Below, piece by piece: positions 1 through 64,000 of a stretch of DNA of 64,000 nt; position 1 is the first letter of the stretch, and every line of letters begins with the position of its first letter. Below the pieces are notes generated by a model, which searched no databases, was not told the origin of the DNA, and saw nothing but the letters and a program-made list of their open reading frames with translations. The position numbers were made by a program, and so were the translations under genes. Source of the DNA: Lachnospiraceae bacterium (GTDB lineage Bacteria > Bacillota > Clostridia > Lachnospirales > Lachnospiraceae); contig JAFSYI010000059.1 in assembly GCA_017450065.1 (NCBI GenBank), forward strand, positions 90,522 to 154,521. The letters run 5' to 3'.

Positions 1-1998
1 AATTTCATGAATTCCGATAATATCAATTCACTTATGGTCTATGAGGGAGATCCTTTCGACGGAGAGGGTGAAGGGGTGTGGATCCAGGAATGGTTTGCGC
101 GCACGAACGGGATAAAGCTTGGGGACAACATAAAGCTCAAGCTTGACAGTAATGTCATAAACGGCATAGTAAGAGGAATAGTTGATGCGCCTGATTATGT
201 TTATTATGTTTCGGAATCGGATGTGATGTATCCCAACTATCAGAAGTGTGGTCTTGTATTTCTTCCTCCGTCAATGTATCCGGATCCGTCCGGGATCATT
301 TATAATCAGCTGATCGTGGATGTAAGGGAGGACATGAGTGATGATGAAACCATCAGTGTAATAAAAGAGAAGCTTGAGGCGGCCTTTGACAGGGACGATA
401 TAGCTGTAACCGACAGGGACCAGAACTTAAGCTACGCCACATATGATGCCGAGACCAAACAGCATAAGGCGATGGGGCTTATGTTTGCTGCGGTATTCCT
501 GGCCATAGCCCTTCTTGGCATAGTTACGACCATGGCCAGAGTGACCACGAGCCAGCGAACTCAGATAGGGACATTGAAAGCTCTGGGTTTTTCCAAGACA
601 ACCATCACCTTTCATTATGTTTCCTACGGTTTCGTGATAAGTACGCTTGGCTGTATCACGGGCGCATGGATCGGTTATCTGACTTTGCCTCCGTGGATAC
701 TTGGAATGTTCGTCGGGAGTTATCTTGTTCCCGGACTTACGGGCAGGCTGACGGGACTTGATATAGAAGCCATTATAACAGCCATAATAATTTCCACGCT
801 TGTAAGCTTTCTTTCATGCCGTAAGGAACTTAAGGATCCGCCGGCTGTGACTCTTAAGCCGCCTGCACCAAGGAAGGTGAGACACTCGGCTCTTGAAAAG
901 AGCAGTCTGTGGCTCAGGCTTGATTTTTCCACCCAGTGGAACATAAGGGATGTCTTCAGAAACAAGCTAAGGTCTCTTATGGGTATAATGGGGGTTATGG
1001 GCTGTTCAATGCTTCTTATCTGCGGTTTTGGCTGTTTTGATTCCATTAACGGGCTTATGGATAAGATGTACGGGGAGCTTATGACGGCAGACAACAAGGT
1101 TCTGCTTTCGAAGGATGCGGGATATGACTATGCATATGATCTTGCATCCCGCTACAAGGGGCAGATGATAGAAGAGACAAGTGTTGAGTTTGTATCAGAC
1201 AATGTAAAGAAGAGTGGATCGGCTACGATAATTGATAAGGGCAATTATGTGCATATCCAGGATAAGAATTTAAAGCCGGTAAAGTTAAACAGGTCGGGAA
1301 TTGCCATGACAGGTAAGATGGCAGGGCTACTGAAGGTTAAGGAGGGTGATTTTGTCAGGTGGCATCTTGTGGGAGATGATGAATGGCAGTATTCACGGAT
1401 CATGCAGATATACAGAGACCCGTCTGTTCAGGGAATAACCATGTGCCGTGAGGTATTTGAGGATATGGAGTATTCCTTCAGACCAACAGCCGTGCTTACC
1501 AATATGAGCCTGCCGGCAGACCTGTCTGATGAGGATGAAGTATCGACAGTGCTTAATGTGGCCGATATGAAGAAATCCTTCGCGGAAACAATGGAAATGC
1601 TTAATGCAATGGTTTACATAATGGTTATAGCTGCAGTTCTTTTGGGCGTTGTGGTCCTGTACAATCTGGGTGTTCTGTCTTTTGTTGAGAAGACGAGAGA
1701 GATTGCGACACTTAAGGTTCTTGGCTTTAAATCGTCCGGAATAAGGAATATCCTGCAGAAACAGAATATATGGCTTACCGTGGCCGGTATCGGCATTGGC
1801 CTTTATACGGGCTGGGGAATGCTGTATGTCATTTGTACCACCGTGTCAGAGACTCTTGATATGTATCCTATATTAAGTGTACCCACCTATATCATTTCAA
1901 TATGCGGGACTTTTATGGTTTCGATCGGTGTTAACTTTATGTTTTCGGGTAAAGTAAAGACCATAGACATGGTGGATGCCCTCAAGGGAGTTGAGTAG
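1..1998 (+). CDS. FtsX-family ABC transporter permease, C-terminal part (5' end outside window)
   Basis: Membrane permease subunit of an ABC exporter or lipid/peptide-handling system of the FtsX/MacB type. The frame is open from base 1; the first methionine (base 7) lies mid-domain, so the gene is cut by the window edge. The visible part starts in an extracytoplasmic domain, then has a membrane block (about residues 155-270 from base 7) whose text around TSQRTQIGTLKALGF is the typical FtsX signature, a linker, one membrane segment near residue 330, a second extracytoplasmic domain, and a last FtsX block with KTREIATLKVLGF near residue 565. The duplicated FtsX arrangement matches the permease at 52428-56171 but without its coiled coil in the visible portion. 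Its ATPase is presumably upstream, outside the window. Substrate cannot be told. Confidence 0.88.
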   Translation, partial: NFMNSDNINSLMVYEGDPFDGEGEGVWIQEWFARTNGIKLGDNIKLKLDSNVINGIVRGIVDAPDYVYYVSESDVMYPNYQKCGLVFLPPSMYPDPSGIIYNQLIVDVREDMSDDETISVIKEKLEAAFDRDDIAVTDRDQNLSYATYDAETKQHKAMGLMFAAVFLAIALLGIVTTMARVTTSQRTQIGTLKALGFSKTTITFHYVSYGFVISTLGCITGAWIGYLTLPPWILGMFVGSYLVPGLTGRLTGLDIEAIITAIIISTLVSFLSCRKELKDPPAVTLKPPAPRKVRHSALEKSSLWLRLDFSTQWNIRDVFRNKLRSLMGIMGVMGCSMLLICGFGCFDSINGLMDKMYGELMTADNKVLLSKDAGYDYAYDLASRYKGQMIEETSVEFVSDNVKKSGSATIIDKGNYVHIQDKNLKPVKLNRSGIAMTGKMAGLLKVKEGDFVRWHLVGDDEWQYSRIMQIYRDPSVQGITMCREVFEDMEYSFRPTAVLTNMSLPADLSDEDEVSTVLNVADMKKSFAETMEMLNAMVYIMVIAAVLLGVVVLYNLGVLSFVEKTREIATLKVLGFKSSGIRNILQKQNIWLTVAGIGIGLYTGWGMLYVICTTVSETLDMYPILSVPTYIISICGTFMVSIGVNFMFSGKVKTIDMVDALKGVE

Positions 1999-2063
1999 CT
2001 CCAATGTTCATCTGAGCAAAAGAACGATCATGGCTACCCGTATCGTGAAATACTTATCTTCCA

Positions 2064-2357
2064 TTGTTCTATGACGATATGGAAGAAAGAGTTGCATATT
2101 TATCTGATGTTCTCTTAAATCCTGATGCCGCAAATGATCTGGTGGATGCAGTTGAGAAAGCAATCTTAGACAGACTGCCCAATGCCGAATCGTTTGAAAA
2201 ATACCACTCAAGGAAGAAACGAAAGCTTCCATATTACCGGATATATGTTAAGGAATACACAATATATTATGTGGTTATCACGGATGGATCCGGAAAAAAG
2301 ATAATGGAAGTGCGTCGCATCCTGCATAATCTTCAGGATAGAGATCAATATATTTAA
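2064..2357 (+). CDS. ParE/RelE-like toxin, probably 5'-frameshifted and without antitoxin
   Basis: Resembles type II RelE/ParE toxins, which inhibit translation or gyrase: the C-terminal part has the usual PYYRIYVKEYTIYYVV and MEVRRIL strands. The 97-residue frame has only a TTG start at 2064 and no good ribosome binding site, and a TGA sits just upstream at 2046. In another frame an ATG at 2030 encodes MATRIVKYL before stopping; joining the two frames near 2055 would give the expected family N-terminus (KYLPLFYDD). I infer a one-base frameshift or late-start remnant. Only about 30 bases separate it from the permease stop, so no antitoxin gene precedes it. It could be a decaying toxin or an expressed short form starting at TTG 2064 or ATG 2079. 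Confidence 0.6.
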   Translation: MFYDDMEERVAYLSDVLLNPDAANDLVDAVEKAILDRLPNAESFEKYHSRKKRKLPYYRIYVKEYTIYYVVITDGSGKKIMEVRRILHNLQDRDQYI

Positions 2358-2455
2358 ACGCAGACGCAAATTTGGGAATAGTCTTAATAATTAATCTCTC
2401 AGAGAGCCGGTATCAAGATTTACCAGGAAGCAATTGAAGGTTTCTCAGGAGTATT

Positions 2456-4597
2456 TCAATAAACATATATAGGCTCAAAAATAAGCCTGTCGTTTTGCCA
2501 ATAACTCTGTACAAGATTATTAACGCTATATCCAAGAGAAACAACATCCTTCATATTTCCATCGATAGTAAAGCCGTAAGAGATGGTACCATCCCAGGAT
2601 ATCATAGCTAATGTAATGCTCCCATTATCCTCATAGAAGCCATATAAAAAATCCTGGTCATATGTGCCGTAGGTGATTTTTATGCCACTGTTTTTCCCTG
2701 CATTGTATAATAGATATGATTCATTATCCCAATTTCTAAGGTATATATCGTTGTCGGCATTAGTATAAACAATTCCTCTGTCTGTTGCCAGAACGCTTGT
2801 CTCACAGTTCTCTATGCTATATGATAATCTGCTTGTTGCTATATCATATACTTCGACATTAAACATATCATCAACTGGGAGATATTTAATTAACTTTCCG
2901 TACCTGAAGCATACATTAAGATATCCGGGGATCATTTCATTTACACTATCCCTGGGTAGCCTGCAGGCATCCATGAGGGAACAGATCTTATTCTCCTCAG
3001 ATGTAAGCAGATATAACGATCTGTCTGTTCTAACTTCGTATGCTTCGCATCTATCATTGTATTCCAGATACATAATTGAATCGTCAACATAGACATTCCT
3101 GCACAGCCAGTTATCACTTCGAAGGGATGTCTCGTAATCCCATGGTATCAGCCTTTCTTCTGCAAGGCTATTGGTATTTAGCCGCAGTATTCCGGCGTTT
3201 GTTATGCCTTTGGACGGATATCTTATATAATAGATATAATCCTTATCTGCATTGCCTAGACGGACACCACCTTCGGCAAGGCTTTGAGGCTCTGACAGTG
3301 TATCGCTGATTCTTTTTAAGCCATCCTTGTCGGAATAATAGAAATACCCTTTATAGTATTTAACGCTATTGTAGATATTGTATGTTAGATCATCAGATGT
3401 AGTGAGCATTTCACTGCCATTGCCTGAGGATGGATCAAATATTTCATTTGCGTTAACGTCTTTTGGATTGTTCTCATCAGATCGGATGATTTTTTCGGTA
3501 TTGTTTATGGGATTTATAGCAGTAACGGCTTCATCTTCGTCCGTTCTGTTCAAAAACATGTATCCTGTAAGCAGGAGCATACAAACAATCACTAAGGATG
3601 CGAGAATTCTTCTGTTACTGCCGTGATCAGTTATCCGTTCAATCCGCTCCTTTAATTTTCGTGCATCGGAAGACATGGAAGTTGATATGTTCATCCGGCT
3701 TACTTTCGGACATTGATTTTGAGCAATTGAAAGCAGCGTATAACCATATTCTTTTCCTTCGTCGTTTCCCAGATATCCAAGTGCAGCTTCATCACAGGCG
3801 AGCTCACAATCGCGTTTTATAAATTCATAGGCTATCCACATAAACGGATTGTACCAGTTTACGATCAAAAGCAGACTCCTTACAAATACCCAGATGTAAT
3901 CCCTGTTTTTGAAATGACAATATTCGTGTATTATCATATGCCGATATGAGGGTAGCTCAATAGATACTGAGCTGTCTATATAAATGTTTTTTCCAAGAAG
4001 GAACGGTGAATCTATGTTATCGAGAATAAATATATTAAGACCGGTCTCGGGATTCCTTTCAAGCAGAACTCTGTTTCTTAAGCATTTCCTGATGAAGAGT
4101 GTATTGGAGATAATAAAAATACAGAGAATAATCCCGGATATACCCCACTTAATCTGATGCCGGTAATTCGTCAAACAGGCTAGAATCATGAGTAGATATC
4201 CTGATATCCTGCGACTTCCATTACTTTGAAGGGTTTCTGTTTTATTATGGTGTATCTTATTATAATTATAACCATCTGTGATATTGGAAAACAGCTGATC
4301 TTCCGGTACTTCACTTTTCTGCAAAAAAGATGCAATATTTTTTGTGATCTGCTCATTATCCAGAGTTGAAGTTTTTTGAATATTGGAATACAGGCAGTCA
4401 GGAAAATCTGTATTGTTCCGGGTTAGGATGTTTTCCATGCTGTAGTTGCTGTGAACTCCTGCAAATGAACCAAACAGCATATACAACGCCGCGAATATCC
4501 ACAGGCTGTATTGAACTCTTCTTGAGATATGTTTCCAGGCAAGGTTTCTTATAATGAGTATAGTTATGATCAGTATTCCCGATTTGATAATTGTCAT
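2456..4597 (-). CDS. BlaR1/MecR1-like M56 metallopeptidase with beta-propeller-like sensor domain
   Basis: Membrane zinc protease that senses an extracellular signal and inactivates the BlaI-type repressor encoded just upstream. N-terminal membrane segments lie at about residues 5-45, 133-142 and 150-170. The zinc-protease motif HEYCH is at 224-228, followed by the family's NPFMW and RDCELACDEAA. A further membrane segment is at about 330-350. The C-terminal ~350 residues are outside the cell and are not a penicillin-binding domain: they contain repeated YYKGYFYY, YIYYIRY and GILRLNT-type strands typical of DUF5050-like propellers. ATG at 4597 is preceded by GGGGG about 8-12 bases upstream. 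It follows the repressor gene by 56 bp on the same strand. The signal sensed is unknown and need not be a beta-lactam. Confidence 0.85.
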   Translation of the reverse strand: MTIIKSGILIITILIIRNLAWKHISRRVQYSLWIFAALYMLFGSFAGVHSNYSMENILTRNNTDFPDCLYSNIQKTSTLDNEQITKNIASFLQKSEVPEDQLFSNITDGYNYNKIHHNKTETLQSNGSRRISGYLLMILACLTNYRHQIKWGISGIILCIFIISNTLFIRKCLRNRVLLERNPETGLNIFILDNIDSPFLLGKNIYIDSSVSIELPSYRHMIIHEYCHFKNRDYIWVFVRSLLLIVNWYNPFMWIAYEFIKRDCELACDEAALGYLGNDEGKEYGYTLLSIAQNQCPKVSRMNISTSMSSDARKLKERIERITDHGSNRRILASLVIVCMLLLTGYMFLNRTDEDEAVTAINPINNTEKIIRSDENNPKDVNANEIFDPSSGNGSEMLTTSDDLTYNIYNSVKYYKGYFYYSDKDGLKRISDTLSEPQSLAEGGVRLGNADKDYIYYIRYPSKGITNAGILRLNTNSLAEERLIPWDYETSLRSDNWLCRNVYVDDSIMYLEYNDRCEAYEVRTDRSLYLLTSEENKICSLMDACRLPRDSVNEMIPGYLNVCFRYGKLIKYLPVDDMFNVEVYDIATSRLSYSIENCETSVLATDRGIVYTNADNDIYLRNWDNESYLLYNAGKNSGIKITYGTYDQDFLYGFYEDNGSITLAMISWDGTISYGFTIDGNMKDVVSLGYSVNNLVQSYWQNDRLIFEPIYVY

Positions 4598-4653
4598 AAA
4601 TAGTATTCCCCCATCTGTCCCTTACTATGCTCCTGTTTATATAATCCATCGGT

Positions 4654-5016
4654 TTAGGATTTTTTGCTCAACAGATCCCTTAGCATATCTATATCTTCAC
4701 TGCTGAAATCTCCCTGCTCTATCATATTTGCGACCATAAGACCGGCCTGCCCTTTAAATACCTTATTCAGGAAGTTCTTCTTTTCTTCCATGACAGCATC
4801 ACTCCTTGATACATCATAATAGAAGAGCTTGGACTTGCCGCCATCCTCATAATGAAGGATGCCTTTGGCTTCAAGTCTCTTAAGAAGAGTAATCACTGTA
4901 TGTTTGCTCCACCCGGTTTCTTTATAAAGTGCCTTGGTGATCTGCGTCATTGTGCGGGGTTCCTCGTCCCACAGCAGGTTCATTATTTTCCATTCTGAAT
5001 CAGATATGTGTACCAT
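4654..5016 (-). CDS. BlaI/MecI/CopY-family transcriptional repressor
   Basis: A 120-residue winged-helix repressor of the BlaI/MecI type, normal family length. The N-terminal half carries the helix-turn-helix (ISDSEWKIMNLLWDE, then GWSKHTVITLLKRLEAKGIL), and the C-terminal half is the helical dimerisation region ending in SSEDIDMLRDLLSKK. It is the first gene of a two-gene operon with the M56 protease, whose activation is expected to cleave the repressor. Two near-identical imperfect palindromes upstream (5043-5060 and 5076-5093) overlap the predicted promoter and fit autorepression. The start ATG at 5016 has a GGAGAT sequence about 7 bases upstream. Family assignment is firm; the regulated targets beyond its own operon are unknown. 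Confidence 0.92.
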   Translation of the reverse strand: MVHISDSEWKIMNLLWDEEPRTMTQITKALYKETGWSKHTVITLLKRLEAKGILHYEDGGKSKLFYYDVSRSDAVMEEKKNFLNKVFKGQAGLMVANMIEQGDFSSEDIDMLRDLLSKKS

Positions 5017-5042
5017 GTTAAGATCTCCTTTTTATGCTATTT

Positions 5043-5060
5043 GGTATACAAAAGTCAACC
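5043..5060 (-). promoter_or_regulatory. Candidate BlaI-type operator 1
   Basis: Imperfect dyad GGTATACAAAAGTCAACC, 27 bp upstream of the repressor start. It matches operator 2 at 14 of 18 positions. On the minus strand it contains TTGACT (5053-5058), which could serve as a -35 element. Two such sites 33 bp apart, about three helical turns, is the arrangement expected for cooperative dimer binding. Confidence 0.6.
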
Positions 5061-5075
5061 ATAGGGTAGCACATA

Positions 5076-5093
5076 GGTAAACATATGTCAACC
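5076..5093 (-). promoter_or_regulatory. Candidate BlaI-type operator 2 with -35 box
   Basis: Imperfect palindrome GGTAAACATATGTCAACC centred on ATAT, the same motif as operator 1. Read on the minus strand it contains a perfect TTGACA (-35, 5086-5091), with TACCCT as a weak -10 17 bases further on. A repressor bound here would cover the promoter of the BlaI/BlaR1 pair. Confidence 0.6.
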
Positions 5094-5120
5094 ATTAGAT
5101 GCAATATGGTTTGATTATAT

Positions 5121-5204
5121 GATGCTAGCACCATAATGCCAATCATAAAAGAATCACAAATATGGTGCTATCATTTTGTGCATTATGGCGATATCACCAT
5201 AATG
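5121..5204. repeat. Cluster of inverted and direct TAGCACCATAATG-like repeats
   Basis: TAGCACCATA at 5126-5135 is repeated in perfect inversion as TATGGTGCTA at 5161-5170. A third, direct copy TATCACCATAATG lies at 5192-5204 (compare TAGCACCATAATG at 5126-5138). CATTATGG (5181-5188) and CCATAATG (5197-5204) form a further perfect inverted pair. The cluster sits between the BlaI promoter and the small toxin gene and looks like an operator region; the binding protein is not known. Confidence 0.6.
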
Positions 5205-5206
5205 AT

Positions 5207-5220
5207 TTATATGATATATT
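5207..5220 (+). promoter_or_regulatory. Probable promoter -10 region of the small hydrophobic-peptide gene
   Basis: An AT-rich stretch with overlapping -10-like sequences (TTATAT at 5207-5212, TATATT at 5215-5220) about 10-20 bases upstream of the inverted repeat that begins the leader. TTATGG at 5183-5188 is a possible -35 with 18 bp spacing. Exact boxes are uncertain. Confidence 0.4.
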
Positions 5221-5228
5221 ATATTTAG

Positions 5229-5247
5229 GTGGTAGCGGTTCCCTTGA
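5229..5247 (+). repeat. Left arm of 19-bp inverted repeat flanking the type I toxin locus
   Basis: GTGGTAGC, five variable bases, CCTTGA. The same arrangement is present in opposite orientation at 5422-5440. Each arm lies near the predicted 5' end of one of the two convergent transcripts, so both RNAs would begin with nearly the same leader. Part of this arm (TTCCCT, 5239-5244) can also pair with AGGGAA (5259-5264) next to the ribosome binding site of the toxin. Confidence 0.65.
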
Positions 5248-5276
5248 TAGTAATTGATAGGGAAGGAGTAGCACCG

Positions 5277-5384
5277 ATGAATGAAATAATGCTGATAATT
5301 GCTATATGTAATAGTATTATGAATTTGATCGGGCTTATTCTCAGATTAAAAGAGATAAGACAAAAAAATAAAAGCCGCTCCTAA
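5277..5384 (+). CDS. Small hydrophobic peptide, putative type I toxin (35 aa)
   Basis: Encodes a 35-residue peptide: a hydrophobic helix (LIIAICNSIMNLIGLIL, about residues 6-22) followed by a short basic tail (RLKEIRQKNKSRS). This is the layout of type I toxins of the Fst/TxpA/holin-like kind, which insert into the membrane. A strong ribosome binding site GGAAGGAG (5261-5268) lies 8 bases before the ATG, but its 5' part can be locked in a TTCCCT/AGGGAA hairpin, a common device in toxin mRNAs. The stop codon lies inside a bidirectional terminator from which an antisense RNA would run in the opposite direction. Identification rests on architecture, not on a recognised homologue. Confidence 0.6.
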   Translation: MNEIMLIIAICNSIMNLIGLILRLKEIRQKNKSRS

Positions 5385-5410
5385 CCTGAGAAATTAGCGC
5401 GGCTTTTATT
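5361..5410. terminator. Bidirectional intrinsic terminator of the toxin/antisense pair
   Basis: Stem AAAAGCCGC (5370-5378) with GCGGCTTTT (5399-5407), plus inner TAA/TTA pairing. The minus-strand exit has a long T run (complement of 5361-5369); the plus-strand exit has CTTTTATTG. It overlaps the last codons and stop of the small peptide. Confidence 0.85.
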
Positions 5411-5421
5411 GTTGCATAACT

Positions 5422-5440
5422 TCAAGGGTATTGCTACCAC
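5422..5440 (-). repeat. Right arm of 19-bp inverted repeat flanking the type I toxin locus
   Basis: On the minus strand: GTGGTAGC, five variable bases, CCTTGA, the counterpart of 5229-5247. It lies about 6 bases inside the predicted 5' end of the antisense RNA. Confidence 0.65.
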
Positions 5441-5451
5441 TTGTTAAGAAA

Positions 5452-5479
5452 ATTATACCACATAATAAGGATTTTACAA
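5452..5479 (-). promoter_or_regulatory. Extended -10 promoter for the antisense RNA
   Basis: On the minus strand: TTGTAA (5474-5479), 16 bases, TATAAT (5452-5457) with an upstream TG (TGGTATAAT). This perfect -10 points into the toxin locus and away from the downstream small gene. Confidence 0.7.
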
Positions 5480-5492
5480 GTGAGGTTATATT

Positions 5493-5687
5493 ATGCCGGA
5501 AACAGAAGCACAGAAAAGAGCCCACGCAAAATATCAGAGTAAATCATACGATAAAATATTATTGAGGTTACGCAAGGATACAGAGCCAACCAAAGACTCT
5601 ATAACGAAAGCAGCGGAAACAATCGGGCTGTCTGTTAATGCCTTCGTTCAAGAAGCTATAGCGGAAAAGATAAACAGCATGAAGTAA
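5493..5687 (+). CDS. Small ribbon-helix-helix (Arc/CopG-like) protein
   Basis: A 64-residue protein resembling Arc/CopG-type antitoxins or small DNA-binding proteins common in Clostridia. The start MPETEAQKRAHAKYQ is typical of these peptides, then a basic strand (YDKILLRLRKD) and two helices (TKDSITKAAETIGL and VNAFVQEAIAEKI) make up the RHH fold. The ATG has GTGAGG 7 bases upstream. It lies just after the type I toxin locus, on the same strand as the toxin but outside the terminator, and no toxin partner gene follows it. It could be an orphan antitoxin or a repressor acting on the repeat cluster at 5121-5204; that link is speculative. Confidence 0.7.
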   Translation: MPETEAQKRAHAKYQSKSYDKILLRLRKDTEPTKDSITKAAETIGLSVNAFVQEAIAEKINSMK

Positions 5688-5785
5688 ACCAGAAGAGTTA
5701 TAAGGATCATATTATATAGAGTAAATTGTATGAATACTACACCACCGTACATTTTTACGTTGTCATAAAACTTGTCACGAAAGAC

Positions 5786-5828
5786 ATAAAAAGAGCCACA
5801 AGCCCAGTAAAATCAAGAACTTGTGGCT
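5786..5828 (-). terminator. Terminator of tRNA-Pro
   Basis: On the minus strand, stem AGCCACAAG (complement of 5820-5828) with CTTGTGGCT (complement of 5794-5802), followed by CTTTTTATG. It begins right after the tRNA discriminator base. Confidence 0.85.
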
Positions 5829-5829
5829 A

Positions 5830-5904
5830 TCGGGGTAACAGGATTCGAACCTGCGACCTCCTGGTCCCAAACCAGGCGCTCTAGCCAAGCTGAGCCATAC
5901 CCCG
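5830..5904 (-). tRNA. tRNA-Pro (anticodon TGG)
   Basis: A 75-nt cloverleaf: acceptor stem CGGGGTA/TACCCCG, D arm GCTC/GAGC, anticodon stem CCTGG/CCAGG with loop TTTGGGA giving anticodon TGG, variable loop AGGTC, T arm GCAGG TTCGAAT CCTGT, discriminator A. The 3' CCA is not encoded. It has its own promoter and terminator. Confidence 0.97.
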
Positions 5905-5922
5905 TAATGATCGCGCTCAATT

Positions 5923-5951
5923 ATTCTATAATAGCTTTGGCGCGTTGTCAA
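5923..5951 (-). promoter_or_regulatory. Promoter of tRNA-Pro
   Basis: On the minus strand: TTGACA (5946-5951), 17-base spacer, TAGAAT (5923-5928), 19 bases before the tRNA. Near-consensus vegetative promoter. Confidence 0.85.
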
Positions 5952-5983
5952 CATTAATCAGCGAACAGAAGGAGTTGGAATAA

Positions 5984-6889
5984 ATGATATATACGGTAAC
6001 TTTTAATCCGGCAATCGATTATATCGTGAGAATGAACAGGGCACTGGATCCGGGAATGACCAACAGGTCTGTTTCCGAGAACTGTTTTTTCGGTGGCAAG
6101 GGAATAAATGTATCCACCATTCTGAAGAATCTCGGTATAGACAGTACGGCGCTCGGATTTGTGGCCGGTTTTACGGGTGATGCAATTGTAAAGAGCGTAC
6201 GTGAAAAGGGAATAATTGATGATTTTATCAGACTGGGGGACGGTATTTCAAGGATTAATGTAAAGATAAAGTCAACAGAGGAAACAGAGATAAATGCTCA
6301 GGGGCCTCATATTACACAGGAGGCCTTTGAGGAACTTCTGGGCAAACTCGACGGACTGAAAAAGGATGACATACTGATCCTTGCGGGGAGTATTCCCGGC
6401 TCTCTGCCGGATGATGTGTATGAGGTGATCCTGGAGCGGTTTAAAGACCGGGGGATAATATTCGTAGTGGATGCTACGGGGGACCTGCTTAAAAATGTAC
6501 TAAAATATGGACCTTTTTTGATCAAACCCAATAATTATGAGCTGGGTGAAATGTTCGGGAAGACCCTTGATACCGATGCTAAGATAGAGGAGTATGCCAG
6601 GAAGCTTCAGGAGCTCGGAGCGGTGAATGTACTTGTATCAATGGCAGGCGACGGAGCGATGCTTGTAACGGAAGAGGGAAGCGTATACCGTGCCGGAGTT
6701 CCCAATGGAATTGTGAAGAATTCCGTCGGAGCCGGAGATTCGATGGTAGCCGGTTTTATTGCCGGATATCTGGAAACGAAGGATTACCGGTATGCACTGA
6801 AGATGGGTACGGCAGCAGGCAGTGCGACCGCATTTTCTGATGATCTGGCAACCGGGGAATTAATACGAAGTATTTACGAAACCCTGTAA
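5984..6889 (+). CDS. fruK: 1-phosphofructokinase (PfkB/ribokinase family)
   Basis: Phosphorylates fructose 1-phosphate to fructose 1,6-bisphosphate with ATP in the cytoplasm, feeding PTS-imported fructose into glycolysis. The 301-residue protein starts IYTVTFNPAIDYIVR, typical of FruK and tagatose-6-phosphate kinases, followed by the substrate-binding FGGKGINVS motif (residues 37-45), ILAGSIPGSLPDD, and the PfkB signature NSVGAGDSMVAGF with the predicted catalytic base Asp252. Ribosome binding site GAAGGAG lies 9 bases before ATG. No fru PTS or DeoR regulator is next to it, so tagatose-6-phosphate kinase (LacC) activity cannot be excluded. It is followed after 41 bp by birA. Confidence 0.88.
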   Translation: MIYTVTFNPAIDYIVRMNRALDPGMTNRSVSENCFFGGKGINVSTILKNLGIDSTALGFVAGFTGDAIVKSVREKGIIDDFIRLGDGISRINVKIKSTEETEINAQGPHITQEAFEELLGKLDGLKKDDILILAGSIPGSLPDDVYEVILERFKDRGIIFVVDATGDLLKNVLKYGPFLIKPNNYELGEMFGKTLDTDAKIEEYARKLQELGAVNVLVSMAGDGAMLVTEEGSVYRAGVPNGIVKNSVGAGDSMVAGFIAGYLETKDYRYALKMGTAAGSATAFSDDLATGELIRSIYETL

Positions 6890-6930
6890 AACACTATAAA
6901 AATGCAAAAGCGATCAGGCAGGTAAAGATA

Positions 6931-8136
6931 ATGGCAACGAAAGATGAAGTATTAAGATTGCTTCAGGAAAACAGTGAGGTATATATCTCCGGGCAGGAGA
7001 TGGCGGACAGGCTGCATGTCACCAGGGCGGCAGTGTGGAAGGCGATTAAGGCGTTGGAAAAAGAAGGGTGTGCGATAGAAGCGGTCACCAATCGCGGATA
7101 CCGGCTTGGCAGGGCACCTGATGCCATAGATGCTCCGTTTATAGAACGGTCGTTAAGAGAGTCGGGGCTGAATGTAAGAGTTATATTTAAAGAAGAAACC
7201 GGTTCGACCAATGAGGATGCACGAAGTGCACTCAGAGATTGGGTTTCCGCCGGCGATCCGGTGGGAAATTCCGAAAACAGTTCAATGGGAAATTCTTCGG
7301 ACGATCCCGCAGATGATCCTGCCAGAAGGCAGAGGGCGGTTCTCGTTATTGCGGATAAACAGAATGCCGGAAGGGGGCGAAGGGGGAGGGATTTCTATTC
7401 GCCACCCGGAACGGGATTGTATATGAGCCTTGCGATGGGGAATGTGCAGGAAGTACTTAAGATGGCCAGGGTTACTGCCGTGGCTGCGGTAGCTGTTGCC
7501 GACGCCGTGGATGAAACTGTGTTTGACGGAGATGACAGGACAGCTATCAAGTGGGTAAATGATATATATATCGGAGAAAAGAAGGTATGCGGAATACTAT
7601 CCGAGGCATTCCTTCCAATGGAAGATGAGGAAGACGGCTGCGTTGTAGTGGGGATTGGAATTAATGTATATGAGCCCACGGGCGGTTTCCCCGAGGATAT
7701 AGACAACAGGGCGGGAGCTCTTATAACGCTGCATGAGTCATCCGAAGGAGCGGTGGATGGATCCGGAACTGAAAACAGAAACGGTAAGGAGTCTGTTGCG
7801 GAAGCCAGAAGTGGAAATGAGTCATCAGGAGAAGGCGGGGTTACAGTTGATCCCGGCAGGACCGGCCTCAGGTCGGTACTTGCATCCCGTGTGATCGCAG
7901 GTTTCTTCAAATATATGGCAGCGCCGGAGCTGAGTCTTAAAAAATACAGGGAAAAGTCAAATCTTATCGGTCATGAGATAACGATCAATGATTTCAGAAA
8001 TGAAGCGAAGGACAGACCGGATAAAACTGCCGTAGTAATAGAAATAGATGATGAATGCAGGCTGGTTGTGGAATATCCGGACGGAAGAAGAGAAGCTCTC
8101 TCATCCGGTGAAGTAAGTGTGGTTAAAAGCCGTTAA
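6931..8136 (+). CDS. birA: Bifunctional biotin ligase/biotin operon repressor BirA with low-complexity insertions
   Basis: Attaches biotin to carboxyl-carrier proteins through biotinyl-AMP and, when loaded, represses biotin genes. The N-terminal 60 residues are a winged helix (SGQEMADRLHVTRAAVWKAIKALE, NRGYRL). The ligase domain shows GSTNEDARSAL, the biotinyl-AMP loop AGRGRRGRDF, KWVNDIYI and VGIGINVYEP. At 401 residues it is about 70-80 longer than usual. The extra length comes from two hydrophilic G/N/S/D/E-rich inserts: one between the STN motif and the GRGRRGR loop (about residues 107-131), the other before the C-terminal SH3-like domain (about 270-312). The first insert contains the direct repeat GGGAAATTC at 7263 and 7287. 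The inserts fall in likely surface loops, so activity is probably kept. Confidence 0.9.
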   Translation: MATKDEVLRLLQENSEVYISGQEMADRLHVTRAAVWKAIKALEKEGCAIEAVTNRGYRLGRAPDAIDAPFIERSLRESGLNVRVIFKEETGSTNEDARSALRDWVSAGDPVGNSENSSMGNSSDDPADDPARRQRAVLVIADKQNAGRGRRGRDFYSPPGTGLYMSLAMGNVQEVLKMARVTAVAAVAVADAVDETVFDGDDRTAIKWVNDIYIGEKKVCGILSEAFLPMEDEEDGCVVVGIGINVYEPTGGFPEDIDNRAGALITLHESSEGAVDGSGTENRNGKESVAEARSGNESSGEGGVTVDPGRTGLRSVLASRVIAGFFKYMAAPELSLKKYREKSNLIGHEITINDFRNEAKDRPDKTAVVIEIDDECRLVVEYPDGRREALSSGEVSVVKSR

Positions 8137-8165
8137 ACGGGTTCGGAAAGTTAAGTATCCGGCTC

Positions 8166-8194
8166 TTGACATATGTACAGGGGTCGGATATAAT
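8166..8194 (+). promoter_or_regulatory. Consensus promoter of the sodium:solute symporter gene
   Basis: TTGACA (8166-8171), 17-base spacer, TATAAT (8189-8194): a perfect match to both consensus boxes. Expected start is near 8201, leaving a leader of about 165 nt. Confidence 0.92.
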
Positions 8195-8213
8195 ATATGC
8201 GTTGCTACTTCAG

Positions 8214-8239
8214 CACTTTAAAGTGTAACGCTTTAAAGC
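8214..8239. promoter_or_regulatory. Twin palindromes at the transcription start (operator-like)
   Basis: CACTTTAAAGTG (8214-8225) and GCTTTAAAGC (8230-8239) are perfect palindromes sharing the core CTTTAAAG, with centres 15 bp apart, just downstream of the predicted transcription start. The position fits a repressor operator; alternatively they form two small hairpins at the 5' end of the mRNA. Confidence 0.55.
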
Positions 8240-8366
8240 AGATGAGTAATAAGGCTGAATCATAATATTGATAAGGTTAAAACCAACAGAAGTATGCAAC
8301 GGAAATCGAAACAAAAGTATCAGAAATACGTAACTGAAAAGTAACGGAAGTAAGGGAGGTCTCAAA

Positions 8367-9947
8367 ATGACAGTCATATTAAGTTCGATCCTGTTAGTCG
8401 TATTCTTTGCGGTGATGATCGGGGTCGGCATCTATACAAGGAAGAATGCGACCGATGTAAACGGATTTGTTCTGGGCGGAAGGAGTGTTGGTCCGTGGCT
8501 TACGGCCTTCGCCTTCGGTACTTCATATTTTTCGGCGGTTATCTTTGTCGGATATGCGGGTCAGTTCGGCTGGCTGTATGGTATGTCCGCTACATGGGCA
8601 GGAATCGGAAATGCCCTTGTAGGTTCGATGCTTGCATGGAAGATACTCGGCAGAAGGACAAGGATAATGACACAGTATCTGGATTCCAGGACAATGCCGG
8701 ATTTCTTTGAAAAGAGATTCTACAGTAAGAATCTTAAGATAATAGCATCAGTGATCGTATTTGTGTTCCTGATACCGTATACGGCATCCTTATACAACGG
8801 TCTGTCATCACTGTTCGGCCTTGTGTTTGACCTGCCTTACTGGGTGGTCATAGCGGTTATGGCAGTACTTACCGGAATCTATGTCATCTTCGGCGGATAT
8901 ATGGCAACGGCCATTAACGATTTCATACAGGGAATAATCATGCTGATAGGTATCACAGCCGTGATCCTTGCAGTACTTAACGGACATGGCGGACTGATCA
9001 GTGCCATGCAGGAGCTGTCGGCCGTGGAATGTGAGGGCTGGGCAGGCGGAGCTTATACCTCGTTCCTTGGACCCGATCCGATGGCACTTGTATTCGTGGT
9101 AATACTTACATCCCTCGGAACATGGGGACTTCCCCAGATGGTAGGAAAGTTCTATGCGATCAAGAGTGAAAAGGATATACATAAGGGAACCATCATCTCT
9201 ACATTCTTTGCCATGATAGTGGCCGCAGGGTGCTATTTCCTCGGAGGGTTCGGAAGACTTTATGCCGATAAGATAAGCTACAATCCCGCCAACGGCAAGC
9301 CGCTTTTCGATACGATCGTTCCGGCAATGCTTTCAACACTTTCACCTGTGATAATCGCAGTGGTAATAGTGCTGGTTCTTTCGGCATCAATGTCGACCCT
9401 TTCGTCACTTGTGCTTACCAGCAGCTCGACGCTGACGCTTGACGTTATCAAGCCTGCTTCAAAGAAAGAAATGGATGAGAAAAGACAGGTGTTTATCATG
9501 AGGCTGTTTATAGTCTTCTTCATTCTTGTTTCCGCAATAATAGCAGTGGTTAAGGATGCCTTCCCGGGCATAACATTCATCGCTCAGATGATGGGTGTTT
9601 CATGGGGTGCTCTTGCAGGAGCCTTTCTTGCACCGTTCCTCTATGGTCTGTACTGGAAGGGCGCGACCAGGGCATCGGTGGCAGCGTGTTATATCTGGGG
9701 CTGCGGTATAGCAATAATCCAGCTTATCGTAACTCTTGGCGGAGTGGATGTAAGCTCATGGGGACCGGTTATAGGATATATCTTCAAGTCATCGATCAAT
9801 TCCGGCGTTGTTGCCATGGTCGGGGGACTGATAGTGGTTCCGCTTGTAAGTGCATTCACTAAGAAGGAGGACGCGAAGAAGATCGATGAGATGTTCACGT
9901 GCTTTGACAAGAGGGTTCAGGTACCTGTTAAGGAGGCACTGGACTGA
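8367..9947 (+). CDS. Sodium:solute symporter (SSS family)
   Basis: Integral membrane protein that imports a small solute with sodium. The 526 residues form about 13 membrane helices from residue 3 onward, with family landmarks near the N-terminus: FVLGGRSVGPWLTAFAFGTSYFSA and FVGYAGQFGWLYG, then LPQMVGKFYAIKSEKDIHKG in the middle and a sodium-site-type helix SASMSTLSSLVLTSSS at about 340-357. Length is normal for PutP/PanF-like members. Ribosome binding site GGGAGG precedes the ATG by about 8 bases. It is transcribed alone from a perfect-consensus promoter and closed by a strong terminator. The substrate (amino acid, sugar, organic acid) cannot be deduced. Confidence 0.9.
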   Translation: MTVILSSILLVVFFAVMIGVGIYTRKNATDVNGFVLGGRSVGPWLTAFAFGTSYFSAVIFVGYAGQFGWLYGMSATWAGIGNALVGSMLAWKILGRRTRIMTQYLDSRTMPDFFEKRFYSKNLKIIASVIVFVFLIPYTASLYNGLSSLFGLVFDLPYWVVIAVMAVLTGIYVIFGGYMATAINDFIQGIIMLIGITAVILAVLNGHGGLISAMQELSAVECEGWAGGAYTSFLGPDPMALVFVVILTSLGTWGLPQMVGKFYAIKSEKDIHKGTIISTFFAMIVAAGCYFLGGFGRLYADKISYNPANGKPLFDTIVPAMLSTLSPVIIAVVIVLVLSASMSTLSSLVLTSSSTLTLDVIKPASKKEMDEKRQVFIMRLFIVFFILVSAIIAVVKDAFPGITFIAQMMGVSWGALAGAFLAPFLYGLYWKGATRASVAACYIWGCGIAIIQLIVTLGGVDVSSWGPVIGYIFKSSINSGVVAMVGGLIVVPLVSAFTKKEDAKKIDEMFTCFDKRVQVPVKEALD

Positions 9948-9963
9948 TCCGTGGATTATTCAG

Positions 9964-9989
9964 AGGCAGGGCAAAGGCCCTGCCTTTTT
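9964..9989 (+). terminator. Intrinsic terminator after the symporter gene
   Basis: Stem AGGCAGGGC/GCCCTGCCT with loop AAAG, followed by TTTTT. Confidence 0.95.
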
Positions 9990-10034
9990 GATCGATTTAA
10001 GCAATTTTAATATTTTATTGCGCAATTTGAACAC

Positions 10035-10063
10035 TTGAAATAAAGGGGGTAATCTGATAGAAT
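10035..10063 (+). promoter_or_regulatory. Promoter of tRNA-Leu
   Basis: TTGAAA (10035-10040), 17-base spacer, TAGAAT (10058-10063), 14 bases before the tRNA. No terminator and no other clear promoter is visible between the tRNA and the pel genes. Confidence 0.8.
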
Positions 10064-10077
10064 ATTCTGTGTTTTAT

Positions 10078-10159
10078 GCGGATATGGCGGAATTGGCAGA
10101 CGCGCAGGATTTAGGTTCCTGTGCCGCAGGGTGTGCGGGTTCGACTCCCGCTATCCGCA
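10078..10159 (+). tRNA. tRNA-Leu (anticodon TAG)
   Basis: An 82-nt class II tRNA: acceptor GCGGATA/TATCCGC, anticodon stem CAGGA/TCCTG with loop TTTAGGT giving TAG, long variable arm TGCCGCAGGGTGT, T arm GCGGG TTCGACT CCCGC, discriminator A. CCA is not encoded. Confidence 0.96.
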
Positions 10160-10237
10160 TTGATCATTAATACATTGTTCGTGTTCAAGGTACCGGAAGG
10201 TCAGACCGCAGTATATGAAAGGGAACTTTGATATAAT

Positions 10238-12412
10238 ATGAATCACAAAAGTGGAAGCCCCGAACAGCCCTCGTGCGTGCTTCTCTGTGGGAAAACCGAA
10301 TTGCTTGATTATGAGACCCTTAAGCAGATAGCGCAGTACTACAATGTGGTTGTTTCCGGAGAAAGAATAAACAGGGATATATACCGCAGGAAGTTAACGC
10401 GTAAGATACACATATATAATGAAGATCCCACATCCGAGAATTTCAAAAAGATAGCCTATGCATATTCGCCTGATGTGATATGGTATTTTTCGGGTTTTGC
10501 GGATGGCGGGGACGGACTTGACAACGAGAGCAGGAAGATAGAAAGGCTCATTGAGTGCTGTGTTGCCAACGAAGTGCAGAAGCTTATTATCATATCTTCG
10601 ATTAACAGTCTTAATTACACCCCGTTAACGGAGCAGAAGATGATCATCGGGAAGGAATTCGCATCTCCCCGTTCCTTTGACTGTGCCAAAATGGAAGAGC
10701 TTGTGAGCTTCAATGCAGGCAGGGGTCAGATAAGGACTGTTATTGTAAGAGCACCATATATATCAGGCAGGATAAGCAGAAACAATTATCTCAGCAGCAT
10801 ATTTGCCACCATGATGGATAACGGTGCCGTATCATTTCCATATAATGAAAAACAGATGATAGATTTCTTTTCATTAAGAGATCTGTGTGAACTGCTCATA
10901 TCCATTACCGAAGAAACCATGGATTCCACGGGTGAGTATACCGTGCTCAGCGGTTATCAGACCACTTACGGGGAATTCGGCTCAATGCTCAAGGGACTTG
11001 ATGCCACGGTAAAGCTGGAATATGACAGACCGGCTGTCTATGATCTTGTGCTGAATAAGGAGCGCGAGGCGCAGAGAGTCAGGGAAAGCTACGGTTTTAT
11101 AGCTGCCGATAATGTACTTGACGGTTTGGATGAGGCTTACAGAGAGTATTCAAGGAATGTTGTAAAAAAATCGGCTTTAAAGGAAAAGCTCGGGAAGTTT
11201 CTGACTCTGGTTTCCGACAATACTCTTAAGTTTGCCGAGCTGATAATACTGTTCATAGCAGTTCAGTATCTTCTTAAATACACTTCGGATTCGGTTTATT
11301 TTAAATATATCGATCTCAGGCTTTTCTTCGTTGTGATCCTCGGAATGACTCACGGAATGCATATCGGAATCCTGGCCGGTGTTCTTGAATGTATATCGCT
11401 TGTTCTCGTATACAGGCAGACGGGTGTGAACGGCATGATGCTGTTCTATAACGTTGATTACTGGCTGCCCTTCGCAATTTATCTTATGACCGGAGCGATA
11501 ACCGGATATATCACGACCGCAAAGAATCAGAAGATTTCTTTCATGGAGCAGGAGACTGCGGCACTTCAGGACAAGTATATGTTCCTTAACAATGTATATA
11601 TGTCGGTCATTGATAACAAGGAGGAATACAAGAGACAGATCCTTGGTTATCAGGACAGCTTCGGGAAGATATTCGAGGCAGTCGAGAAGCTCGACAGCTC
11701 GGTTCCTGCCGATATTTTCATGAACGGTGTCAATACTTTGGAACGCATACTGAACAACAGAAGCATAGCCATCTATACCATGGATGAATGGCAGAAATAT
11801 CTGCGCCTTGTTGCCTGCTCAAGAGAGATGATGGCAAGATTGACCAATTCGGTCAGTATCGATGATTTCAGGATAATATACGATGAGATACTGGATAAGG
11901 GAACATGGAAGAATACTGATTTTGCCCCGGGTCTTCCAATGTACGCCTACGGTATAGTGGAGGATGGGAAGGTCAGGCTTATGATCTGTCTGTTTGAGGC
12001 GGGTCCCGAGCAGATGGGACTGTATTATATGAACCTGTTCACTATACTGTGCAGCCTTATCAGGGTATCCTTCATCCGTGCGCTTGAGTATCAGCAAGCG
12101 ATTGAGGATGAAAAATATTACAGGGATACAGAGGTACTGATCCCATCCTTCTTTGAGGATGAGCTTAATTCACAGAGGAAAATGGCAGAGGCCGGTGTCG
12201 CAAGCTATATCCTGCTGCAGATAGAGGAATCTGATGTCACGAGCTTTAATGACAGCCTTAAGGGCCTTATAAGACACAGCGATATAGCCGGCGCCGGGTA
12301 TGACGGTAACTATTATCTGCTTCTGACACAGACCAACAGGGATATAGTAGGCATAGTGGGCAAGAGGTTAACGGAGCATGAGATCAAATATACGGTCGTG
12401 GAGGGAATGTAG
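10238..12412 (+). CDS. pelD: PelD-like c-di-GMP receptor with N-terminal SDR-like domain
   Basis: Predicted membrane receptor that activates Pel polysaccharide polymerisation when it binds c-di-GMP. Domain order: residues 1-300 resemble a nucleotide-sugar epimerase/SDR fold (IISSINSL, VIVRAPYISG) but lack a clear TGxxGxxG; about four membrane helices at 334-430; a GAF-like region at about 470-620; a degenerate GGDEF domain at 645-724. In that last domain the catalytic motif is replaced by YDGNYY while the inhibitory c-di-GMP site R679-H-S-D682 is intact, as in known PelD receptors. First gene of the pel run, 78 bp after tRNA-Leu; ribosome binding site AAAGGGA is 12 bases before ATG. The stop is 3 bases from the next start. 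The PelD call rests on this architecture plus the downstream genes. Confidence 0.82.
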   Translation: MNHKSGSPEQPSCVLLCGKTELLDYETLKQIAQYYNVVVSGERINRDIYRRKLTRKIHIYNEDPTSENFKKIAYAYSPDVIWYFSGFADGGDGLDNESRKIERLIECCVANEVQKLIIISSINSLNYTPLTEQKMIIGKEFASPRSFDCAKMEELVSFNAGRGQIRTVIVRAPYISGRISRNNYLSSIFATMMDNGAVSFPYNEKQMIDFFSLRDLCELLISITEETMDSTGEYTVLSGYQTTYGEFGSMLKGLDATVKLEYDRPAVYDLVLNKEREAQRVRESYGFIAADNVLDGLDEAYREYSRNVVKKSALKEKLGKFLTLVSDNTLKFAELIILFIAVQYLLKYTSDSVYFKYIDLRLFFVVILGMTHGMHIGILAGVLECISLVLVYRQTGVNGMMLFYNVDYWLPFAIYLMTGAITGYITTAKNQKISFMEQETAALQDKYMFLNNVYMSVIDNKEEYKRQILGYQDSFGKIFEAVEKLDSSVPADIFMNGVNTLERILNNRSIAIYTMDEWQKYLRLVACSREMMARLTNSVSIDDFRIIYDEILDKGTWKNTDFAPGLPMYAYGIVEDGKVRLMICLFEAGPEQMGLYYMNLFTILCSLIRVSFIRALEYQQAIEDEKYYRDTEVLIPSFFEDELNSQRKMAEAGVASYILLQIEESDVTSFNDSLKGLIRHSDIAGAGYDGNYYLLLTQTNRDIVGIVGKRLTEHEIKYTVVEGM

Positions 12413-12415
12413 GGA

Positions 12416-13432
12416 ATGCATTGGATAGTGATCTTCTTTATACTCCATATCCTTGTCTGCACCGTGGTTCTGTGCCTCAGGATACTGCGTATACTGAAGT
12501 GCGGTTATATAAACATTTTCATAGCTTTCTTTGTGCCCGTATGGGGAATGGTAATGCTGATACGCAAGCGTTATTCGGATAAGCATTCGGAGAGAGAAGG
12601 CGAGGAGATCGACGCCAGGATGCCGACAGCGGAATTTGAAAAGAAGAGCGTCCCGATTGATCAGGATGAGAAGGATATCGTGCCTTTGGCGGAGGCGCTT
12701 GCCGTTAATGACAGCGTCACACGAAGGGATATAATGATGGACATCCTCTACAGCGTGAACAAGAGCATTGTCGTGGAGAACGACGATCTTAAGGAGAAGG
12801 TCGTTCCGCTTGAAGAGGCACTGGTCGTAAATGATACGGCAACGAGAAGGAACCTTATCATAGATGTTCTTTATTCCAATCCGAGTGAATATGTGGCTCA
12901 GCTTAACGATGCCAAGGAAAATAAAGACACAGAGGTTGTGCACTATGCCGCGACGGCACTTGCCGAGATACAGAAGGATTTCGACCTTAAGTTCCATGAC
13001 ATCATGCTGAGGAAGGCGGAGGATCCCGATAATGAGGCGACAGACAATGAGTACCAGGTTCTCCTTGAGAATTATATAGCCAGCGGGTTGCTGGAGGGTG
13101 ATGCACTTAAAAACCAGCTCAGGAATTACTCGGAACTTCTTGACAGAAAGATAAGCAGGAAGGAAACAAAGGGCAGATGGACGCTGCTTAACAAGAAGGC
13201 GGATGCGGACCTTAAGCTGAGGGATGCCAAAGCACTTGATAAGGATGTTGTTCTTATGTCGAAGCGCTGGCCCGAGCACGAGAACGTCTATATGTATAAG
13301 ATGCAGAGCGCCATGCTTAAGAAGGACAGCGTGCGCATAAGGGAAATAATAAAGGAAATACGGGATAAGAATATATATCTTTCGGCTGAACTGCGCGGAC
13401 TGGTTCAGTTTTGGGATGAAAAAGCAGGATGA
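12416..13432 (+). CDS. pelE: PelE-like membrane-anchored helical-repeat protein
   Basis: Two N-terminal membrane segments (about residues 3-22 and 32-49) followed by a charged, all-helical cytoplasmic region, the layout of PelE, which works with PelD and PelG in the inner-membrane Pel complex. A 26-residue unit occurs twice (residues 88-113 and 129-154; consensus VPLxEALxVNDxxTRRxxxxDxLYS), indicating an internal duplication in a TPR/HEAT-like scaffold. It starts 3 bases after pelD and ends in an ATGA overlap with the next gene, so translation is probably coupled. Sequence alone would not identify it; position and topology do. Confidence 0.7.
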   Translation: MHWIVIFFILHILVCTVVLCLRILRILKCGYINIFIAFFVPVWGMVMLIRKRYSDKHSEREGEEIDARMPTAEFEKKSVPIDQDEKDIVPLAEALAVNDSVTRRDIMMDILYSVNKSIVVENDDLKEKVVPLEEALVVNDTATRRNLIIDVLYSNPSEYVAQLNDAKENKDTEVVHYAATALAEIQKDFDLKFHDIMLRKAEDPDNEATDNEYQVLLENYIASGLLEGDALKNQLRNYSELLDRKISRKETKGRWTLLNKKADADLKLRDAKALDKDVVLMSKRWPEHENVYMYKMQSAMLKKDSVRIREIIKEIRDKNIYLSAELRGLVQFWDEKAG

Positions 13433-15330
13433 ATAAACTGTTTGGGAGAGAAAAAAAAGAAAAGCTTAAGAATGCTGCTCATATAAATCTGGGAGGCGTA
13501 TATGTCCTCGGAGTCATGTACTGTATACTTATGGTGGTGCTTATTGCGGTTCAGGCAAATGTAAGATATACGATACGTGCCGACCGTCTTACCCTGCTTC
13601 CGAGGGAAGAGCTTGCAAAGCTTAAGACAGAGCAGACAGAAAGGATGGACGATACATTCCGGACTGACAGCCCGGATACACATAAGGACACCCTTCTGGT
13701 TATAGAGGACGGCGATGCCGGAAGTGAGAAGGCGCAGAAGCTTTATATCCCTGTTTTTTCGCAAATGAAAATAGCTTATGATGTGTGTACGGCCGAGACC
13801 CTTGAACCCGGGATGATCCGGGAATACGATAAGATAGTTCTGGCGATAACCCATTATCCTCTGCTTGCGGATACGATAGCCGATCTTAAGGTATGGGTGA
13901 AGCAGGGCGGAAATCTCATGATAGCCTATCCGCCCGAGGTATCGGGGAGTTACCAGACTCTTTATGAAATCCTCGGAATCAAGGACAGCGGAGATACCAC
14001 ATTGGTTGAGGGGCTGCATTTTGATAAGAATTTCATGATCGGAGGGATTGCAAAGGATTACTACATCATAGATGCCTATGACTGCTCACTGGGACTGTCC
14101 ATCACGGATGACTGTGAGGTCTATATCCGTTCGACCGATGAATATTCGGTGCCTCTTGTCTGGCGCAGGAAAGCCGGGGAAGGAACCATAGTGGTGGACA
14201 ATTTCGGTATCCTTGAGAAGGCATACAGAGGGATACACTGCGCGGCTTACAGCCTGTTGGGAGACTACTGTATATATCCCGTGATAAACGGCGCAGCTTT
14301 CTATATAGATGATTTTCCCTCACCGGTTCCGGGAGGTGACGGACAGTACATAACAAGGGACTACAATATGTCCATCAGCGATTTCTATTCGCAGGTATGG
14401 TGGAATGACATATATGAGCTTGCCAAAAAACATAATATTTATTACACGGGCCTTGTAATAGAGGATTATTCCAATCAGGTAAGCGGTGAGTTCGTACGGA
14501 ACAGGGAGATAAGGAGATTCCAGTATTTCGGAAACATGCTGTTGCGTTCGGGCGGTGAGATAGGAATACACGGGTACAATCATATGCCGCTGGTGCTTGA
14601 GAATTTCGATTACAAGGATCAGTATGATGCCTATATCCAGTGGCCTTCGGTTGAGGATATGAGGAATTCACTTAATGAGGTGTTTGATTTTACACATGAC
14701 CTGTTCAAGGATGAGGAACTGCTGGTCTATGTGCCGCCCTCGAATGTTCTGTCAGAAGAGGGCAGGAAGCTCTTAAATGAAACATCCATCCGTTCCGTGG
14801 CAGCCGTTTATCTGTCGACGGATATGGCCTTTGAGCAGGAATTCGATGTATCCGGAGACGGAATGATCAACTGTCCGAGGATCACGTCCGGCTGTGTTAT
14901 AGATGATTATATGGAACTGGCTGCTCTGTCGGAGTTAAACCTGCATTTCGTTAATACACATTTCGTTCATCCCGATGATGTGCTGGATGAGGACAGAGGT
15001 GCCCGTCTCGGCTGGGCGAAGCTGTATAAGAATCTGTGTAACTATTATGACTGGCTGTACAAAGTATGTCCCAAGCTGCGTAATATGACGGGTACCGAGC
15101 TGGCTGCAGCCGTAGAGCATTACGATCTGGTAGGAGTAAACAGAGAATTTACGGATGACAGGCTCACGTTAAAGCTTGATAATTTCAATGGTGAGAACTG
15201 GATGCTGTTTCGCGTAAATAACGGCAAGAAGCTCTTAAGGGTCCGGGGCGGAGGCTTTGATGAGGTTGCCGACGGACTGTATCTTATACGATGTGCTAAG
15301 GATGAAGTCGAGCTGGAGATATATAAATAA
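13429..15330 (+). CDS. DUF2194-family polysaccharide deacetylase, Gram-positive PelA deacetylase counterpart
   Basis: Predicted membrane-anchored, surface-facing esterase that removes acetyl groups from Pel. One membrane helix at about residues 23-42; residues 80-270 form a Rossmann-like domain; the catalytic part has family-4-like motifs: FYIDDFPSP with Asp294/Asp295, GEIGIHGYNHMPL with His381 and His385 (HxxxH metal site), and a late THFVHPDD. A beta-rich tail covers the last 70 residues. The 633-residue length fits DUF2194 proteins, often found with pelF/pelG. The start overlaps the pelE stop (ATGA) and the stop directly abuts the pelF start. Unlike Pseudomonas PelA no separate glycoside hydrolase domain is recognisable. 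Confidence 0.78.
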   Translation: MNKLFGREKKEKLKNAAHINLGGVYVLGVMYCILMVVLIAVQANVRYTIRADRLTLLPREELAKLKTEQTERMDDTFRTDSPDTHKDTLLVIEDGDAGSEKAQKLYIPVFSQMKIAYDVCTAETLEPGMIREYDKIVLAITHYPLLADTIADLKVWVKQGGNLMIAYPPEVSGSYQTLYEILGIKDSGDTTLVEGLHFDKNFMIGGIAKDYYIIDAYDCSLGLSITDDCEVYIRSTDEYSVPLVWRRKAGEGTIVVDNFGILEKAYRGIHCAAYSLLGDYCIYPVINGAAFYIDDFPSPVPGGDGQYITRDYNMSISDFYSQVWWNDIYELAKKHNIYYTGLVIEDYSNQVSGEFVRNREIRRFQYFGNMLLRSGGEIGIHGYNHMPLVLENFDYKDQYDAYIQWPSVEDMRNSLNEVFDFTHDLFKDEELLVYVPPSNVLSEEGRKLLNETSIRSVAAVYLSTDMAFEQEFDVSGDGMINCPRITSGCVIDDYMELAALSELNLHFVNTHFVHPDDVLDEDRGARLGWAKLYKNLCNYYDWLYKVCPKLRNMTGTELAAAVEHYDLVGVNREFTDDRLTLKLDNFNGENWMLFRVNNGKKLLRVRGGGFDEVADGLYLIRCAKDEVELEIYK

Positions 15331-16746
15331 ATGAGAATCTGTGTAATCTTGGAGGGCTGTTACCCGTACGTTACGGGCGGAGTATCAACCTGGATACATC
15401 AATATATGAAGGCAATGCCGCAGCATGAGTTCGTTATCTGGGCGCTGGGTGCCGATGCTTCCCAGAAGGGCAGATATAAGTACGAGCTTCCCGACAATGT
15501 TGTGGAGATCAAAGAGGTCTTCTTAAACGATGCCCTTAAGAAAACAGGCAAGGTTAAGAAATACCGCTTTACGGATGAAGAGATAAACACTCTTCATGAT
15601 CTTATAGACTGTAACAGGCCGGACTGGGAGATGCTGTTTTCGATGTATGCCGACAACAGGATAGATCCGCTGTCATTTCTTATGAGTAAGGATTTCCTTG
15701 ATATCCTGACAAATATCTGTGAAGAGGAATATACCTATACGGCATTCTCCGATTTCTTTCATACGATCAGGTCGATGTTCCTGCCTGTATTGTATATACT
15801 TCATACGGATATTCCCAAAGCGGATATCTATCATTCGATAGCGACGGGTTACAGTGGGATACTGGCAAGGCTCGGGAGTTATAAATACAATGTTCCTTAT
15901 ATGATAACGGAGCACGGTATTTATACAAGGGAGCGGGAAGAGGAGATAATAAGAGCAAAGTGGGTTCTTCCGGCATTTAAGAGATTCTGGGTAAGGTTTT
16001 TCTATATGCTTTCGGCAGGCGCATATGAAAAGGCGACGATGATAACGAGCCTTTACGCCGGAGCAAGGAAAATACAGATAGATATGGGCTGCGACCCCGA
16101 CAAATGTGTATACATAGGCAACGGTATACACTATGAAAGATTTAAGGATATACCGCCCAAGAAACCGAACGGTTTTGTTGATATCGGAGCGGTCCTCAGG
16201 ATAGCCCCTATAAAGGATGTCAAGACAATGATCTACGCCTTTGCCGGTGCCAAGGAGAGGGTTCCGAACGCAAGGCTGTTCATAGCGGGTCCCGAGGACG
16301 ATAAGCAGTATTCGCAGGAATGCTATGACCTGGTTGAGAGACTGGGCGTTAAGGATATCATTTTCATGGGCTCGATAAATGTTGTGGAACATATGGGGGA
16401 TTTCGATTTTACGGTGCTTTCAAGCATATCGGAGGGCATGCCGCTGTCGGTGCTTGAATCCTTCGCATCCGGAAGGCCCTGTGTTACGACAGATGTCGGT
16501 AACTGCCGTGAGCTTCTGTTCAAGGTAGCGGAGAGGGATTTCCTCGGAAGCGCGGGTTACTGTGTTCCGCCGATGGATGTACAGCAGCTCAGCAATGCGA
16601 TGGTCAATATGTGCAATCAGCCGGAGAAGCGTTATAAGATGGGACTTGTTGCAAGGGAGCGGGTTGCCAAATATTTTCTGCATGAAGAGATGATACGTAA
16701 GTATCTTGAAGTATATGATGAGGTATTCAGAAGATGGCAGGGATAG
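15331..16746 (+). CDS. pelF: Pel polysaccharide glycosyltransferase PelF (GT4)
   Basis: Cytoplasmic GT-B glycosyltransferase that polymerises Pel from UDP-activated N-acetylhexosamines. The N-terminus RICVILEGCYPYVTGGVSTWIHQYM is diagnostic of PelF, with TEHGIYTRERE in the middle and the GT4 ExxxxxxxE motif SEGMPLSVLESF (Glu368 and Glu376). The 471-residue length is slightly shorter than Pseudomonas PelF (about 507). The ATG follows the previous stop codon directly, and the end overlaps pelG by 13 bp, so the three genes are tightly coupled. Confidence 0.95.
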   Translation: MRICVILEGCYPYVTGGVSTWIHQYMKAMPQHEFVIWALGADASQKGRYKYELPDNVVEIKEVFLNDALKKTGKVKKYRFTDEEINTLHDLIDCNRPDWEMLFSMYADNRIDPLSFLMSKDFLDILTNICEEEYTYTAFSDFFHTIRSMFLPVLYILHTDIPKADIYHSIATGYSGILARLGSYKYNVPYMITEHGIYTREREEEIIRAKWVLPAFKRFWVRFFYMLSAGAYEKATMITSLYAGARKIQIDMGCDPDKCVYIGNGIHYERFKDIPPKKPNGFVDIGAVLRIAPIKDVKTMIYAFAGAKERVPNARLFIAGPEDDKQYSQECYDLVERLGVKDIIFMGSINVVEHMGDFDFTVLSSISEGMPLSVLESFASGRPCVTTDVGNCRELLFKVAERDFLGSAGYCVPPMDVQQLSNAMVNMCNQPEKRYKMGLVARERVAKYFLHEEMIRKYLEVYDEVFRRWQG

Positions 16747-18257
16747 GCTTCAGCCTTAAGAAGCTGTTTAGAAAGAAGGGAATACTTAACCTGTGCAAGG
16801 CGTACGGATACTCGGGCATAGTTACGATAGGCCCGATGATCTTAGGCGTCTGCCTTCTCGTGGGAATGGCCTTTGTCGCCAGAATGGGAGGCATGAGCGA
16901 TCATGACAGGGAGCTGCTTAACTGTATGCTTACCTACAGCCTTCTGGTCGCTCTGTTCGTGACCAACTGGTTTAACATGGTAGTTACCCGTCATGTTTCT
17001 GACATGATATTTGAGAATCATGAAGAGAAGGTCATGCCGTCCTTCTTCGGAGCGGTTGCTGCAGAGCTGGTGATATGCTTCCTCATGTATGGTATTTTCC
17101 TGCTGTTTGCGGGTGCGAAGGCTTCGCAGAGCATCCTCTGCCTGTGGCTGTCAATGGTACTTATCGTAGTCTGGACAGAGATGATATACATGACAGCGCT
17201 TAAGGACTTTCAGGCTATCGTGCTTACATTTGCGCTGTCTCTTATGACGGGATTTCTTGCTGCGCTTATACTGGTGGTGCTCGGATGGATCAGCATCGAG
17301 ACCTGTCTTCTGTGTGTTATCCTCGGATACGGTCTTCTGGCGGCCAGACAGTTTAAGCTGATGCTTGATTACTTCCCCAGGAGTGAAGGCAGCAATTATT
17401 CGTTTCTCTACTGGTTTGACAAATATCCTGCGCTTGCGGCATCCGGCGGCATGGTCGGAATAGGGCTGTTCAGCCATATAGTCATCATGTATTTCGGTCC
17501 CTTGAGGGTTCAGGTACAGGGACTCTTCTACGGAGCTCCCGAATATGACGTGCCTGCCCTGCTGGCCTTCACTTCGCTGCTTATAACAACGGTCAGTTTT
17601 GTTGTATCCGTGGAGGTCAACTTCTATCCCAAATACAGCAATTACTACGGCCTGTTCGGAGATAAGGGTGCGATAAAGGATATCAAGCTTGCCGGCAAGG
17701 AGATGCTGGACATGCTTAAGAGAGAGCTTGTTTATCTTGGCTGCAAGCAGATGTTTACGACAGTACTGTTTGTCGTTGTGGGGCCACCGGTGATAGAATA
17801 TTTTATTCCCGGAATGAGTTCTCTGTCCATATCTATATACCGGTTCCTGTGCGTGGGATACGGTTCCTATGCGATAGCCAATTCACTTATGCTCATAGAG
17901 CTTTATTTCGAAGATTATAAAGGCGCATTTATAGGAACCACGCTGTTTGCGGTATTAAGTACCTCGATAAATATCTGGCAGATACTTAAGGGTGATATAC
18001 ATTACTTCGGAGTGGGATTTTTCATAGGTGACATAAGCTTCTTCTTCAGCTCGCTTATAAGGCTTCACTGGTATACGGGAAGGCTGCCCTACTTCCTTCT
18101 GTCAAGGCAGAGCCTCGTGCCGGATACGGAGAAGGGACTGTTTGTGACCATAAGCCGTATCCTTGATAAGCATCAGGAGCGCATAAAGGAGAAGATAAAT
18201 AAGAAGCTGTCTGCCAAAGCGGATAATTTACTGGAGCGGGAGGGGCTTAAACGCTGA
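16734..18257 (+). CDS. pelG: Pel exopolysaccharide export/polymerisation membrane protein PelG
   Basis: Polytopic membrane protein related to Wzx flippases that, with PelD, PelE and PelF, transports the polymer across the membrane. The N-terminal signature MAGIGFSLKKLFRKKG is highly characteristic of PelG, followed by about 12 hydrophobic helices over residues 25-460 and a lysine/arginine-rich cytoplasmic tail. The 507-residue length is somewhat longer than the usual ~456 because of that tail. It overlaps pelF by 13 bp and the next gene by one base (TGATG). Confidence 0.95.
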   Translation: MAGIGFSLKKLFRKKGILNLCKAYGYSGIVTIGPMILGVCLLVGMAFVARMGGMSDHDRELLNCMLTYSLLVALFVTNWFNMVVTRHVSDMIFENHEEKVMPSFFGAVAAELVICFLMYGIFLLFAGAKASQSILCLWLSMVLIVVWTEMIYMTALKDFQAIVLTFALSLMTGFLAALILVVLGWISIETCLLCVILGYGLLAARQFKLMLDYFPRSEGSNYSFLYWFDKYPALAASGGMVGIGLFSHIVIMYFGPLRVQVQGLFYGAPEYDVPALLAFTSLLITTVSFVVSVEVNFYPKYSNYYGLFGDKGAIKDIKLAGKEMLDMLKRELVYLGCKQMFTTVLFVVVGPPVIEYFIPGMSSLSISIYRFLCVGYGSYAIANSLMLIELYFEDYKGAFIGTTLFAVLSTSINIWQILKGDIHYFGVGFFIGDISFFFSSLIRLHWYTGRLPYFLLSRQSLVPDTEKGLFVTISRILDKHQERIKEKINKKLSAKADNLLEREGLKR

Positions 18258-20134
18258 TGGGAGTAAAAGCAGGATCAAAAACGAAAGCTAAAGCAAAAGC
18301 ATTAACGGCATTCATACTGCTCACCGCTCTTTTATTGGAAGCGTGTTCTCCTCCGGGGACGAAGAAAGCGGGGAATGATAAAAAATCACCATCCAAATCG
18401 TTCGATAAGACGGAGCCTGTCAGTGTGGACAGGGTGGAGAAAGCAGAGAAGACTGAGCTTAATCTTACAGAGAAGAAGGATATTTATGATGATGACCGCG
18501 ACGAAGCCTCTGTTATAACGATGTACCTTACGGTAAGCAGGGGAAACAGGGCGGACGGAAGCGACCATACATGGACGGAGATAAATACCTATTCGCAGGA
18601 TGACTATGACAGGATGGGAGTGGACCGCTATAAGGTGGAAGGCCTTCTTCAGATAGATGAAACCGGGAACGGGATAAAGAAGGGTTCCTACGGATACGGT
18701 GAGACTGTTCCGAACGTATCGGTGCAGGTAAGAGGACAGACATCCACAAGAGCGGATCAGAAGAATTACAAGATACGGATAAAGGACGGCAAGGAGAGAT
18801 TCAGGGGACAAAGGACGCTCAACCTTAACAAACACCGGAGCGAGCCTTACCGCTTCCTTAACAAGCTCTGCTACGATCTTATGGATCCCATCCCTCAGCT
18901 CATGGGGGCAAGGACTCAGTTCGTCCATCTGTATGTAAAGGATACTACCGGAGACGGCACACCAAAGGAGTATCCCGAATGGGAAATACCTCCCGAAATT
19001 GTTGACGGGTATGAGGACTACGGCCTGTTTACCATGGTCGAGCAGATCAACAGAACCTATATGAAGTCCCATGGGATGGATGAGAACGGGCATCTGTATA
19101 AGGTGACTTTCTTCGAATGGAATAAATACGAGGAGGTCATGGTTCCTAAGGACGATCCTTCCTTTGACAGGGATGCGTTTGAGGACTATCTTGAGATCAA
19201 GGGTGATGAGGATCCCGCCAAGCTCCAGAACGTCCTTAATATGATACATAATTACACCATTCCGATAGATAAGATCGTGGATGAGCATTTCGACGCCGAG
19301 AATATCTGTTACTGGATGGCCTTTAACATACTGGTGGGCAATTATGATGTGGGTGCCAGGAACCTGTTTATCTACAGTCCGCTTAATTCACAGCGCTTCT
19401 ACATGATATGCTGGGATATGGATGTTGCATTTAAATCATCGTATAACGAGTGGGCGGGCTACAGCGACGGAGTATCCTGGGAATGCGGGATGACGCAGTT
19501 CCTTGTCGTGACACTTGTCAACCGTATGATGAAGGAAGAAAAATACAGGAATATGCTAAGCGCGGCCGTGGATGACCTGTACCGCAATTATGTGACTCCG
19601 GATAAGGTAAATGCGAAGGTTGCGGCATACCGTACGGAGATCAAACCGTATTTATACAGATCACCCGATATAAATCATCTTCAGCTTGATGATATGCAGG
19701 TTTATGATGAACTTACGTCAAAGCTTGGTTCGGAGGTAGACCGTAATTACCGGGTATATAAGGAGTCGCTCAAGAATCCGTGGCCCTTCTACGTGGACAT
19801 GCCCAAGGCCAATAAGGATACGGGCAGGCTTATCCTCAGCTGGGGTATATCATATGATATAAACGAAGAAACCGTCACCTATGATTATGAGCTGGCAAGA
19901 GATTATAAATTCACGGATGTGATAAGCAGTGGAGAGGATCTTGAGGTTCCGCTCGTGACGGTTCCGCTTCCCGAGGCGGGGAAGTATTTCCTTAAGGTCA
20001 CGGCGACCAATGAATCCGGCTATACCACGGACTGCTTCGATTATTATTCCGTGGATGATTACGGCAAGAATTACGGATGCTACGGGTTTGTGATAAAACC
20101 GAACGGTGAGACCGAGGTTGCCTCGGAGGAATAG
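18257..20134 (+). CDS. CotH-kinase-family lipoprotein (first copy)
   Basis: Predicted extracellular lipid-anchored protein kinase of the CotH/Fam20C-like family. The basic N-terminus and hydrophobic stretch end in LLLEAC, a slightly unusual lipobox, so Cys30 would be lipidated. Residues 90-180 form a beta-rich region with VSVQVRGQTS; the kinase core holds LYKVTFFEWNKYEEV, the catalytic NYDVGARN (Asp364) and metal-binding WDMD (Asp387/Asp389). A C-terminal beta domain (about 530-625) resembles a fibronectin-type module. It starts inside the pelG stop, which makes it part of the pel transcription unit. Known CotH kinases phosphorylate spore-coat proteins; here a surface or matrix protein target is inferred. 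Confidence 0.85.
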   Translation: MGVKAGSKTKAKAKALTAFILLTALLLEACSPPGTKKAGNDKKSPSKSFDKTEPVSVDRVEKAEKTELNLTEKKDIYDDDRDEASVITMYLTVSRGNRADGSDHTWTEINTYSQDDYDRMGVDRYKVEGLLQIDETGNGIKKGSYGYGETVPNVSVQVRGQTSTRADQKNYKIRIKDGKERFRGQRTLNLNKHRSEPYRFLNKLCYDLMDPIPQLMGARTQFVHLYVKDTTGDGTPKEYPEWEIPPEIVDGYEDYGLFTMVEQINRTYMKSHGMDENGHLYKVTFFEWNKYEEVMVPKDDPSFDRDAFEDYLEIKGDEDPAKLQNVLNMIHNYTIPIDKIVDEHFDAENICYWMAFNILVGNYDVGARNLFIYSPLNSQRFYMICWDMDVAFKSSYNEWAGYSDGVSWECGMTQFLVVTLVNRMMKEEKYRNMLSAAVDDLYRNYVTPDKVNAKVAAYRTEIKPYLYRSPDINHLQLDDMQVYDELTSKLGSEVDRNYRVYKESLKNPWPFYVDMPKANKDTGRLILSWGISYDINEETVTYDYELARDYKFTDVISSGEDLEVPLVTVPLPEAGKYFLKVTATNESGYTTDCFDYYSVDDYGKNYGCYGFVIKPNGETEVASEE

Positions 20135-20169
20135 AAGGTTTGAGATAAAGTATTTCAGGAGTATCATTT

Positions 20170-21939
20170 ATGTCTGTTTCAAAGAAGCTTTCAATCTGTA
20201 TGTTACTGCCGGCGCTATGCCTTGCGCTGCTGAGCGGCTGCCTCGCGGCTGACCCGCAGGCAGAACAGACGGAGGACAAATACATAAAAGCCCCGGTGAG
20301 CGAATCGCTTAAGATAAGGGATCTGAATTCACTGTACCGGTATATGCCTACCGAACAGGTACTGTATCTTACGGTGGGCAGGGGTTTTTCGGAAGAGAGC
20401 GGAGAACATTCATGGCAGGAGATCAATGCTCATGACCTTGCATGGTATAAGTCCAATGATACGGACATATACGAGTGCAATGCGCTGGTTCAGTTCGGTA
20501 ATGAAGAGGGACCTGCATCGGGGAACTTCGGTTACGGGAACATGGCGAACAATGCGACTGTCAGGCTCTACGGAATGAATTCATCGGCAAGACAGCAGAA
20601 GAGCTACAGGATCAGGATAAACCAGGGAAACGGTAATGTTTCCGGAATGAAAGCCTTCTTTCTGAGCAAGAGCTTTACCGATCCCTTCAGATTTACAGGC
20701 AAGCTGTGTTCCGATCTTATCACGCAGATAGACGGGCTTATGTCGGAGAGGACGGGCTTCGTCCATCTCTATGTAAGGGACGAGAGTACCGGACCCGATG
20801 CGATGTTTGTGGATTATGGCCTGTATACCCTGATCGAACCGGTGAATAAGAGATATCTTTCCAACAGAAGCCTTGATGATTCGGGCGAGCTGTACAAGGC
20901 CGTTGATTTTGATTTCGGAAGACATAAGGGCGTCATCATGCAGCCTACAGAGGAAAGCTTTGACAATGAGGCTTTCGAGGAACTTCTTGAGGCCAAGGGC
21001 TCCAATGATTATACAAAGCTTATAAACATGCTGGATGCGCTCAACGATCCCTCGATACCTGTTGAAGATGTGATCGGCAGATATTTTGACAAGGAAAGCC
21101 TGTATGATTTCCTGGCTTTTAATATCCTTGTAGACAACAAGGATACGGATACGACCAACTTCTATCTTTACAGTCCCACCGGAACCGAAAAGTTCTATAT
21201 AATACCATGGGATATGGACGGGGCACTGAGACATGATTATGAGCTGCTCAGGGATCCGTCATATTCCGAAGGGTGGGAGAAGGGCATATATCTGTACACG
21301 GATTCCCTTCTTTTCTCAAGAATAATGAAGAGTCCGGTGTGTATCAATGAACTGAGCGAACGCATCGCCATCCTGCATGAAGGAGTTCTTTCGGGTGAGA
21401 ATGTTGTAAGAATGGCAAGGGAGCTTGCCATGAAGGTTAAGCCATATCTGTATGCTCTTCCCGACATGACCTTTGCAAGGGTGTCAAGACCCGCTCACGA
21501 CCAGCTGGTCGAGCAGCTCAAGCCACAGATGGATTACAATTATTACGCATATTATGATTCACTGGAGACTCCGTGGCCGTTCCATATTAAAGATCCGGAG
21601 AACAGTAACGGCCATGTAAGATTCACGTGGGAGGAATCCTTTATGCCTGCAAAAGGAGAAGGGATGACGGACGATGATATCACCTATACCGTCGAACTGT
21701 CCGATACATGGGACTTTGATCACATGATAAAGACAGCATCCGGTTTACGAACGACTTCCTATGATGCGGGTATAATGTCGCCGGGACAGTATTTTGTCAG
21801 GATCAGCGCCGTTTCTAAGGACGGTATTTCACAGGAAGCTTATGAGTTCTACAACACAGAGCTTAAGACAACGGTTAACGGAGTGCTGTGTTTCTATGTC
21901 TTTGAGGACGGAACCATAGTTCCCTCGACATTCGAATGA
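20170..21939 (+). CDS. CotH-kinase-family lipoprotein (second copy)
   Basis: Second CotH-like kinase, 589 residues, with a clear lipoprotein signal ending in LLSGC (Cys23). Same layout as the gene before it: beta region with VRLYGMNSSARQQKSYRIR, core motifs LYKAVDFDF, NKDTDTTN (Asp325) and WDMDGAL (Asp348/Asp350), then a C-terminal beta domain ending FVRISAVSKDG. The two copies are clearly paralogous but diverged, suggesting different targets rather than a recent duplication. The catalytic aspartates are intact in both. Separated by 35 bp from the first copy; ribosome binding site CAGGAG sits 11-12 bases before the ATG. Confidence 0.87.
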   Translation: MSVSKKLSICMLLPALCLALLSGCLAADPQAEQTEDKYIKAPVSESLKIRDLNSLYRYMPTEQVLYLTVGRGFSEESGEHSWQEINAHDLAWYKSNDTDIYECNALVQFGNEEGPASGNFGYGNMANNATVRLYGMNSSARQQKSYRIRINQGNGNVSGMKAFFLSKSFTDPFRFTGKLCSDLITQIDGLMSERTGFVHLYVRDESTGPDAMFVDYGLYTLIEPVNKRYLSNRSLDDSGELYKAVDFDFGRHKGVIMQPTEESFDNEAFEELLEAKGSNDYTKLINMLDALNDPSIPVEDVIGRYFDKESLYDFLAFNILVDNKDTDTTNFYLYSPTGTEKFYIIPWDMDGALRHDYELLRDPSYSEGWEKGIYLYTDSLLFSRIMKSPVCINELSERIAILHEGVLSGENVVRMARELAMKVKPYLYALPDMTFARVSRPAHDQLVEQLKPQMDYNYYAYYDSLETPWPFHIKDPENSNGHVRFTWEESFMPAKGEGMTDDDITYTVELSDTWDFDHMIKTASGLRTTSYDAGIMSPGQYFVRISAVSKDGISQEAYEFYNTELKTTVNGVLCFYVFEDGTIVPSTFE

Positions 21940-22000
21940 TCTCCCGGGAGAAAGACGGGGCCGTCCGGCGGTGTCATATCCGGGCGTAAAAGAGGATATA

Positions 22001-22738
22001 ATGAGCGACAGACGAATCTTCAGAAATGAATGGAAATACATAATCTCACACAGTGAGGCCGATCTTTTAAAGGACAGGCTGCTTAATGTTCTTACTCTTG
22101 ATCCCCACGCGGGCAGGGAGGGCTATGAGATAAGAAGCCTGTACTTTGATGACTACGCCAATTCCTCCTATAACCAAAAGCTTATGGGGGTGTATGCCAG
22201 AAAGAAGTGGCGGATAAGGATATACGATTACAGCGACAGCGTCATATCGCTTGAGAGGAAGGTTAAGAACGGCAATTACATATTTAAGGAATCCGCCCGT
22301 CTGTCAAGGGATGAAGCTGAGAGGCTCATCGAAGGGGATTACGGCTTCCTTCTTAAGAGAGAGGAAAATCTGTGCAGGGAATTCTACGCCGAGAGCAGTT
22401 TCAGCCTCCTGAAGCCCAAGGTGATCGTTGATTACAGAAGGTTCCCGCTTGTGATGGATGAGGGAACGGTAAGGATAACCTTTGACAGTGAGGTATGCGC
22501 GGCTGTCGGCAGTTATGATATATTCGACAGGGAGCTTGTAAAGCTTCCGGCTCAGGAGTATGACAGGGAGGTTCTGGAGGTGAAATATACCGAATTCCTT
22601 CCCTTCAGCGTAAAGAAGCTTCTGCCTATGAGGGGAAGTGAGTTCAGCGCATTTTCCAAATACGTGGTCTGCTTTGAGGCGGCACACCATATAACCGATG
22701 TGAGCGCGGGGATAAGCAAGTCTCATATTTCGGAATAG
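22001..22738 (+). CDS. VTC-domain (polyphosphate polymerase-like) protein
   Basis: A 245-residue protein of the VTC/CYTH-related fold, whose eukaryotic member Vtc4 makes polyphosphate from ATP. Visible tunnel-lining motifs: FRNEWKYIIS near the start, IRSLYFDDY, ARKKWRIRIY, SLERKVKNGNYIFKES, KPKVIVDYRR and LEVKYTEFLP; these strands supply the basic and acidic residues of the active site. An in-frame GTG at 21971 would add ten residues, but ATG 22001 has AGAGGAT about 6 bases upstream and gives the usual N-terminus. It lies between the CotH pair and a DUF4956 membrane protein, a grouping seen in other bacteria. Polyphosphate synthesis here is inferred from the fold only. Confidence 0.85.
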   Translation: MSDRRIFRNEWKYIISHSEADLLKDRLLNVLTLDPHAGREGYEIRSLYFDDYANSSYNQKLMGVYARKKWRIRIYDYSDSVISLERKVKNGNYIFKESARLSRDEAERLIEGDYGFLLKREENLCREFYAESSFSLLKPKVIVDYRRFPLVMDEGTVRITFDSEVCAAVGSYDIFDRELVKLPAQEYDREVLEVKYTEFLPFSVKKLLPMRGSEFSAFSKYVVCFEAAHHITDVSAGISKSHISE

Positions 22739-22793
22739 GATAAAGAGAGTCAACATACAGATCGTTAAACATATATGGGAAGAGGAGACAAAA

Positions 22794-23477
22794 ATGAACA
22801 CTAATGATTATTTCAAGAAATCGGTGCTTGAATCGTTTACCGCGGGAAACGGCCTGACGGTTGATTTCGTGGTATCGGCCTGTATAGCCATGGCAATAGC
22901 GATAGGCCTCGGGCTGCTTATCTATCTTGTTTACAGACAGTTCTACGGAGGCGTCGTGTACTCCCAGGCCTTTGCGATGACTTTGGTCGGAATGACTGTA
23001 CTTACCTGCGCACTGACTCTGGCAATAAGCAGCAACATAGTTATTTCCCTCGGTATGGTTGGTGCTTTGTCGATCGTGCGTTACAGGACAGCGATCAAGG
23101 ATCCGATGGATCTTCTGTACCTTTTCTGGTCGATCTCTATAGGCATTATAGTGGCAGCTGGCATCTATCCTCTTGCGATCATCACGATGCTTGTCATGTT
23201 CCTTCTCGTGCTGTTCTTCTATAAGAAGAAGCAGTCGGGGATCATATACATCCTTGTTGTTCACTACGAGGGAGATGATACCGGAGCTGAAGTTATTAAG
23301 CTGTTCGGAAGCATACGGTATCAGGTAAGGTCAAAGACCCTTAGAAAGGGAACAGCGGAGCTTACGGTTGAACTCCTGTCAAGAAAAGGCAATATGGCCT
23401 TCGTGGATAAGATAAATGCTCTTCCGGGAGTTAAGGATGTGAGTCTGATCCAGTACAACGGAGAATATAATGGATAA
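22794..23477 (+). CDS. DUF4956 membrane protein
   Basis: A 227-residue protein with about four or five membrane helices between residues 22 and 145 and a soluble C-terminal ferredoxin-like domain of about 80 residues (IIYILVVHYEGDD to DVSLIQYNGEYNG). The conserved segment MVGALSIVRYRTAIKDPMDLLYLFW is the DUF4956 hallmark. The family commonly accompanies VTC-domain and CotH proteins and may provide the membrane channel or anchor that cytosolic VTC proteins lack; this is inference. Ribosome binding site GAGGAG lies about 8 bases before the ATG. It overlaps the next gene by 8 bp. Confidence 0.88.
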   Translation: MNTNDYFKKSVLESFTAGNGLTVDFVVSACIAMAIAIGLGLLIYLVYRQFYGGVVYSQAFAMTLVGMTVLTCALTLAISSNIVISLGMVGALSIVRYRTAIKDPMDLLYLFWSISIGIIVAAGIYPLAIITMLVMFLLVLFFYKKKQSGIIYILVVHYEGDDTGAEVIKLFGSIRYQVRSKTLRKGTAELTVELLSRKGNMAFVDKINALPGVKDVSLIQYNGEYNG

Positions 23478-24870
23478 AAAAAAGAGCATTCTGATACAAT
23501 ATGGTCTCATATTGATACTTGGAGCCGCGATTGCCTGGCTCATAGTATATATCCGTATGCGTTCCAATCTGAATATTTATACCGATTTTGCACCTGATAC
23601 AACACTGACTGATAATCCTCTTATGGGTTTTGCACCGGATGCCGGGAATACCGCCCACTGCGAGAAGACCAATCTTGTTTATATACCTCTTACATGGGCA
23701 CAATGGGAACCGCAGGACGGAGTGTATGATATCGATGCCCTGGAGAAGAGATGTAATATACCCAGATGGAAGGAAGAACATAAGCATGCAGTCCTCCGGT
23801 TCATGTGTGACGTTCCGGGGGACAGGGATCATATAGATATCCCGCAGTGGCTGTATGACAGGGCCGGAAAAGGAACACATTACGATACAGAGATAGGCAG
23901 GGGGTATTCGCCTGACTATTCGGATGAGTATTTTATCGAAAGGCATGATCAGGCAGTCAGGGCGCTGGCCGAATACTGTAACAGGGATTACTTCGTATCC
24001 TTTGTGGAGCTCGGAAGCCTGGGACACTGGGGTGAATGGCACGCTACCGGCAATAACGGCAGATCGGTCATGCCTGATGAGAGCATCTGCTCGCGTTATG
24101 TGTCGGTCTACTCAGACGGATTTATAAAGGCAAGGCTTCTTATGAGAAGAAATTATGAGATTGCCGTGAAGGGGCGTATGGGCTTCTATAACGATATGCT
24201 TGGGGATAAGAAAAGTACCGATGAATGGCTTGACTGGATGGAGAACGGAGGGAGCCAGGTTACATCGGGCGAACCGCTTCCTTTAAGAAGGGTCATCAAT
24301 GTGGGACGGGAACTGCCGGTCGGAGGAGAGTTCACATCTTCGATACCGATGGAGGATATGCTGCTTAAGGATATAGGCGGAGTACTGGCAGCCGTATCAT
24401 CATCCCATATGACTTTTATCGGTCCCAAGACGCCCGACCTTGTAAATGAGGATTACAAGCTTGCCGCCGAGTCGGTACTGAGACGTATGGGATACCGTAT
24501 ATATGTATCCTCACTGCAGACCAGATATGATTATTCGAGCAACAGCATCGAACTGCAGCTTACGTTCCACAATGCGGGAAACGCCGGTTTCTATTTTGAC
24601 TGGCCGGTGACGGTCTATATATTTGACGGTACGAAAAAGCAGGTGTTCTGGAAAGGTTTGGACCTTGACCTGCGTGAACTGAGTTCGGGCGAAGAGATGA
24701 CGGTAACGACAATGGTACCGGCGACCTCGGAGCTCAGGGATGAGTTCTATATAGGAGTCGATATAACGGACTATACAGGTGATGAGCATGTAAAGCTTGC
24801 GATCGATAACGGCGGTGAAGATGAGTATATCGGCGATGTTCAGATACTGTATCATCATGTGGAGCTGTAG
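23470..24870 (+). CDS. DUF4832-containing membrane-anchored protein, glycoside-hydrolase-like
   Basis: Begins with a single membrane helix (about residues 8-25), so the 440-residue remainder faces outside. The text NPLMGFAPDAG, YIPLTWAQWEPQDG and the alpha/beta pattern to about residue 330 are typical of the DUF4832/DUF4874 group, which look like TIM-barrel carbohydrate-active enzymes. Acidic residues in VSFVELGSLGHWGEWHA are likely catalytic-site candidates. The last 100 residues form a beta-sandwich. As the last gene of the pel run it may trim, bind or modify the polysaccharide, in the role the hydrolase domain of PelA plays elsewhere; this is inferred from position only. No clear terminator follows. 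Confidence 0.75.
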   Translation: MDKKKSILIQYGLILILGAAIAWLIVYIRMRSNLNIYTDFAPDTTLTDNPLMGFAPDAGNTAHCEKTNLVYIPLTWAQWEPQDGVYDIDALEKRCNIPRWKEEHKHAVLRFMCDVPGDRDHIDIPQWLYDRAGKGTHYDTEIGRGYSPDYSDEYFIERHDQAVRALAEYCNRDYFVSFVELGSLGHWGEWHATGNNGRSVMPDESICSRYVSVYSDGFIKARLLMRRNYEIAVKGRMGFYNDMLGDKKSTDEWLDWMENGGSQVTSGEPLPLRRVINVGRELPVGGEFTSSIPMEDMLLKDIGGVLAAVSSSHMTFIGPKTPDLVNEDYKLAAESVLRRMGYRIYVSSLQTRYDYSSNSIELQLTFHNAGNAGFYFDWPVTVYIFDGTKKQVFWKGLDLDLRELSSGEEMTVTTMVPATSELRDEFYIGVDITDYTGDEHVKLAIDNGGEDEYIGDVQILYHHVEL

Positions 24871-24926
24871 GAGTAACTCCGGATTATTAACGACGTGTGA
24901 TCCTGACAACAGAGAGAACCGGGCAT

Positions 24927-25643
24927 ATGAGAAAAATATTACTGACAAATGATGACGGAATAGATTCCGGAGGCATAATAAGACTGGCAGAAGCTGCCAG
25001 GGAATTCGGAGAAGTATGGGTCATAGCGCCTCTGCATCAGAGAAGCGCAGCGTCCCACTGTATTACCTTAAGGGAACCGGTGGATATATTTCCGCACAGC
25101 TTTCCCGTTGAGGGTGTGAGAGCGTATTCGTGCAGCGGTACTCCTGCCGACTGCGTAAGGGTGGGAAGCCTTGCGGTCATGCCGTATAAGCCTGATGTCG
25201 TTCTCTCGGGCATCAACTATGGATACAATGCGGCAACCGATCTTCAGTATTCGGCAACGGTAGGCGCGGCAATGGAAGCTGTTTTCCAGGGATACGGTGC
25301 CATTGCTTTTTCTGAGGACATGAATGACTGCCATGAGGTGACGGATGCATATCTCAGGGATATCCTTGATGAATATATAGATGTCCGCCCGGGATATGCA
25401 AGCATTGTCAACGTGAACTTTCCGGGCTGTAAGCTCAGTGAATGCAACGGAGTGCTCAGGGACCGGAAAACTTCGAGAAGCTCCTTCTTCAACGACCGGT
25501 ATAAGGCATTGGAAGAGCTTGAGGGAGGCGGTGTAAGATATATGGTCGACGGGATACATAATTACGAGTCGGAGGAAGGTACAGACTTCTACGCTCTTAT
25601 GCATAATTATATTTCGGTCGGAACAGTACATAACATTGCCTGA
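24927..25643 (+). CDS. surE: 5'/3'-nucleotidase SurE
   Basis: Metal-dependent phosphatase that dephosphorylates nucleoside monophosphates and possibly short polyphosphate. The ATG at 24927 gives the canonical start RKILLTNDDGID with the two metal-binding aspartates at residues 8 and 9; the upstream GTG at 24897 would add ten residues unlike the family. Further motifs are APLHQRSAASHCIT, SGTPADCVRVG and VLSGINYGYNAATDLQYSATVGAAMEA in two pieces. The 238-residue length is normal. It follows the pel block by 56 bp on the same strand without a terminator, so some read-through is possible. Confidence 0.93.
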   Translation: MRKILLTNDDGIDSGGIIRLAEAAREFGEVWVIAPLHQRSAASHCITLREPVDIFPHSFPVEGVRAYSCSGTPADCVRVGSLAVMPYKPDVVLSGINYGYNAATDLQYSATVGAAMEAVFQGYGAIAFSEDMNDCHEVTDAYLRDILDEYIDVRPGYASIVNVNFPGCKLSECNGVLRDRKTSRSSFFNDRYKALEELEGGGVRYMVDGIHNYESEEGTDFYALMHNYISVGTVHNIA

Positions 25644-25712
25644 TCACTTGTCCGGCAGGAAGCATCATCGGTATGCCGGGCCAGATCAGAAACAGTATAA
25701 AGGAGAGTAAAC

Positions 25713-27119
25713 ATGTCTGTACTTGGTGCAATAATGGTTCCGCATCCGCCGATCATACTTCCGGAGGTGGGAAACGGAGAAGAAAAGAAAATAGAAAAAA
25801 CAACGGAGGCTTACAGGCAGGCGGCTGTAACGGTAGCGGAGCTTGAGCCTGAAACCATTATCATTCTGTCGCCGCACAGTGTGATGTACAGCGATTATTT
25901 CCATATTTCCCCCGGCAGCGGAGCCAAGGGTGATATGGGATCGTTCCATGCTCCGGATGTAAGGTTCAGGGTGAAGTACGATAAGGAGCTTGTGGATCGT
26001 CTTAGCCGTGAAGCGCTGCATAATGATTTTCCTGCAGGGGTATTGGGTGAGAAGAATGCGGGACTTGATCACGGTACCATGATACCGCTGTATTTTATTA
26101 ATGAAGCATACAGGAAGGAGTACAGTCTGGTCCGGATAGGACTGTCGGGACTCTCGCTTCCCGATCACTACAGGTTTGGCAGGCTTATAAAGAGTGTGTG
26201 CGATGAACTTGACCGAAGGGTCGTGGTGGTAGGCAGCGGAGATCTGTCGCATAAGCTTCTTGAGGAGGGACCGTACGGTTATGTGCCCGAGGGCCCGGAG
26301 TATGATGAACGGATAATGGATGTTATGGGCCGCGGAGCCTTTGATGAGCTGTTCGACTTCGGGGAGAGCTTCTGTGACAAGGCGGCCGAGTGCGGACACA
26401 GGAGCTTCTGCATTATGGCGGGGACCATGGACGGATGTGATGTGGAGATTGAGAAGCTGTCTCATGAGGGCACCTTCGGAGTAGGCTACGGTGTCTGCAC
26501 ATACAGGGTTAAAAGCATGGACTGTAAGGAGAGGGAGTTCCTGCGCATATGGGATGAGAAGAGGAATGAGGAACTGGCCGAGAAGCGCAGGAACGAAGAT
26601 CCGTATGTCATGCTTGCCAGAGATACGATAGAGTCCTACATAAGGGACGGCATAAAGCCTTCGCTCATATCGGGAAAATATGACGATATACCCGATGAGA
26701 TGCGTAAGAGGAAGGCGGGAGTCTTTGTTTCCATACATAAGGAGGGCCGTTTAAGAGGCTGTATAGGTACAATATCATCCGTATACAGCTGTATAGGTCA
26801 GGAAATAATAGAGAATGCAGTTGCGGCTTCGACGAGGGACCCGAGGTTTAACCCGATAAAGACAGATGAGCTGCCGGCGCTTGAGATCAATGTCGACGTT
26901 TTATCCGATGCGGAGGATATAAGTTCGAAGGATGAGTTGGATGTTAAGAGATACGGTGTGATCGTTACCAGGGGATCAAAGAGGGGGCTGCTGCTTCCGA
27001 ACCTTGACGGAGTCGATACCGTTGATGAGCAGATAGCGATAGCGCTTCGCAAGGCAGGCATTGGGGAAGACGAAGAAGGATATTCCATGCAGAGATTTGA
27101 AGTGGTGAGGCATATATAA
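25713..27119 (+). CDS. Memo-like/LigB dioxygenase fused to AMMECR1 (AmmeMemoRadiSam proteins B and A)
   Basis: A two-domain protein. Residues 1-275 resemble the LigB/Memo extradiol-dioxygenase fold: GAIMVPHPPIILPEVG at the start, then LSPHSVMYSDYFHI, LDHGTMIPLYFI and VVGSGDLSHKL, with the metal-ligand histidines. Residues 290-468 are an AMMECR1 domain with the conserved GVFVSIHKEGRLRGCIG and AASTRDPRF. In many Clostridia these two, as one chain or two, are encoded beside a radical SAM protein; that third gene is not next to it here. The biochemical role of the set is not well settled. ATG has AGGAG 8 bases upstream. Confidence 0.9.
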   Translation: MSVLGAIMVPHPPIILPEVGNGEEKKIEKTTEAYRQAAVTVAELEPETIIILSPHSVMYSDYFHISPGSGAKGDMGSFHAPDVRFRVKYDKELVDRLSREALHNDFPAGVLGEKNAGLDHGTMIPLYFINEAYRKEYSLVRIGLSGLSLPDHYRFGRLIKSVCDELDRRVVVVGSGDLSHKLLEEGPYGYVPEGPEYDERIMDVMGRGAFDELFDFGESFCDKAAECGHRSFCIMAGTMDGCDVEIEKLSHEGTFGVGYGVCTYRVKSMDCKEREFLRIWDEKRNEELAEKRRNEDPYVMLARDTIESYIRDGIKPSLISGKYDDIPDEMRKRKAGVFVSIHKEGRLRGCIGTISSVYSCIGQEIIENAVAASTRDPRFNPIKTDELPALEINVDVLSDAEDISSKDELDVKRYGVIVTRGSKRGLLLPNLDGVDTVDEQIAIALRKAGIGEDEEGYSMQRFEVVRHI

Positions 27120-27183
27120 AAAAATGCTTGCATTTTCACTCAGCAGGTGATAAGGTTAATAAAGTAGTTATCATGTACGTTAA

Positions 27184-27212
27184 AAGTGGACTTGAAGGAG
27201 TCCACTTTTTTA
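27184..27212 (+). terminator. Hairpin terminator/possible attenuator before rimP
   Basis: Stem AGTGGACT/AGTCCACT with loop TGAAGG and a following TTTTTT run, 65 bp after the Memo-AMMECR1 stop and only 30 bp before the rimP ATG. It may end upstream transcription or act as an attenuator, because there is little room for a separate promoter between it and rimP. Confidence 0.88.
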
Positions 27213-27242
27213 CTGCGTTATATCATAATCAAAAGAGGTCTT

Positions 27243-27710
27243 ATGTCACGAAGAGAGGATTACGAGAAGAAAACAGAAGCACTGCTTAAGCCGATACTTG
27301 ACGACAGGGGCTTTGAGCTGTGGGATATTGAATATGTAAAGGAAGGCGCCGATTATTATCTGCGTGCATATATAGATAAAGAAGGCGGCATTACGATAGA
27401 TGACTGTGTGGATGTCAGCAGGGCATTGTCAGATGAGCTTGACAGGGATGATTTTATCCCGGATGCCTATATCCTTGAGGTCAGCTCTCCGGGGCTTGGC
27501 AGGGCGCTTAAGAAGGACAGGGATTACGAGAGGTCTGTCGGGAAGAAAATAGAGTTAAAGACCTATAAGCCGGTTGACGGCTGTAAGGAATTCGCCGGTG
27601 AACTTATATCATTTGATAAGGAAAGTGTAAAGATAATGACCGGTGAAGGAATAAACAGGAGCTTTGGCAGGGCGGATATAGCCAAGGCGAACCTATATGT
27701 TGAGTTATGA
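27243..27710 (+). CDS. rimP: Ribosome maturation factor RimP
   Basis: Assists assembly of the 30S subunit. A 155-residue protein, with the family landmarks GFELWDIEYVKEGADYYLRAYID, DCVDVSRALSDELD and YILEVSSPGLGRALK. The ATG at 27243 has AGAGG 5 bases upstream and yields the normal N-terminus (SRREDYEKKTEALL); an ATG-less upstream extension to 27186 would run through the terminator hairpin and is rejected. First gene of the rimP-nusA-infB operon. Confidence 0.95.
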   Translation: MSRREDYEKKTEALLKPILDDRGFELWDIEYVKEGADYYLRAYIDKEGGITIDDCVDVSRALSDELDRDDFIPDAYILEVSSPGLGRALKKDRDYERSVGKKIELKTYKPVDGCKEFAGELISFDKESVKIMTGEGINRSFGRADIAKANLYVEL

Positions 27711-27787
27711 TTCGGTGGCAGAATTAATAATTATGTAAACCGCTGTGAGGGGCCACAAACCTTATGGCAATATCCAGGAGGAATGAG

Positions 27788-29044
27788 ATGAACAAGGAAT
27801 TATTAGAGGCATTGGATGCTCTCGAAAAGGAGAAGGAGATAAGCAAGGAATCTATCTTTGAAGCGATCGAGAACTCGCTTATCCAGGCATGCAAGAATCA
27901 CTTCGGCAAGGCTGACAATACCCGTGTTACGATCGACCGCGAAACAGGAGATTACAGGGTATACTCCGAGAAGACTGTAGTGGAGACCAGGGATGATGTT
28001 ATGGATCCCGTGCTTGAGATAGCACTTGCGGATGCAGTGCTTATCAAAAAGGATGCACAGGTGGGCGATATAGTAGAGGTTGACATAAATAGCAAGGAAT
28101 TCGGACGTATCGCCGCGACCAATGCCAAGAACGTTATCCTTCAGAAGATAAGAGAGGAAGAGAGAGCCGTTCTGTTCAATCAGTTCTACGGTAAGGAAAG
28201 AGATGTTGTTACCGGTATAGTACAGAGATATGTCGGAAGGAACATAAGCATCGATCTCGGAAAGGCGGACGCTCTTCTTTCGGAGAACGAGCAGGTTAAA
28301 TCGGAACATTTAAGACCTACTGACCGCGTAAAGGTATACATATATGAAGTTAAGGATACTACAAAGGGTCCCAAGATCCTTGTAAGCCGTACTCATCCTG
28401 AGCTTGTTAAGAAGCTCTTTGAATCAGAGGTTACGGAGGTGAAGGACGGCACTGTTGAGATCAAGGCGATCGCCCGTGAGCCCGGTAGCCGTACCAAGAT
28501 AGCCGTATGGTCCAATAATCCCGATGTGGATCCTGTGGGCGCCTGTGTCGGTATGAACGGATCAAGGGTTAATGCCATAGTGGATGAGCTTCGCGGTGAG
28601 AAGATAGACATAATCAACTGGGATGAGAACCCCGGTCTTCTGATAGAGAATGCCCTGTCTCCGGCAAAGGTTGTATTCGTTATCGCAGACAGCGATGAGA
28701 AATCGGCCAAGGTAGTGGTCCCGGATACACAGCTGTCACTGGCTATAGGAAAGGAAGGCCAGAATGCAAGGCTTGCAGCCCGTCTTACAGGCTTCAAGAT
28801 CGATATCAAATCAGAGAGTCAGGCCAAGGATTCACCCGGTTTCCGTCTTGAGGATTACTATGATGAGGAAGAAGAATACTACGGTGAAGGCGAATACGCA
28901 GAAGGTGAGTACAGCGAAGACGGATATTATGAAGAAGGCGGATACGCAGAAGAAGGGTATGCCGGAGAAGAGAGCTACGCCGGGGAAGCTGAAAATACAG
29001 ACGGCTATGATGCCGCAGCTGAGGAAGACAATACAGAAGTTTAA
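27788..29044 (+). CDS. nusA: Transcription termination/antitermination factor NusA
   Basis: RNA polymerase-binding elongation factor controlling pausing and termination. N-terminal RNAP-binding domain (NKELLEALDALEKEKEISKESIF), S1 domain with GIVQRYVGRNISIDLG, then two KH domains (ending SLAIGKEGQNARLAARLTGFKIDI, shown here in parts). The start at 27788 follows AGGAGG by 6 bases; the in-frame ATG at 27764 lies upstream of that site. After the KH domains the protein carries a tail of about 70 residues very rich in E, Y, G and A (pattern YxEEGGYAEEGY), likely disordered and strongly acidic. 418 residues in total. Confidence 0.96.
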   Translation: MNKELLEALDALEKEKEISKESIFEAIENSLIQACKNHFGKADNTRVTIDRETGDYRVYSEKTVVETRDDVMDPVLEIALADAVLIKKDAQVGDIVEVDINSKEFGRIAATNAKNVILQKIREEERAVLFNQFYGKERDVVTGIVQRYVGRNISIDLGKADALLSENEQVKSEHLRPTDRVKVYIYEVKDTTKGPKILVSRTHPELVKKLFESEVTEVKDGTVEIKAIAREPGSRTKIAVWSNNPDVDPVGACVGMNGSRVNAIVDELRGEKIDIINWDENPGLLIENALSPAKVVFVIADSDEKSAKVVVPDTQLSLAIGKEGQNARLAARLTGFKIDIKSESQAKDSPGFRLEDYYDEEEEYYGEGEYAEGEYSEDGYYEEGGYAEEGYAGEESYAGEAENTDGYDAAAEEDNTEV

Positions 29045-29053
29045 GAGGTTTGG

Positions 29054-29365
29054 ATGGATAAGAGGATTCCGATGCGTACCTGCATAGGATGCAGGAAGGT
29101 CAAGCCGAAGAATGAGCTGTTAAGGATAGTGAAGTATTCTAATGATGACAGAGAAGAGGCCGGGCTTAAGGCAGATGAAGCTTCGCTGATGAGCGGACGG
29201 GGCACATATATCTGTAAATGCATGGAATGCTTTGAGAAGGCTGTCAGGAAAAAAGGATTGGAAAGAACCTTCAGGATGTCTGTTCCTTCCGCAGAAACTG
29301 ACAGGTTAAGGGCGGAACTGGAAGAGCTTCTTATACGTGAGCACAAGATCAGGAGTAATCAGTGA
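29054..29365 (+). CDS. rnpM: RNase P modulator RnpM (YlxR/DUF448)
   Basis: Small RNA-binding protein of the YlxR family, shown in Bacillus to bind and modulate RNase P. Signature MRTCIGCRKVKPKNELLRIV at residues 7-26, then GRGTYICKCMECFEKAVRKKGLER in two short motifs. The gene starts 9 bp after nusA, and its stop overlaps the next gene's GTG start. A normal partner of nusA/infB operons in Firmicutes. Confidence 0.95.
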   Translation: MDKRIPMRTCIGCRKVKPKNELLRIVKYSNDDREEAGLKADEASLMSGRGTYICKCMECFEKAVRKKGLERTFRMSVPSAETDRLRAELEELLIREHKIRSNQ

Positions 29366-29667
29366 ACAGGGATAAGGTGTTACAGATGCTTGGAATGGCT
29401 CAGAGGGCCGGAGCCGTTAAGAGCGGTGAATTCATGACGGAGGCAAGTATCAAGGATGGAAGTGCTTTTCTTGTGATAGTTGCCGATGATGCATCGGATA
29501 ACACAAAGAAGCAGTTTCGCAATTCATGTGAGTATTACAATGTGCCGTTCAGGATCTACTCCGACAAGGAGAGCCTGGGACATTGTATAGGCAGGGAATT
29601 CCGTGCGTCACTGGCAGTGACGGGCGAGGGCCTTGCAGCTAAGATATTGGATTTATTAGATTTATAA
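29362..29667 (+). CDS. L7Ae/YlxQ-family ribosomal protein
   Basis: A 101-residue kink-turn RNA-binding protein of the L7Ae/L30e fold (YlxQ type). Motifs: LQMLGMAQRAGAVKSGE, LVIVADDASDNTKKQF and GREFRASLAVTGEG. Uses a GTG start overlapping the previous stop codon (GTGA), implying translational coupling. It sits in the standard position between rnpM and infB. Confidence 0.93.
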   Translation: MNRDKVLQMLGMAQRAGAVKSGEFMTEASIKDGSAFLVIVADDASDNTKKQFRNSCEYYNVPFRIYSDKESLGHCIGREFRASLAVTGEGLAAKILDLLDL

Positions 29668-29697
29668 GTGGGCAGGAAAGAAAGAGGTGTTATAAGA

Positions 29698-32568
29698 TTG
29701 GCAAAGATGAGAATACACGAATTCGCAAAGGAACTGGATATGCCCGGAAAGGATGTTATCACCATTCTGGAGAAAATCGGGGAGGCAGGCAAGACTGTTT
29801 CTTCATCTATTGACGAAGAGCTTCAGGAAAAGGTGAGAAATCACATATCAAAGGGCGATAATGCGGTGAAGGCGGATAAGGCTGACAAAGCAGACAAAGC
29901 GGAAAAGACAGACGAGAAAGCTGCTCCCGCCAGGGCTGCGGCGGCACAGAAACCGGCACCGGCGGCTAGACCCGCTCAGACGGCACCGACTTCTCAGACA
30001 GCACCCGCTGCCGGAAAGCCTGCGCCACAGGGAGCACCGTTACAGAAAAAGAAGAAGCCTAATATCATAATAGTAAACAACCATCAGAGCGCCCGCACGG
30101 GTAACGGCCGTGACCAGGGAACCCAGGGCAGAAATGCAGGACAGGCACCGAACAGAGGAGACCGTCAGGGACGTCCCGGAGGAAATACCTTTGTAAGGCC
30201 GGGGCAGAAGCTGATCAAGCCTAACGTGCCCAGAACCGCAAATATGATGGTAAACAGGGAAGAGGAGGCTCCGGTTAAGCCGCAGGCACCGGTACAGAGC
30301 GCACCTGCCGCTCTTCCTGCAGGAGGTGAGGACAATCAGACAGCTGAAGTTAACGTTAACGCAGTTAAGGAAACAGTACAAAAGAGTCCGGAGAGCGTAC
30401 AGGGCAGTCCTCGTACTGGCAGGACTTCTGGCAATAGCGTCAGCGATAGCAGAAGAGCTCCGGAACGTAGAGAAAAGACGAATGAACAGAGCGGAAGAAG
30501 CGGATCATTCTCAAGAGACTCAAGAGATTCAAGAGGAGACAGGGACGCAAGAAGCAATGATAACAGAGGCTTCAGAGGCGGTGACAAGCGCGACGGAGCA
30601 AAGGGCGGGATAACCATAGCCTTTGGTTCCGACCAGAAGGGAGCGGGCAAGGATAACCGGCGTGATGATTCAAAGAAGAACCGGGACAAGAACAGGAAGG
30701 ACTTAAGCTTCCAGACAGAGGACGGCTTCAGAGGCGGCAAGCAGGTTAAGGGCAGCAAGGCAGGCAGGTTTATAAAGCCTGTTGATAAACCCGCAGAGGT
30801 AAAAGAGGAAGAGAAGATCAAGGTTATCACCCTTCCCGAATCTCTTACGATAAAGGAACTTGCGGATAAGATGAAGGTCCAGCCCGCGGTTATCATAAAG
30901 AAGCTCTTCCTTCAGGGCAAGGTTGTGACCGTCAATCAGGAGATATCCTATGAGCAGGCAGAAGAGATCGCAGTGGAATTCGATATCCTGTGCGAGAAGG
31001 AAGTAGTGGTGGATGTAATAGAGGAGCTGCTTAAGGAGGATGAAGAGGATACAAGCAAGATGGCCAAGCGTCCGCCTGTTATCTGTGTAATGGGACATGT
31101 TGACCACGGTAAGACATCGCTCCTTGACTGTATACGTAATACTCATGTCATTGACCGTGAGGCGGGTGGTATTACACAGCACATAGGTGCCTATGTCGTC
31201 AAGGTAAACGATCAGAAGATCACCTTCCTCGATACGCCCGGTCATGAAGCATTTACGGCAATGCGTATGAGAGGAGCCAATTCAACGGATATAGCCATCC
31301 TGGTTGTAGCTGCGGATGACGGAGTAATGCCGCAGACCGTTGAGGCGATAAATCATGCCAAGGCAGCAGGCATAGAGATTATAGTTGCCGTAAACAAGAT
31401 AGATAAGCCCAGTGCTAACCTTGACAGGGTTAAGCAGGAGCTTTCGGAATATGATCTTATTCCCGAGGACTGGGGCGGAAGTACGGTATTCGCACCGGTT
31501 TCGGCAAAGACCGGAGAGGGTATCGACAATCTGCTTGACATGATCATCTTAACGGCGGACATACTTGAGCTCAAGGCCAATCCAAAGAGAAAGGCAAGAG
31601 GTCTTGTAATAGAGGCACAGCTGGATAAAGGACGCGGTCCCGTGGCTACCGTGCTTGTACAAAAGGGTACTCTTAAGGTAGGCGATTACATAGCGGCAGG
31701 AGCATGTTACGGTAAGGTACGTGCAATGATCGATGATAAGGGAAGAAGAGTTAAGGAAGCCGGTCCGTCGACTCCTGTTGAGATACTCGGACTTAATGAT
31801 GTCCCGGGTGCGGGTGAGATCTTCGTTTCGCCCGAGAATGATAAGGAAGCAAAGAACTTTGCGCAGACCTTTATTGCACAGAACAAGGTCAAGCTGCTTG
31901 ATGATACCAAGAACAAGATGTCTCTCGACGACCTGTTCAATCAGATCCAGGAGGGTAATCTTAAGGAACTCAACCTCATCATCAAGGCCGATGTGCAGGG
32001 TTCGGTTGAGGCAGTCAAGGAGAGTCTTGTCAAGCTTACAAACGAGGAGGTTGTTGTCAAAGTCATCCATGGCGGCGTAGGTGCGATCAACGAATCCGAT
32101 GTTGTACTTGCTTCGGCTTCCAACGCTATAATCATAGGCTTTAATGTACGTCCGGATGCAACGGCCAAGAACATTGCCGAGACAGAGGGCGTTGATATAC
32201 GACTGTATAATGTGATCTACAAGGCTATCGAGGATGTTGAGGCGGCCATGAAGGGTATGCTGGATCCCGTATTTGAGGAGAAGGTGATCGGACATGCCGA
32301 GATCAGACAGATATTCAAGGCTTCGGGTGTCGGAAACATTGCCGGATCCTATGTGCTTGACGGCGTATTTGAAAGAGGCTGTCAGGTTCGTATCAGTCAT
32401 GAAGGAGAGCAGATCTTCGAGGGTAATCTTGCATCACTCAAGAGGTTCAAGGATGATGTCAGGGAGGTCAAGGCAGGCTTTGAGTGCGGCCTTGTATTTG
32501 AAGGCTTCAATGATTTTGAGGAGCTTGACATAGTAGAGGCATACAAGATGGTCGAGGTACCGAGATAA
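29698..32568 (+). CDS. infB: Translation initiation factor IF-2
   Basis: GTPase that brings initiator tRNA to the 30S subunit. The likely start is TTG at 29698 ([15 protein letters not shown]), 8 bases after AGAGGTG; a GTG at 29668 lacks a site. N-terminal IF2N domain (about 1-50), a long low-complexity region (about 50-365) rich in K/A/P/Q/G/R/D/S and including near-perfect ADK repeats, a second IF2N-like domain ([21 protein letters not shown]), then the G domain with [20 protein letters not shown] and NKIDK, and domains II-IV. About 956 residues, within the long end of the family. Confidence 0.96.
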
Positions 32569-32570
32569 AT

Positions 32571-32631
32571 GTCATAAGGGGTACCGCGAACGGAGTGAGC
32601 GGTGGATCCCGGGCTTTGGTTTCCTTATGAC
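32571..32631 (+). promoter_or_regulatory. Structured infB-rbfA intergenic element next to the rbfA ribosome binding site
   Basis: Outer stem GTCATAAGG (32571-32579) with CCTTATGAC (32623-32631), and an inner hairpin GGG..ACCGC (32578-32587) with GCGGT..CCC (32599-32610). The outer stem ends directly before the ribosome binding site GGGAG (32632-32636) of rbfA. No T run follows, so it is not a terminator; it may affect rbfA translation or mRNA processing. Confidence 0.6.
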
Positions 32632-32644
32632 GGGAGATGAAAAG

Positions 32645-33025
32645 ATGCGAAAGAACAGTATTAAAAATACAAGAATAAATGCAGAGGTTCAGAAGGAACT
32701 TGCCAACCTCATCCGTTCGGAGATAAAGGATCCCCGTATAGGTCCCATGACCTGTGTTACGGATGTTGAGGTGGCTCCCGACCTTAAGACATGTAAGGTA
32801 TGGATATCGACTCTGGGAGATGACTCTGACAGGGAGGAGACCCTTAAGGGATTAAAGAGCGCAGAGGGATTCTTAAGAAAACAGCTTGCGCATAATCTCA
32901 ATCTTCGCAACACACCCGAGCTTCGCTTCCTTGCAGACACATCTATCGAATATGGTATGAAGATGAATAAGCTGATCGATGATGTAAGTGTTTCATCTGC
33001 CGGAACAGATGAGGATGCAAAGTGA
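32645..33025 (+). CDS. rbfA: Ribosome-binding factor A
   Basis: Late 30S maturation factor. The ATG at 32645 follows GGGAG by 8 bases and gives RKNSIKNTRINAEVQKELA, the family N-terminus; ATG 32627 lies in the hairpin stem before that site. Core motifs: LANLIRSEIKDPRIGPMTCV, VTDVEVAPDLKTCKVWIS and LRNTPELRFLADTSIEYG. 126 residues, normal length. Confidence 0.95.
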   Translation: MRKNSIKNTRINAEVQKELANLIRSEIKDPRIGPMTCVTDVEVAPDLKTCKVWISTLGDDSDREETLKGLKSAEGFLRKQLAHNLNLRNTPELRFLADTSIEYGMKMNKLIDDVSVSSAGTDEDAK

Positions 33026-33080
33026 ACGAATTAAATTCGTTCACTATAATACAACAGAATCCGGTTTGGGAGAGTAATAT

Positions 33081-34058
33081 ATGATCAATAATTTACTGGA
33101 AGAAATTGGAAGTGCGAAAACGATAGGGATAACAGGACATGTGAGGCCGGACGGTGACTGCGTGGGTGCAGTACTCGGTCTGTATTCCTATTTAAGCAAT
33201 GCATATAAGGATGCGGACATAAGGATCTTCCTTGAGGAACCCGCCGAAATGTTTTCGTTTCTTAAGGGATATGATAAGATAGACAGTACCTTCGCATATC
33301 CCGGACAGTTCGACGTTTTCTTCTCGCTTGACTCGGGAGATCTTGAGAGGATAGAGAAGTCGCAGAAACTGTTTCTCGGAGCGAAGAAGTCCATATGCAT
33401 AGACCATCATATCAGCAATCAGGGCTTTGGAGATGTTTCTCATGTGGAGCCGCAGGCAAGCTCGACATGTGAGATACTGACGCATATGTTTGAAGATGAA
33501 TATATGGATGCGGAGGTAGCCAAGGCACTGTACACCGGTATCGCTCATGATACGGGGATATTCAGATACAGCTGTACGGGGGCTAAGACCTTCGAGGCAC
33601 TGGGAAAGCTTGTACAGTATGATTTCGACGGTTCAAAGATAACCGACGAGACCTTCCTGCAGAAGACATATGTCCAGAACCAGATACTGGGACGTACCCT
33701 TCTTGAGAGCATCCTGTTTATGGACGGAAGGTGCATAGCAGGCAGTATAGACCGTAAGGCCATGGAGTTCTACGGTGTAAACAGCAGGGATTTTGAGGGC
33801 ATAGTCAATCAGCTTCAGGTTACCAAAGGGGTGGAAGTCGCCATATTCATGCATGAGACAGGAACCCTTGAACATAAGGTAAGCCTTCGTTCGAACGGTA
33901 AGGTGGATGTGTCTGAGGTGGCTTCATACTTCGGAGGAGGCGGCCATGTAAGGGCAGCCGGCTGTACAATGAACGGAACCTTCCATGATGTACTGAACAA
34001 TCTGTCGCTGCATATAGAAAGACAGCTGATGGAACAGGACAGGATGGAACAGAAGTAA
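33081..34058 (+). CDS. nrnA: Bifunctional oligoribonuclease/PAP phosphatase NrnA (DHH/DHHA1)
   Basis: Degrades 2-5 nt RNAs and dephosphorylates 3'-phosphoadenosine 5'-phosphate; in c-di-GMP-using bacteria such enzymes can also clear pGpG. DHH domain with GHVRPDGDCVGAVLGL, FSLDSGDLER, and the name-giving IDHHIS; the C-terminal DHHA1 domain has FGGGGHVRAAGC. 325 residues. ATG has GGGAGAG about 9 bases upstream. It follows rbfA, as is usual in this operon. Confidence 0.94.
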   Translation: MINNLLEEIGSAKTIGITGHVRPDGDCVGAVLGLYSYLSNAYKDADIRIFLEEPAEMFSFLKGYDKIDSTFAYPGQFDVFFSLDSGDLERIEKSQKLFLGAKKSICIDHHISNQGFGDVSHVEPQASSTCEILTHMFEDEYMDAEVAKALYTGIAHDTGIFRYSCTGAKTFEALGKLVQYDFDGSKITDETFLQKTYVQNQILGRTLLESILFMDGRCIAGSIDRKAMEFYGVNSRDFEGIVNQLQVTKGVEVAIFMHETGTLEHKVSLRSNGKVDVSEVASYFGGGGHVRAAGCTMNGTFHDVLNNLSLHIERQLMEQDRMEQK

Positions 34059-34098
34059 GATAAGGAACAAAACAGCGGCGGTAAAAGAGTCGTACCTT

Positions 34099-35019
34099 AT
34101 GGAAAAGAGCAGCTTAAAGAAAGCTATGAACGGAATTATCAATATATGTAAGGAGCGTGGATATACTTCATTTGACGTTGTTGCCAGGCTCCGCGGCATA
34201 TGCCGGCAGAAGAGGATAGGACATACCGGGACGCTTGATCCCGATGCAACGGGAGTTCTTCCCGTGTGCCTCGGAAATGCAACATCCCTGTGCGATCTTC
34301 TGACAGACAAAACAAAGGAATATGAAACGGTACTTCTGCTTGGTATCACAACAGATACTCAAGATATGTCAGGAACCGTGCTTGGGAGAAAGGACGTCAA
34401 CCTGAATGAGGCTGATGTCGTTTCATGTATAGACCAATTCACGGGTGATATCGAACAGATCCCGCCCATGTACTCGGCAATAAAGATCGACGGCAGGAGG
34501 CTGTACGAGCTGGCGAGGGAGGGCAGGACGATCGAGCGGAAGGGAAGACACGTAACCATACATTCCATCGATATCCTGAGTATGGATCTTCCGCGGGTGA
34601 CCATGCGTATTACCTGTTCCAGGGGTACGTATATAAGGACACTATGCAATGATATCGGTGAGAGGCTTGGCTGCGGCGGAACCATGGAGAGCCTGGTACG
34701 TACAAGATCCGGGAATTTCAGGATAGAGAATGCGGCTACCCTTGATGAGGTTCAGAAGTGGGCTGATGAAGGGGATCTTTCCGGGCATATCATGTCAGTG
34801 GAGGATGTATTCGGTGACTGTGGAAGTATCAGGATGAATCCACCGGCTGATAAGCTGCTCCACAACGGCAATACTTTCCGGAAAACAGATATGGCTGACT
34901 ATACGGATTCCGCGAAGGAACGCTTCAGGGTTTACGATTCAGAGGGTACATTTTACGGTGTGTATGATTATGACAGAGGAAGGAAGCTGTACAGACCCTT
35001 TAAGATGTTCATACCTTAG
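34099..35019 (+). CDS. truB: tRNA pseudouridine-55 synthase TruB
   Basis: Converts U55 to pseudouridine in the T loop of tRNAs. Catalytic motif IGHTGTLDPDATGVLPVCLG with the catalytic Asp, then PPMYSAIKIDGRRLYELAREG and CSRGTYIRTLCNDIGERLG. The family usually starts at the sequence here beginning MNGIINICKERGYTSFDVV, which is ATG 34126; the frame is open to ATG 34099, and neither has a strong ribosome binding site. With 34099 the protein is 306 residues. C-terminal part is a PUA-like extension. Confidence 0.93.
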   Translation: MEKSSLKKAMNGIINICKERGYTSFDVVARLRGICRQKRIGHTGTLDPDATGVLPVCLGNATSLCDLLTDKTKEYETVLLLGITTDTQDMSGTVLGRKDVNLNEADVVSCIDQFTGDIEQIPPMYSAIKIDGRRLYELAREGRTIERKGRHVTIHSIDILSMDLPRVTMRITCSRGTYIRTLCNDIGERLGCGGTMESLVRTRSGNFRIENAATLDEVQKWADEGDLSGHIMSVEDVFGDCGSIRMNPPADKLLHNGNTFRKTDMADYTDSAKERFRVYDSEGTFYGVYDYDRGRKLYRPFKMFIP

Positions 35020-35149
35020 GTGTTTATATCCAAAGGTATTGGCATACAGAAGACGTATCCCTGACGGCGGATGCAGAAGCCAAATGCAGGATAAGAAAAG
35101 ATAAAGACGGAAATAATAAGATTAAGACAGACGAGTACAGGATGAGATA

Positions 35150-36085
35150 ATGCAGATAATAAAAGATACGATCAATTTCAGGATAGATGAACCGACGGTA
35201 GTTACCATAGGAAAGTTTGACGGTATACATAAAGGACATGCGGCGATATTTGAAAGGATGAAGAGATATCGTGACAAGGGACTTAAACCGGTGGTATTTA
35301 CCTTTGATATGCCGGTATCACGCGTGATACATGGAATAAACAGCAGGGTACTGACGACCAGAAGTGAGAAGAGGTATATATTCGATCAGATGGGTGTGGA
35401 ATACCTTATTGAATTTCCGTTTAATGAGATGACAGCCTCGATAAGCGCAGAGGAATTCATAGATGACTTCATGGTAGAGAGCATGAACATGAAGGCAATA
35501 GTTATGGGCAGGGACTGCCGCTTCGGCCACCGCGGAGTAGGTACTCCCGATATGCTGGCAAGATATGCGCACAATTACGGCTATGAGGTGGAGATCGTCG
35601 ATAAGCTTAAGGACAGTCATGACCTGATCAGCTCCACAAGGATCAGGGAATTCGTGGAAAAGGGTGATATAGTTCATGCAAACGAGCTTCTTCTCTACCC
35701 GTATTTCTTCTATGGGACCGTAGTTGAGGGCAATAAGCTCGGAAGGACGATCGGGATACCCACGATCAATCTGATCCCAAGGGAGATAAAGCTTCTGCCG
35801 CCCAACGGAGTCTATTATTCGCAGGTTGAATTAAACGGTGAGAGATTAAGCGCGATCACCAATATAGGACGTAAGCCCACTCTCGGCGGAACCGATACCG
35901 CAACAGGAATCGAGACCTATATATATGACTTTAACAGGGATATTTACGGAGAGGAGCTCACGGTAAGCCTGTATGAATATGTCCGTCCGGAGATGAAGTT
36001 TAATTCACTGGATGAACTTAAGCAGCAGCTTGATAAGGATATCGGGAAGGGTGAAAAATGGCATAAAAATAATCCGCTGCTTTAA
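35150..36085 (+). CDS. ribF: Bifunctional riboflavin kinase/FAD synthetase RibF
   Basis: Makes FMN from riboflavin and FAD from FMN. N-terminal nucleotidyltransferase domain (TIGKFDGIHKGHAAIFERM, then MGRDCRFGHRGVGTPDML and SSTRIREFVEKGD); C-terminal flavokinase domain (GNKLGRTIGIPTINLIP, PNGVYYSQV, NIGRKPTLGG, ETYIYDFNRDIYGEEL). 311 residues. The 130 bp gap before it shows no clear promoter or terminator. Last gene of the rimP operon in this window; rpsO, which often follows, is 13.7 kb further on. Confidence 0.95.
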   Translation: MQIIKDTINFRIDEPTVVTIGKFDGIHKGHAAIFERMKRYRDKGLKPVVFTFDMPVSRVIHGINSRVLTTRSEKRYIFDQMGVEYLIEFPFNEMTASISAEEFIDDFMVESMNMKAIVMGRDCRFGHRGVGTPDMLARYAHNYGYEVEIVDKLKDSHDLISSTRIREFVEKGDIVHANELLLYPYFFYGTVVEGNKLGRTIGIPTINLIPREIKLLPPNGVYYSQVELNGERLSAITNIGRKPTLGGTDTATGIETYIYDFNRDIYGEELTVSLYEYVRPEMKFNSLDELKQQLDKDIGKGEKWHKNNPLL

Positions 36086-36194
36086 CGGGGGTTGTGGTTT
36101 TTTAACAAAAAAAACATAATGCCTTGTATATTGAAGGGGTTTATCCTAAAATTGATTTATAAATATGACGAATAACTGAATCAGAAGGAGTATT

Positions 36195-37871
36195 ATGATA
36201 GCGACAACCTTTTTGACATTGGCAGGAGGACTGGGACTGTTCTTATTTGGCATGAACCTTATGAATTCGGGAATAGAGAAGACGGCAGGCGCCAAGCTTC
36301 GAAATATCCTTGAATTCTTCACAAAGAACAGATTTACCGGTATGATCGTGGGTATTATATTCACGGGTATCATACAGTCGTCAAGTGCCTGTACCATGAT
36401 GGTCGTCACCTTCGTTAACTCCGGGATCATGACACTTACACAGGCTGTCGGAGTAATACTGGGTGCCAATATCGGTACCACGGTAACCGCACAGCTCGTT
36501 TCTTTTAACTTATCCGAATACGCCCCTGCTTTTGTATTCTTAGGCGTAATAATGTTCTGCTTTATAAAAAAGGATATGATACAGAAGGTCGGTGAGATAC
36601 TTACCGGCTTTGGTGTGCTGTTCATGGGTCTCGCGCTTATGTCCGAGGCAATGGCGAATGTCAAGGACATACCTGCGGTTCCCGCCTTCTTCGGTTCGCT
36701 GACCAGTCCGCTGCTTGCGATCCTTATCGGGACCGTGGTAACCGCCATAGTACAGAGCTCATCCGTTACGGTCAGCATCATCCTGGTAATGGCCAATCAG
36801 GGACTGCTTGATATAAGGATCTGTCTGTTCATAATACTCGGATGTAACATCGGTGCCTGTGCAACCGCGATAATAACATCGCTTTCAGGTAAGAAGAACG
36901 CCAAGAGGGCAGCTCTTATACATCTTCTGTTCAATGTAATGGGAACTATCATAATGTATATAATCCTGAAGCTTGGAATGGAGTGGGTGGTAGGCATGCT
37001 GACCAGAGTATCCGGCACCAATCTGGGACGTCAGGTTGCCAATGCACATACGATCTTCAAGCTCTTTCAGGTTGCGATCCTGTATCCGTTCTCAGGTCTG
37101 CTTGTTAAGATGACTTACTTAATAGTACCGGGTGAGGATAAGGAGATCGGTTACCGTGCCAATCTGCAGCTTGAATATATCGGCGGAAAGAATATCTTCT
37201 CACCGGCGACGGCTGTGTTTGAGGTTACCAAGGAGCTTGAACGAATGGCTCTTCTTGCAAGCGAGAACCTGAACCGTTCCATGAATGCCCTTGTCACGCT
37301 TGATCAGGAGGACATTGATGAGGTATATGTGGTTGAGGAGAATATCAACTTCCTTAATCATGAGATAACCAATTATCTTGTGAAGATCTCGCAGACGAAC
37401 CTTCCGGTTGACGATGCGAAGAATATAGGCGGACTTTTCCACGTTGTAAATGATATTGAACGTATCGGTGACCATGCCGAGAATGTAGCCGATTCGGCCA
37501 AACGGAGGATGGAGAGGGGAATCGACTTTTCACGCGAAGCCATGAAGGAACTGGGTGAGATGCTTGATATGGTAAACACCCTCATACGTTTTGCAATAGA
37601 GATGTTCTCGACCGGTATGGATGAACATCTTAGGGATATACTGTCGCTTGAGGATGCGGTTGATGAGAAGGAAAGAGAGCTTCAGCGTCAGCATATAGCC
37701 CGGATGACAAGAAATGAATGCACGCCCGAGGCAGGAATGCTTTTCTCGGATGTCATCTCGGGACTGGAGAGGGTTGCGGATCACGCCACCAACATTGCCT
37801 TCGCAGTGCTTGACAATGATCCGGACAACGCCAAGAAGGTATCTGTGGCGGATAAACGTATGGTTTCGTAG
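36195..37871 (+). CDS. Na/Pi cotransporter family protein with PhoU-like C-terminus
   Basis: NptA/YjbB-type sodium-phosphate transporter. Two repeated membrane halves each carry the family QSSS motif: TGIIQSSSACTMMVV and TAIVQSSSVTVSII, with GANIGTTVTA and GCNIGACATA. About eight helices lie within residues 1-315. The C-terminal ~230 residues are helical and PhoU-like (HVVNDIERIGDHAENVADSA, then ISGLERVADHATNIAF). 558 residues, normal length. Ribosome binding site GAAGGAG 6 bases before the ATG. Direction of phosphate movement (uptake or efflux) is not settled by sequence. Confidence 0.93.
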   Translation: MIATTFLTLAGGLGLFLFGMNLMNSGIEKTAGAKLRNILEFFTKNRFTGMIVGIIFTGIIQSSSACTMMVVTFVNSGIMTLTQAVGVILGANIGTTVTAQLVSFNLSEYAPAFVFLGVIMFCFIKKDMIQKVGEILTGFGVLFMGLALMSEAMANVKDIPAVPAFFGSLTSPLLAILIGTVVTAIVQSSSVTVSIILVMANQGLLDIRICLFIILGCNIGACATAIITSLSGKKNAKRAALIHLLFNVMGTIIMYIILKLGMEWVVGMLTRVSGTNLGRQVANAHTIFKLFQVAILYPFSGLLVKMTYLIVPGEDKEIGYRANLQLEYIGGKNIFSPATAVFEVTKELERMALLASENLNRSMNALVTLDQEDIDEVYVVEENINFLNHEITNYLVKISQTNLPVDDAKNIGGLFHVVNDIERIGDHAENVADSAKRRMERGIDFSREAMKELGEMLDMVNTLIRFAIEMFSTGMDEHLRDILSLEDAVDEKERELQRQHIARMTRNECTPEAGMLFSDVISGLERVADHATNIAFAVLDNDPDNAKKVSVADKRMVS

Positions 37872-37961
37872 TACGGTACGTATAAGGGTATAAGTAAGGG
37901 CTGCCGTCCGTAACTGACACAGTCCGTAAATATAACCTCATTTATAAGAAGGAGAACGATC

Positions 37962-40900
37962 ATGGTCAGACGAATTTATGTCGAGAAGAAAGAACCCTTC
38001 GCCGTAAAGGCCAGGGAGCTGCATGAAGAGATAAGAAATTATCTGGGTCTTAAGAATATCACCCGGGTACGTGAGCTTATAAGATATGATATTGAGAATC
38101 TGTCGGACGAGACCTATGACAGGGCCAAGGTGACCGTATTCTCCGAACCTCCCGTTGATCTGCTTTATGAGGAGGATTTCGACAGGACAGACGATTCGAA
38201 GGTTTTCTCTGTTGAATATCTTCCGGGACAGTTCGATCAGAGAGCCGATTCGGCAGAGCAGTGCGTCCGCTTCCTGAATGAGGACGAGGAGCCTGTTATA
38301 AAGACAGCAGTTACATACTGCTTCGAGGGCGGCATAAGTGACGAAGAGCTTAAACAGATAGAGGACTACTGCATCAATCCCGTTGATTCACGCCTTACAT
38401 CGCTCAAGAAACCTGACACACTGATAACCAGATTTGACGAGCCTGCGGATATTGTGATCTTTGACGGCTTTAAGGATATGCCTGAGGATAAGCTAAAGGA
38501 GCTGTATGATTCACTGGGTCTTGCCATGACCTTTAAGGATTTCCTGCATATACAGAAATATTTTAAGGGCGAGGAAAACCGTGATCCTTCGATGACGGAA
38601 ATACGGGTTCTTGATACCTACTGGTCGGATCACTGCAGACATACAACCTTCTCCACCGAGCTTAAGAATGTTGAATTTGCGGACGGTTATTACAGAAAGC
38701 CCATCGAGGATACCTATAAGGAGTATCTGAAAACGCATAATGAGCTGTTTGAAGGAAGGGATGATAAGTTCACCTGTCTGATGGACATTGCCCTTCTTGC
38801 AATGCGCAAGCTTAAGAAGGAGGGAAAGCTTAACGATCAGGAGGAATCGGACGAGATCAACGCCTGCTCGATAGTGGTTCCGGTGGAAATAGAGAGAGAC
38901 GGTAAGAAGGAAACGGAGGAGTGGCTCGTAAGCTTCAAGAACGAGACACATAACCATCCTACGGAAATAGAACCCTTCGGTGGAGCCGCAACATGCCTCG
39001 GAGGTGCTATAAGGGATCCTCTTTCGGGCCGCTCATATGTTTACCAGGCAATGCGTGTCACGGGTGCCGCGGATCCCACCGTGTCACTTAAGGATACCCT
39101 GAAGGGCAAGCTCCCGCAGAAGAAGCTGGTCAGGGGCGCAGCTTCGGGATATTCGTCCTACGGTAATCAGATAGGTCTGGCAACAGGCTATGTTAAGGAA
39201 ATATATCATCCCGACTATGTGGCTAAGCGTATGGAGATCGGAGCAGTAATGGGAGCCGCTCCGAGGAAGAATGTTATACGTGAGACCTCGGATCCCGGAG
39301 ATATAATTATACTTCTCGGCGGACGTACCGGAAGGGATGGCTGCGGCGGAGCCACAGGCTCCAGCAAGGCGCATACAGAACAGTCCATAGATACCTGCGG
39401 AGCAGAGGTCCAGAAGGGTAACGCTCCTACGGAACGCAAGCTTCAGAGGCTCTTCAGACGTCCGGAAGTAAGCCGTCTGATAAGAAAGTGTAATGATTTC
39501 GGCGCAGGCGGAGTATCGGTGGCGATAGGTGAGCTGGCAGACGGACTTACCGTAGATCTTGACAAGGTACCCAAGAAATATGCGGGTCTTGACGGAACGG
39601 AACTTGCAATATCAGAGTCACAGGAGAGAATGGCTGTGGTCGTTGCTCCGGCTGATGTTGATGAATTCATGAAATACGCACATGAGGAGAACCTGGAGGC
39701 TACGAAGGTTGCGGTAGTCACAGAGGAGCCCCGTCTCGTACTTACATGGAGAGGAAAGGAAATAGTTAATCTGTCACGTGCATTCCTTGATACGAACGGC
39801 GCTCATCAGGAGACCGATGTGTATGTGGATATGCCGGATGAAAAGGACAGATTCTTTGATAAATTTGAGATTAAAAAGGTCGGTGAAATTCTGTCGACTG
39901 ATACAGTCAACAAAGAGACCGCATCAGACATAAGAGAAGCATGGCTTGCAACCCTGTCAGATCTTAATGTTTGTTCACAGAAGGGGCTTGTGGAAATGTT
40001 TGACGGATCTATCGGTGCAGGCTCGGTGTTCATGCCTTACGGCGGTAAATATCAGCTCACTGAGACGCAGACAATGGTTGCCAAGCTTCCGGTTCTTGAC
40101 GGCAAGAGCGATACGGTTACGATGATGAGTTACGGCTTCGACCCGTATCTGTCATCCTGGAGCCCGTATCATGGAGCTGTATATGCAGTCCTTGAATCCA
40201 TGGCCAGGATTGTGGCAGCAGGAGGCGACTATAAGAAGATAAGATTTACCTTCCAGGAATATTTCAGAAGAATGACGGAGGAGCCTTCAAGATGGAGCCA
40301 GCCCTTCAGCGCTCTGCTCGGGGCTTTTGATGCACAGCTTAAGTTCGGGCTTCCTTCAATAGGCGGCAAGGATTCGATGTCCGGAACCTTCAATGAAATG
40401 GAAGAAATCAGTGCCGGGGGCAGAATAGATGTACCGCCCACACTTGTATCCTTTGCTGTTGATGTGGCAAAGGAGGGAGATATCATCACTCCCGAGCTTA
40501 AGAAAGCAGGAAATAAGCTTGTTCTTATTGAAATCCCGAGGGATGAATATGACCTTCCCGTTTATGATAAGGTAATGGAGACCTATGACAGGATCCATAT
40601 GGATATACAGAATAAGAAGATTGTTTCCGCATATGCGGTGGACGGTAAGGGAGTTGCTGCCGCGGTAAGCAAAATGGCGTTCGGAAACGCTCTGGGAGTT
40701 AAGCTGTATGATGATAACGGAGCCGGTGATTTCTTTAAGGCAGGTTTTGGATCCATAGTGGCAGAGGTTCCGGCCGATAAGGCAGAATCCCTTGAAAGCG
40801 GAAGCAGGATCATCGGCGAGGTGACCGATGATAAGAAGCTGAGTCTCGGAGACGCTTTCATAACATATGAAGAGGCGCTTGAGACATGGAAGGAGCCCCT

Positions 40901-41798
40901 TGAGAAGGTCTTCCCGACCAGGGCGGTTAAGGGTTGTGATGCGGTAAATACAGGGCTGTATAAGGCTGAAAATATATATATATGTAAGAACAGGGTTGCA
41001 AAGCCCACGGTATTTATACCTGTTTTCCCCGGTACCAACTGCGAGTATGACAGCGCGAAGGCTTTTGAGAGAGCAGGGGCCGATGTCATAACAAAGGTAT
41101 TCAGAAATATGAGTGCAGAGGATATAAGAGAGTCGGTGGATGAATTCAGGGACGGTATTGCAAAGTCTCAGATAATCATGTTCCCCGGCGGCTTCTCGGC
41201 GGGTGATGAGCCTGACGGATCGGCGAAGTTCTTTGCCACGGCATTCCAGAATGAAGCGCTTAAGGAGGCTGTCATGAAGCTGCTTAACGAGCGCGACGGA
41301 CTGGCTCTGGGAATATGCAACGGCTTCCAGGCACTTATCAAGCTCGGACTTGTTCCGGGAGGAGATATAACAGGGCAGGATGAGAATTCACCCACGCTTA
41401 CATTCAATACCATTAACCGTCATATATCCAGGATGGTCTATACGAAGGTGGTATCGAATAAGTCGCCCTGGCTTGCAAAGGCAGAGCTTGGAGGGACCTA
41501 TGTCATTCCCGCATCACACGGCGAGGGACGGTTTGTTGCCAATGATGAATGGCTTAAGAAGCTGTTTGAGAACGGTCAGGTGGCGACACAGTACTGTGAT
41601 CCCGAAGGTAATATAAGTATGGATGAGGAATGGAACATCAACGGATCCTATATGTCGGTCGAAGGTATTACGTCCGAAGACGGAAGATGCTTCGGTAAGA
41701 TGGGTCATTCCGAGCGACGCGGCAGATCTGTGGCGGTAAACATTTACGGCGAGCAGGATATGAAGATATTTGAATCGGGTGTTGAGTATTTTAAATAA
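37962..41798 (+). CDS. purL: Phosphoribosylformylglycinamidine synthase, single-chain (PurL)
   Basis: Fourth step of purine synthesis: converts FGAR to FGAM with ATP and glutamine. This is the large one-chain form (1278 residues) with an N-terminal linker, the synthase halves (NETHNHPTEIEPFGGAATC, LDTYWSDHCRHTTF, GAGGVSVAIGELADG, GGKDSMSGTF) and a C-terminal glutamine amidotransferase domain with VFPGTNCEYDSAKAFERAG, the nucleophile region LGICNGFQALIKLG and ASHGEGRF, ending MGHSERRG. Ribosome binding site GAAGGAG. No other pur gene is nearby. A strong terminator follows. Confidence 0.97.
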   Translation: MVRRIYVEKKEPFAVKARELHEEIRNYLGLKNITRVRELIRYDIENLSDETYDRAKVTVFSEPPVDLLYEEDFDRTDDSKVFSVEYLPGQFDQRADSAEQCVRFLNEDEEPVIKTAVTYCFEGGISDEELKQIEDYCINPVDSRLTSLKKPDTLITRFDEPADIVIFDGFKDMPEDKLKELYDSLGLAMTFKDFLHIQKYFKGEENRDPSMTEIRVLDTYWSDHCRHTTFSTELKNVEFADGYYRKPIEDTYKEYLKTHNELFEGRDDKFTCLMDIALLAMRKLKKEGKLNDQEESDEINACSIVVPVEIERDGKKETEEWLVSFKNETHNHPTEIEPFGGAATCLGGAIRDPLSGRSYVYQAMRVTGAADPTVSLKDTLKGKLPQKKLVRGAASGYSSYGNQIGLATGYVKEIYHPDYVAKRMEIGAVMGAAPRKNVIRETSDPGDIIILLGGRTGRDGCGGATGSSKAHTEQSIDTCGAEVQKGNAPTERKLQRLFRRPEVSRLIRKCNDFGAGGVSVAIGELADGLTVDLDKVPKKYAGLDGTELAISESQERMAVVVAPADVDEFMKYAHEENLEATKVAVVTEEPRLVLTWRGKEIVNLSRAFLDTNGAHQETDVYVDMPDEKDRFFDKFEIKKVGEILSTDTVNKETASDIREAWLATLSDLNVCSQKGLVEMFDGSIGAGSVFMPYGGKYQLTETQTMVAKLPVLDGKSDTVTMMSYGFDPYLSSWSPYHGAVYAVLESMARIVAAGGDYKKIRFTFQEYFRRMTEEPSRWSQPFSALLGAFDAQLKFGLPSIGGKDSMSGTFNEMEEISAGGRIDVPPTLVSFAVDVAKEGDIITPELKKAGNKLVLIEIPRDEYDLPVYDKVMETYDRIHMDIQNKKIVSAYAVDGKGVAAAVSKMAFGNALGVKLYDDNGAGDFFKAGFGSIVAEVPADKAESLESGSRIIGEVTDDKKLSLGDAFITYEEALETWKEPLEKVFPTRAVKGCDAVNTGLYKAENIYICKNRVAKPTVFIPVFPGTNCEYDSAKAFERAGADVITKVFRNMSAEDIRESVDEFRDGIAKSQIIMFPGGFSAGDEPDGSAKFFATAFQNEALKEAVMKLLNERDGLALGICNGFQALIKLGLVPGGDITGQDENSPTLTFNTINRHISRMVYTKVVSNKSPWLAKAELGGTYVIPASHGEGRFVANDEWLKKLFENGQVATQYCDPEGNISMDEEWNINGSYMSVEGITSEDGRCFGKMGHSERRGRSVAVNIYGEQDMKIFESGVEYFK

Positions 41799-41818
41799 AA
41801 GAAAAACCATAAATACTT

Positions 41819-41848
41819 AAAAAGACGTCCTCAGGGGCGTCTTTTTTT
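41819..41848 (+). terminator. Intrinsic terminator after purL
   Basis: Stem AAAGACGTCC/GGGCGTCTTT (one T-G pair) with loop TCAG, then TTTTTTT. Confidence 0.95.
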
Positions 41849-41872
41849 ATTCATGCAGGTTATCACATCTGA

Positions 41873-41901
41873 TTGACAATGTCACTTTGGAGAAGTAGAA
41901 T
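41873..41901 (+). promoter_or_regulatory. Promoter of the giant secreted protein gene
   Basis: TTGACA (41873-41878), 17-base spacer, TAGAAT (41896-41901). Leader of about 45 nt to the ATG. Confidence 0.88.
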
Positions 41902-41953
41902 ATATCTATATGATTCCACGGAAAGTGGTTGTATTAACAGGAGGTAAGGAACT

Positions 41954-44900
41954 ATGGGAAAAACTTCAAGGTTTTTTTCAAAGGCATTATCTGTGATCCT
42001 GGCGATGGCCATGGTAATGACCTGTGTGCCTGCATCAGCATATGCAGCTAATCTGTATGCTGACGGCAACGGGGAGATACTCTCGGCGGAGAGCTCCCAT
42101 GACGTCAAAACGTCAGATATTCTTTCACAGGATGATGATGCCACATTGAAGGATGATTCAGATGCAATAAATACACCCGACGTACTTCTCGGTGAAGGAT
42201 CCGGCGGGAATACGGAAGGAAGGGAAGAAATAGAACCGGATAAGACTACGGGTGATGTAACCATCACATTTGTTAATGACCCGTCTGATTCCCATGTTCA
42301 TATATATGATCCGGATTCAGGCGATGCCCGGACAGAGTTAGAGAGTGTTGACTGGGATTCGAGCAGGGATTTCACATGCGTGCTCACTCCGGATATGGGT
42401 TATGTTTTTGATGAGAACGGAAGTGTAACGGTCAAAGCCGGGGAAGAGGATGTTATTAAAGATCCCACAGGCTATACATATGATCCCGAAACCGGTTCGG
42501 TAATAATATCAAGGATCGTTCTTGGATCCAAGAAGGGTACATTTACTGTTACGGTACCTTCCAATATCACTAAGGCTGATTCGTATAAGGTAACCGTGAC
42601 CGGAACCACAATGCCTGTCAGTGAATATCCTACAGTTTCCTATGATACCGAAGAAGCAAAGGTCGATCTCTCCGAATATGAGATCGAAGGAAGTCCGATA
42701 ACCGGTGTGGAGGTATATGCGGGTGAAGAGATATTAACAGAGGGCTATTCTTTTGAAAACAAGGTAGTCACCCTGAATAATACCGCAATAGTAAAAGGCT
42801 ACCAGGCAGATAAGTCGCTTAATATCAAGGCTGTTACCAGGAAGTTTGCAATAAGCAGCGGTGAGGATAAATTCGGTAATACTCTTACCTTTAAGCAGAA
42901 CGGTAAAGTCATTACCGAGTCAACCGATTATGATAATGATATAGAAGCAGAACTTACCGCTCCCAGGGATGTGGTGGGAAGGACAATTACATCCATTACG
43001 GCTGCGATCACATACGAGGACGGAACCGAAAGGACTAAAGTATATAAGTCTCCTTTGGTTATAAGTAAAGACGATCTGGTGCTTGAGGGGTTAAAGGCTG
43101 TTTCAGTGGAGGTTACAGCAAAGACACAGGAGGTTATTGACAGCACCACAGGAGCAGGTACCGGTACGAAGGTTACCGAATGTCCCGCTGCGGCAGAAAC
43201 CGGCGGTCGCATCGAATTTGAAGTTCATGCAAGTGAGAGTGACACGAGAGTAAAAAGTGTCGGCTATAAGACCGGTGGATCGTCAGAAGTTACTATGCTT
43301 GAGCTTAATCTGGACGGTGTATATGCGATCTCCAACATAACAAATAAGATTACGATCGTTACCGAAGCCGAGTATACCGGAAATGATACCGTTGTTAAAG
43401 CTGATTCGGCAGAGTTTACAATTTACGATAATGAAACCAGGGATAAGATCAGCGGCAGCGGCACAAAGTATGCCAAGACGGGAGAGCCGTACTATTTCAA
43501 GGTGGTTCCCAATGCTACGGGTGCACTGCTTAAGGAGGTTACATATACCATAGCGGGTACAAGCCGTGCCGCGGAGCCTGTGGAAGGCAATATCTTTATG
43601 GTTCCCGCTGACAGAGCAGAAGGCGAGATCACGATCAAGGCTGTATCTTATTCTACGAAGAAAGTCATAGTCCCTGTTAATACAAAGGCAGTTGTATATT
43701 ATAACGGAGTTCTCCAGCCGGGTGATTTCTATATCAGAGATGACCAGGATGTTACCCTTACGGTTAAGGGCTCACAGCGTGCGGATGACGGTAAGATTGC
43801 TTTACTTGTGGTTAAATATACAATAGCGAACGGCGGCAAGCATGAAGAAAAGGAGCTTGATTTCGCATCTTCATATGATATTAAGATCTTAAAGGATGAG
43901 CTTAAGGGTGATGTTACGATTGAAGCATCCACTGCTGAGGAAGCAAAGGAAGGAACCTATTCGGTAAAATTCAACGCCGATGATAATGGCAGGATCAAGG
44001 TTATAGAAGGTGCCCAGACTCTTCTTGTTGCACAGAACGAAACGACGGTCATTACCCCTACGGTAACGGCAGGAGGTAAGGAGCAGACATTATACGGAGC
44101 CACTTATGAATCAAAATCAGGCGGAAAGACTGTGATAGATGTTGAAGACGAGGCAGAATCATGGGGGGCTTCGGTGAAAGGAATCTCACAGTCGTCCGAT
44201 GAAGTGACTGCAGAGCTCCTTTCCGGATCGGAAAAAGGAAATGTTGTGGTTTATAAGGCTGATCTTAAAGTGGAGGTTATGCCGCATTTCGTGATCGGGT
44301 TTGAACCGGATGACGCTCCATTCTTTGTGGATACCGAGCTTGCAGAAGCGCAGGGAACAGGTACCAAGGCAGAAATTGCAAAAAATGAGAAGACAGATGG
44401 TACAAGGAAAACACTGACAGTTACCGTTATTAACGGAGCCACAGGTAAAGAGTATGAGGAACTGCCGAAAGGTGTTAAATCCACATACAGTTCATCCAAT
44501 GCAGCATTCTATACTACGGAAAAGCCGAATATAAGCGTAATGCTTGCATCGGAAGCTGCCGGAACATCAGAGATCAATACTGTGATCACGGATACGGATG
44601 GAACGGAATATACGGCAGAAGCTCCGTGCGCGGTAAAAGCTGTCGATGGAGTTGAGTATTTCTGTTTCGCAACCGTTACGGTCGATGAGGCGGAGACCCT
44701 CTGCCGGAGTGATACAGCATATCAGTATGATCTTAATGCTGAGATAAGACCGGAAGCCTTAGTCAGGTTCAGGGTAGTTGAGGTTGTAAACGAAGTCCCA
44801 TGTTCTACATTGGAAGAGATTGAGCAGGCGATAGCGGACGGGGACATTATCGATCTGACAGACAGAGCTGTAATAAGCTATGAATTCGCTAACAGAGAAG

Positions 44901-47900
44901 GAGAGCCTCTTACCTACATAGGCATAGATGAAATAAGTAAGGGAACCTATCTTGTGGTAGTGAATGACGAGGGTCCGGATACGGAACTTGATATTTCGGC
45001 AACAGTTGACAATATATACGTAGATGGTCATGTTGAGCTTGAATTCAGTGCCTCAGGGAGTGCTGCCAGAGTTCAGATAGGAGTAGCAACAAATGATGAA
45101 GAAGAGGTAGTAACGCTTCCGGCTTCATACCTTGATGGAAAGGATTATTCAAGAGGCTATATTAAAGGGGAGGACAATAACGGCTATTCATTCAAGGTTC
45201 CTGTAGGGACAATGTTTACCCTTCCCGATGAGGTAGAGAACCCCGATGCAAAGAGGATCCTTCTCGGATGGGAATATGATGGAAAGAAGTTAATGCCGGG
45301 GCAGGCTATAGAAGTGCCGGAAGAAAATTCGATTGTTGAACCGATCTGGGGAGACCGTTATGTAAATGATGAAGGAATTATTACTACAGCAGCGTACCGC
45401 AATACAGAAGGAGAACTAAAAGAAGAACAGGTTGTGGGATACGAGCTTAGGAACAATATTCCCACTGCAATAACGGAAACGGTTTCTGTTCCTGTTAATA
45501 CTGCAGAAAATAAGATAACCGATACACAAAATAATAATTTCAGCATTAACAGCAAAGAGGAAAAGGGTGTCCCGATAGACGTTGTGTTCACTCAGAGTAT
45601 TGGCGCGGAATATTTTCCGGATGCAGAGGTAACAAGAGCGGTCTACCCCGCACCGGCTGCTGTCAAGACTGCAGGTATGGTTAAGTATTATGTATATGAC
45701 GGCGATGGAAGCGATATAGGTCCGGATAAGCAGTATGCAGATGAGTATGAGGCGGCTGAGGCTGTAACGATCGTTGATAAGGAAGCTCTTGACAACGGAT
45801 ATATAAAGGGTGCCAAGGCAGGAAACGGTATGCTGTTTGCAGTCTTTACAGATGAAACGGGATATGAGTGGGTAACCCCCGCGACTCCTGTTACGGTAGA
45901 GGATCGTCCTTCATATGAATTGGCATTCTCTGACAATATGCCTTCCGAGATCGCGGTTGATGAAGAGATTGCAGCAGAAAGCGTTGTTTCATTAACTATA
46001 GACGGGGAGCCGGCCGATATTCCCGTTGGTTCTGTTGTCAGCTACACTGTTACCGGAGTAACGGGCGATGTCAAACTGCTGGATGCTGTTTCAGGTAAAG
46101 CAGAGGATGTTATAGTCAGGGGAATAAAGGAAGGTACAGTTAAGGTAGCTGTTTCTCTTACGGATGCCAATGATGTAACTGTAACCGGTCAGGAAAAGGA
46201 AATAACGGTTAAGCCCTGTCCTTATAAAATAAGCATAGTTGATAAGGACGGAAATGATAAGAAGTCACCAGCTGAGGTGGCAGTAGGTTCGGATAGTGAA
46301 GCGGGACCGGATATTGAAAGAGACATTTACATAAAGGTAACCGATGCCGGGACGGGAGCGTCTGTTATAGATAAGGTAAATCCTTTCAGCATAAAGAATT
46401 CAGCAGTATTTGTAGGCGGGAGCTTTGAAAATGTTAATACCAATACGGGGCTGTGGAGGTTCTCCGGTGAAGCAGATGACGCAGCGGCTGTGACGGAAGA
46501 CTTTGAAATGACCTATAAGGATGAAGCCGGAAAGGTATATACCTTCAGCGCACCTGTTAAGAGCTACTTCCCCTTAGTCTTTGACGGAGTAGGGGCGATA
46601 ATGGTATCTGATAATCCGGATGATAAGTTTGTCGGCAGTGACAATGTAACCGTACAGGGTAAAGGCGGCAGATCGTATGATGACGGCAAGAAATATGAGT
46701 TGAGGATCTATGCTGAAGACATAAATAAAGAAGGGCTGTTCACCTGCGATCTTTCCGGATTCAGCGCAACCTATACAGGGCAGGCAACAGACGTTGAGTT
46801 CGCAGGATGGACCGGTACGGATGGGGTTCCCACCACGCTTGCTGAAGTAGTGACAGAGCTTGCCGAAGAGCCGGATAAAGACATGACAGTTTATCCTGAG
46901 TTCATGTGGGCAGGGGTTAAGTCGATGATACTCAGCAGGGATTCGGTTGAGATCGAAGTGACCGATCCCGAGAATCCCAAATCGGCTGAGATCGAGGTCT
47001 CCACAACACCTGTAAGATCAGAGGCAGATGTTCTTATCTACCCGAGCGTTGTGGTTAAAGATTCGATAGACGGGTTCTTCGGATTCAGTGAAAATGTAAA
47101 AGAATTCGAAAAAGAACAGAATGTATATCATGTCACAGGAGCAGTAGAAGGGTCTTCTGTAAGAAAGAGTACCTTCAGCGTGGTCACAAAGCCCGGAATG
47201 GTCGGGACGGCAACTCTTAAGTTGGGTGCCGACAACTCCGATATTACGAAGAATGTCAGCGTTAATATCTATGGTTTATATACCACGGATGACGGAATAA
47301 GATATGTCACCAAAGAGGGAAATGATGTTGCCGGAAAGGCAGTCAAGGCAGGCGGGCAGATCATGTACTTTGATGCTGACGGATATAAGTTCGCAGATGA
47401 TTATGACGGTCCGGCATGGGATGAAGAAGGTAAGCCTGTACTCCTCAGGGACGGTAACCGGATTACCACAGACGGTTTCTATACAGATGCGGATGCATCC
47501 GGTAATTCGTACTTCGTAAAGGACGGACACATAGTTACGTCAAGTCTTGTGAAGGTCGGCGATATCGAAATGTATGCTGACCCCGATGGCGCGATCGTGA
47601 CTTATGCAAGAACGGTTAACGGGAAATATACGGATCCTGTAACAGGTATTACCTATGTTATCGATAAGGAAACCAATGCCGCAAAAGAAGAGCACAAAGA
47701 TCATAAATGGAAGTTTGAAGGCTTCACATGGGCTGCAGATAACAAGAGCGCAACCGGAACATTCATCTGTGAGGAATGTGGTGAGAAGACTGATGCGGTA
47801 GTTACAATGACAAGCAATACCAGAGGAGAAGGCACTGATGCGATCACGATGTATACGGCAACGGTAGCCGCCGATCCTGCAGGTAAGGAAATTTATGAGT

Positions 47901-49567
47901 CAGCCAATAAGTACGTTAAGGCTGACGGATCAGAGGCTACTGAGGCAGAGTATAAGAAGGCCGGAACCGGTGGCGGAGCAGACGGTCAGGATACGCCATG
48001 CGAACCCACGCAGCCTGACGGAAGAGAAAATATCAATATCTTCTACAATAACTCGGGTGATAATGTAGTGATCAAGTTACCTGATCCGGCAGAAGGAACA
48101 GTGGATCCGGCAAGGATAAACAACAAGAATAAATGGACAAAGTTCTGGTATTATGAGAATGGTACCGTGATCCTTAAGGGAGGTGCCAATCGTTCCCAGG
48201 CTGCAAAGAGCAATACTGTCATCCTTCCGCTTGTTGATGATGAAGGGAAAGAGATAGGCGATTATGAATATACAATGCCTGTGACCTTTGACAAGCCGGT
48301 GCTCAAGCTTTCAACCAAATCAGGTAAGGTATATACATCCAATACCGAAGACCAGACGATAACGACGCAGGTCCTTGAAAAGAAGAGTAACGGTCTCTTT
48401 GAGCCTCTTGATCTTTCCGGGGCGGATGAGAAAATACTGTGGACGACCAAAAAGGGAACGGCATCCGCAGAGGTAGGCGTGGCAGAAGAAGGAATCATAA
48501 ACATAACTGCGAAGGAAGCTGGCGGGGGTACTGTCTCGATAAGGCTTGCTGACTGGAGTGACAGTGTAAAACTTGATTTCGCTGTTACCGCGCAAAAGAA
48601 TGATACGCTTACAGCTACAAAGCAGGTATTGATGAATACTAACGCAAACAGTGGTACCGGGGAGCCGCTTGTGGCAGAAGTGCTTCTGAACGGAAGAACA
48701 GTAACTGCTGAAGACGGAGTCAAAGTGGAATTTCCCAATAACTGGAATAATGTCAATGTTGCGGTTGAAGGCGTTGACGAGAACGGAACCCTTGAGGAAG
48801 GCGGGTTGCTTACATTCTCGTACAAGGACAGTGCACCCGTAAAGGGTAATTACATGATCAGGTTATCGCGCGGTAAAGCCAAAACAAGCATTAAAGTTTC
48901 GGTAAGCAATATGGCGCTTGACAAGGCGATAACTCTCAAGCAGCATACTCAGCTTAATCCCGTGACGGATCAGAAGATGGTACTGGTTCCCACACTTAAA
49001 GGTGTAGGCGGTGCTATAACCGATGTGAGGTTTGGCGAAGATGAGAAACAGTTTGAGGCAGAGTATGATGAACTCCGCAACCAGATACTTATAGGCCTTC
49101 AGGATGGAAAGGCCATGGGTTCCAAGGATAAGGCTGAAAGGATCCTTTATATTACGGCAGGCGGCATAGAGTGTCCTGTTAAAGTTAAGATACAGCCTAA
49201 GCTAACGAAGCCCAAGGTTAAGATCGATAATCTTAAACTGCCTAAGAGCGGACTTATGAACGGAACGGCAACAGGTACCGTGAATGTGCTTTCTACCTAC
49301 AAGCTTGGATTCAAGACCTATGCACTTGAACCCGTATCGGTTAAGTTTACCGACGGAGTGGCTGACGAGGAGCTTGGAGAAGGCTGGTACAGGGTAGATA
49401 AGGCTTATGTCTCAGTTAAATACAATGAAGATGAAGGCACGATATCCGTTAAAGCGCTTAAAGGGAATTCAGGAGGAAAGGGTGGAAGTGTCAAAGTAGA
49501 GGTTAACTACAATGGCGGAGTAACACTCAAAAAAACGTTTTCAGTTAAGGTTGACTCAAAAAAGTAA
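41954..49567 (+). CDS. Giant secreted multi-domain protein (2537 aa), function unknown
   Basis: A very long protein with a typical signal peptide (residues 1 to about 32, hydrophobic core LSVILAMAMVM, predicted cleavage after AYA). Most of the chain is beta-rich, valine/threonine/glutamate-rich and looks like repeated Ig-like or MucBP-like modules. Near residues 1050-1130 a region reading FKVPVGTMFTLPDEV, LLGWEYDGK, PGQAIEV resembles InlB-type repeats. Around 1780-1900 there are cell-wall-binding-like YFDADGYKFADD and FYTDADASGNSYFV units, and at about 1912-1945 an HKW...CEECG module common in Lachnospiraceae surface proteins. There is no LPXTG motif and no C-terminal membrane helix, so it is released or held non-covalently. 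AGGAGG ribosome binding site. Own promoter and terminator. Likely adhesin or matrix scaffold, by inference only. Confidence 0.85.
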   Translation: MGKTSRFFSKALSVILAMAMVMTCVPASAYAANLYADGNGEILSAESSHDVKTSDILSQDDDATLKDDSDAINTPDVLLGEGSGGNTEGREEIEPDKTTGDVTITFVNDPSDSHVHIYDPDSGDARTELESVDWDSSRDFTCVLTPDMGYVFDENGSVTVKAGEEDVIKDPTGYTYDPETGSVIISRIVLGSKKGTFTVTVPSNITKADSYKVTVTGTTMPVSEYPTVSYDTEEAKVDLSEYEIEGSPITGVEVYAGEEILTEGYSFENKVVTLNNTAIVKGYQADKSLNIKAVTRKFAISSGEDKFGNTLTFKQNGKVITESTDYDNDIEAELTAPRDVVGRTITSITAAITYEDGTERTKVYKSPLVISKDDLVLEGLKAVSVEVTAKTQEVIDSTTGAGTGTKVTECPAAAETGGRIEFEVHASESDTRVKSVGYKTGGSSEVTMLELNLDGVYAISNITNKITIVTEAEYTGNDTVVKADSAEFTIYDNETRDKISGSGTKYAKTGEPYYFKVVPNATGALLKEVTYTIAGTSRAAEPVEGNIFMVPADRAEGEITIKAVSYSTKKVIVPVNTKAVVYYNGVLQPGDFYIRDDQDVTLTVKGSQRADDGKIALLVVKYTIANGGKHEEKELDFASSYDIKILKDELKGDVTIEASTAEEAKEGTYSVKFNADDNGRIKVIEGAQTLLVAQNETTVITPTVTAGGKEQTLYGATYESKSGGKTVIDVEDEAESWGASVKGISQSSDEVTAELLSGSEKGNVVVYKADLKVEVMPHFVIGFEPDDAPFFVDTELAEAQGTGTKAEIAKNEKTDGTRKTLTVTVINGATGKEYEELPKGVKSTYSSSNAAFYTTEKPNISVMLASEAAGTSEINTVITDTDGTEYTAEAPCAVKAVDGVEYFCFATVTVDEAETLCRSDTAYQYDLNAEIRPEALVRFRVVEVVNEVPCSTLEEIEQAIADGDIIDLTDRAVISYEFANREGEPLTYIGIDEISKGTYLVVVNDEGPDTELDISATVDNIYVDGHVELEFSASGSAARVQIGVATNDEEEVVTLPASYLDGKDYSRGYIKGEDNNGYSFKVPVGTMFTLPDEVENPDAKRILLGWEYDGKKLMPGQAIEVPEENSIVEPIWGDRYVNDEGIITTAAYRNTEGELKEEQVVGYELRNNIPTAITETVSVPVNTAENKITDTQNNNFSINSKEEKGVPIDVVFTQSIGAEYFPDAEVTRAVYPAPAAVKTAGMVKYYVYDGDGSDIGPDKQYADEYEAAEAVTIVDKEALDNGYIKGAKAGNGMLFAVFTDETGYEWVTPATPVTVEDRPSYELAFSDNMPSEIAVDEEIAAESVVSLTIDGEPADIPVGSVVSYTVTGVTGDVKLLDAVSGKAEDVIVRGIKEGTVKVAVSLTDANDVTVTGQEKEITVKPCPYKISIVDKDGNDKKSPAEVAVGSDSEAGPDIERDIYIKVTDAGTGASVIDKVNPFSIKNSAVFVGGSFENVNTNTGLWRFSGEADDAAAVTEDFEMTYKDEAGKVYTFSAPVKSYFPLVFDGVGAIMVSDNPDDKFVGSDNVTVQGKGGRSYDDGKKYELRIYAEDINKEGLFTCDLSGFSATYTGQATDVEFAGWTGTDGVPTTLAEVVTELAEEPDKDMTVYPEFMWAGVKSMILSRDSVEIEVTDPENPKSAEIEVSTTPVRSEADVLIYPSVVVKDSIDGFFGFSENVKEFEKEQNVYHVTGAVEGSSVRKSTFSVVTKPGMVGTATLKLGADNSDITKNVSVNIYGLYTTDDGIRYVTKEGNDVAGKAVKAGGQIMYFDADGYKFADDYDGPAWDEEGKPVLLRDGNRITTDGFYTDADASGNSYFVKDGHIVTSSLVKVGDIEMYADPDGAIVTYARTVNGKYTDPVTGITYVIDKETNAAKEEHKDHKWKFEGFTWAADNKSATGTFICEECGEKTDAVVTMTSNTRGEGTDAITMYTATVAADPAGKEIYESANKYVKADGSEATEAEYKKAGTGGGADGQDTPCEPTQPDGRENINIFYNNSGDNVVIKLPDPAEGTVDPARINNKNKWTKFWYYENGTVILKGGANRSQAAKSNTVILPLVDDEGKEIGDYEYTMPVTFDKPVLKLSTKSGKVYTSNTEDQTITTQVLEKKSNGLFEPLDLSGADEKILWTTKKGTASAEVGVAEEGIINITAKEAGGGTVSIRLADWSDSVKLDFAVTAQKNDTLTATKQVLMNTNANSGTGEPLVAEVLLNGRTVTAEDGVKVEFPNNWNNVNVAVEGVDENGTLEEGGLLTFSYKDSAPVKGNYMIRLSRGKAKTSIKVSVSNMALDKAITLKQHTQLNPVTDQKMVLVPTLKGVGGAITDVRFGEDEKQFEAEYDELRNQILIGLQDGKAMGSKDKAERILYITAGGIECPVKVKIQPKLTKPKVKIDNLKLPKSGLMNGTATGTVNVLSTYKLGFKTYALEPVSVKFTDGVADEELGEGWYRVDKAYVSVKYNEDEGTISVKALKGNSGGKGGSVKVEVNYNGGVTLKKTFSVKVDSKK

Positions 49568-49586
49568 TTCCAATAACGGAGAGGAA

Positions 49587-49616
49587 CCCGCCGGAGTGAT
49601 CCGGCGGGTTTGCCTT
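49587..49616 (+). terminator. Intrinsic terminator after the giant protein gene
   Basis: Stem CCCGCCGG/CCGGCGGG, loop AGTGAT, followed by TTTGCCTTTT. Confidence 0.92.
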
Positions 49617-49641
49617 TTGAGACAGGGAATGGCAATAACGC

Positions 49642-49670
49642 TTTACAAGGTGCCTGTTTTGTGTTAGAAT
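49642..49670 (+). promoter_or_regulatory. Promoter of rpsO
   Basis: TTTACA (49642-49647), 17-base spacer, TAGAAT (49665-49670). Predicted start near 49677. Confidence 0.82.
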
Positions 49671-49676
49671 ACTTCA

Positions 49677-49787
49677 TGTTGTGTGACCTGTGCCAGGTAT
49701 GGGAATTCCGACCCATGCTTAGCATTAGGCTGATAGTTACGGATAGTGAACGGACATCTGTAACGGGTATATACTAAGGAGGAAGAT
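49677..49787 (+). promoter_or_regulatory. Structured rpsO leader, candidate S15 autoregulatory element
   Basis: About 110 nt leader with three clear hairpins: ACCTG/CAGGT (49686-49698), ATGGG/CCCAT (49699-49716) and GTTAC..GAT/ATC..GTAAC (49736-49764). It ends in a strong GGAGG site before rpsO. S15 autoregulates through structured leaders in several bacterial groups; whether this one matches a known class cannot be told by eye. Confidence 0.5.
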
Positions 49788-50054
49788 ATGATATCAAAAG
49801 AGAAGAAAACGGAGATCATTCAGAAGTACGCGATCAAGGAAGGTGATACAGGATCGCCTGAGGTTCAGGTGGCTGTCCTTACAGAGAGGATCAAGGAGCT
49901 TACAGAGCATCTTAAGTCCAATCCCGGTGACCATCATTCCGCAAGAGGTATGTACAAGATGATCGGTCAGAGGCGTGGCCTGCTTGCATATCTTAAGAAG
50001 AAGGACATCGAACGTTACCGTTCGCTTATCGAGAGATTAGGTCTCAGAAAGTAA
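49788..50054 (+). CDS. rpsO: 30S ribosomal protein S15
   Basis: Primary 16S rRNA-binding protein of the 30S platform. 88 residues with the conserved [33 protein letters not shown] and [12 protein letters not shown] segments. AAGGAGG lies 6-7 bases before the ATG. Monocistronic: its own promoter and leader before it, a stem-loop after it, then pnp. Confidence 0.98.
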
Positions 50055-50072
50055 TCATCAGTTATATAAATG

Positions 50073-50110
50073 GACGCAGTCAGGCATGCAGGATGTGTGA
50101 CTGCGTTCGT
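50073..50110 (+). terminator. Hairpin after rpsO
   Basis: Stem GGACGCAGTCA/TGACTGCGTTC (with mismatched ends), loop of 15, followed by a broken T run (TCGTTTGTT). Probably a partial terminator, allowing some read-through into pnp. Confidence 0.6.
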
Positions 50111-50126
50111 TTGTTATTGGTTGCAT

Positions 50127-50220
50127 GACGGAAGTGCTACCCGAGACCACTGAATTATACATGACTGCCCACGATTTTATGTCGTGGATAATTCAGTAGT
50201 TTCGGTACATAGCTTCCGTC
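50127..50220 (+). promoter_or_regulatory. Long near-continuous hairpin in the pnp leader
   Basis: GACGGAAG (50127-50134) pairs with CTTCCGTC (50213-50220); ACCCGAGAC with GTTTCGGT; ACTGAATTAT (50149-50158) with ATAATTCAGT (50188-50197); and CCACGA (50169-50174) with TCGTGG (50182-50187). The ~94 nt structure ends 38 bases before the pnp ATG. In enterobacteria a pnp leader stem is cut by RNase III and then lets PNPase repress its own mRNA; this looks like an analogous element, not a homologous sequence. Confidence 0.75.
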
Positions 50221-50258
50221 CTGGAACAGTTATAATTCATCAAGAAAAGGAGAGAAAT

Positions 50259-52343
50259 ATGTACAAGAGTTATTCGATCGAAATCGGCGGACGTACCCTT
50301 ACGGTAGACGTGGGACGTGTTGCCAGGCAGGCTAACGGTGCAGCGCTTATGCATTACGGTGATACGACCGTTCTGTGTACGGCTACGGCATCAGATAAGC
50401 CAAGAGAGGGTATTGATTTCTTCCCCCTGAGCGTTGAATTCGAAGAGAAGATGTATGCGGTAGGCAAGATTCCGGGAGGATTCAATAAGAGAGAGGGCAA
50501 GGCAAGTGAGAATGCAGTGCTTACGGCACGTGTTATCGACCGCCCCATGCGTCCTCTTTTCCCGAAGGATTACAGAAATGACTGTACCCTTAACAACCTT
50601 GTTCTTTCTGTTGATCCGGAGTGCCGTCCCGAGCTTGTTGCGATGCTTGGTTCAGCGATAGCAACATCTATTTCGGATATCCCGTTCTGCGGACCCTGCG
50701 CTACCACACAGGTAGGTATGATCGACGGACAGTTTATCATCAATCCAAGCCAGGAGCAGTGGAAGTCAGGTGATCTTAACCTTACTGTTGCTTCGACGGC
50801 AGAGAAGGTTATCATGATCGAGGCAGGTGCCAATGAAATACCGGAAGCTAAGATGATCGAAGCCATCTACATGGCTCACGAAGAGAATCAGAAGATAATA
50901 GAGTTCATCAACAAGATGGTAGCCGAGGTAGGAAAACCCAAGCATGAGTACGAGAGTTGCGCTATTCCCGAGGAAATGTTTGCTAAGATGAAGGAGATCG
51001 TTACTCCGGAGGAAATGGAAGGCGCTGTATTTACAGACGAGAAGCAGGTTCGTGAGGAGAATATCCGTAATATTACAGCCCGCTTTGAGGAAGCCTTCGC
51101 AGACAATGAGGAGTGGCTTGGTATACTTGGCGAGGCGGTATATCAGTATGAGAAGAAGACCGTGCGTAAAATGATCCTTAAGGATCACAAGCGCCCCGAC
51201 GGACGTGAGATCACGCAGATACGTCCTTTGGCTGCAGAGGTTGATCTTATTCCCCGTGTTCATGGTTCCGCAATGTTTACAAGAGGCCAGACCCAGATCT
51301 GTGATATCTGTACACTGGCTCCTCTTTCGGAGATGCAGAGAATTGACGGTCTTGACAGTAATGAAGTAAATAAGCGTTACATGCATCATTATAATTTCCC
51401 GAGCTACTCGGTAGGTGAGACCAAGCCTTCGAGAGGTCCCGGACGTCGTGAGATAGGACACGGTGCACTTGCTGAGAGAGCACTTATTCCCGTGCTTCCT
51501 TCAGAGGAGGAATTCCCGTATGCCATCCGCTGCGTATCCGAGACTTTTGAATCCAACGGTTCGACATCAATGGCTTCCACCTGTGCTTCATGTATGTCTC
51601 TTATGGCTGCAGGTGTTCCTATTAAGAAGATGGTTGCAGGTATAAGCTGCGGACTTGTTACAGGTGATACGGATGATGATTTCGTACTGCTGACCGATAT
51701 TCAGGGTCTTGAGGACTTCTTCGGAGATATGGACTTCAAGGTAACGGGTACTACAGAAGGTATCACGGCAATCCAGATGGATATCAAGATCCACGGTCTG
51801 ACAAGGCCTATCGTTGAGGGTGCTATAGCCCGCTGCCGCGAGGCAAGGCTCTTCATCATGGATAACTGCATGAAGCCTGCCATTGCAGAGCCCAGAAAGA
51901 CTGTTAACGAGTATGCTCCGAAGATCGTTCAGATCAAGATCGATCCCGAGAAGATCGGTGATGTTGTCGGTCAGAGAGGAAAGACTATCAATGCCATCAT
52001 TGATGAATGCGGTGTCAAGATAGATATTACCGATGACGGTGCCGTTTCTGTATGCGGAACCGATAAGAACGGTATGGATAAGGCCATTGAGTACATCCAG
52101 ATGATAGTATCCGAGTTCGAAGAAGGAAAGATATATACCGGTAAGGTAGTAAGCATTAAGGAATTCGGTGCGTTCATCGAGTTTGCTCCCGGCAAGGAGG
52201 GAATGGTACACATTTCCAAGATCGCACGTGAGAGGATCAATCATGTTGAGGATGTGCTTACTCTCGGGGATGTAGTTAAGTGCAAGTGCCTGGGTAAGGA
52301 TAAGATGGGAAGGATATCATTTTCTATAAAGGATGCAAAATAA
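50259..52343 (+). CDS. pnp: Polyribonucleotide nucleotidyltransferase (PNPase)
   Basis: Phosphorolytic 3'-5' exoribonuclease. The ATG at 50259 (MYKSYSIEIGGRTLTVDVGRV in part) has AAGGAGAG 7 bases upstream; an earlier in-frame start at 50184 would lie inside the leader hairpin. Two RNase PH domains (GDTTVLCTATASDKPREGID; FTRGQTQICDICTL), then KH (KIGDVVGQRGKTINAI) and S1 (GKVVSIKEFGAFIEF, MVHISKIA). 694 residues, standard length. Confidence 0.97.
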   Translation: MYKSYSIEIGGRTLTVDVGRVARQANGAALMHYGDTTVLCTATASDKPREGIDFFPLSVEFEEKMYAVGKIPGGFNKREGKASENAVLTARVIDRPMRPLFPKDYRNDCTLNNLVLSVDPECRPELVAMLGSAIATSISDIPFCGPCATTQVGMIDGQFIINPSQEQWKSGDLNLTVASTAEKVIMIEAGANEIPEAKMIEAIYMAHEENQKIIEFINKMVAEVGKPKHEYESCAIPEEMFAKMKEIVTPEEMEGAVFTDEKQVREENIRNITARFEEAFADNEEWLGILGEAVYQYEKKTVRKMILKDHKRPDGREITQIRPLAAEVDLIPRVHGSAMFTRGQTQICDICTLAPLSEMQRIDGLDSNEVNKRYMHHYNFPSYSVGETKPSRGPGRREIGHGALAERALIPVLPSEEEFPYAIRCVSETFESNGSTSMASTCASCMSLMAAGVPIKKMVAGISCGLVTGDTDDDFVLLTDIQGLEDFFGDMDFKVTGTTEGITAIQMDIKIHGLTRPIVEGAIARCREARLFIMDNCMKPAIAEPRKTVNEYAPKIVQIKIDPEKIGDVVGQRGKTINAIIDECGVKIDITDDGAVSVCGTDKNGMDKAIEYIQMIVSEFEEGKIYTGKVVSIKEFGAFIEFAPGKEGMVHISKIARERINHVEDVLTLGDVVKCKCLGKDKMGRISFSIKDAK

Positions 52344-52376
52344 AATCATAAACAGTATAATATGTGATATAATAAA

Positions 52377-52403
52377 GGGGCATGGAATACCATGCCCTTT
52401 TAT
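52377..52403 (+). terminator. Intrinsic terminator after pnp
   Basis: Stem GGGCATGG/CCATGCCC with loop AATA, then TTTTATT. Confidence 0.93.
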
Positions 52404-52427
52404 TATGCTTATTTTTACAGATAACCT

Positions 52428-55400
52428 ATGAAGAAGACACAGTTGCTTGACATAATACGAAATATAACACGCCGCAAGGTTTCCTTTCTGGCCATCGTGA
52501 CTATCATGATTATTGGTGTCGGAGGGATACTGGGACTGCATTTTCTTGTTACGTCTATAGATGACTGCGTAACCGACTATTACAGGAAACACAATTTCAG
52601 GGACTTTGAAGTGATCTCAAACATGGGCATATCGGATGAGGATGTTGCAAAGATCACTTCGGTACAGGGTGTCGGTGATGTTGAAGGAGTATACAAGACT
52701 GATGCGCTCCTTATCCATAACGGTACGGTAAGGAGTATCGATGCCCTGTCTGAAACGGAGAGGGTCAGTGTTCCCTATCTGGTCAGTGGTGAAATGCCGG
52801 CAGGATCAAATGAGTGTGCCATATCATATCCCGTCATGACAGATATGGGTATCGAGGTGGGAGAAACCGTTAATGTGCTGGTAGCCAAGCCTGAGCTCGA
52901 TGGTCTTTTAAAAGAACGGTCCATGAGGGTGACCGGTGCGGTGTACCATCCCGATTATGTAGCTGTTCAGAATTCGGATTTTGTTCTTTTTTCCCCCGAT
53001 GCTTTTGACAACAGTGTAATGAATGATGGATATACAGGTGTTTTTGTTACTATCTCTTCATCCGATTATAAGAGTGTATTTTCTGATGATTACTTTAAGC
53101 TTGTTTCGAATGTACGGAAAAATATCAGGGAACTGCTTGATGAACTTGCCGTACAGAAGGATGCTGATGTAAGGGAGCGGGCCGAGAACGAGTATAAGGA
53201 GGCGGAGGATAAGGTAAACAAAGATCTTTCGGAGGCTTTTGACAAACTGAACGATGCGCAGGCTGAGTATGATAAAGGTATCGAGAGCGGAATGGAAACC
53301 CTTAAGGATAGTGAAGAAGAGCTGAAAAAGGGTAATGAGAAGTTAAACTCAGAGCTTGTGTCCGCACGAAACAGGCTCAAAAACGGTGAGGACGAACTTA
53401 ACAGTAAGCTTGCGAGCGGTCTTGAGCAGATAAATGAGGGAGAGGATGAGGCTGACAGATCGCTTGATTCTGCCCTGAATGAGCTTAAAAAGGGAGAACT
53501 TGAATACAGCGAGGGTCTTAACGAACTTGCCGACGGGCAGAAAAAATACTATGAAGGTGTAAAGCAGCTTGAAGTGGCGGAAGCCAGGCTTACGGCGGCA
53601 AAAGAGCAGCTTGATTCCGGAAAAGAAGTATATAACAGGATGTTGAGGGAAATGGACAGTGCGATCGACGAGCCGGATGATGCCTTTAATCCGATTTATG
53701 ACAGGCTTGATGATATGATAAGGCGCGTGGATGAAGCGATAGCCGCTGCGGATGAACTCCACGGGTTTATAGATCTGCCTGTAAGTGAACTCGAGTCATG
53801 GCTGGAGTTTAAGCGATTATATGGCGGGGTGAAAGAAGCCCGGTCAGGATTAAGGAATTCATCGGGACTTGACAAGCTGGATGCTGCTCCCGCTTATATG
53901 AGTCAGTTGGGAAGCTTTTATGATCATTACACGGTCGAACCGCATGCAATATATGTATGGCTTGTAAGCCACGGGTTTATGGATGCCGTGGATCCTTACA
54001 TAATATATTCTTTTCTTATAATGTCTGAAAATCGCATAACCACGATCCGCAGTGAACTTGCGGATACGCAGAATACCGTCGAATCAGGGCAGAGAGAGTA
54101 TGATGAAGCCAAGAGGAAGTATGACGACGGTGTGGCTTCGGCGGATCTTGGATCTGCCAAAGAGAAGCTGGAAAACGGAGAGCGCGACCTTGAGGAAGCA
54201 AGACGTAAGCTGGATGCCGGCTGGGCGGATTATGCAAGAGGCAAAGAGGAGGCTTCGGAAGAATTAAAACAGGCCAGAAATGAGTATGAGAAGGGAAGGC
54301 TCGAAGGCACGGACAAGCTTTTTTCGGGTTGGAGAGAATATGATCAGGGTCGTACAGATGCTGAGAAGCAGGTTAGTGACGGCAACGGAAAACTGATCGA
54401 CGGCTGGAAGAGTTATTACGAGAAAAAAGATGAAGGCAGCAGTAAGATAAGGTCCGGCTGGGAAGAATATCATGAAAATGAAGCCGGGGCACAGAGTGAG
54501 CTTGCAGATATAAGAAAAAAGATCGATGATATCCCGGTATGCAATTATGTGATCCAGACAAGAGAGCTGAATAAGGGCTATGCCGAGTTAAAGCCCTTTC
54601 ACGATGCGATCACATCCATGGTCATATATTTTTCACCCATGTTTGCTATAATAGGTTCGGTAGTATGTTTCTCTACGATGGTCATTGTGATCGATGAACA
54701 GAAGAAGCAGGTCGGATCGGTTAAGGCATTTGGCTTCTATAACCGGGAGATACGTATAAAATATACCGTTTTCGGAATGGCTGCGACCGTCCTGGGATGT
54801 GCCTTGGGTATAGGCGTTGCCCGGGGTATAGAGTACATGGTACAGGACCTTATCAGGAATAATTATGCTTTTGGACTGATACCGAATATAGTTGTCTGGC
54901 CGGCTTCGTTTATTTTTGTAGCGGTCACCATGATCGTGGCCGGGCTGGTAGTGCATATCGCGGTTTCCAGACTGATAAAATGTTCCGCACATGGACTGCT
55001 CAGTGGAAATGAACCGAAGAAGAGGACGATGAGCAGGGGCGGAGGAAGTTCGCGGGGGACCCTGTATTCCAGGCTTATAGTAAACAATGTTCTTATGGAT
55101 ATTGAGAGAGTATTGGTCTCATTAGCTGTTATAGCGGGAAGTACCGTACTTGTAGGCACAGGATTGAGCATGTATGTGGCGGTCATTGATTCTTACGAGA
55201 TTCAATATGCAATGAACGAATACGATTTCCGTATAAATATTTCCGGACCGGATATTGAAGAACTTCGTACAAAGACGGAAAACATCCTTAAGGATTCGGG
55301 AGTGGATTATCTCCCTGCTTCCTTTGAATATCATATATATAATACCGGGTCGGGCGACGGCGCTGTCCCCGTATTGTGTACAGATCCGGACCCCCTTGAA

Positions 55401-56171
55401 AACTTTATAAGCCTGAAGGATTATGACGGTAAGGTGATCGTTCCAAGATCCAGAGGTATGGTAGTCAGGCAGAAATTCATGGAAAATGAAGGACTTGATA
55501 AGGGCGGTTCGTTTGTCCTGTGTGATAATTCACTGGTACCGCATGATGCGTATATAGCAGATGATTATGTCAATCCCATCAATCAGATGGCAGTCATGTC
55601 GAGGGAGGCTTATAAGGCCCAGTTCGGAGAAGAGAATGTGATCAACTGTTTCTATGTCCGTTGTAACGGGGTATCGCAGCAGGTGCTCAGGGACAGGGTA
55701 GCGGAATTGTCGGAATACATAAGCATGGAGGATTCCGATAGTTTTAAGGAGAAAGCAAGGGTAGCCAAGGAACTGTGTGCGATGCTTGCAATAATCATGG
55801 TAGTACTCTCTCTTCTCATGTCATTTATGATCCTTGTTAATCTTACAAATATCCTGGTAGAACACAGGATGAGTGAACTGCTTGTAATGAGGGTCAACGG
55901 TTTTTCCCTTAAGCAGGTAATAGGGTATCTGTTAAGAGAGTCGACATTTGTTACATTCCTTGGGATCGGTCTTGGAATAGTCGTCGGGATTCCCTTTGCA
56001 ACCTCGATGGTGCATAGATTTGAGGTAAGGGATTTTATGTATGAAAGAAAGCCTTATGCATGGGTATGGGCAGCGGCAGCCATTATGAACCTTCTGTTTG
56101 CTGCAGTCATAGATTTCATAGCATTCAGAAAAGTGGGCAAGCACTCACTCACAGATATTACAGCGGATTAG
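52428..56171 (+). CDS. FtsX-family ABC permease with long coiled-coil extracellular insert
   Basis: Permease partner of the ATPase that follows. One membrane helix at about residues 17-42, an extracytoplasmic domain to about 230, then a ~480-residue helical insert full of heptad-like repeats with recurring DxG/ExG steps (for example LKKGELEYSEGLNELADGQ), as in YhgE/Pip-type proteins; FtsX membrane block from about residue 725 containing IDEQKKQVGSVKAFGF; a linker, a second extracytoplasmic domain, and a final FtsX block (EHRMSELLVMRVNGFSLKQV). 1247 residues. The coiled coil probably projects through the wall to a partner protein. Ends 30 bp before the ATPase gene. Substrate unknown. Confidence 0.9.
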   Translation: MKKTQLLDIIRNITRRKVSFLAIVTIMIIGVGGILGLHFLVTSIDDCVTDYYRKHNFRDFEVISNMGISDEDVAKITSVQGVGDVEGVYKTDALLIHNGTVRSIDALSETERVSVPYLVSGEMPAGSNECAISYPVMTDMGIEVGETVNVLVAKPELDGLLKERSMRVTGAVYHPDYVAVQNSDFVLFSPDAFDNSVMNDGYTGVFVTISSSDYKSVFSDDYFKLVSNVRKNIRELLDELAVQKDADVRERAENEYKEAEDKVNKDLSEAFDKLNDAQAEYDKGIESGMETLKDSEEELKKGNEKLNSELVSARNRLKNGEDELNSKLASGLEQINEGEDEADRSLDSALNELKKGELEYSEGLNELADGQKKYYEGVKQLEVAEARLTAAKEQLDSGKEVYNRMLREMDSAIDEPDDAFNPIYDRLDDMIRRVDEAIAAADELHGFIDLPVSELESWLEFKRLYGGVKEARSGLRNSSGLDKLDAAPAYMSQLGSFYDHYTVEPHAIYVWLVSHGFMDAVDPYIIYSFLIMSENRITTIRSELADTQNTVESGQREYDEAKRKYDDGVASADLGSAKEKLENGERDLEEARRKLDAGWADYARGKEEASEELKQARNEYEKGRLEGTDKLFSGWREYDQGRTDAEKQVSDGNGKLIDGWKSYYEKKDEGSSKIRSGWEEYHENEAGAQSELADIRKKIDDIPVCNYVIQTRELNKGYAELKPFHDAITSMVIYFSPMFAIIGSVVCFSTMVIVIDEQKKQVGSVKAFGFYNREIRIKYTVFGMAATVLGCALGIGVARGIEYMVQDLIRNNYAFGLIPNIVVWPASFIFVAVTMIVAGLVVHIAVSRLIKCSAHGLLSGNEPKKRTMSRGGGSSRGTLYSRLIVNNVLMDIERVLVSLAVIAGSTVLVGTGLSMYVAVIDSYEIQYAMNEYDFRINISGPDIEELRTKTENILKDSGVDYLPASFEYHIYNTGSGDGAVPVLCTDPDPLENFISLKDYDGKVIVPRSRGMVVRQKFMENEGLDKGGSFVLCDNSLVPHDAYIADDYVNPINQMAVMSREAYKAQFGEENVINCFYVRCNGVSQQVLRDRVAELSEYISMEDSDSFKEKARVAKELCAMLAIIMVVLSLLMSFMILVNLTNILVEHRMSELLVMRVNGFSLKQVIGYLLRESTFVTFLGIGLGIVVGIPFATSMVHRFEVRDFMYERKPYAWVWAAAAIMNLLFAAVIDFIAFRKVGKHSLTDITAD

Positions 56172-56201
56172 CGGAAAAGATCGGAAAGGAGCCGGCCTTG
56201 A

Positions 56202-57431
56202 ATGGATGATCATCAGAAAAAACTTAAACATAATAAAGCGACATGGCGCATAATGGAACAGCTTCTCGAAGTTGACAATATGGAAGAGGCGCTGTCGGGT
56301 TCGCTTGAGATAATCATTGATGAACTTAACAGTGAAGCCGGTGCCGTATGGATACTTGATAAGAAGACGGATATACTGCAGCCTCTTTTCTGCAAGGGAC
56401 CCATCGATATAAGCAACGTGACCGTTGAGAACGGTGTCGGAGTGGAAGGTGTCGTTACTAAGACCGGCAAGCCTGTCATGATCGCAGATGTAGATAAGGA
56501 TCCCCGCATCGATGAAAACATATATGACGATCAGGGTCATAAGGCAAATACCCTTATCTGTGTTCCCCTTCGCGCAGTGGGTGATACCATGGGCTGCATA
56601 CTTATCATAAACAGGATGGACGGACAGCTGTATACGCAGGAAGATCTTGAACTGTGCGAAAAAATGGCTGGTCTTGCTTCCATAACTATGGAAGAAAAGG
56701 GTATAAGTGTTAAACATGAAGAAGAAAAGCATGCGATCATTTGCCTGCGCAACATAACCAAGGAGTATCCTTCGGGAGAAGAAACCATCAAGGTTTTAAG
56801 AGGGATAAACCTTGATATATATGAGAATGAGTTTGTTGTGATACTGGGCGAATCCGGCTGCGGAAAATCAACTATGATGAACATAATCGGCGGTATGGAC
56901 CGTCCTGCGAGCGGCACCCTTACCATAGAGGGACGTGATTTTTCCAAACCCAATGAAAAGGAGCTTACCGATTACAGGCGCGAGTATCTGGGATTTATCT
57001 TCCAGTCATATAATCTCATGCCTAATCTTACTGCCCGCGAAAATGTCAAGTTCATAGCGGAAATATGCAGCTCACCGATGGATGTTGACGAAGCGATAGA
57101 GCTTGTCGGTCTGTCATCGCGTGCGGGTAATTATCCTTCTCAGATGTCCGGCGGACAGCAGCAGCGCGTATCCATAGCCAGGGCCCTTGTCAAGAATCCC
57201 AGGCTCATCCTGGCTGATGAGCCGACTGCGGCGCTTGATTTTCATACCGCGCAGGATGTACTCCGCGTTATAGAGAAGGTCGTTAAGGAGAAGGGTACAA
57301 CGGTTGTTATGATAACTCATAATGCTGAGATAGCCAAGATGGCCGATCGTGTGGTAAGATTACGAAGTGGTAAGGTATCAAGTATAAAGCGCAATATGAA
57401 TCCGATGAAAGCGGATGAGATATCCTGGTAA
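56202..57431 (+). CDS. ABC transporter ATPase with N-terminal GAF domain
   Basis: Energises the FtsX-type permease encoded just upstream. Unusually, the first ~165 residues are a GAF domain (LEIIIDELNSEAGAVWILD, GVGVEGVVTKTGKPVMIADV, TLICVPLRAVGDTMGCILII), followed by a MacB/LolD-type ATPase from about 183: Walker A GESGCGKS at 216-223, Q-loop FIFQSYNLMPNLTA, signature MSGGQQQRVSIARAL, Walker B LILADEPTAALD and switch ITHNAE. All catalytic motifs are intact. The GAF domain could make transport responsive to a small ligand, redox state or cyclic nucleotide. AAAGGAG lies 11 bases before the ATG. 409 residues. Confidence 0.92.
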   Translation: MDDHQKKLKHNKATWRIMEQLLEVDNMEEALSGSLEIIIDELNSEAGAVWILDKKTDILQPLFCKGPIDISNVTVENGVGVEGVVTKTGKPVMIADVDKDPRIDENIYDDQGHKANTLICVPLRAVGDTMGCILIINRMDGQLYTQEDLELCEKMAGLASITMEEKGISVKHEEEKHAIICLRNITKEYPSGEETIKVLRGINLDIYENEFVVILGESGCGKSTMMNIIGGMDRPASGTLTIEGRDFSKPNEKELTDYRREYLGFIFQSYNLMPNLTARENVKFIAEICSSPMDVDEAIELVGLSSRAGNYPSQMSGGQQQRVSIARALVKNPRLILADEPTAALDFHTAQDVLRVIEKVVKEKGTTVVMITHNAEIAKMADRVVRLRSGKVSSIKRNMNPMKADEISW

Positions 57432-57528
57432 AATGTCTGACAATTCATAATAAAATAACACCCGATAAACACAAATCCAAAAAAAATACTTGACAAATAA
57501 AAACCGCATAATGACAGTATTCACAGAC

Positions 57529-57537
57529 TTATCCACA
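57529..57537 (+). promoter_or_regulatory. DnaA box 1 (TTATCCACA)
   Basis: Exact match to the consensus R box. A weaker resemblance (GTATTCACA, 57517-57525) lies just upstream. Confidence 0.75.
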
Positions 57538-57636
57538 AGAATACCAAGTATTAAAGGATGAATTAATGCAGTGCACAATTATGTAAATCAGTCCCGAAAA
57601 CCCCTATATTTTAGGGATTTATACCGGTGTTTATAC

Positions 57637-57645
57637 TGTGGATAA
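57637..57645 (-). promoter_or_regulatory. DnaA box 2 (TTATCCACA on the minus strand)
   Basis: TGTGGATAA on the plus strand, an exact consensus box, opposite in orientation to box 1 and 108 bp from it. Confidence 0.75.
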
Positions 57646-57684
57646 AGGCCGAAACAAATGTTTTGCATTGGAAAATAATTCTGA

Positions 57685-57693
57685 TGTGGATAA
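57685..57693 (-). promoter_or_regulatory. DnaA box 3 (TTATCCACA on the minus strand)
   Basis: Exact consensus box, same orientation as box 2 and 48 bp from it, followed by a very AT-rich stretch. Confidence 0.75.
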
Positions 57694-57847
57694 GTCTGTA
57701 AATATAATATAGCCGCCTGCTATTTATATACAAAAGGCTAAATAGTCAGATAATTACTACGCAGTCCATATCATGTGACAAAATTCCGCTCCTTCATATA
57801 AGGTCTGTATAATAACCTGCGAAATTATAGAAAAATACGCGCTCATG

Positions 57848-57856
57848 TGGTATCAT
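57848..57856 (+). promoter_or_regulatory. Candidate extended -10 promoter of deoB
   Basis: TGGTATCAT, an extended -10 element, 33 bp before the deoB ATG. The matching -35 position (TAGAAA) is weak, in line with an extended -10 promoter. Confidence 0.5.
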
Positions 57857-57889
57857 AGCTTAGTATGCTGAAAAGCAGAAGGAGGTAGT

Positions 57890-59053
57890 ATGGCTAAGAG
57901 AGTTATCCTTATCGTTATGGACAGCTTTGGCATAGGAGATGCACCCGATGCCGATAAATTCGGTGATCAGGGTACCGACACGATGAAGTCGTGTTACACA
58001 AGTCCCTTATTCAGAGCAGATAACTTAAGAAAACTGGGTATCTTTAATATTGACGGTATCGATTATGATAAGGGATGCGATACGCCCATGGGAGCTTACG
58101 CGCGGATGAGGGAAGCGTCGGCAGGAAAGGATACAACGATAGGTCACTGGGAGATAGCGGGACTTATATCGAATGAACCGCTGCCCACGTTCCCTGACGG
58201 ATTCCCGCAGGAAGTGCTTGATGAGGTTAAGAAGAATACCGGAAGGGGTGTCCTGTGCAATAAGCCATATTCCGGGACCAAGGTCATAAATGACTATGGT
58301 GATGAGCATGTGAAGACAGGCGATCTTATCATATATACATCGGCCGATTCGGTATTCCAGATAGCGGCCCATGAGGATGTGGTACCCCTTGAAGAACTGT
58401 ATGAAATATGCAGGACCTGCCGCAGGGGACTTACAGGTAAATACGGTGTGGGCAGGGTAATAGCACGTCCCTTTGTCGGAACAAGCGGCAACTACACAAG
58501 GACCAGCAACAGACATGACTTTTCGCTCCTGCCGCCGGATAAGACAATGCTTGACCATATAAAGGATGCAGGCAAGGACGTTATCGCGGTCGGTAAGATA
58601 TTTGACATCTTTGCGGGCACGGGAATTACGGAGCATACCTATACGACAGGTAACCCCGACGGGATCGCGAAAACGATAGAATACATGGATAAGGACTGGG
58701 ACGGGCTCATGTTCGTCAATCTGGTCGATTACGACATGCTCTACGGACACAGGAGGGATATTGACGGATACGCACAGGCGGTTGCCTGTTTTGACAATAA
58801 GCTTCCCGAGATATTCGCTAAGATGCGGGATGATGATGTGCTTATGATAACGGCGGATCACGGATGCGATCCGGCCTATACGAAGACCACGGATCATACA
58901 CGTGAATGTGTTCCCTTCCTCATGTATGGGAAGAACGTTGTGCCGGGTAACCTTGGTACCCATGATACGTTTGCGGATATCGCTGCCACGGTGCTTGATC
59001 ATCTTGGGATTCATGGGAAAACCGCAGGAGAATCTTTGCTAAAATTCCGTTGA
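57890..59053 (+). CDS. deoB: Phosphopentomutase
   Basis: Interconverts ribose (or deoxyribose) 1-phosphate and 5-phosphate in nucleoside salvage. Alkaline-phosphatase superfamily protein of 387 residues: RVILIVMDSFGIGDAPDAD at the start with the metal-binding Asp, GKDTTIGHWEIAG with the phosphorylatable Thr, and the second metal site LMITADHGCDPAYTKTTDHTRE, all intact. AGGAGG lies 5 bases before the ATG. No other deo or nucleoside phosphorylase gene is adjacent. The stop codon overlaps the TTGACA of the next promoter. Confidence 0.97.
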   Translation: MAKRVILIVMDSFGIGDAPDADKFGDQGTDTMKSCYTSPLFRADNLRKLGIFNIDGIDYDKGCDTPMGAYARMREASAGKDTTIGHWEIAGLISNEPLPTFPDGFPQEVLDEVKKNTGRGVLCNKPYSGTKVINDYGDEHVKTGDLIIYTSADSVFQIAAHEDVVPLEELYEICRTCRRGLTGKYGVGRVIARPFVGTSGNYTRTSNRHDFSLLPPDKTMLDHIKDAGKDVIAVGKIFDIFAGTGITEHTYTTGNPDGIAKTIEYMDKDWDGLMFVNLVDYDMLYGHRRDIDGYAQAVACFDNKLPEIFAKMRDDDVLMITADHGCDPAYTKTTDHTRECVPFLMYGKNVVPGNLGTHDTFADIAATVLDHLGIHGKTAGESLLKFR

Positions 59054-59079
59054 CACTCGATCGGATATTTCCTTCATAT
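59050..59079 (+). promoter_or_regulatory. Candidate promoter of the adenylation/condensation/carrier genes
   Basis: TTGACA (59050-59055) overlapping the deoB stop, 18-base spacer, TCATAT (59074-59079). The -10 is weak. Confidence 0.5.
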
Positions 59080-59101
59080 TTCTACAGGGATAGTGCACCA
59101 G

Positions 59102-60748
59102 ATGAAATTAATGAATAACAAACCATATCCGTTATATGAAATGCCAGATGTGTGTACACTGAGGGAACTTGTAGACAACGGCAGAGAAAAAGGCGAATTC
59201 GTAACGGCATTTTACAGGGGCAGGCATAATGATCAGCCCATCACTTTCGGTGACTGCAGCCGGATTATTGAAAGACTGGGAACATATCTGCTTTCACTGG
59301 GTCTGCATTCTGATCACATAGCAATAATCGGAGAGAACTCAACGGAATGGGTGCTGAGCTTTCTGGCAGTCACAAACAGCGGCAACACCGTTGTTCCTGT
59401 TGACAGAGGACTGCCGTATGAAGATCTGGCCGAACTCGTACTTCACTGCGACTGCAGAGCAATTATATATTCCGAAAAGAGCAGGAAAACAATAGAATTT
59501 CTTCAGGGTCTTGGGAAACCATACATAGATATAATGTATATGCCTCTTTCGGAATTTGATGCATACGTGGCAAACGGAGCACGGCTGCTTGATGATGGAA
59601 ATACACAGTTTAAGGATGTGGGAGAGACCATAGGCAGAGATACTCTTGCGAGCATTGTTTATACATCAGGCACTTCCGGCAGAATGAAAGGAGTGATGCT
59701 TTCACACGGCAATCTCGCAAGCGACACTGTGGGCGCCTGCCGGAGTGCAGAGGCTGAAAATGCACAACTCCTTCTTCCGCTTCACCATACATTTGCATGG
59801 TCATCGCAGATGCTGGCAGCCTTTATCTATATAAAAGATCTGCATATCAGCGGGAATCTGAAGCACATTCTGAGGGATTTTCAGCGTAATTGCCCACAGA
59901 ATGTGGCGGCGGTGCCAATGATGGCAGATATGCTGTATAAAGGCGTATGGGATACGGCGAAAAAGAGCGGTAGTGACAAAAGGCTGAAGAGAGGGATAAG
60001 GCTCAGCAGGTTTCTTATGAAGTTCGGTATTGACAGAAGACGCAGTCTTTTCCGGGAAGTGCATGAGAATTTCGGAGGCAGGCTTGCGCTCATAATTTGC
60101 GGGGGTGCCGCGCTTGATCCCGAAACAGAAAAGGGTCTGTATGATCTCGGCATACAAGTGCTGAGCGGCTATGGGATTACGGAATGCTCTCCGATCGTTT
60201 CGGTAAACCGTAATCATCATTATAAATTCGGAAGTGTCGGCTTGCCGCTTCCGTGCAACAGGATAAAGATAGAAGATCCTGATGAAAACGGGATCGGAGA
60301 GATCATGGTAGCAGGCAGCAATGTTATGCTCGGTTATTATAAAGATCCCGAAGCGACAGAGGAGGCCTTTGCCGGTGAATGGTTCAGAACCGGTGACTAC
60401 GGCAGGATAGATAAGGACGGATTTCTCTTTATAACCGGGCGCAAAAAGAATCTTATAATTCTGGCGAACGGGGAAAATGTGATGCCCGAAGAGCTGGAGA
60501 TGAAGCTGGGGAGATTGGAATATGTGATTGATGTGGTCTGCTACGAGGAGAACGGAAGAATAACGGCCGAGTTCTATCTGGACGAGGAACATTTCCCGGA
60601 TGCGCGCAGCCGGCTTGAAGAAGATATCGATATATTTAATCGCAAAATGCCGATGCAAAAGAACATAAACGGAGTGAAGATCCGCAATATACCGTTTGAA
60701 AAAACGACAACAATGAAGATAAAACGATATCTCCTGAAACAGGGATAA
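59102..60748 (+). CDS. Stand-alone adenylation enzyme (AMP-dependent acyl/aminoacyl ligase)
   Basis: Class I adenylate-forming enzyme that activates a carboxylic acid as its AMP ester and loads it on a thiol. Core motifs are complete: P-loop YTSGTSGRMKGVMLSHGN, GYGITECSP, WFRTGDYGRIDKDG, GRKKNLIILANGENVMPEE, and the catalytic lysine region TTTMKIKRY near the C-terminus. Overall it looks closer to long-chain acyl-CoA synthetases than to amino-acid A domains, so the substrate may be a fatty or aryl acid. The start ATG 59102 has AGGGA 11 bases upstream; a GTG at 59093 is too close to it. Followed after 25 bp by a condensation-domain protein and then by a carrier protein, which is the likely acceptor. 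548 residues. Confidence 0.88.
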   Translation: MKLMNNKPYPLYEMPDVCTLRELVDNGREKGEFVTAFYRGRHNDQPITFGDCSRIIERLGTYLLSLGLHSDHIAIIGENSTEWVLSFLAVTNSGNTVVPVDRGLPYEDLAELVLHCDCRAIIYSEKSRKTIEFLQGLGKPYIDIMYMPLSEFDAYVANGARLLDDGNTQFKDVGETIGRDTLASIVYTSGTSGRMKGVMLSHGNLASDTVGACRSAEAENAQLLLPLHHTFAWSSQMLAAFIYIKDLHISGNLKHILRDFQRNCPQNVAAVPMMADMLYKGVWDTAKKSGSDKRLKRGIRLSRFLMKFGIDRRRSLFREVHENFGGRLALIICGGAALDPETEKGLYDLGIQVLSGYGITECSPIVSVNRNHHYKFGSVGLPLPCNRIKIEDPDENGIGEIMVAGSNVMLGYYKDPEATEEAFAGEWFRTGDYGRIDKDGFLFITGRKKNLIILANGENVMPEELEMKLGRLEYVIDVVCYEENGRITAEFYLDEEHFPDARSRLEEDIDIFNRKMPMQKNINGVKIRNIPFEKTTTMKIKRYLLKQG

Positions 60749-60773
60749 ACATGATCGCATAGGAGATGGTGTA

Positions 60774-62021
60774 ATGAAGACAGAATCATATCCGCTGACC
60801 GATGAACAAAGATATATGTATGACGACCAGATAAAGGGATTTGGCATGGCTATGACGCTGAGTGGGAGTGCTGTTTTTAAAGGATCACAAAGCATCGAGA
60901 AACTGGAGAATGCCGCTAACGAGATCATCCGTATCAATGAAGGCATCAGGGTCAGAGTGACCACAGATGAACATGGAGAACCTGTGCAGTTTATCGCTCC
61001 TTTTAAAAAGCGGAGTTTCGAAGTGAAGGAATTCGGCAGTATAGAGGAATTGAACAGTTACGGCAACAAAGTGTGGGTTGTTGTGCCGCTCGATTTCGGT
61101 CCTGACAATGAATTGTTTGATATGCAGATCGTTATGCTGCCGGACTCTTACGGTGCGCTCATAAGGATCCATCACATAATATCGGATGCATGGACATTAT
61201 TCCTGTTATGCAGTCAGTTTATAAAGATCCTGAACGGGGAGAACGTTAAGACATACCCGTTCAGAGATTTCGTTGAGAATGCCATAAAATACAAGCAGTC
61301 ATCCCGTTTCAGAAAAGATCTTGAATTCTTTGCTGAGCAGGAAAAGACTCTGCCTGTGAGTACGCATCTGTCACCTGAGCCTGTTGTTTCGCTGGAAAAG
61401 CACTGGAGGGCGTATGAGCTGTCACAGGACGAAGTGGCATTGGTCAGGGATTATTCAATGACGCATAAAGTTGCTGAAGCCAATCTCTTTTCAACAGCGG
61501 TCTGTATCTGGATGAGCAGAATGCTGGGGAGGGAGGATTTTTATGTGGGGACCACTGCTCTCAATCGCGCGGGCATCAGAGAAAAGAATACGGTCGGTGC
61601 ATTTGCACTGGGAGTGGCTAACAGGATCTGCATAAGATCGGAGGAAAGCTTTGAAAGCAGCATAAACGCCGTCAGTCTTTCCAGGCTGTCCGGATACAGG
61701 CACCAGAAGGCAGGTATGAATTATTATCCATATGGCAAAGTGCCGTATGACATGTGGATCAGCTATCAGACAGCATCGTTTGATGGTGATATTGAGGCGA
61801 GGATAGAGCAGTATCAGCCACCTGTTATGGGTCCTGTCATGCTGCTTAAGATCATCGACGGAGGCGATGACAGGATCATACTGCAGCTCGAATATAACGT
61901 GAAATTTCCGGATCGGAAGGCAGAGCGGCTGGTAAAGGAATCTGCTGCGATCCTGATCGAAGGGATCCGTGATGACAGACAAAAGGTAAAAGAAATTACA
62001 GATAAGGTAATGGAGAGATGA
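60774..62021 (+). CDS. Stand-alone NRPS-type condensation-domain protein
   Basis: A free-standing condensation-domain-like enzyme, expected to join a carrier-bound acyl group to an amine. It starts ESYPLTDEQRYMYDDQ, like the C1 motif of condensation domains, and has the active-site motif HHIISDAW (His133, His134, Asp138; the usual final Gly is Ala139). Later segments YVGTTALNRAGIREKNTVGAF and YPYGKVPYDMWISYQ fit C5-C7-like regions. 415 residues, a single domain. GGAG lies 10 bases before the ATG. The stop overlaps the start of the carrier protein gene, so the two are translationally coupled. Confidence 0.85.
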   Translation: MKTESYPLTDEQRYMYDDQIKGFGMAMTLSGSAVFKGSQSIEKLENAANEIIRINEGIRVRVTTDEHGEPVQFIAPFKKRSFEVKEFGSIEELNSYGNKVWVVVPLDFGPDNELFDMQIVMLPDSYGALIRIHHIISDAWTLFLLCSQFIKILNGENVKTYPFRDFVENAIKYKQSSRFRKDLEFFAEQEKTLPVSTHLSPEPVVSLEKHWRAYELSQDEVALVRDYSMTHKVAEANLFSTAVCIWMSRMLGREDFYVGTTALNRAGIREKNTVGAFALGVANRICIRSEESFESSINAVSLSRLSGYRHQKAGMNYYPYGKVPYDMWISYQTASFDGDIEARIEQYQPPVMGPVMLLKIIDGGDDRIILQLEYNVKFPDRKAERLVKESAAILIEGIRDDRQKVKEITDKVMER

Positions 62022-62242
62022 TGATGTTTGACGAGGTTAAAGAGATCATAAGCAGATATACCGAGGTGGAGAGTATTACAGAGAACTTATCGCTGACAGA
62101 TGATCTGATGCTCACATCCCTTGATGTCGTGTCCATGGTTGGCGACTTCGAGGATGCTTTTGACATAGAAATAGCTGATGAAGAAGTAATGCAGATGAAA
62201 ACTGTCGGTGATATACTCAGGTATCTCAAAAACAGGGAATAA
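62018..62242 (+). CDS. Acyl/peptidyl carrier protein
   Basis: A 74-residue carrier protein with the four-helix pattern and the phosphopantetheine site LTSLD (Ser34). It starts within the stop of the condensation gene; ATGs at 62018, 62021 and 62024 are all in frame, so the exact start is uncertain. It is shorter and less like housekeeping AcpP, which has DSLD. It is the obvious acceptor for the ligase and donor for the condensation enzyme. No phosphopantetheinyl transferase or thioesterase gene is present in the window. Confidence 0.9.
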   Translation: MMMFDEVKEIISRYTEVESITENLSLTDDLMLTSLDVVSMVGDFEDAFDIEIADEEVMQMKTVGDILRYLKNRE

Positions 62243-62273
62243 GATAGAAAATAAAGAAACAGGAAGAAAAAAT

Positions 62274-63863
62274 ATGTACGAAAAAGAAATCAACAAAAGG
62301 CGTACTTTCGCCATTATATCGCACCCGGATGCCGGTAAGACAACTCTTACGGAGAAGTTCCTGCTGTACGGCGGAGCTATCAATCTGGCCGGATCGGTTA
62401 AGGGTAAGGCTACGGCAAGGCATGCGGTGTCCGACTGGATGGAAATAGAGAAGGAAAGAGGTATATCCGTTACATCTTCGGTGCTGCAGTTCGAATATGA
62501 CGGCTTCTGCATCAACATACTTGATACACCCGGGCATCAGGATTTCTCGGAGGATACCTACAGAACACTGATGGCGGCCGATTCGGCGGTCATGGTAATA
62601 GACGCAAGCAAGGGAGTGGAGGCACAGACGAGGAAGCTCTTTAAGGTGTGCGCCATGAGGGGTATCCCCATCTTTACATTCATAAACAAGATGGACAGGG
62701 ATGCCAACGATACCTTTGAACTGCTTGATGAGATAGAGAAGGAGCTGGGCGTAGCTACATGCCCAATTAACTGGCCCATAGGCTCAGGTAAGAGGTTCAA
62801 GGGCGTTTATGACAGGAATAAGAAGGCAGTCATGAGCTTCTCCGATACCGAGAAGGGTACGAAGGAGGGCCATACAGAGGTATATCCCATAGAGGATGAG
62901 GAAAGGCTCAGGGCGTATCTGGGGGATGAGGCCAATGACACCCTGCTTGAAGAGATAGAGCTTATCGACGGAGCCAGCGCCGAATTCGATCTTGACGAGG
63001 TTCAGCACGGAAAATTATCGCCCGTGTTCTTTGGTTCGGCACTTACCAATTTCGGAGTGGAGATGTTCCTTAAATACTTCCTTGAAATGACGACCACGCC
63101 GCTTGCAAGGAAGGCTGATATCGGAATGATCGAGCCATGTGAGAATGATTTTTCAGCCTTCGTGTTTAAGATACAGGCCAACATGAATAAGGCTCACAGA
63201 GACAGAATAGCCTTCATGCGCATCTGTTCGGGAAGATTCGATGCGGGGATGGAGGTAAAGCATGTGCAGGGCGGCAGGGTAATGAAACTTTCACAGCCGC
63301 AGCAGATGATGGCGGATTCGAGACATGTTGTTGACGAGGCATACGCAGGTGATATCATAGGCGTGTTCGATCCGGGCGTATTCTCGATAGGCGACACGAT
63401 CTGTATGCCGGATAAGAGCTTCGAATATGAAGGCATACCCACTTTCGCGCCGGAGCATTTCGCAAGGGTAAGGCAGATGGATACCATGAAGAGGAAGCAG
63501 TTCGTCAAGGGTATCAATCAGATAGCGCAGGAGGGCGCGATCCAGATATTCCAGGATATCGGTTCGGGTATGGAGGAAATAATAGTCGGAGTAGTCGGCG
63601 TCCTTCAGTTCGAGGTGCTCAAATACAGACTGGAGAATGAATACAACGTAGATATTAAGCTTGAGAATCTTCCGTATGAATATATAAGATGGATAGAGAA
63701 CAAGGATGAGGTAGATGTGATGAAGATAACCGGTACCTCGGATATGAAGAGGATCCAGGATCTTAAGGGCAATCCGCTGCTGCTCTTTGTAAACAGCTGG
63801 AGCGTCGGGATGGTGCTTGAGCGAAATGAAGGCCTTAAGCTTACCGAATTCGGAAGAAACTAG
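62274..63863 (+). CDS. prfC: Peptide chain release factor 3
   Basis: GTPase that removes RF1/RF2 after termination. The ATG at 62274 (MYEKEINKRRTFAIISHPDAG) has AGGAAG 7 bases upstream; the longer frame from 62208 overlaps the carrier gene and is rejected. G motifs: SHPDAGKTTLTEK, DTPGHQDFSEDTYRTL, NKMDRD; then the beta-barrel and C-terminal domains with GVVGVLQFEVLKYRLENEY. 529 residues, normal length. It may be read together with the carrier gene, which ends 31 bp upstream. Confidence 0.96.
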   Translation: MYEKEINKRRTFAIISHPDAGKTTLTEKFLLYGGAINLAGSVKGKATARHAVSDWMEIEKERGISVTSSVLQFEYDGFCINILDTPGHQDFSEDTYRTLMAADSAVMVIDASKGVEAQTRKLFKVCAMRGIPIFTFINKMDRDANDTFELLDEIEKELGVATCPINWPIGSGKRFKGVYDRNKKAVMSFSDTEKGTKEGHTEVYPIEDEERLRAYLGDEANDTLLEEIELIDGASAEFDLDEVQHGKLSPVFFGSALTNFGVEMFLKYFLEMTTTPLARKADIGMIEPCENDFSAFVFKIQANMNKAHRDRIAFMRICSGRFDAGMEVKHVQGGRVMKLSQPQQMMADSRHVVDEAYAGDIIGVFDPGVFSIGDTICMPDKSFEYEGIPTFAPEHFARVRQMDTMKRKQFVKGINQIAQEGAIQIFQDIGSGMEEIIVGVVGVLQFEVLKYRLENEYNVDIKLENLPYEYIRWIENKDEVDVMKITGTSDMKRIQDLKGNPLLLFVNSWSVGMVLERNEGLKLTEFGRN

Positions 63864-63901
63864 TATAACGTTCGCGAAATATCTGGACTTATTCGATGAA
63901 T

Positions 63902-63982
63902 GCTTGCCCGAGTGTACATGGCTGAAAACGCAGGCGTAGCGGGCTACGTCGAGGCTTTCAGATATGTGCAATCGGGTTAAGC
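63902..63982. repeat. Nested hairpin element after prfC
   Basis: Layers of pairing arms around one centre: GCTT/AAGC, CCCGA/TCGGG, ACAT/ATGT, CTGAAA/TTTCAG and CGTAGC/GCTACG (63935-63948). No T run follows, so it is not a simple terminator. It could be a structured RNA, a repeat-type element, or the edge of a longer element cut by the window end. Confidence 0.55.
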
Positions 63983-64000
63983 AGGCGAGAATACGGTCCA

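Follow-up and report, generated by a model that had tools for sequence, protein, structure and literature searches.

Gram-positive Pel operons are the closest described relatives of the locus analysed here. In streptococci and clostridia, the genes for CotH, a polyphosphate polymerase (PPP), DUF4956 and DUF4832 were found contiguous with pelDEADAFG, and CotH was proposed to act as a regulator (PMC7112168, 2020). Each accessory gene has since been deleted in S. intermedius (PMC12345266, 2025). According to the main text of that paper, loss of the CotH gene reduces aggregation and gives less Pel, and loss of the gene that occupies the DUF4956 position and encodes a membrane protein reduces aggregation and gives more Pel; for the mutant without VTC, no loss of aggregation is reported there. 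The same text describes the S. intermedius DUF4832 protein as a glycoside hydrolase, presents a Pel that appears rich in GalNAc and possibly neutral, and states that the trio of VTC, DUF4956 and CotH is not found outside Pel.

The window considered here, a stretch of 64,000 nucleotides from a Lachnospiraceae bacterium, holds a further example of this published architecture. The genes are the same as those in the main text of the two papers, including a putative PelD of the SDR type, and cotH, PPP, DUF4956 and DUF4832 are contiguous with pelG as in the accessory group of PMC7112168; one difference is that the window carries two cotH genes (PMC7112168; PMC12345266, operons compared by main text). 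The linkage of these families to Pel, which the first-pass annotation singled out, is not new and has been in print since 2020. What the present analysis adds is the occurrence of the trio without Pel and in GT2 operons, the PelG-CotH open reading frames, the uneven loss of catalytic Asp residues between the CotH proteins, and the residues retained in VTC and PelD.

The Pel operon of the window

All ten open reading frames lie on the + strand, separated by overlaps or short gaps:

pelD, 10238-12412, + strand: degenerate SDR/epimerase-like N-terminus, membrane segment, putative GAF-like region and degenerate GGDEF tail with RHSD
pelE, 12416-13432, + strand: assigned by position and relatives
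pelA-DA, 13429-15330, + strand: DUF2194 deacetylase-like protein (PF09960, 485.3 bits)
pelF, 15331-16746, + strand: GT4 polymerase (Pfam DUF3492 and GT4; NF038011, 361.8 bits)
pelG, 16734-18257, + strand: exporter (PF16933, 390.6 bits)
cotH1, 18257-20134, + strand: kinase-like, probably exported, Asp pair intact (Pfam CotH, PF08757; 5jd9 match)
cotH2, 20170-21939, + strand: kinase-like lipoprotein, Asp pair intact in the window (Pfam CotH, PF08757; lipobox)
VTC, 21971-22738, + strand: polyphosphate-polymerase-like domain, 255 aa (Pfam VTC)
DUF4956, 22794-23477, + strand: membrane protein, found constantly beside VTC in Bacillota (Pfam DUF4956)
DUF4832, 23470-24870, + strand: likely glycoside hydrolase, by analogy with the S. 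intermedius counterpart described in the main text of PMC12345266 (Pfam DUF4832)

DUF2194, DUF3492 with GT4, PelG, both CotH domains, VTC, DUF4956 and DUF4832 each score above the curated Pfam cut-off. PelF, which NCBIfam identifies by name (cut-off 100 bits), is adjacent to PelG, and the PelG match is the only one in the genome assembly (88% complete). DUF2194, taken in this analysis as the Gram-positive PelA deacetylase-like family, spans residues 68-619 of PelA-DA, with Polysacc_deac_1 at 13.9 bits, below cut-off; as in other Gram-positive pelDEADAFG operons, the protein is deacetylase-like and has no hydrolase domain. PelD and PelE have no match above cut-off in Pfam or NCBIfam and are placed by position and relatives. 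Below cut-off, PelD matches Epimerase at 14.2 bits and DUF4118 at 13.9 bits, and a search for a PelD structure found none.

Gene spacing and overlaps agree with one tight operon from pelD to DUF4832. In particular, pelG and cotH1 share a single base in TGATG, DUF4956 and DUF4832 overlap by 8 bases, and all nine + strand terminator-like sites fall inside genes (16 sites on both strands against 10.8 expected). For promoter-like matches, the count is 39 where 26.4 would be expected (sd 4.8). A match at 20140-20167 (10/12) sits in the 35-base gap between cotH1 and cotH2, and therefore an internal promoter may be present there. The VTC gene is called from a GTG at 21971, but translation may instead begin at the in-frame ATG at 22001. 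A known RNA upstream of the operon was rejected, since the two Rfam matches listed for the window at gathering score are tRNAs. A SurE gene, which we take to encode a possible polyphosphatase, directly follows DUF4832. Among the loci compared, it does so in just 3 others, and at a distance in 1, and it was set aside as lineage-specific.

The first-pass annotation had described the Gram-positive Pel core as using c-di-GMP, and control by c-di-GMP is plausible here because PelD keeps RxxD, the c-di-GMP I-site motif. Specifically, relatives align with its C-terminal RHSD and with an additional Arg at +31; these residues would correspond to the B. cereus PelD ligands R363, D366 and R395, whereas RxxD is missing from all five streptococcal PelDs aligned. 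The genome contains 42 GGDEF matches, 40 of them above cut-off.

Predicted catalytic residues and location of the VTC and CotH proteins

The VTC profile matches yeast Vtc4 (3g3q) at E 1e-15, Vtc4 chains being its best matches. With Vtc4 numbers counted along the alignment under an inferred 3-residue offset, R264, R266, K281 and K294 align with the invariant R81, R83, K97 and K106 of VTC, and K200 aligns with K22, kept in 59 of 60 rows, the remaining row being a gap. Overall, 15 of the 18 columns checked are identical in 60/60 rows, nine of them basic, and the other three are identical in 59 rows with a gap in one. E203, identical in 60/60 rows, lies outside the stretch aligned with Vtc4 and has E426 as candidate equivalent. 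R264/R266/E426 are the residues that were mutated to inactivate Vtc4 (PMC9911596). The conserved residues that align with Vtc4 support, as far as sequence can, the earlier call of a VTC domain. The likeness to the yeast complex Vtc1/Vtc3/Vtc4 (PMC9911596) extends to the genetic pairing with a membrane protein. The window VTC differs in being too short, at 255 aa, for an SPX domain, and its partner DUF4956 shows no detectable sequence kinship to Vtc1 or to a channel of solved structure: against solved structures, the DUF4956 profile returned four chance-level hits up to E 10 and no Vtc chain.

Both CotH proteins carry PF08757 with equivalents of D228 and D251 (B. subtilis numbers, transferred via the 23-residue spacing), and a match to 5jd9 has E 0.003. 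They thus resemble the kinase-like spore-coat CotH of Bacillus (PMC7821199; 5jd9), from which they differ in being probably exported and linked to polysaccharide synthesis. The first reading of both as lipoproteins is matched by a standard lipobox (LSGC) in cotH2 and not in cotH1, whose LLEAC falls outside the lipobox pattern used. Many CotH proteins have a lipobox. Moreover, PelG and the first CotH are fused as a single open reading frame in 13 loci, among them that of Claveliimonas bilis, and the linker behind PelG contains a lipobox-like Cys; in a fusion test of eight families, the only other fused pairs were two, both in one degenerate locus. Lipoboxes and fusions together suggest that the CotH proteins are outside the cell.

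Among 36 operons with two CotH genes, 0/36 first but 13/36 second CotH proteins have lost the catalytic Asp pair, a count that leaves out two loci with three CotH open reading frames each (L036 and L066, one L036 CotH having lost a residue). The secreted kinase-pseudokinase pair Fam20C/Fam20A (PMC7948968) likewise comprises two paralogues, one of which loses catalytic residues, in a secretory location, which offers an analogy only.

The VTC-DUF4956-CotH cassette outside Pel operons

As the first-pass annotation had anticipated, the two halves of the operon co-occur in other genomes. Their linkage is beyond chance: in the best 80 of 330 loci, picked by closeness to the window, 57 of the 80 DUF4956 genes scored lie with VTC, CotH and Pel genes. 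In a DUF4956 tree of 129 rows, 21 of which carry no Pel label because their stretch is too short, one branch holds 57/60 Pel-labelled rows. Given how the 80 loci were chosen, frequencies were taken only from an evenly drawn Bacillota sample of 45 loci (one of 49 DUF4956 places fell below the curated cut-off).

In this sample, Pel genes are near 1/45 DUF4956 loci, so that linkage to Pel is not the usual state of the module. VTC, by comparison, lies within 2.5 kb of DUF4956 at 44/45 loci and is adjacent at 43; CotH sits between the two at one locus (L143), and at the locus without VTC (L125) the gene ends near a contig edge, as does the VTC of that genome. The two families occur in the identical 39/249 Bacillota genomes and the identical 3/14 control genomes. 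CotH is within 2.5 kb at 27/45 loci, 26 of them with no Pel genes near, and a Cthe_2159 protein at 12/45. The accessory cassette is, in other words, independent of Pel, and these loci contradict the statement on the trio in the main text of PMC12345266. Two of six plasmid records, from Sinorhizobium and Hymenobacter, have DUF4956 with no VTC match.

The trio also accompanies GT2-synthase operons. In C. perfringens NELoc-2 (PMC2879425), VTC and CotH stand with a membrane protein called 'tubulin/FtsZ' (226 and 222 aa) that is probably a DUF4956 protein. Where the window has Pel, this cluster continues with a protein of 685 aa, a HEAT protein and a 'chitin synthase' that is GT2-like. In the GT2 operons, the 689-aa and HEAT proteins scored at noise level against PelD/PelE, and a kinship between them was rejected. 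An open reading frame from a cluster with a response-regulator representative is found in 24/48 VTC-DUF4956 loci. Around Pel-free CotH genes (132 proteins at 21 loci, scanned from 164 listed neighbours, with L101, L103, L105, L138 and L140 omitted for size or as near-copies), response regulators are the commonest family with 13, beside 11-12 histidine-kinase domains and 4 GT2 proteins. Elsewhere in the genome of the window, a Pel-free trio stands behind ppx and ppk1; a conserved polyphosphate-gene neighbourhood was rejected, ppk1/ppx matching in 0/10 of the fetched stretches of the closest outside relatives of that VTC. These distributions suggest that VTC, DUF4956 and CotH form a separate portable polyphosphate-and-kinase cassette, borrowed by Pel.

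Possible functions of the cassette

A literature search found no measured function for the VTC-DUF4956 pair. The best explanation, to which we assign a probability of roughly 0.55, is a Gram-positive Pel operon joined by an independent cassette that combines a polyphosphate synthesis and export pair with exported kinase-like CotH proteins at the Pel exit. The SDR-PelD operon would probably be switched on by c-di-GMP. The VTC domain would convert ATP to polyphosphate in the cytosol, and DUF4956, as its dedicated membrane partner, would most likely move the chain outward, by analogy with the membrane subunits of yeast VTC. Outside the cell, CotH1, adjoining or fused with PelG at the Pel exit, would be the active kinase-like enzyme and CotH2 a duplicate tending toward a pseudokinase; DUF4832 may trim or release Pel. 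The sequences themselves show which genes are present, the pairing of VTC with DUF4956, the PelG fusions, the conserved residues and the occurrence apart from Pel; polyphosphate synthesis and export, the site and substrate of CotH and the matrix roles are inferred from these. The reading is further favoured by the altered Pel level and aggregation of the S. intermedius mutants in CotH and at the DUF4956 position, as given in the main text of PMC12345266. A simple obligate VTC-DUF4956 pair fits that text poorly, because the defect is reported at the DUF4956 position and not for VTC. Other points against this explanation are the lack of Vtc1 kinship in DUF4956, its occurrence apart from VTC on 2/6 plasmids, the position of E203 outside the Vtc4 alignment, the missing standard lipobox of CotH1, and a literature search in whose listings no measured activity appeared for a bacterial VTC of the window type.

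The opposite effects on Pel and the absence of a reported phenotype for the VTC deletion (PMC12345266, main text), the regulatory role already proposed for CotH (PMC7112168) and the frequent response-regulator neighbours would fit a cassette that regulates Pel, with CotH or DUF4956 sensing or signalling the phosphate state to tune it, VTC serving as a phosphate buffer and no polymer reaching the matrix. The lipoboxes and PelG fusions, which suggest an outside location of CotH, weigh against this, and we hold it possible but rather unlikely. It is unlikely, too, that the names mislead and that VTC is a triphosphate-tunnel hydrolase or nucleotide sensor instead of a polymerase. We know of no activity for this bacterial VTC group. 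Its first strand reads RxExK, against RxTxK in Vtc4, and is thereby nearer ExExK, the motif of other tunnel enzymes. The near-invariant columns, many of them basic, and the Vtc4 chains as best profile matches speak for a polymerase.

In the model of the first-pass annotation, cationic Pel would be cross-linked by an anionic product of the module, either polyphosphate or phosphorylated proteins. The conserved VTC residues and the presence of the trio beside other polysaccharide operons count in favour of this model. We consider it improbable: in the main text of PMC12345266, no loss of aggregation is reported for the VTC deletion under the conditions used and S. intermedius Pel appears GalNAc-rich and possibly neutral, and DUF4832, counted in the anionic half, has a glycoside hydrolase as its counterpart. 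Highly speculative is an extension of the preferred reading, in which VTC and DUF4956 would act as polymerase-translocase and the exported polyphosphate, ATP being scarce outside the membrane, as phosphoryl donor for CotH. CotH1 would transfer phosphate to the exopolysaccharide as it emerges, or to a protein of the matrix, and would have CotH2 as its pseudokinase partner; at least two unrelated polysaccharide synthases would have recruited the cassette.

Across Bacillota, VTC and DUF4956 make up a widespread cassette, and the trio is not a part of Pel. The split in Asp loss picks the CotH to assay, with the other as its partner, and the PelG-CotH fusions hint at where CotH acts, so that the question becomes testable by single-protein experiments. 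If polyphosphate is indeed exported to a kinase-like protein outside the cell, this would represent a route for bacterial extracellular phosphorylation without ATP.

The ten-gene operon and its probable control

The ten forward-strand open reading frames listed in the first-pass annotation all exist at the positions assigned to them, and other genes lie close by on either side:

10078-10159, + strand: tRNA gene, just upstream of pelD
10238-24870, + strand: pelD, pelE, pelA-DA, pelF, pelG, cotH1, cotH2, VTC, DUF4956, DUF4832
24897-25643: surE, beginning 26 bases past the DUF4832 gene and found directly behind it in three close relatives only

PelA-DA (DUF2194), PelF, PelG, both CotH proteins, VTC (a polyphosphate-polymerase-like domain), DUF4956 and DUF4832 all score above the Pfam and NCBIfam cut-offs, and PelD and PelE are named from their position and relatives. 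The one-base overlap of pelG and cotH1 (TGATG) and the eight-base overlap of DUF4956 and DUF4832, both claimed earlier, were confirmed; the gaps measure 35 (cotH1-cotH2), 31 (cotH2-VTC) and 55 bases (VTC-DUF4956). No terminator-like site lies between the operon genes, including pelG and cotH1, where the annotation had named such a break as refuting, and the cotH1-cotH2 gap holds one promoter-like match.

This arrangement is already published. According to the available text of PMC7112168, streptococci and clostridia carry, directly alongside pelDEADAFG, a second accessory set made up of cotH, a polyphosphate polymerase, DUF4956 and DUF4832. This set correlates with a PelD bearing an extra N-terminal epimerase domain. 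In Streptococcus intermedius every gene has been deleted one by one (PMC12345266, available sections): aggregation requires all of pelDEADAFG, and in artificial sputum medium it drops to less than half upon loss of SIR_1594 (CotH) or SIR_1592, a membrane protein with an ACT domain that we take, from gene order and description, to be the DUF4956 gene. Pel levels shift oppositely, loss of SIR_1592 giving more and loss of SIR_1594 less. For SIR_1593 (polyphosphate polymerase domain) and SIR_1591 (DUF4832), whose product is an active glycoside hydrolase, these sections report no decrease.

The C-terminal tail of PelD aligns as RHSD-(5)-YDGNY, and another Arg follows at +31. Both the window and the nine non-streptococcal rows alignable at this tail carry the RxxD motif, which the five streptococcal rows lack; rows L080 and L088 do not align here. 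PelD of Bacillus cereus binds c-di-GMP via R363, D366 and R395 (PMC7112168), and streptococcal PelD is described as being without the c-di-GMP-binding domain (PMC7112168, PMC12345266; available text). Since RxxD and Arg are retained and the window's own genome has 42 GGDEF matches (40 above cut-off), c-di-GMP likely controls this Pel operon.

VTC and DUF4956 outside Pel

The accessory cassette stands apart from Pel. In the window's own genome (88% complete) VTC and DUF4956 each match four times, always as a pair, but PelG only once; the other three pairs lie on contigs C35, C54 and C66. On C54 the order is VTC-DUF4956-CotH, followed by MBOAT and AlgX-like genes; on C35 (L015) and C66 (L017) the pair is followed by a Cthe_2159-type protein (PF14262), which on C35 adjoins a two-component system. 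On C54 (L016:4666-12082), ppx and ppk1 directly precede the Pel-free set, an arrangement not seen in ten relatives.

Among 249 evenly drawn Bacillota genomes, own genome included, DUF4956 occurs in 39 (49 places) and VTC in the identical 39 (50 places), frequencies that apply to Bacillota only; PelG occurs in 10 (9 above cut-off), three of which overlap the 39. Among 14 control genomes, both families match in the same three, none of them with PelG. In this sample 45 DUF4956 loci belong to other genomes, and all of them were fetched: VTC lies within 2.5 kb at 44, as immediate neighbour at 43, and the sole exception (L125) sits at a contig edge. Within the same distance, CotH is found at 27 loci, a Cthe_2159 protein at 12, both at one and neither at 7. 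Pel genes are near just one of the 45, Pel labels being judged from stretches no longer than about 20 kb.

Six plasmid records match DUF4956, four of them with VTC:

Planococcus: VTC-DUF4956-CotH
Nonomuraea: VTC-DUF4956-CotH, by profile
Paenibacillus: VTC-DUF4956-Cthe
Pseudobutyrivibrio pNP95: CotH-VTC-DUF4956, amid glycosyltransferase and pyruvyltransferase genes

The pNP95 order is that of S. intermedius, and 34 kb of sequence show no match to PelG, PelD, PelE or PelA-DA; the PelF profile scores only weakly there, at 22 bits against a GT4. The statement in the available text of PMC12345266 that the trio is not found outside Pel therefore fails, on this and other loci. No nearby VTC match was found at the plasmid loci of Sinorhizobium (L149) and Hymenobacter (L147), so that the pairing is not universal. 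On S. meliloti pSymA (L149:3278-5648), a caspase-domain protein adjoins the DUF4956 protein.

The trio also turns up in other polysaccharide operons. In eight loci (L152 of Planococcus, L113, L174, L175, L176, L178, L180 and L181) the genes after VTC-DUF4956-CotH encode, in order, a protein of the 689-aa type, one with HEAT repeats and a chitin-synthase-type GT2. The gene list of Clostridium perfringens NELoc-2 resembles these apart from an inserted resolvase and second VTC, and its 'tubulin/FtsZ' genes are probably DUF4956 genes (PMC2879425, available text). GT2 and DHHW-type genes adjoin the trio in L110 and L112, where MBOAT and AlgX, respectively, score slightly below their cut-offs. Across 132 neighbours of 21 Pel-free CotH loci, response regulators are commonest (13) whereas GT2 accounts for only 4; the polysaccharide linkage is thus repeated, not general.

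Conserved residues and a candidate mechanism

Eighteen columns of the VTC alignment (60 rows) are invariant, among them K79, R81, R83, E95, K97, K106, R157, R168, E203, K205, S229 and K230. The VTC profile matches yeast Vtc4 at 1e-15; counted along the printed alignment, with an inferred three-residue offset, K200, R264, R266, K281 and K294 of Vtc4 correspond to K22, R81, R83, K97 and K106. Mutating R264, R266 and E426 inactivates Vtc4 (PMC9911596, available text). Three hydrophobic stretches (about 25-46, 60-95 and 107-142) mark DUF4956, and its basic residues K8, R96, R98 and K102 are shared by 97% or more of 60 rows; it may act as a pore.

VTC would synthesise polyphosphate in the cytosol, with DUF4956 as its membrane partner and CotH, or Cthe_2159 elsewhere, as the exported effector. 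The S. intermedius asymmetry, in which loss of DUF4956 has a phenotype and none is reported for loss of VTC, might reflect harm from polyphosphate that has no way out, or a DUF4956 that acts by itself. The CotH donor could be ATP or polyphosphate, and its target protein or sugar.

CotH copies, fusions and proposed recruitment into Pel loci

Both window CotH proteins retain the equivalents of D228 and D251 and the aligned Lys and Glu (numbering of PMC7821199, as available, transferred by spacing). Where a Pel locus has two CotH genes and no more (36 loci), the first copy always keeps the Asp pair (36/36), the second in 23/36 (Fisher p 6.5e-5, a guide only, as rows share ancestry). Losses hit the second copy only and take nine changes on the tree, so that they are both recurrent and one-sided. 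The five single-copy CotH proteins of streptococci group on the CotH1 side of the tree. Extra CotH-domain ORFs lie downstream of the Pel operon at L037:12177-17060 (long, opposite strand) and L046:13188-15047.

PelG and CotH1 form one ORF of 976-1103 aa at 13 loci, versus 46 separate PelG ORFs, and the linkers of 12 of these 13, as far as covered, all retain a hydrophobic segment that closes with a lipobox-like Cys. The fused state needs three tree changes, or two if L026 is omitted. A search of open-licence papers found no such fusion, nor do the available texts of PMC7112168 and PMC12345266 show one. Across the eight families tested, just two further pairs are fused, both at the degenerate Eisenbergiella porci locus L077 (6114-10579), where PelG is joined to DUF4956 and PelA-DA to PelF; it has no CotH or VTC match and looks like a deleted pel locus.

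In the DUF4956 tree (FastTree, 129 rows), one branch (support 97) has 57 of the 60 Pel-labelled rows, together with 3 Pel-free and 10 unlabelled ones. Pel rows L089 and L122 fall near its base, in a placement left unresolved, and L073_20, though labelled Pel, is a second, Cthe-type copy within the stretch of a Pel locus. The Pel label needs 7 changes, against 35.8 in shuffles, which fits a cassette recruited to Pel once or a few times.
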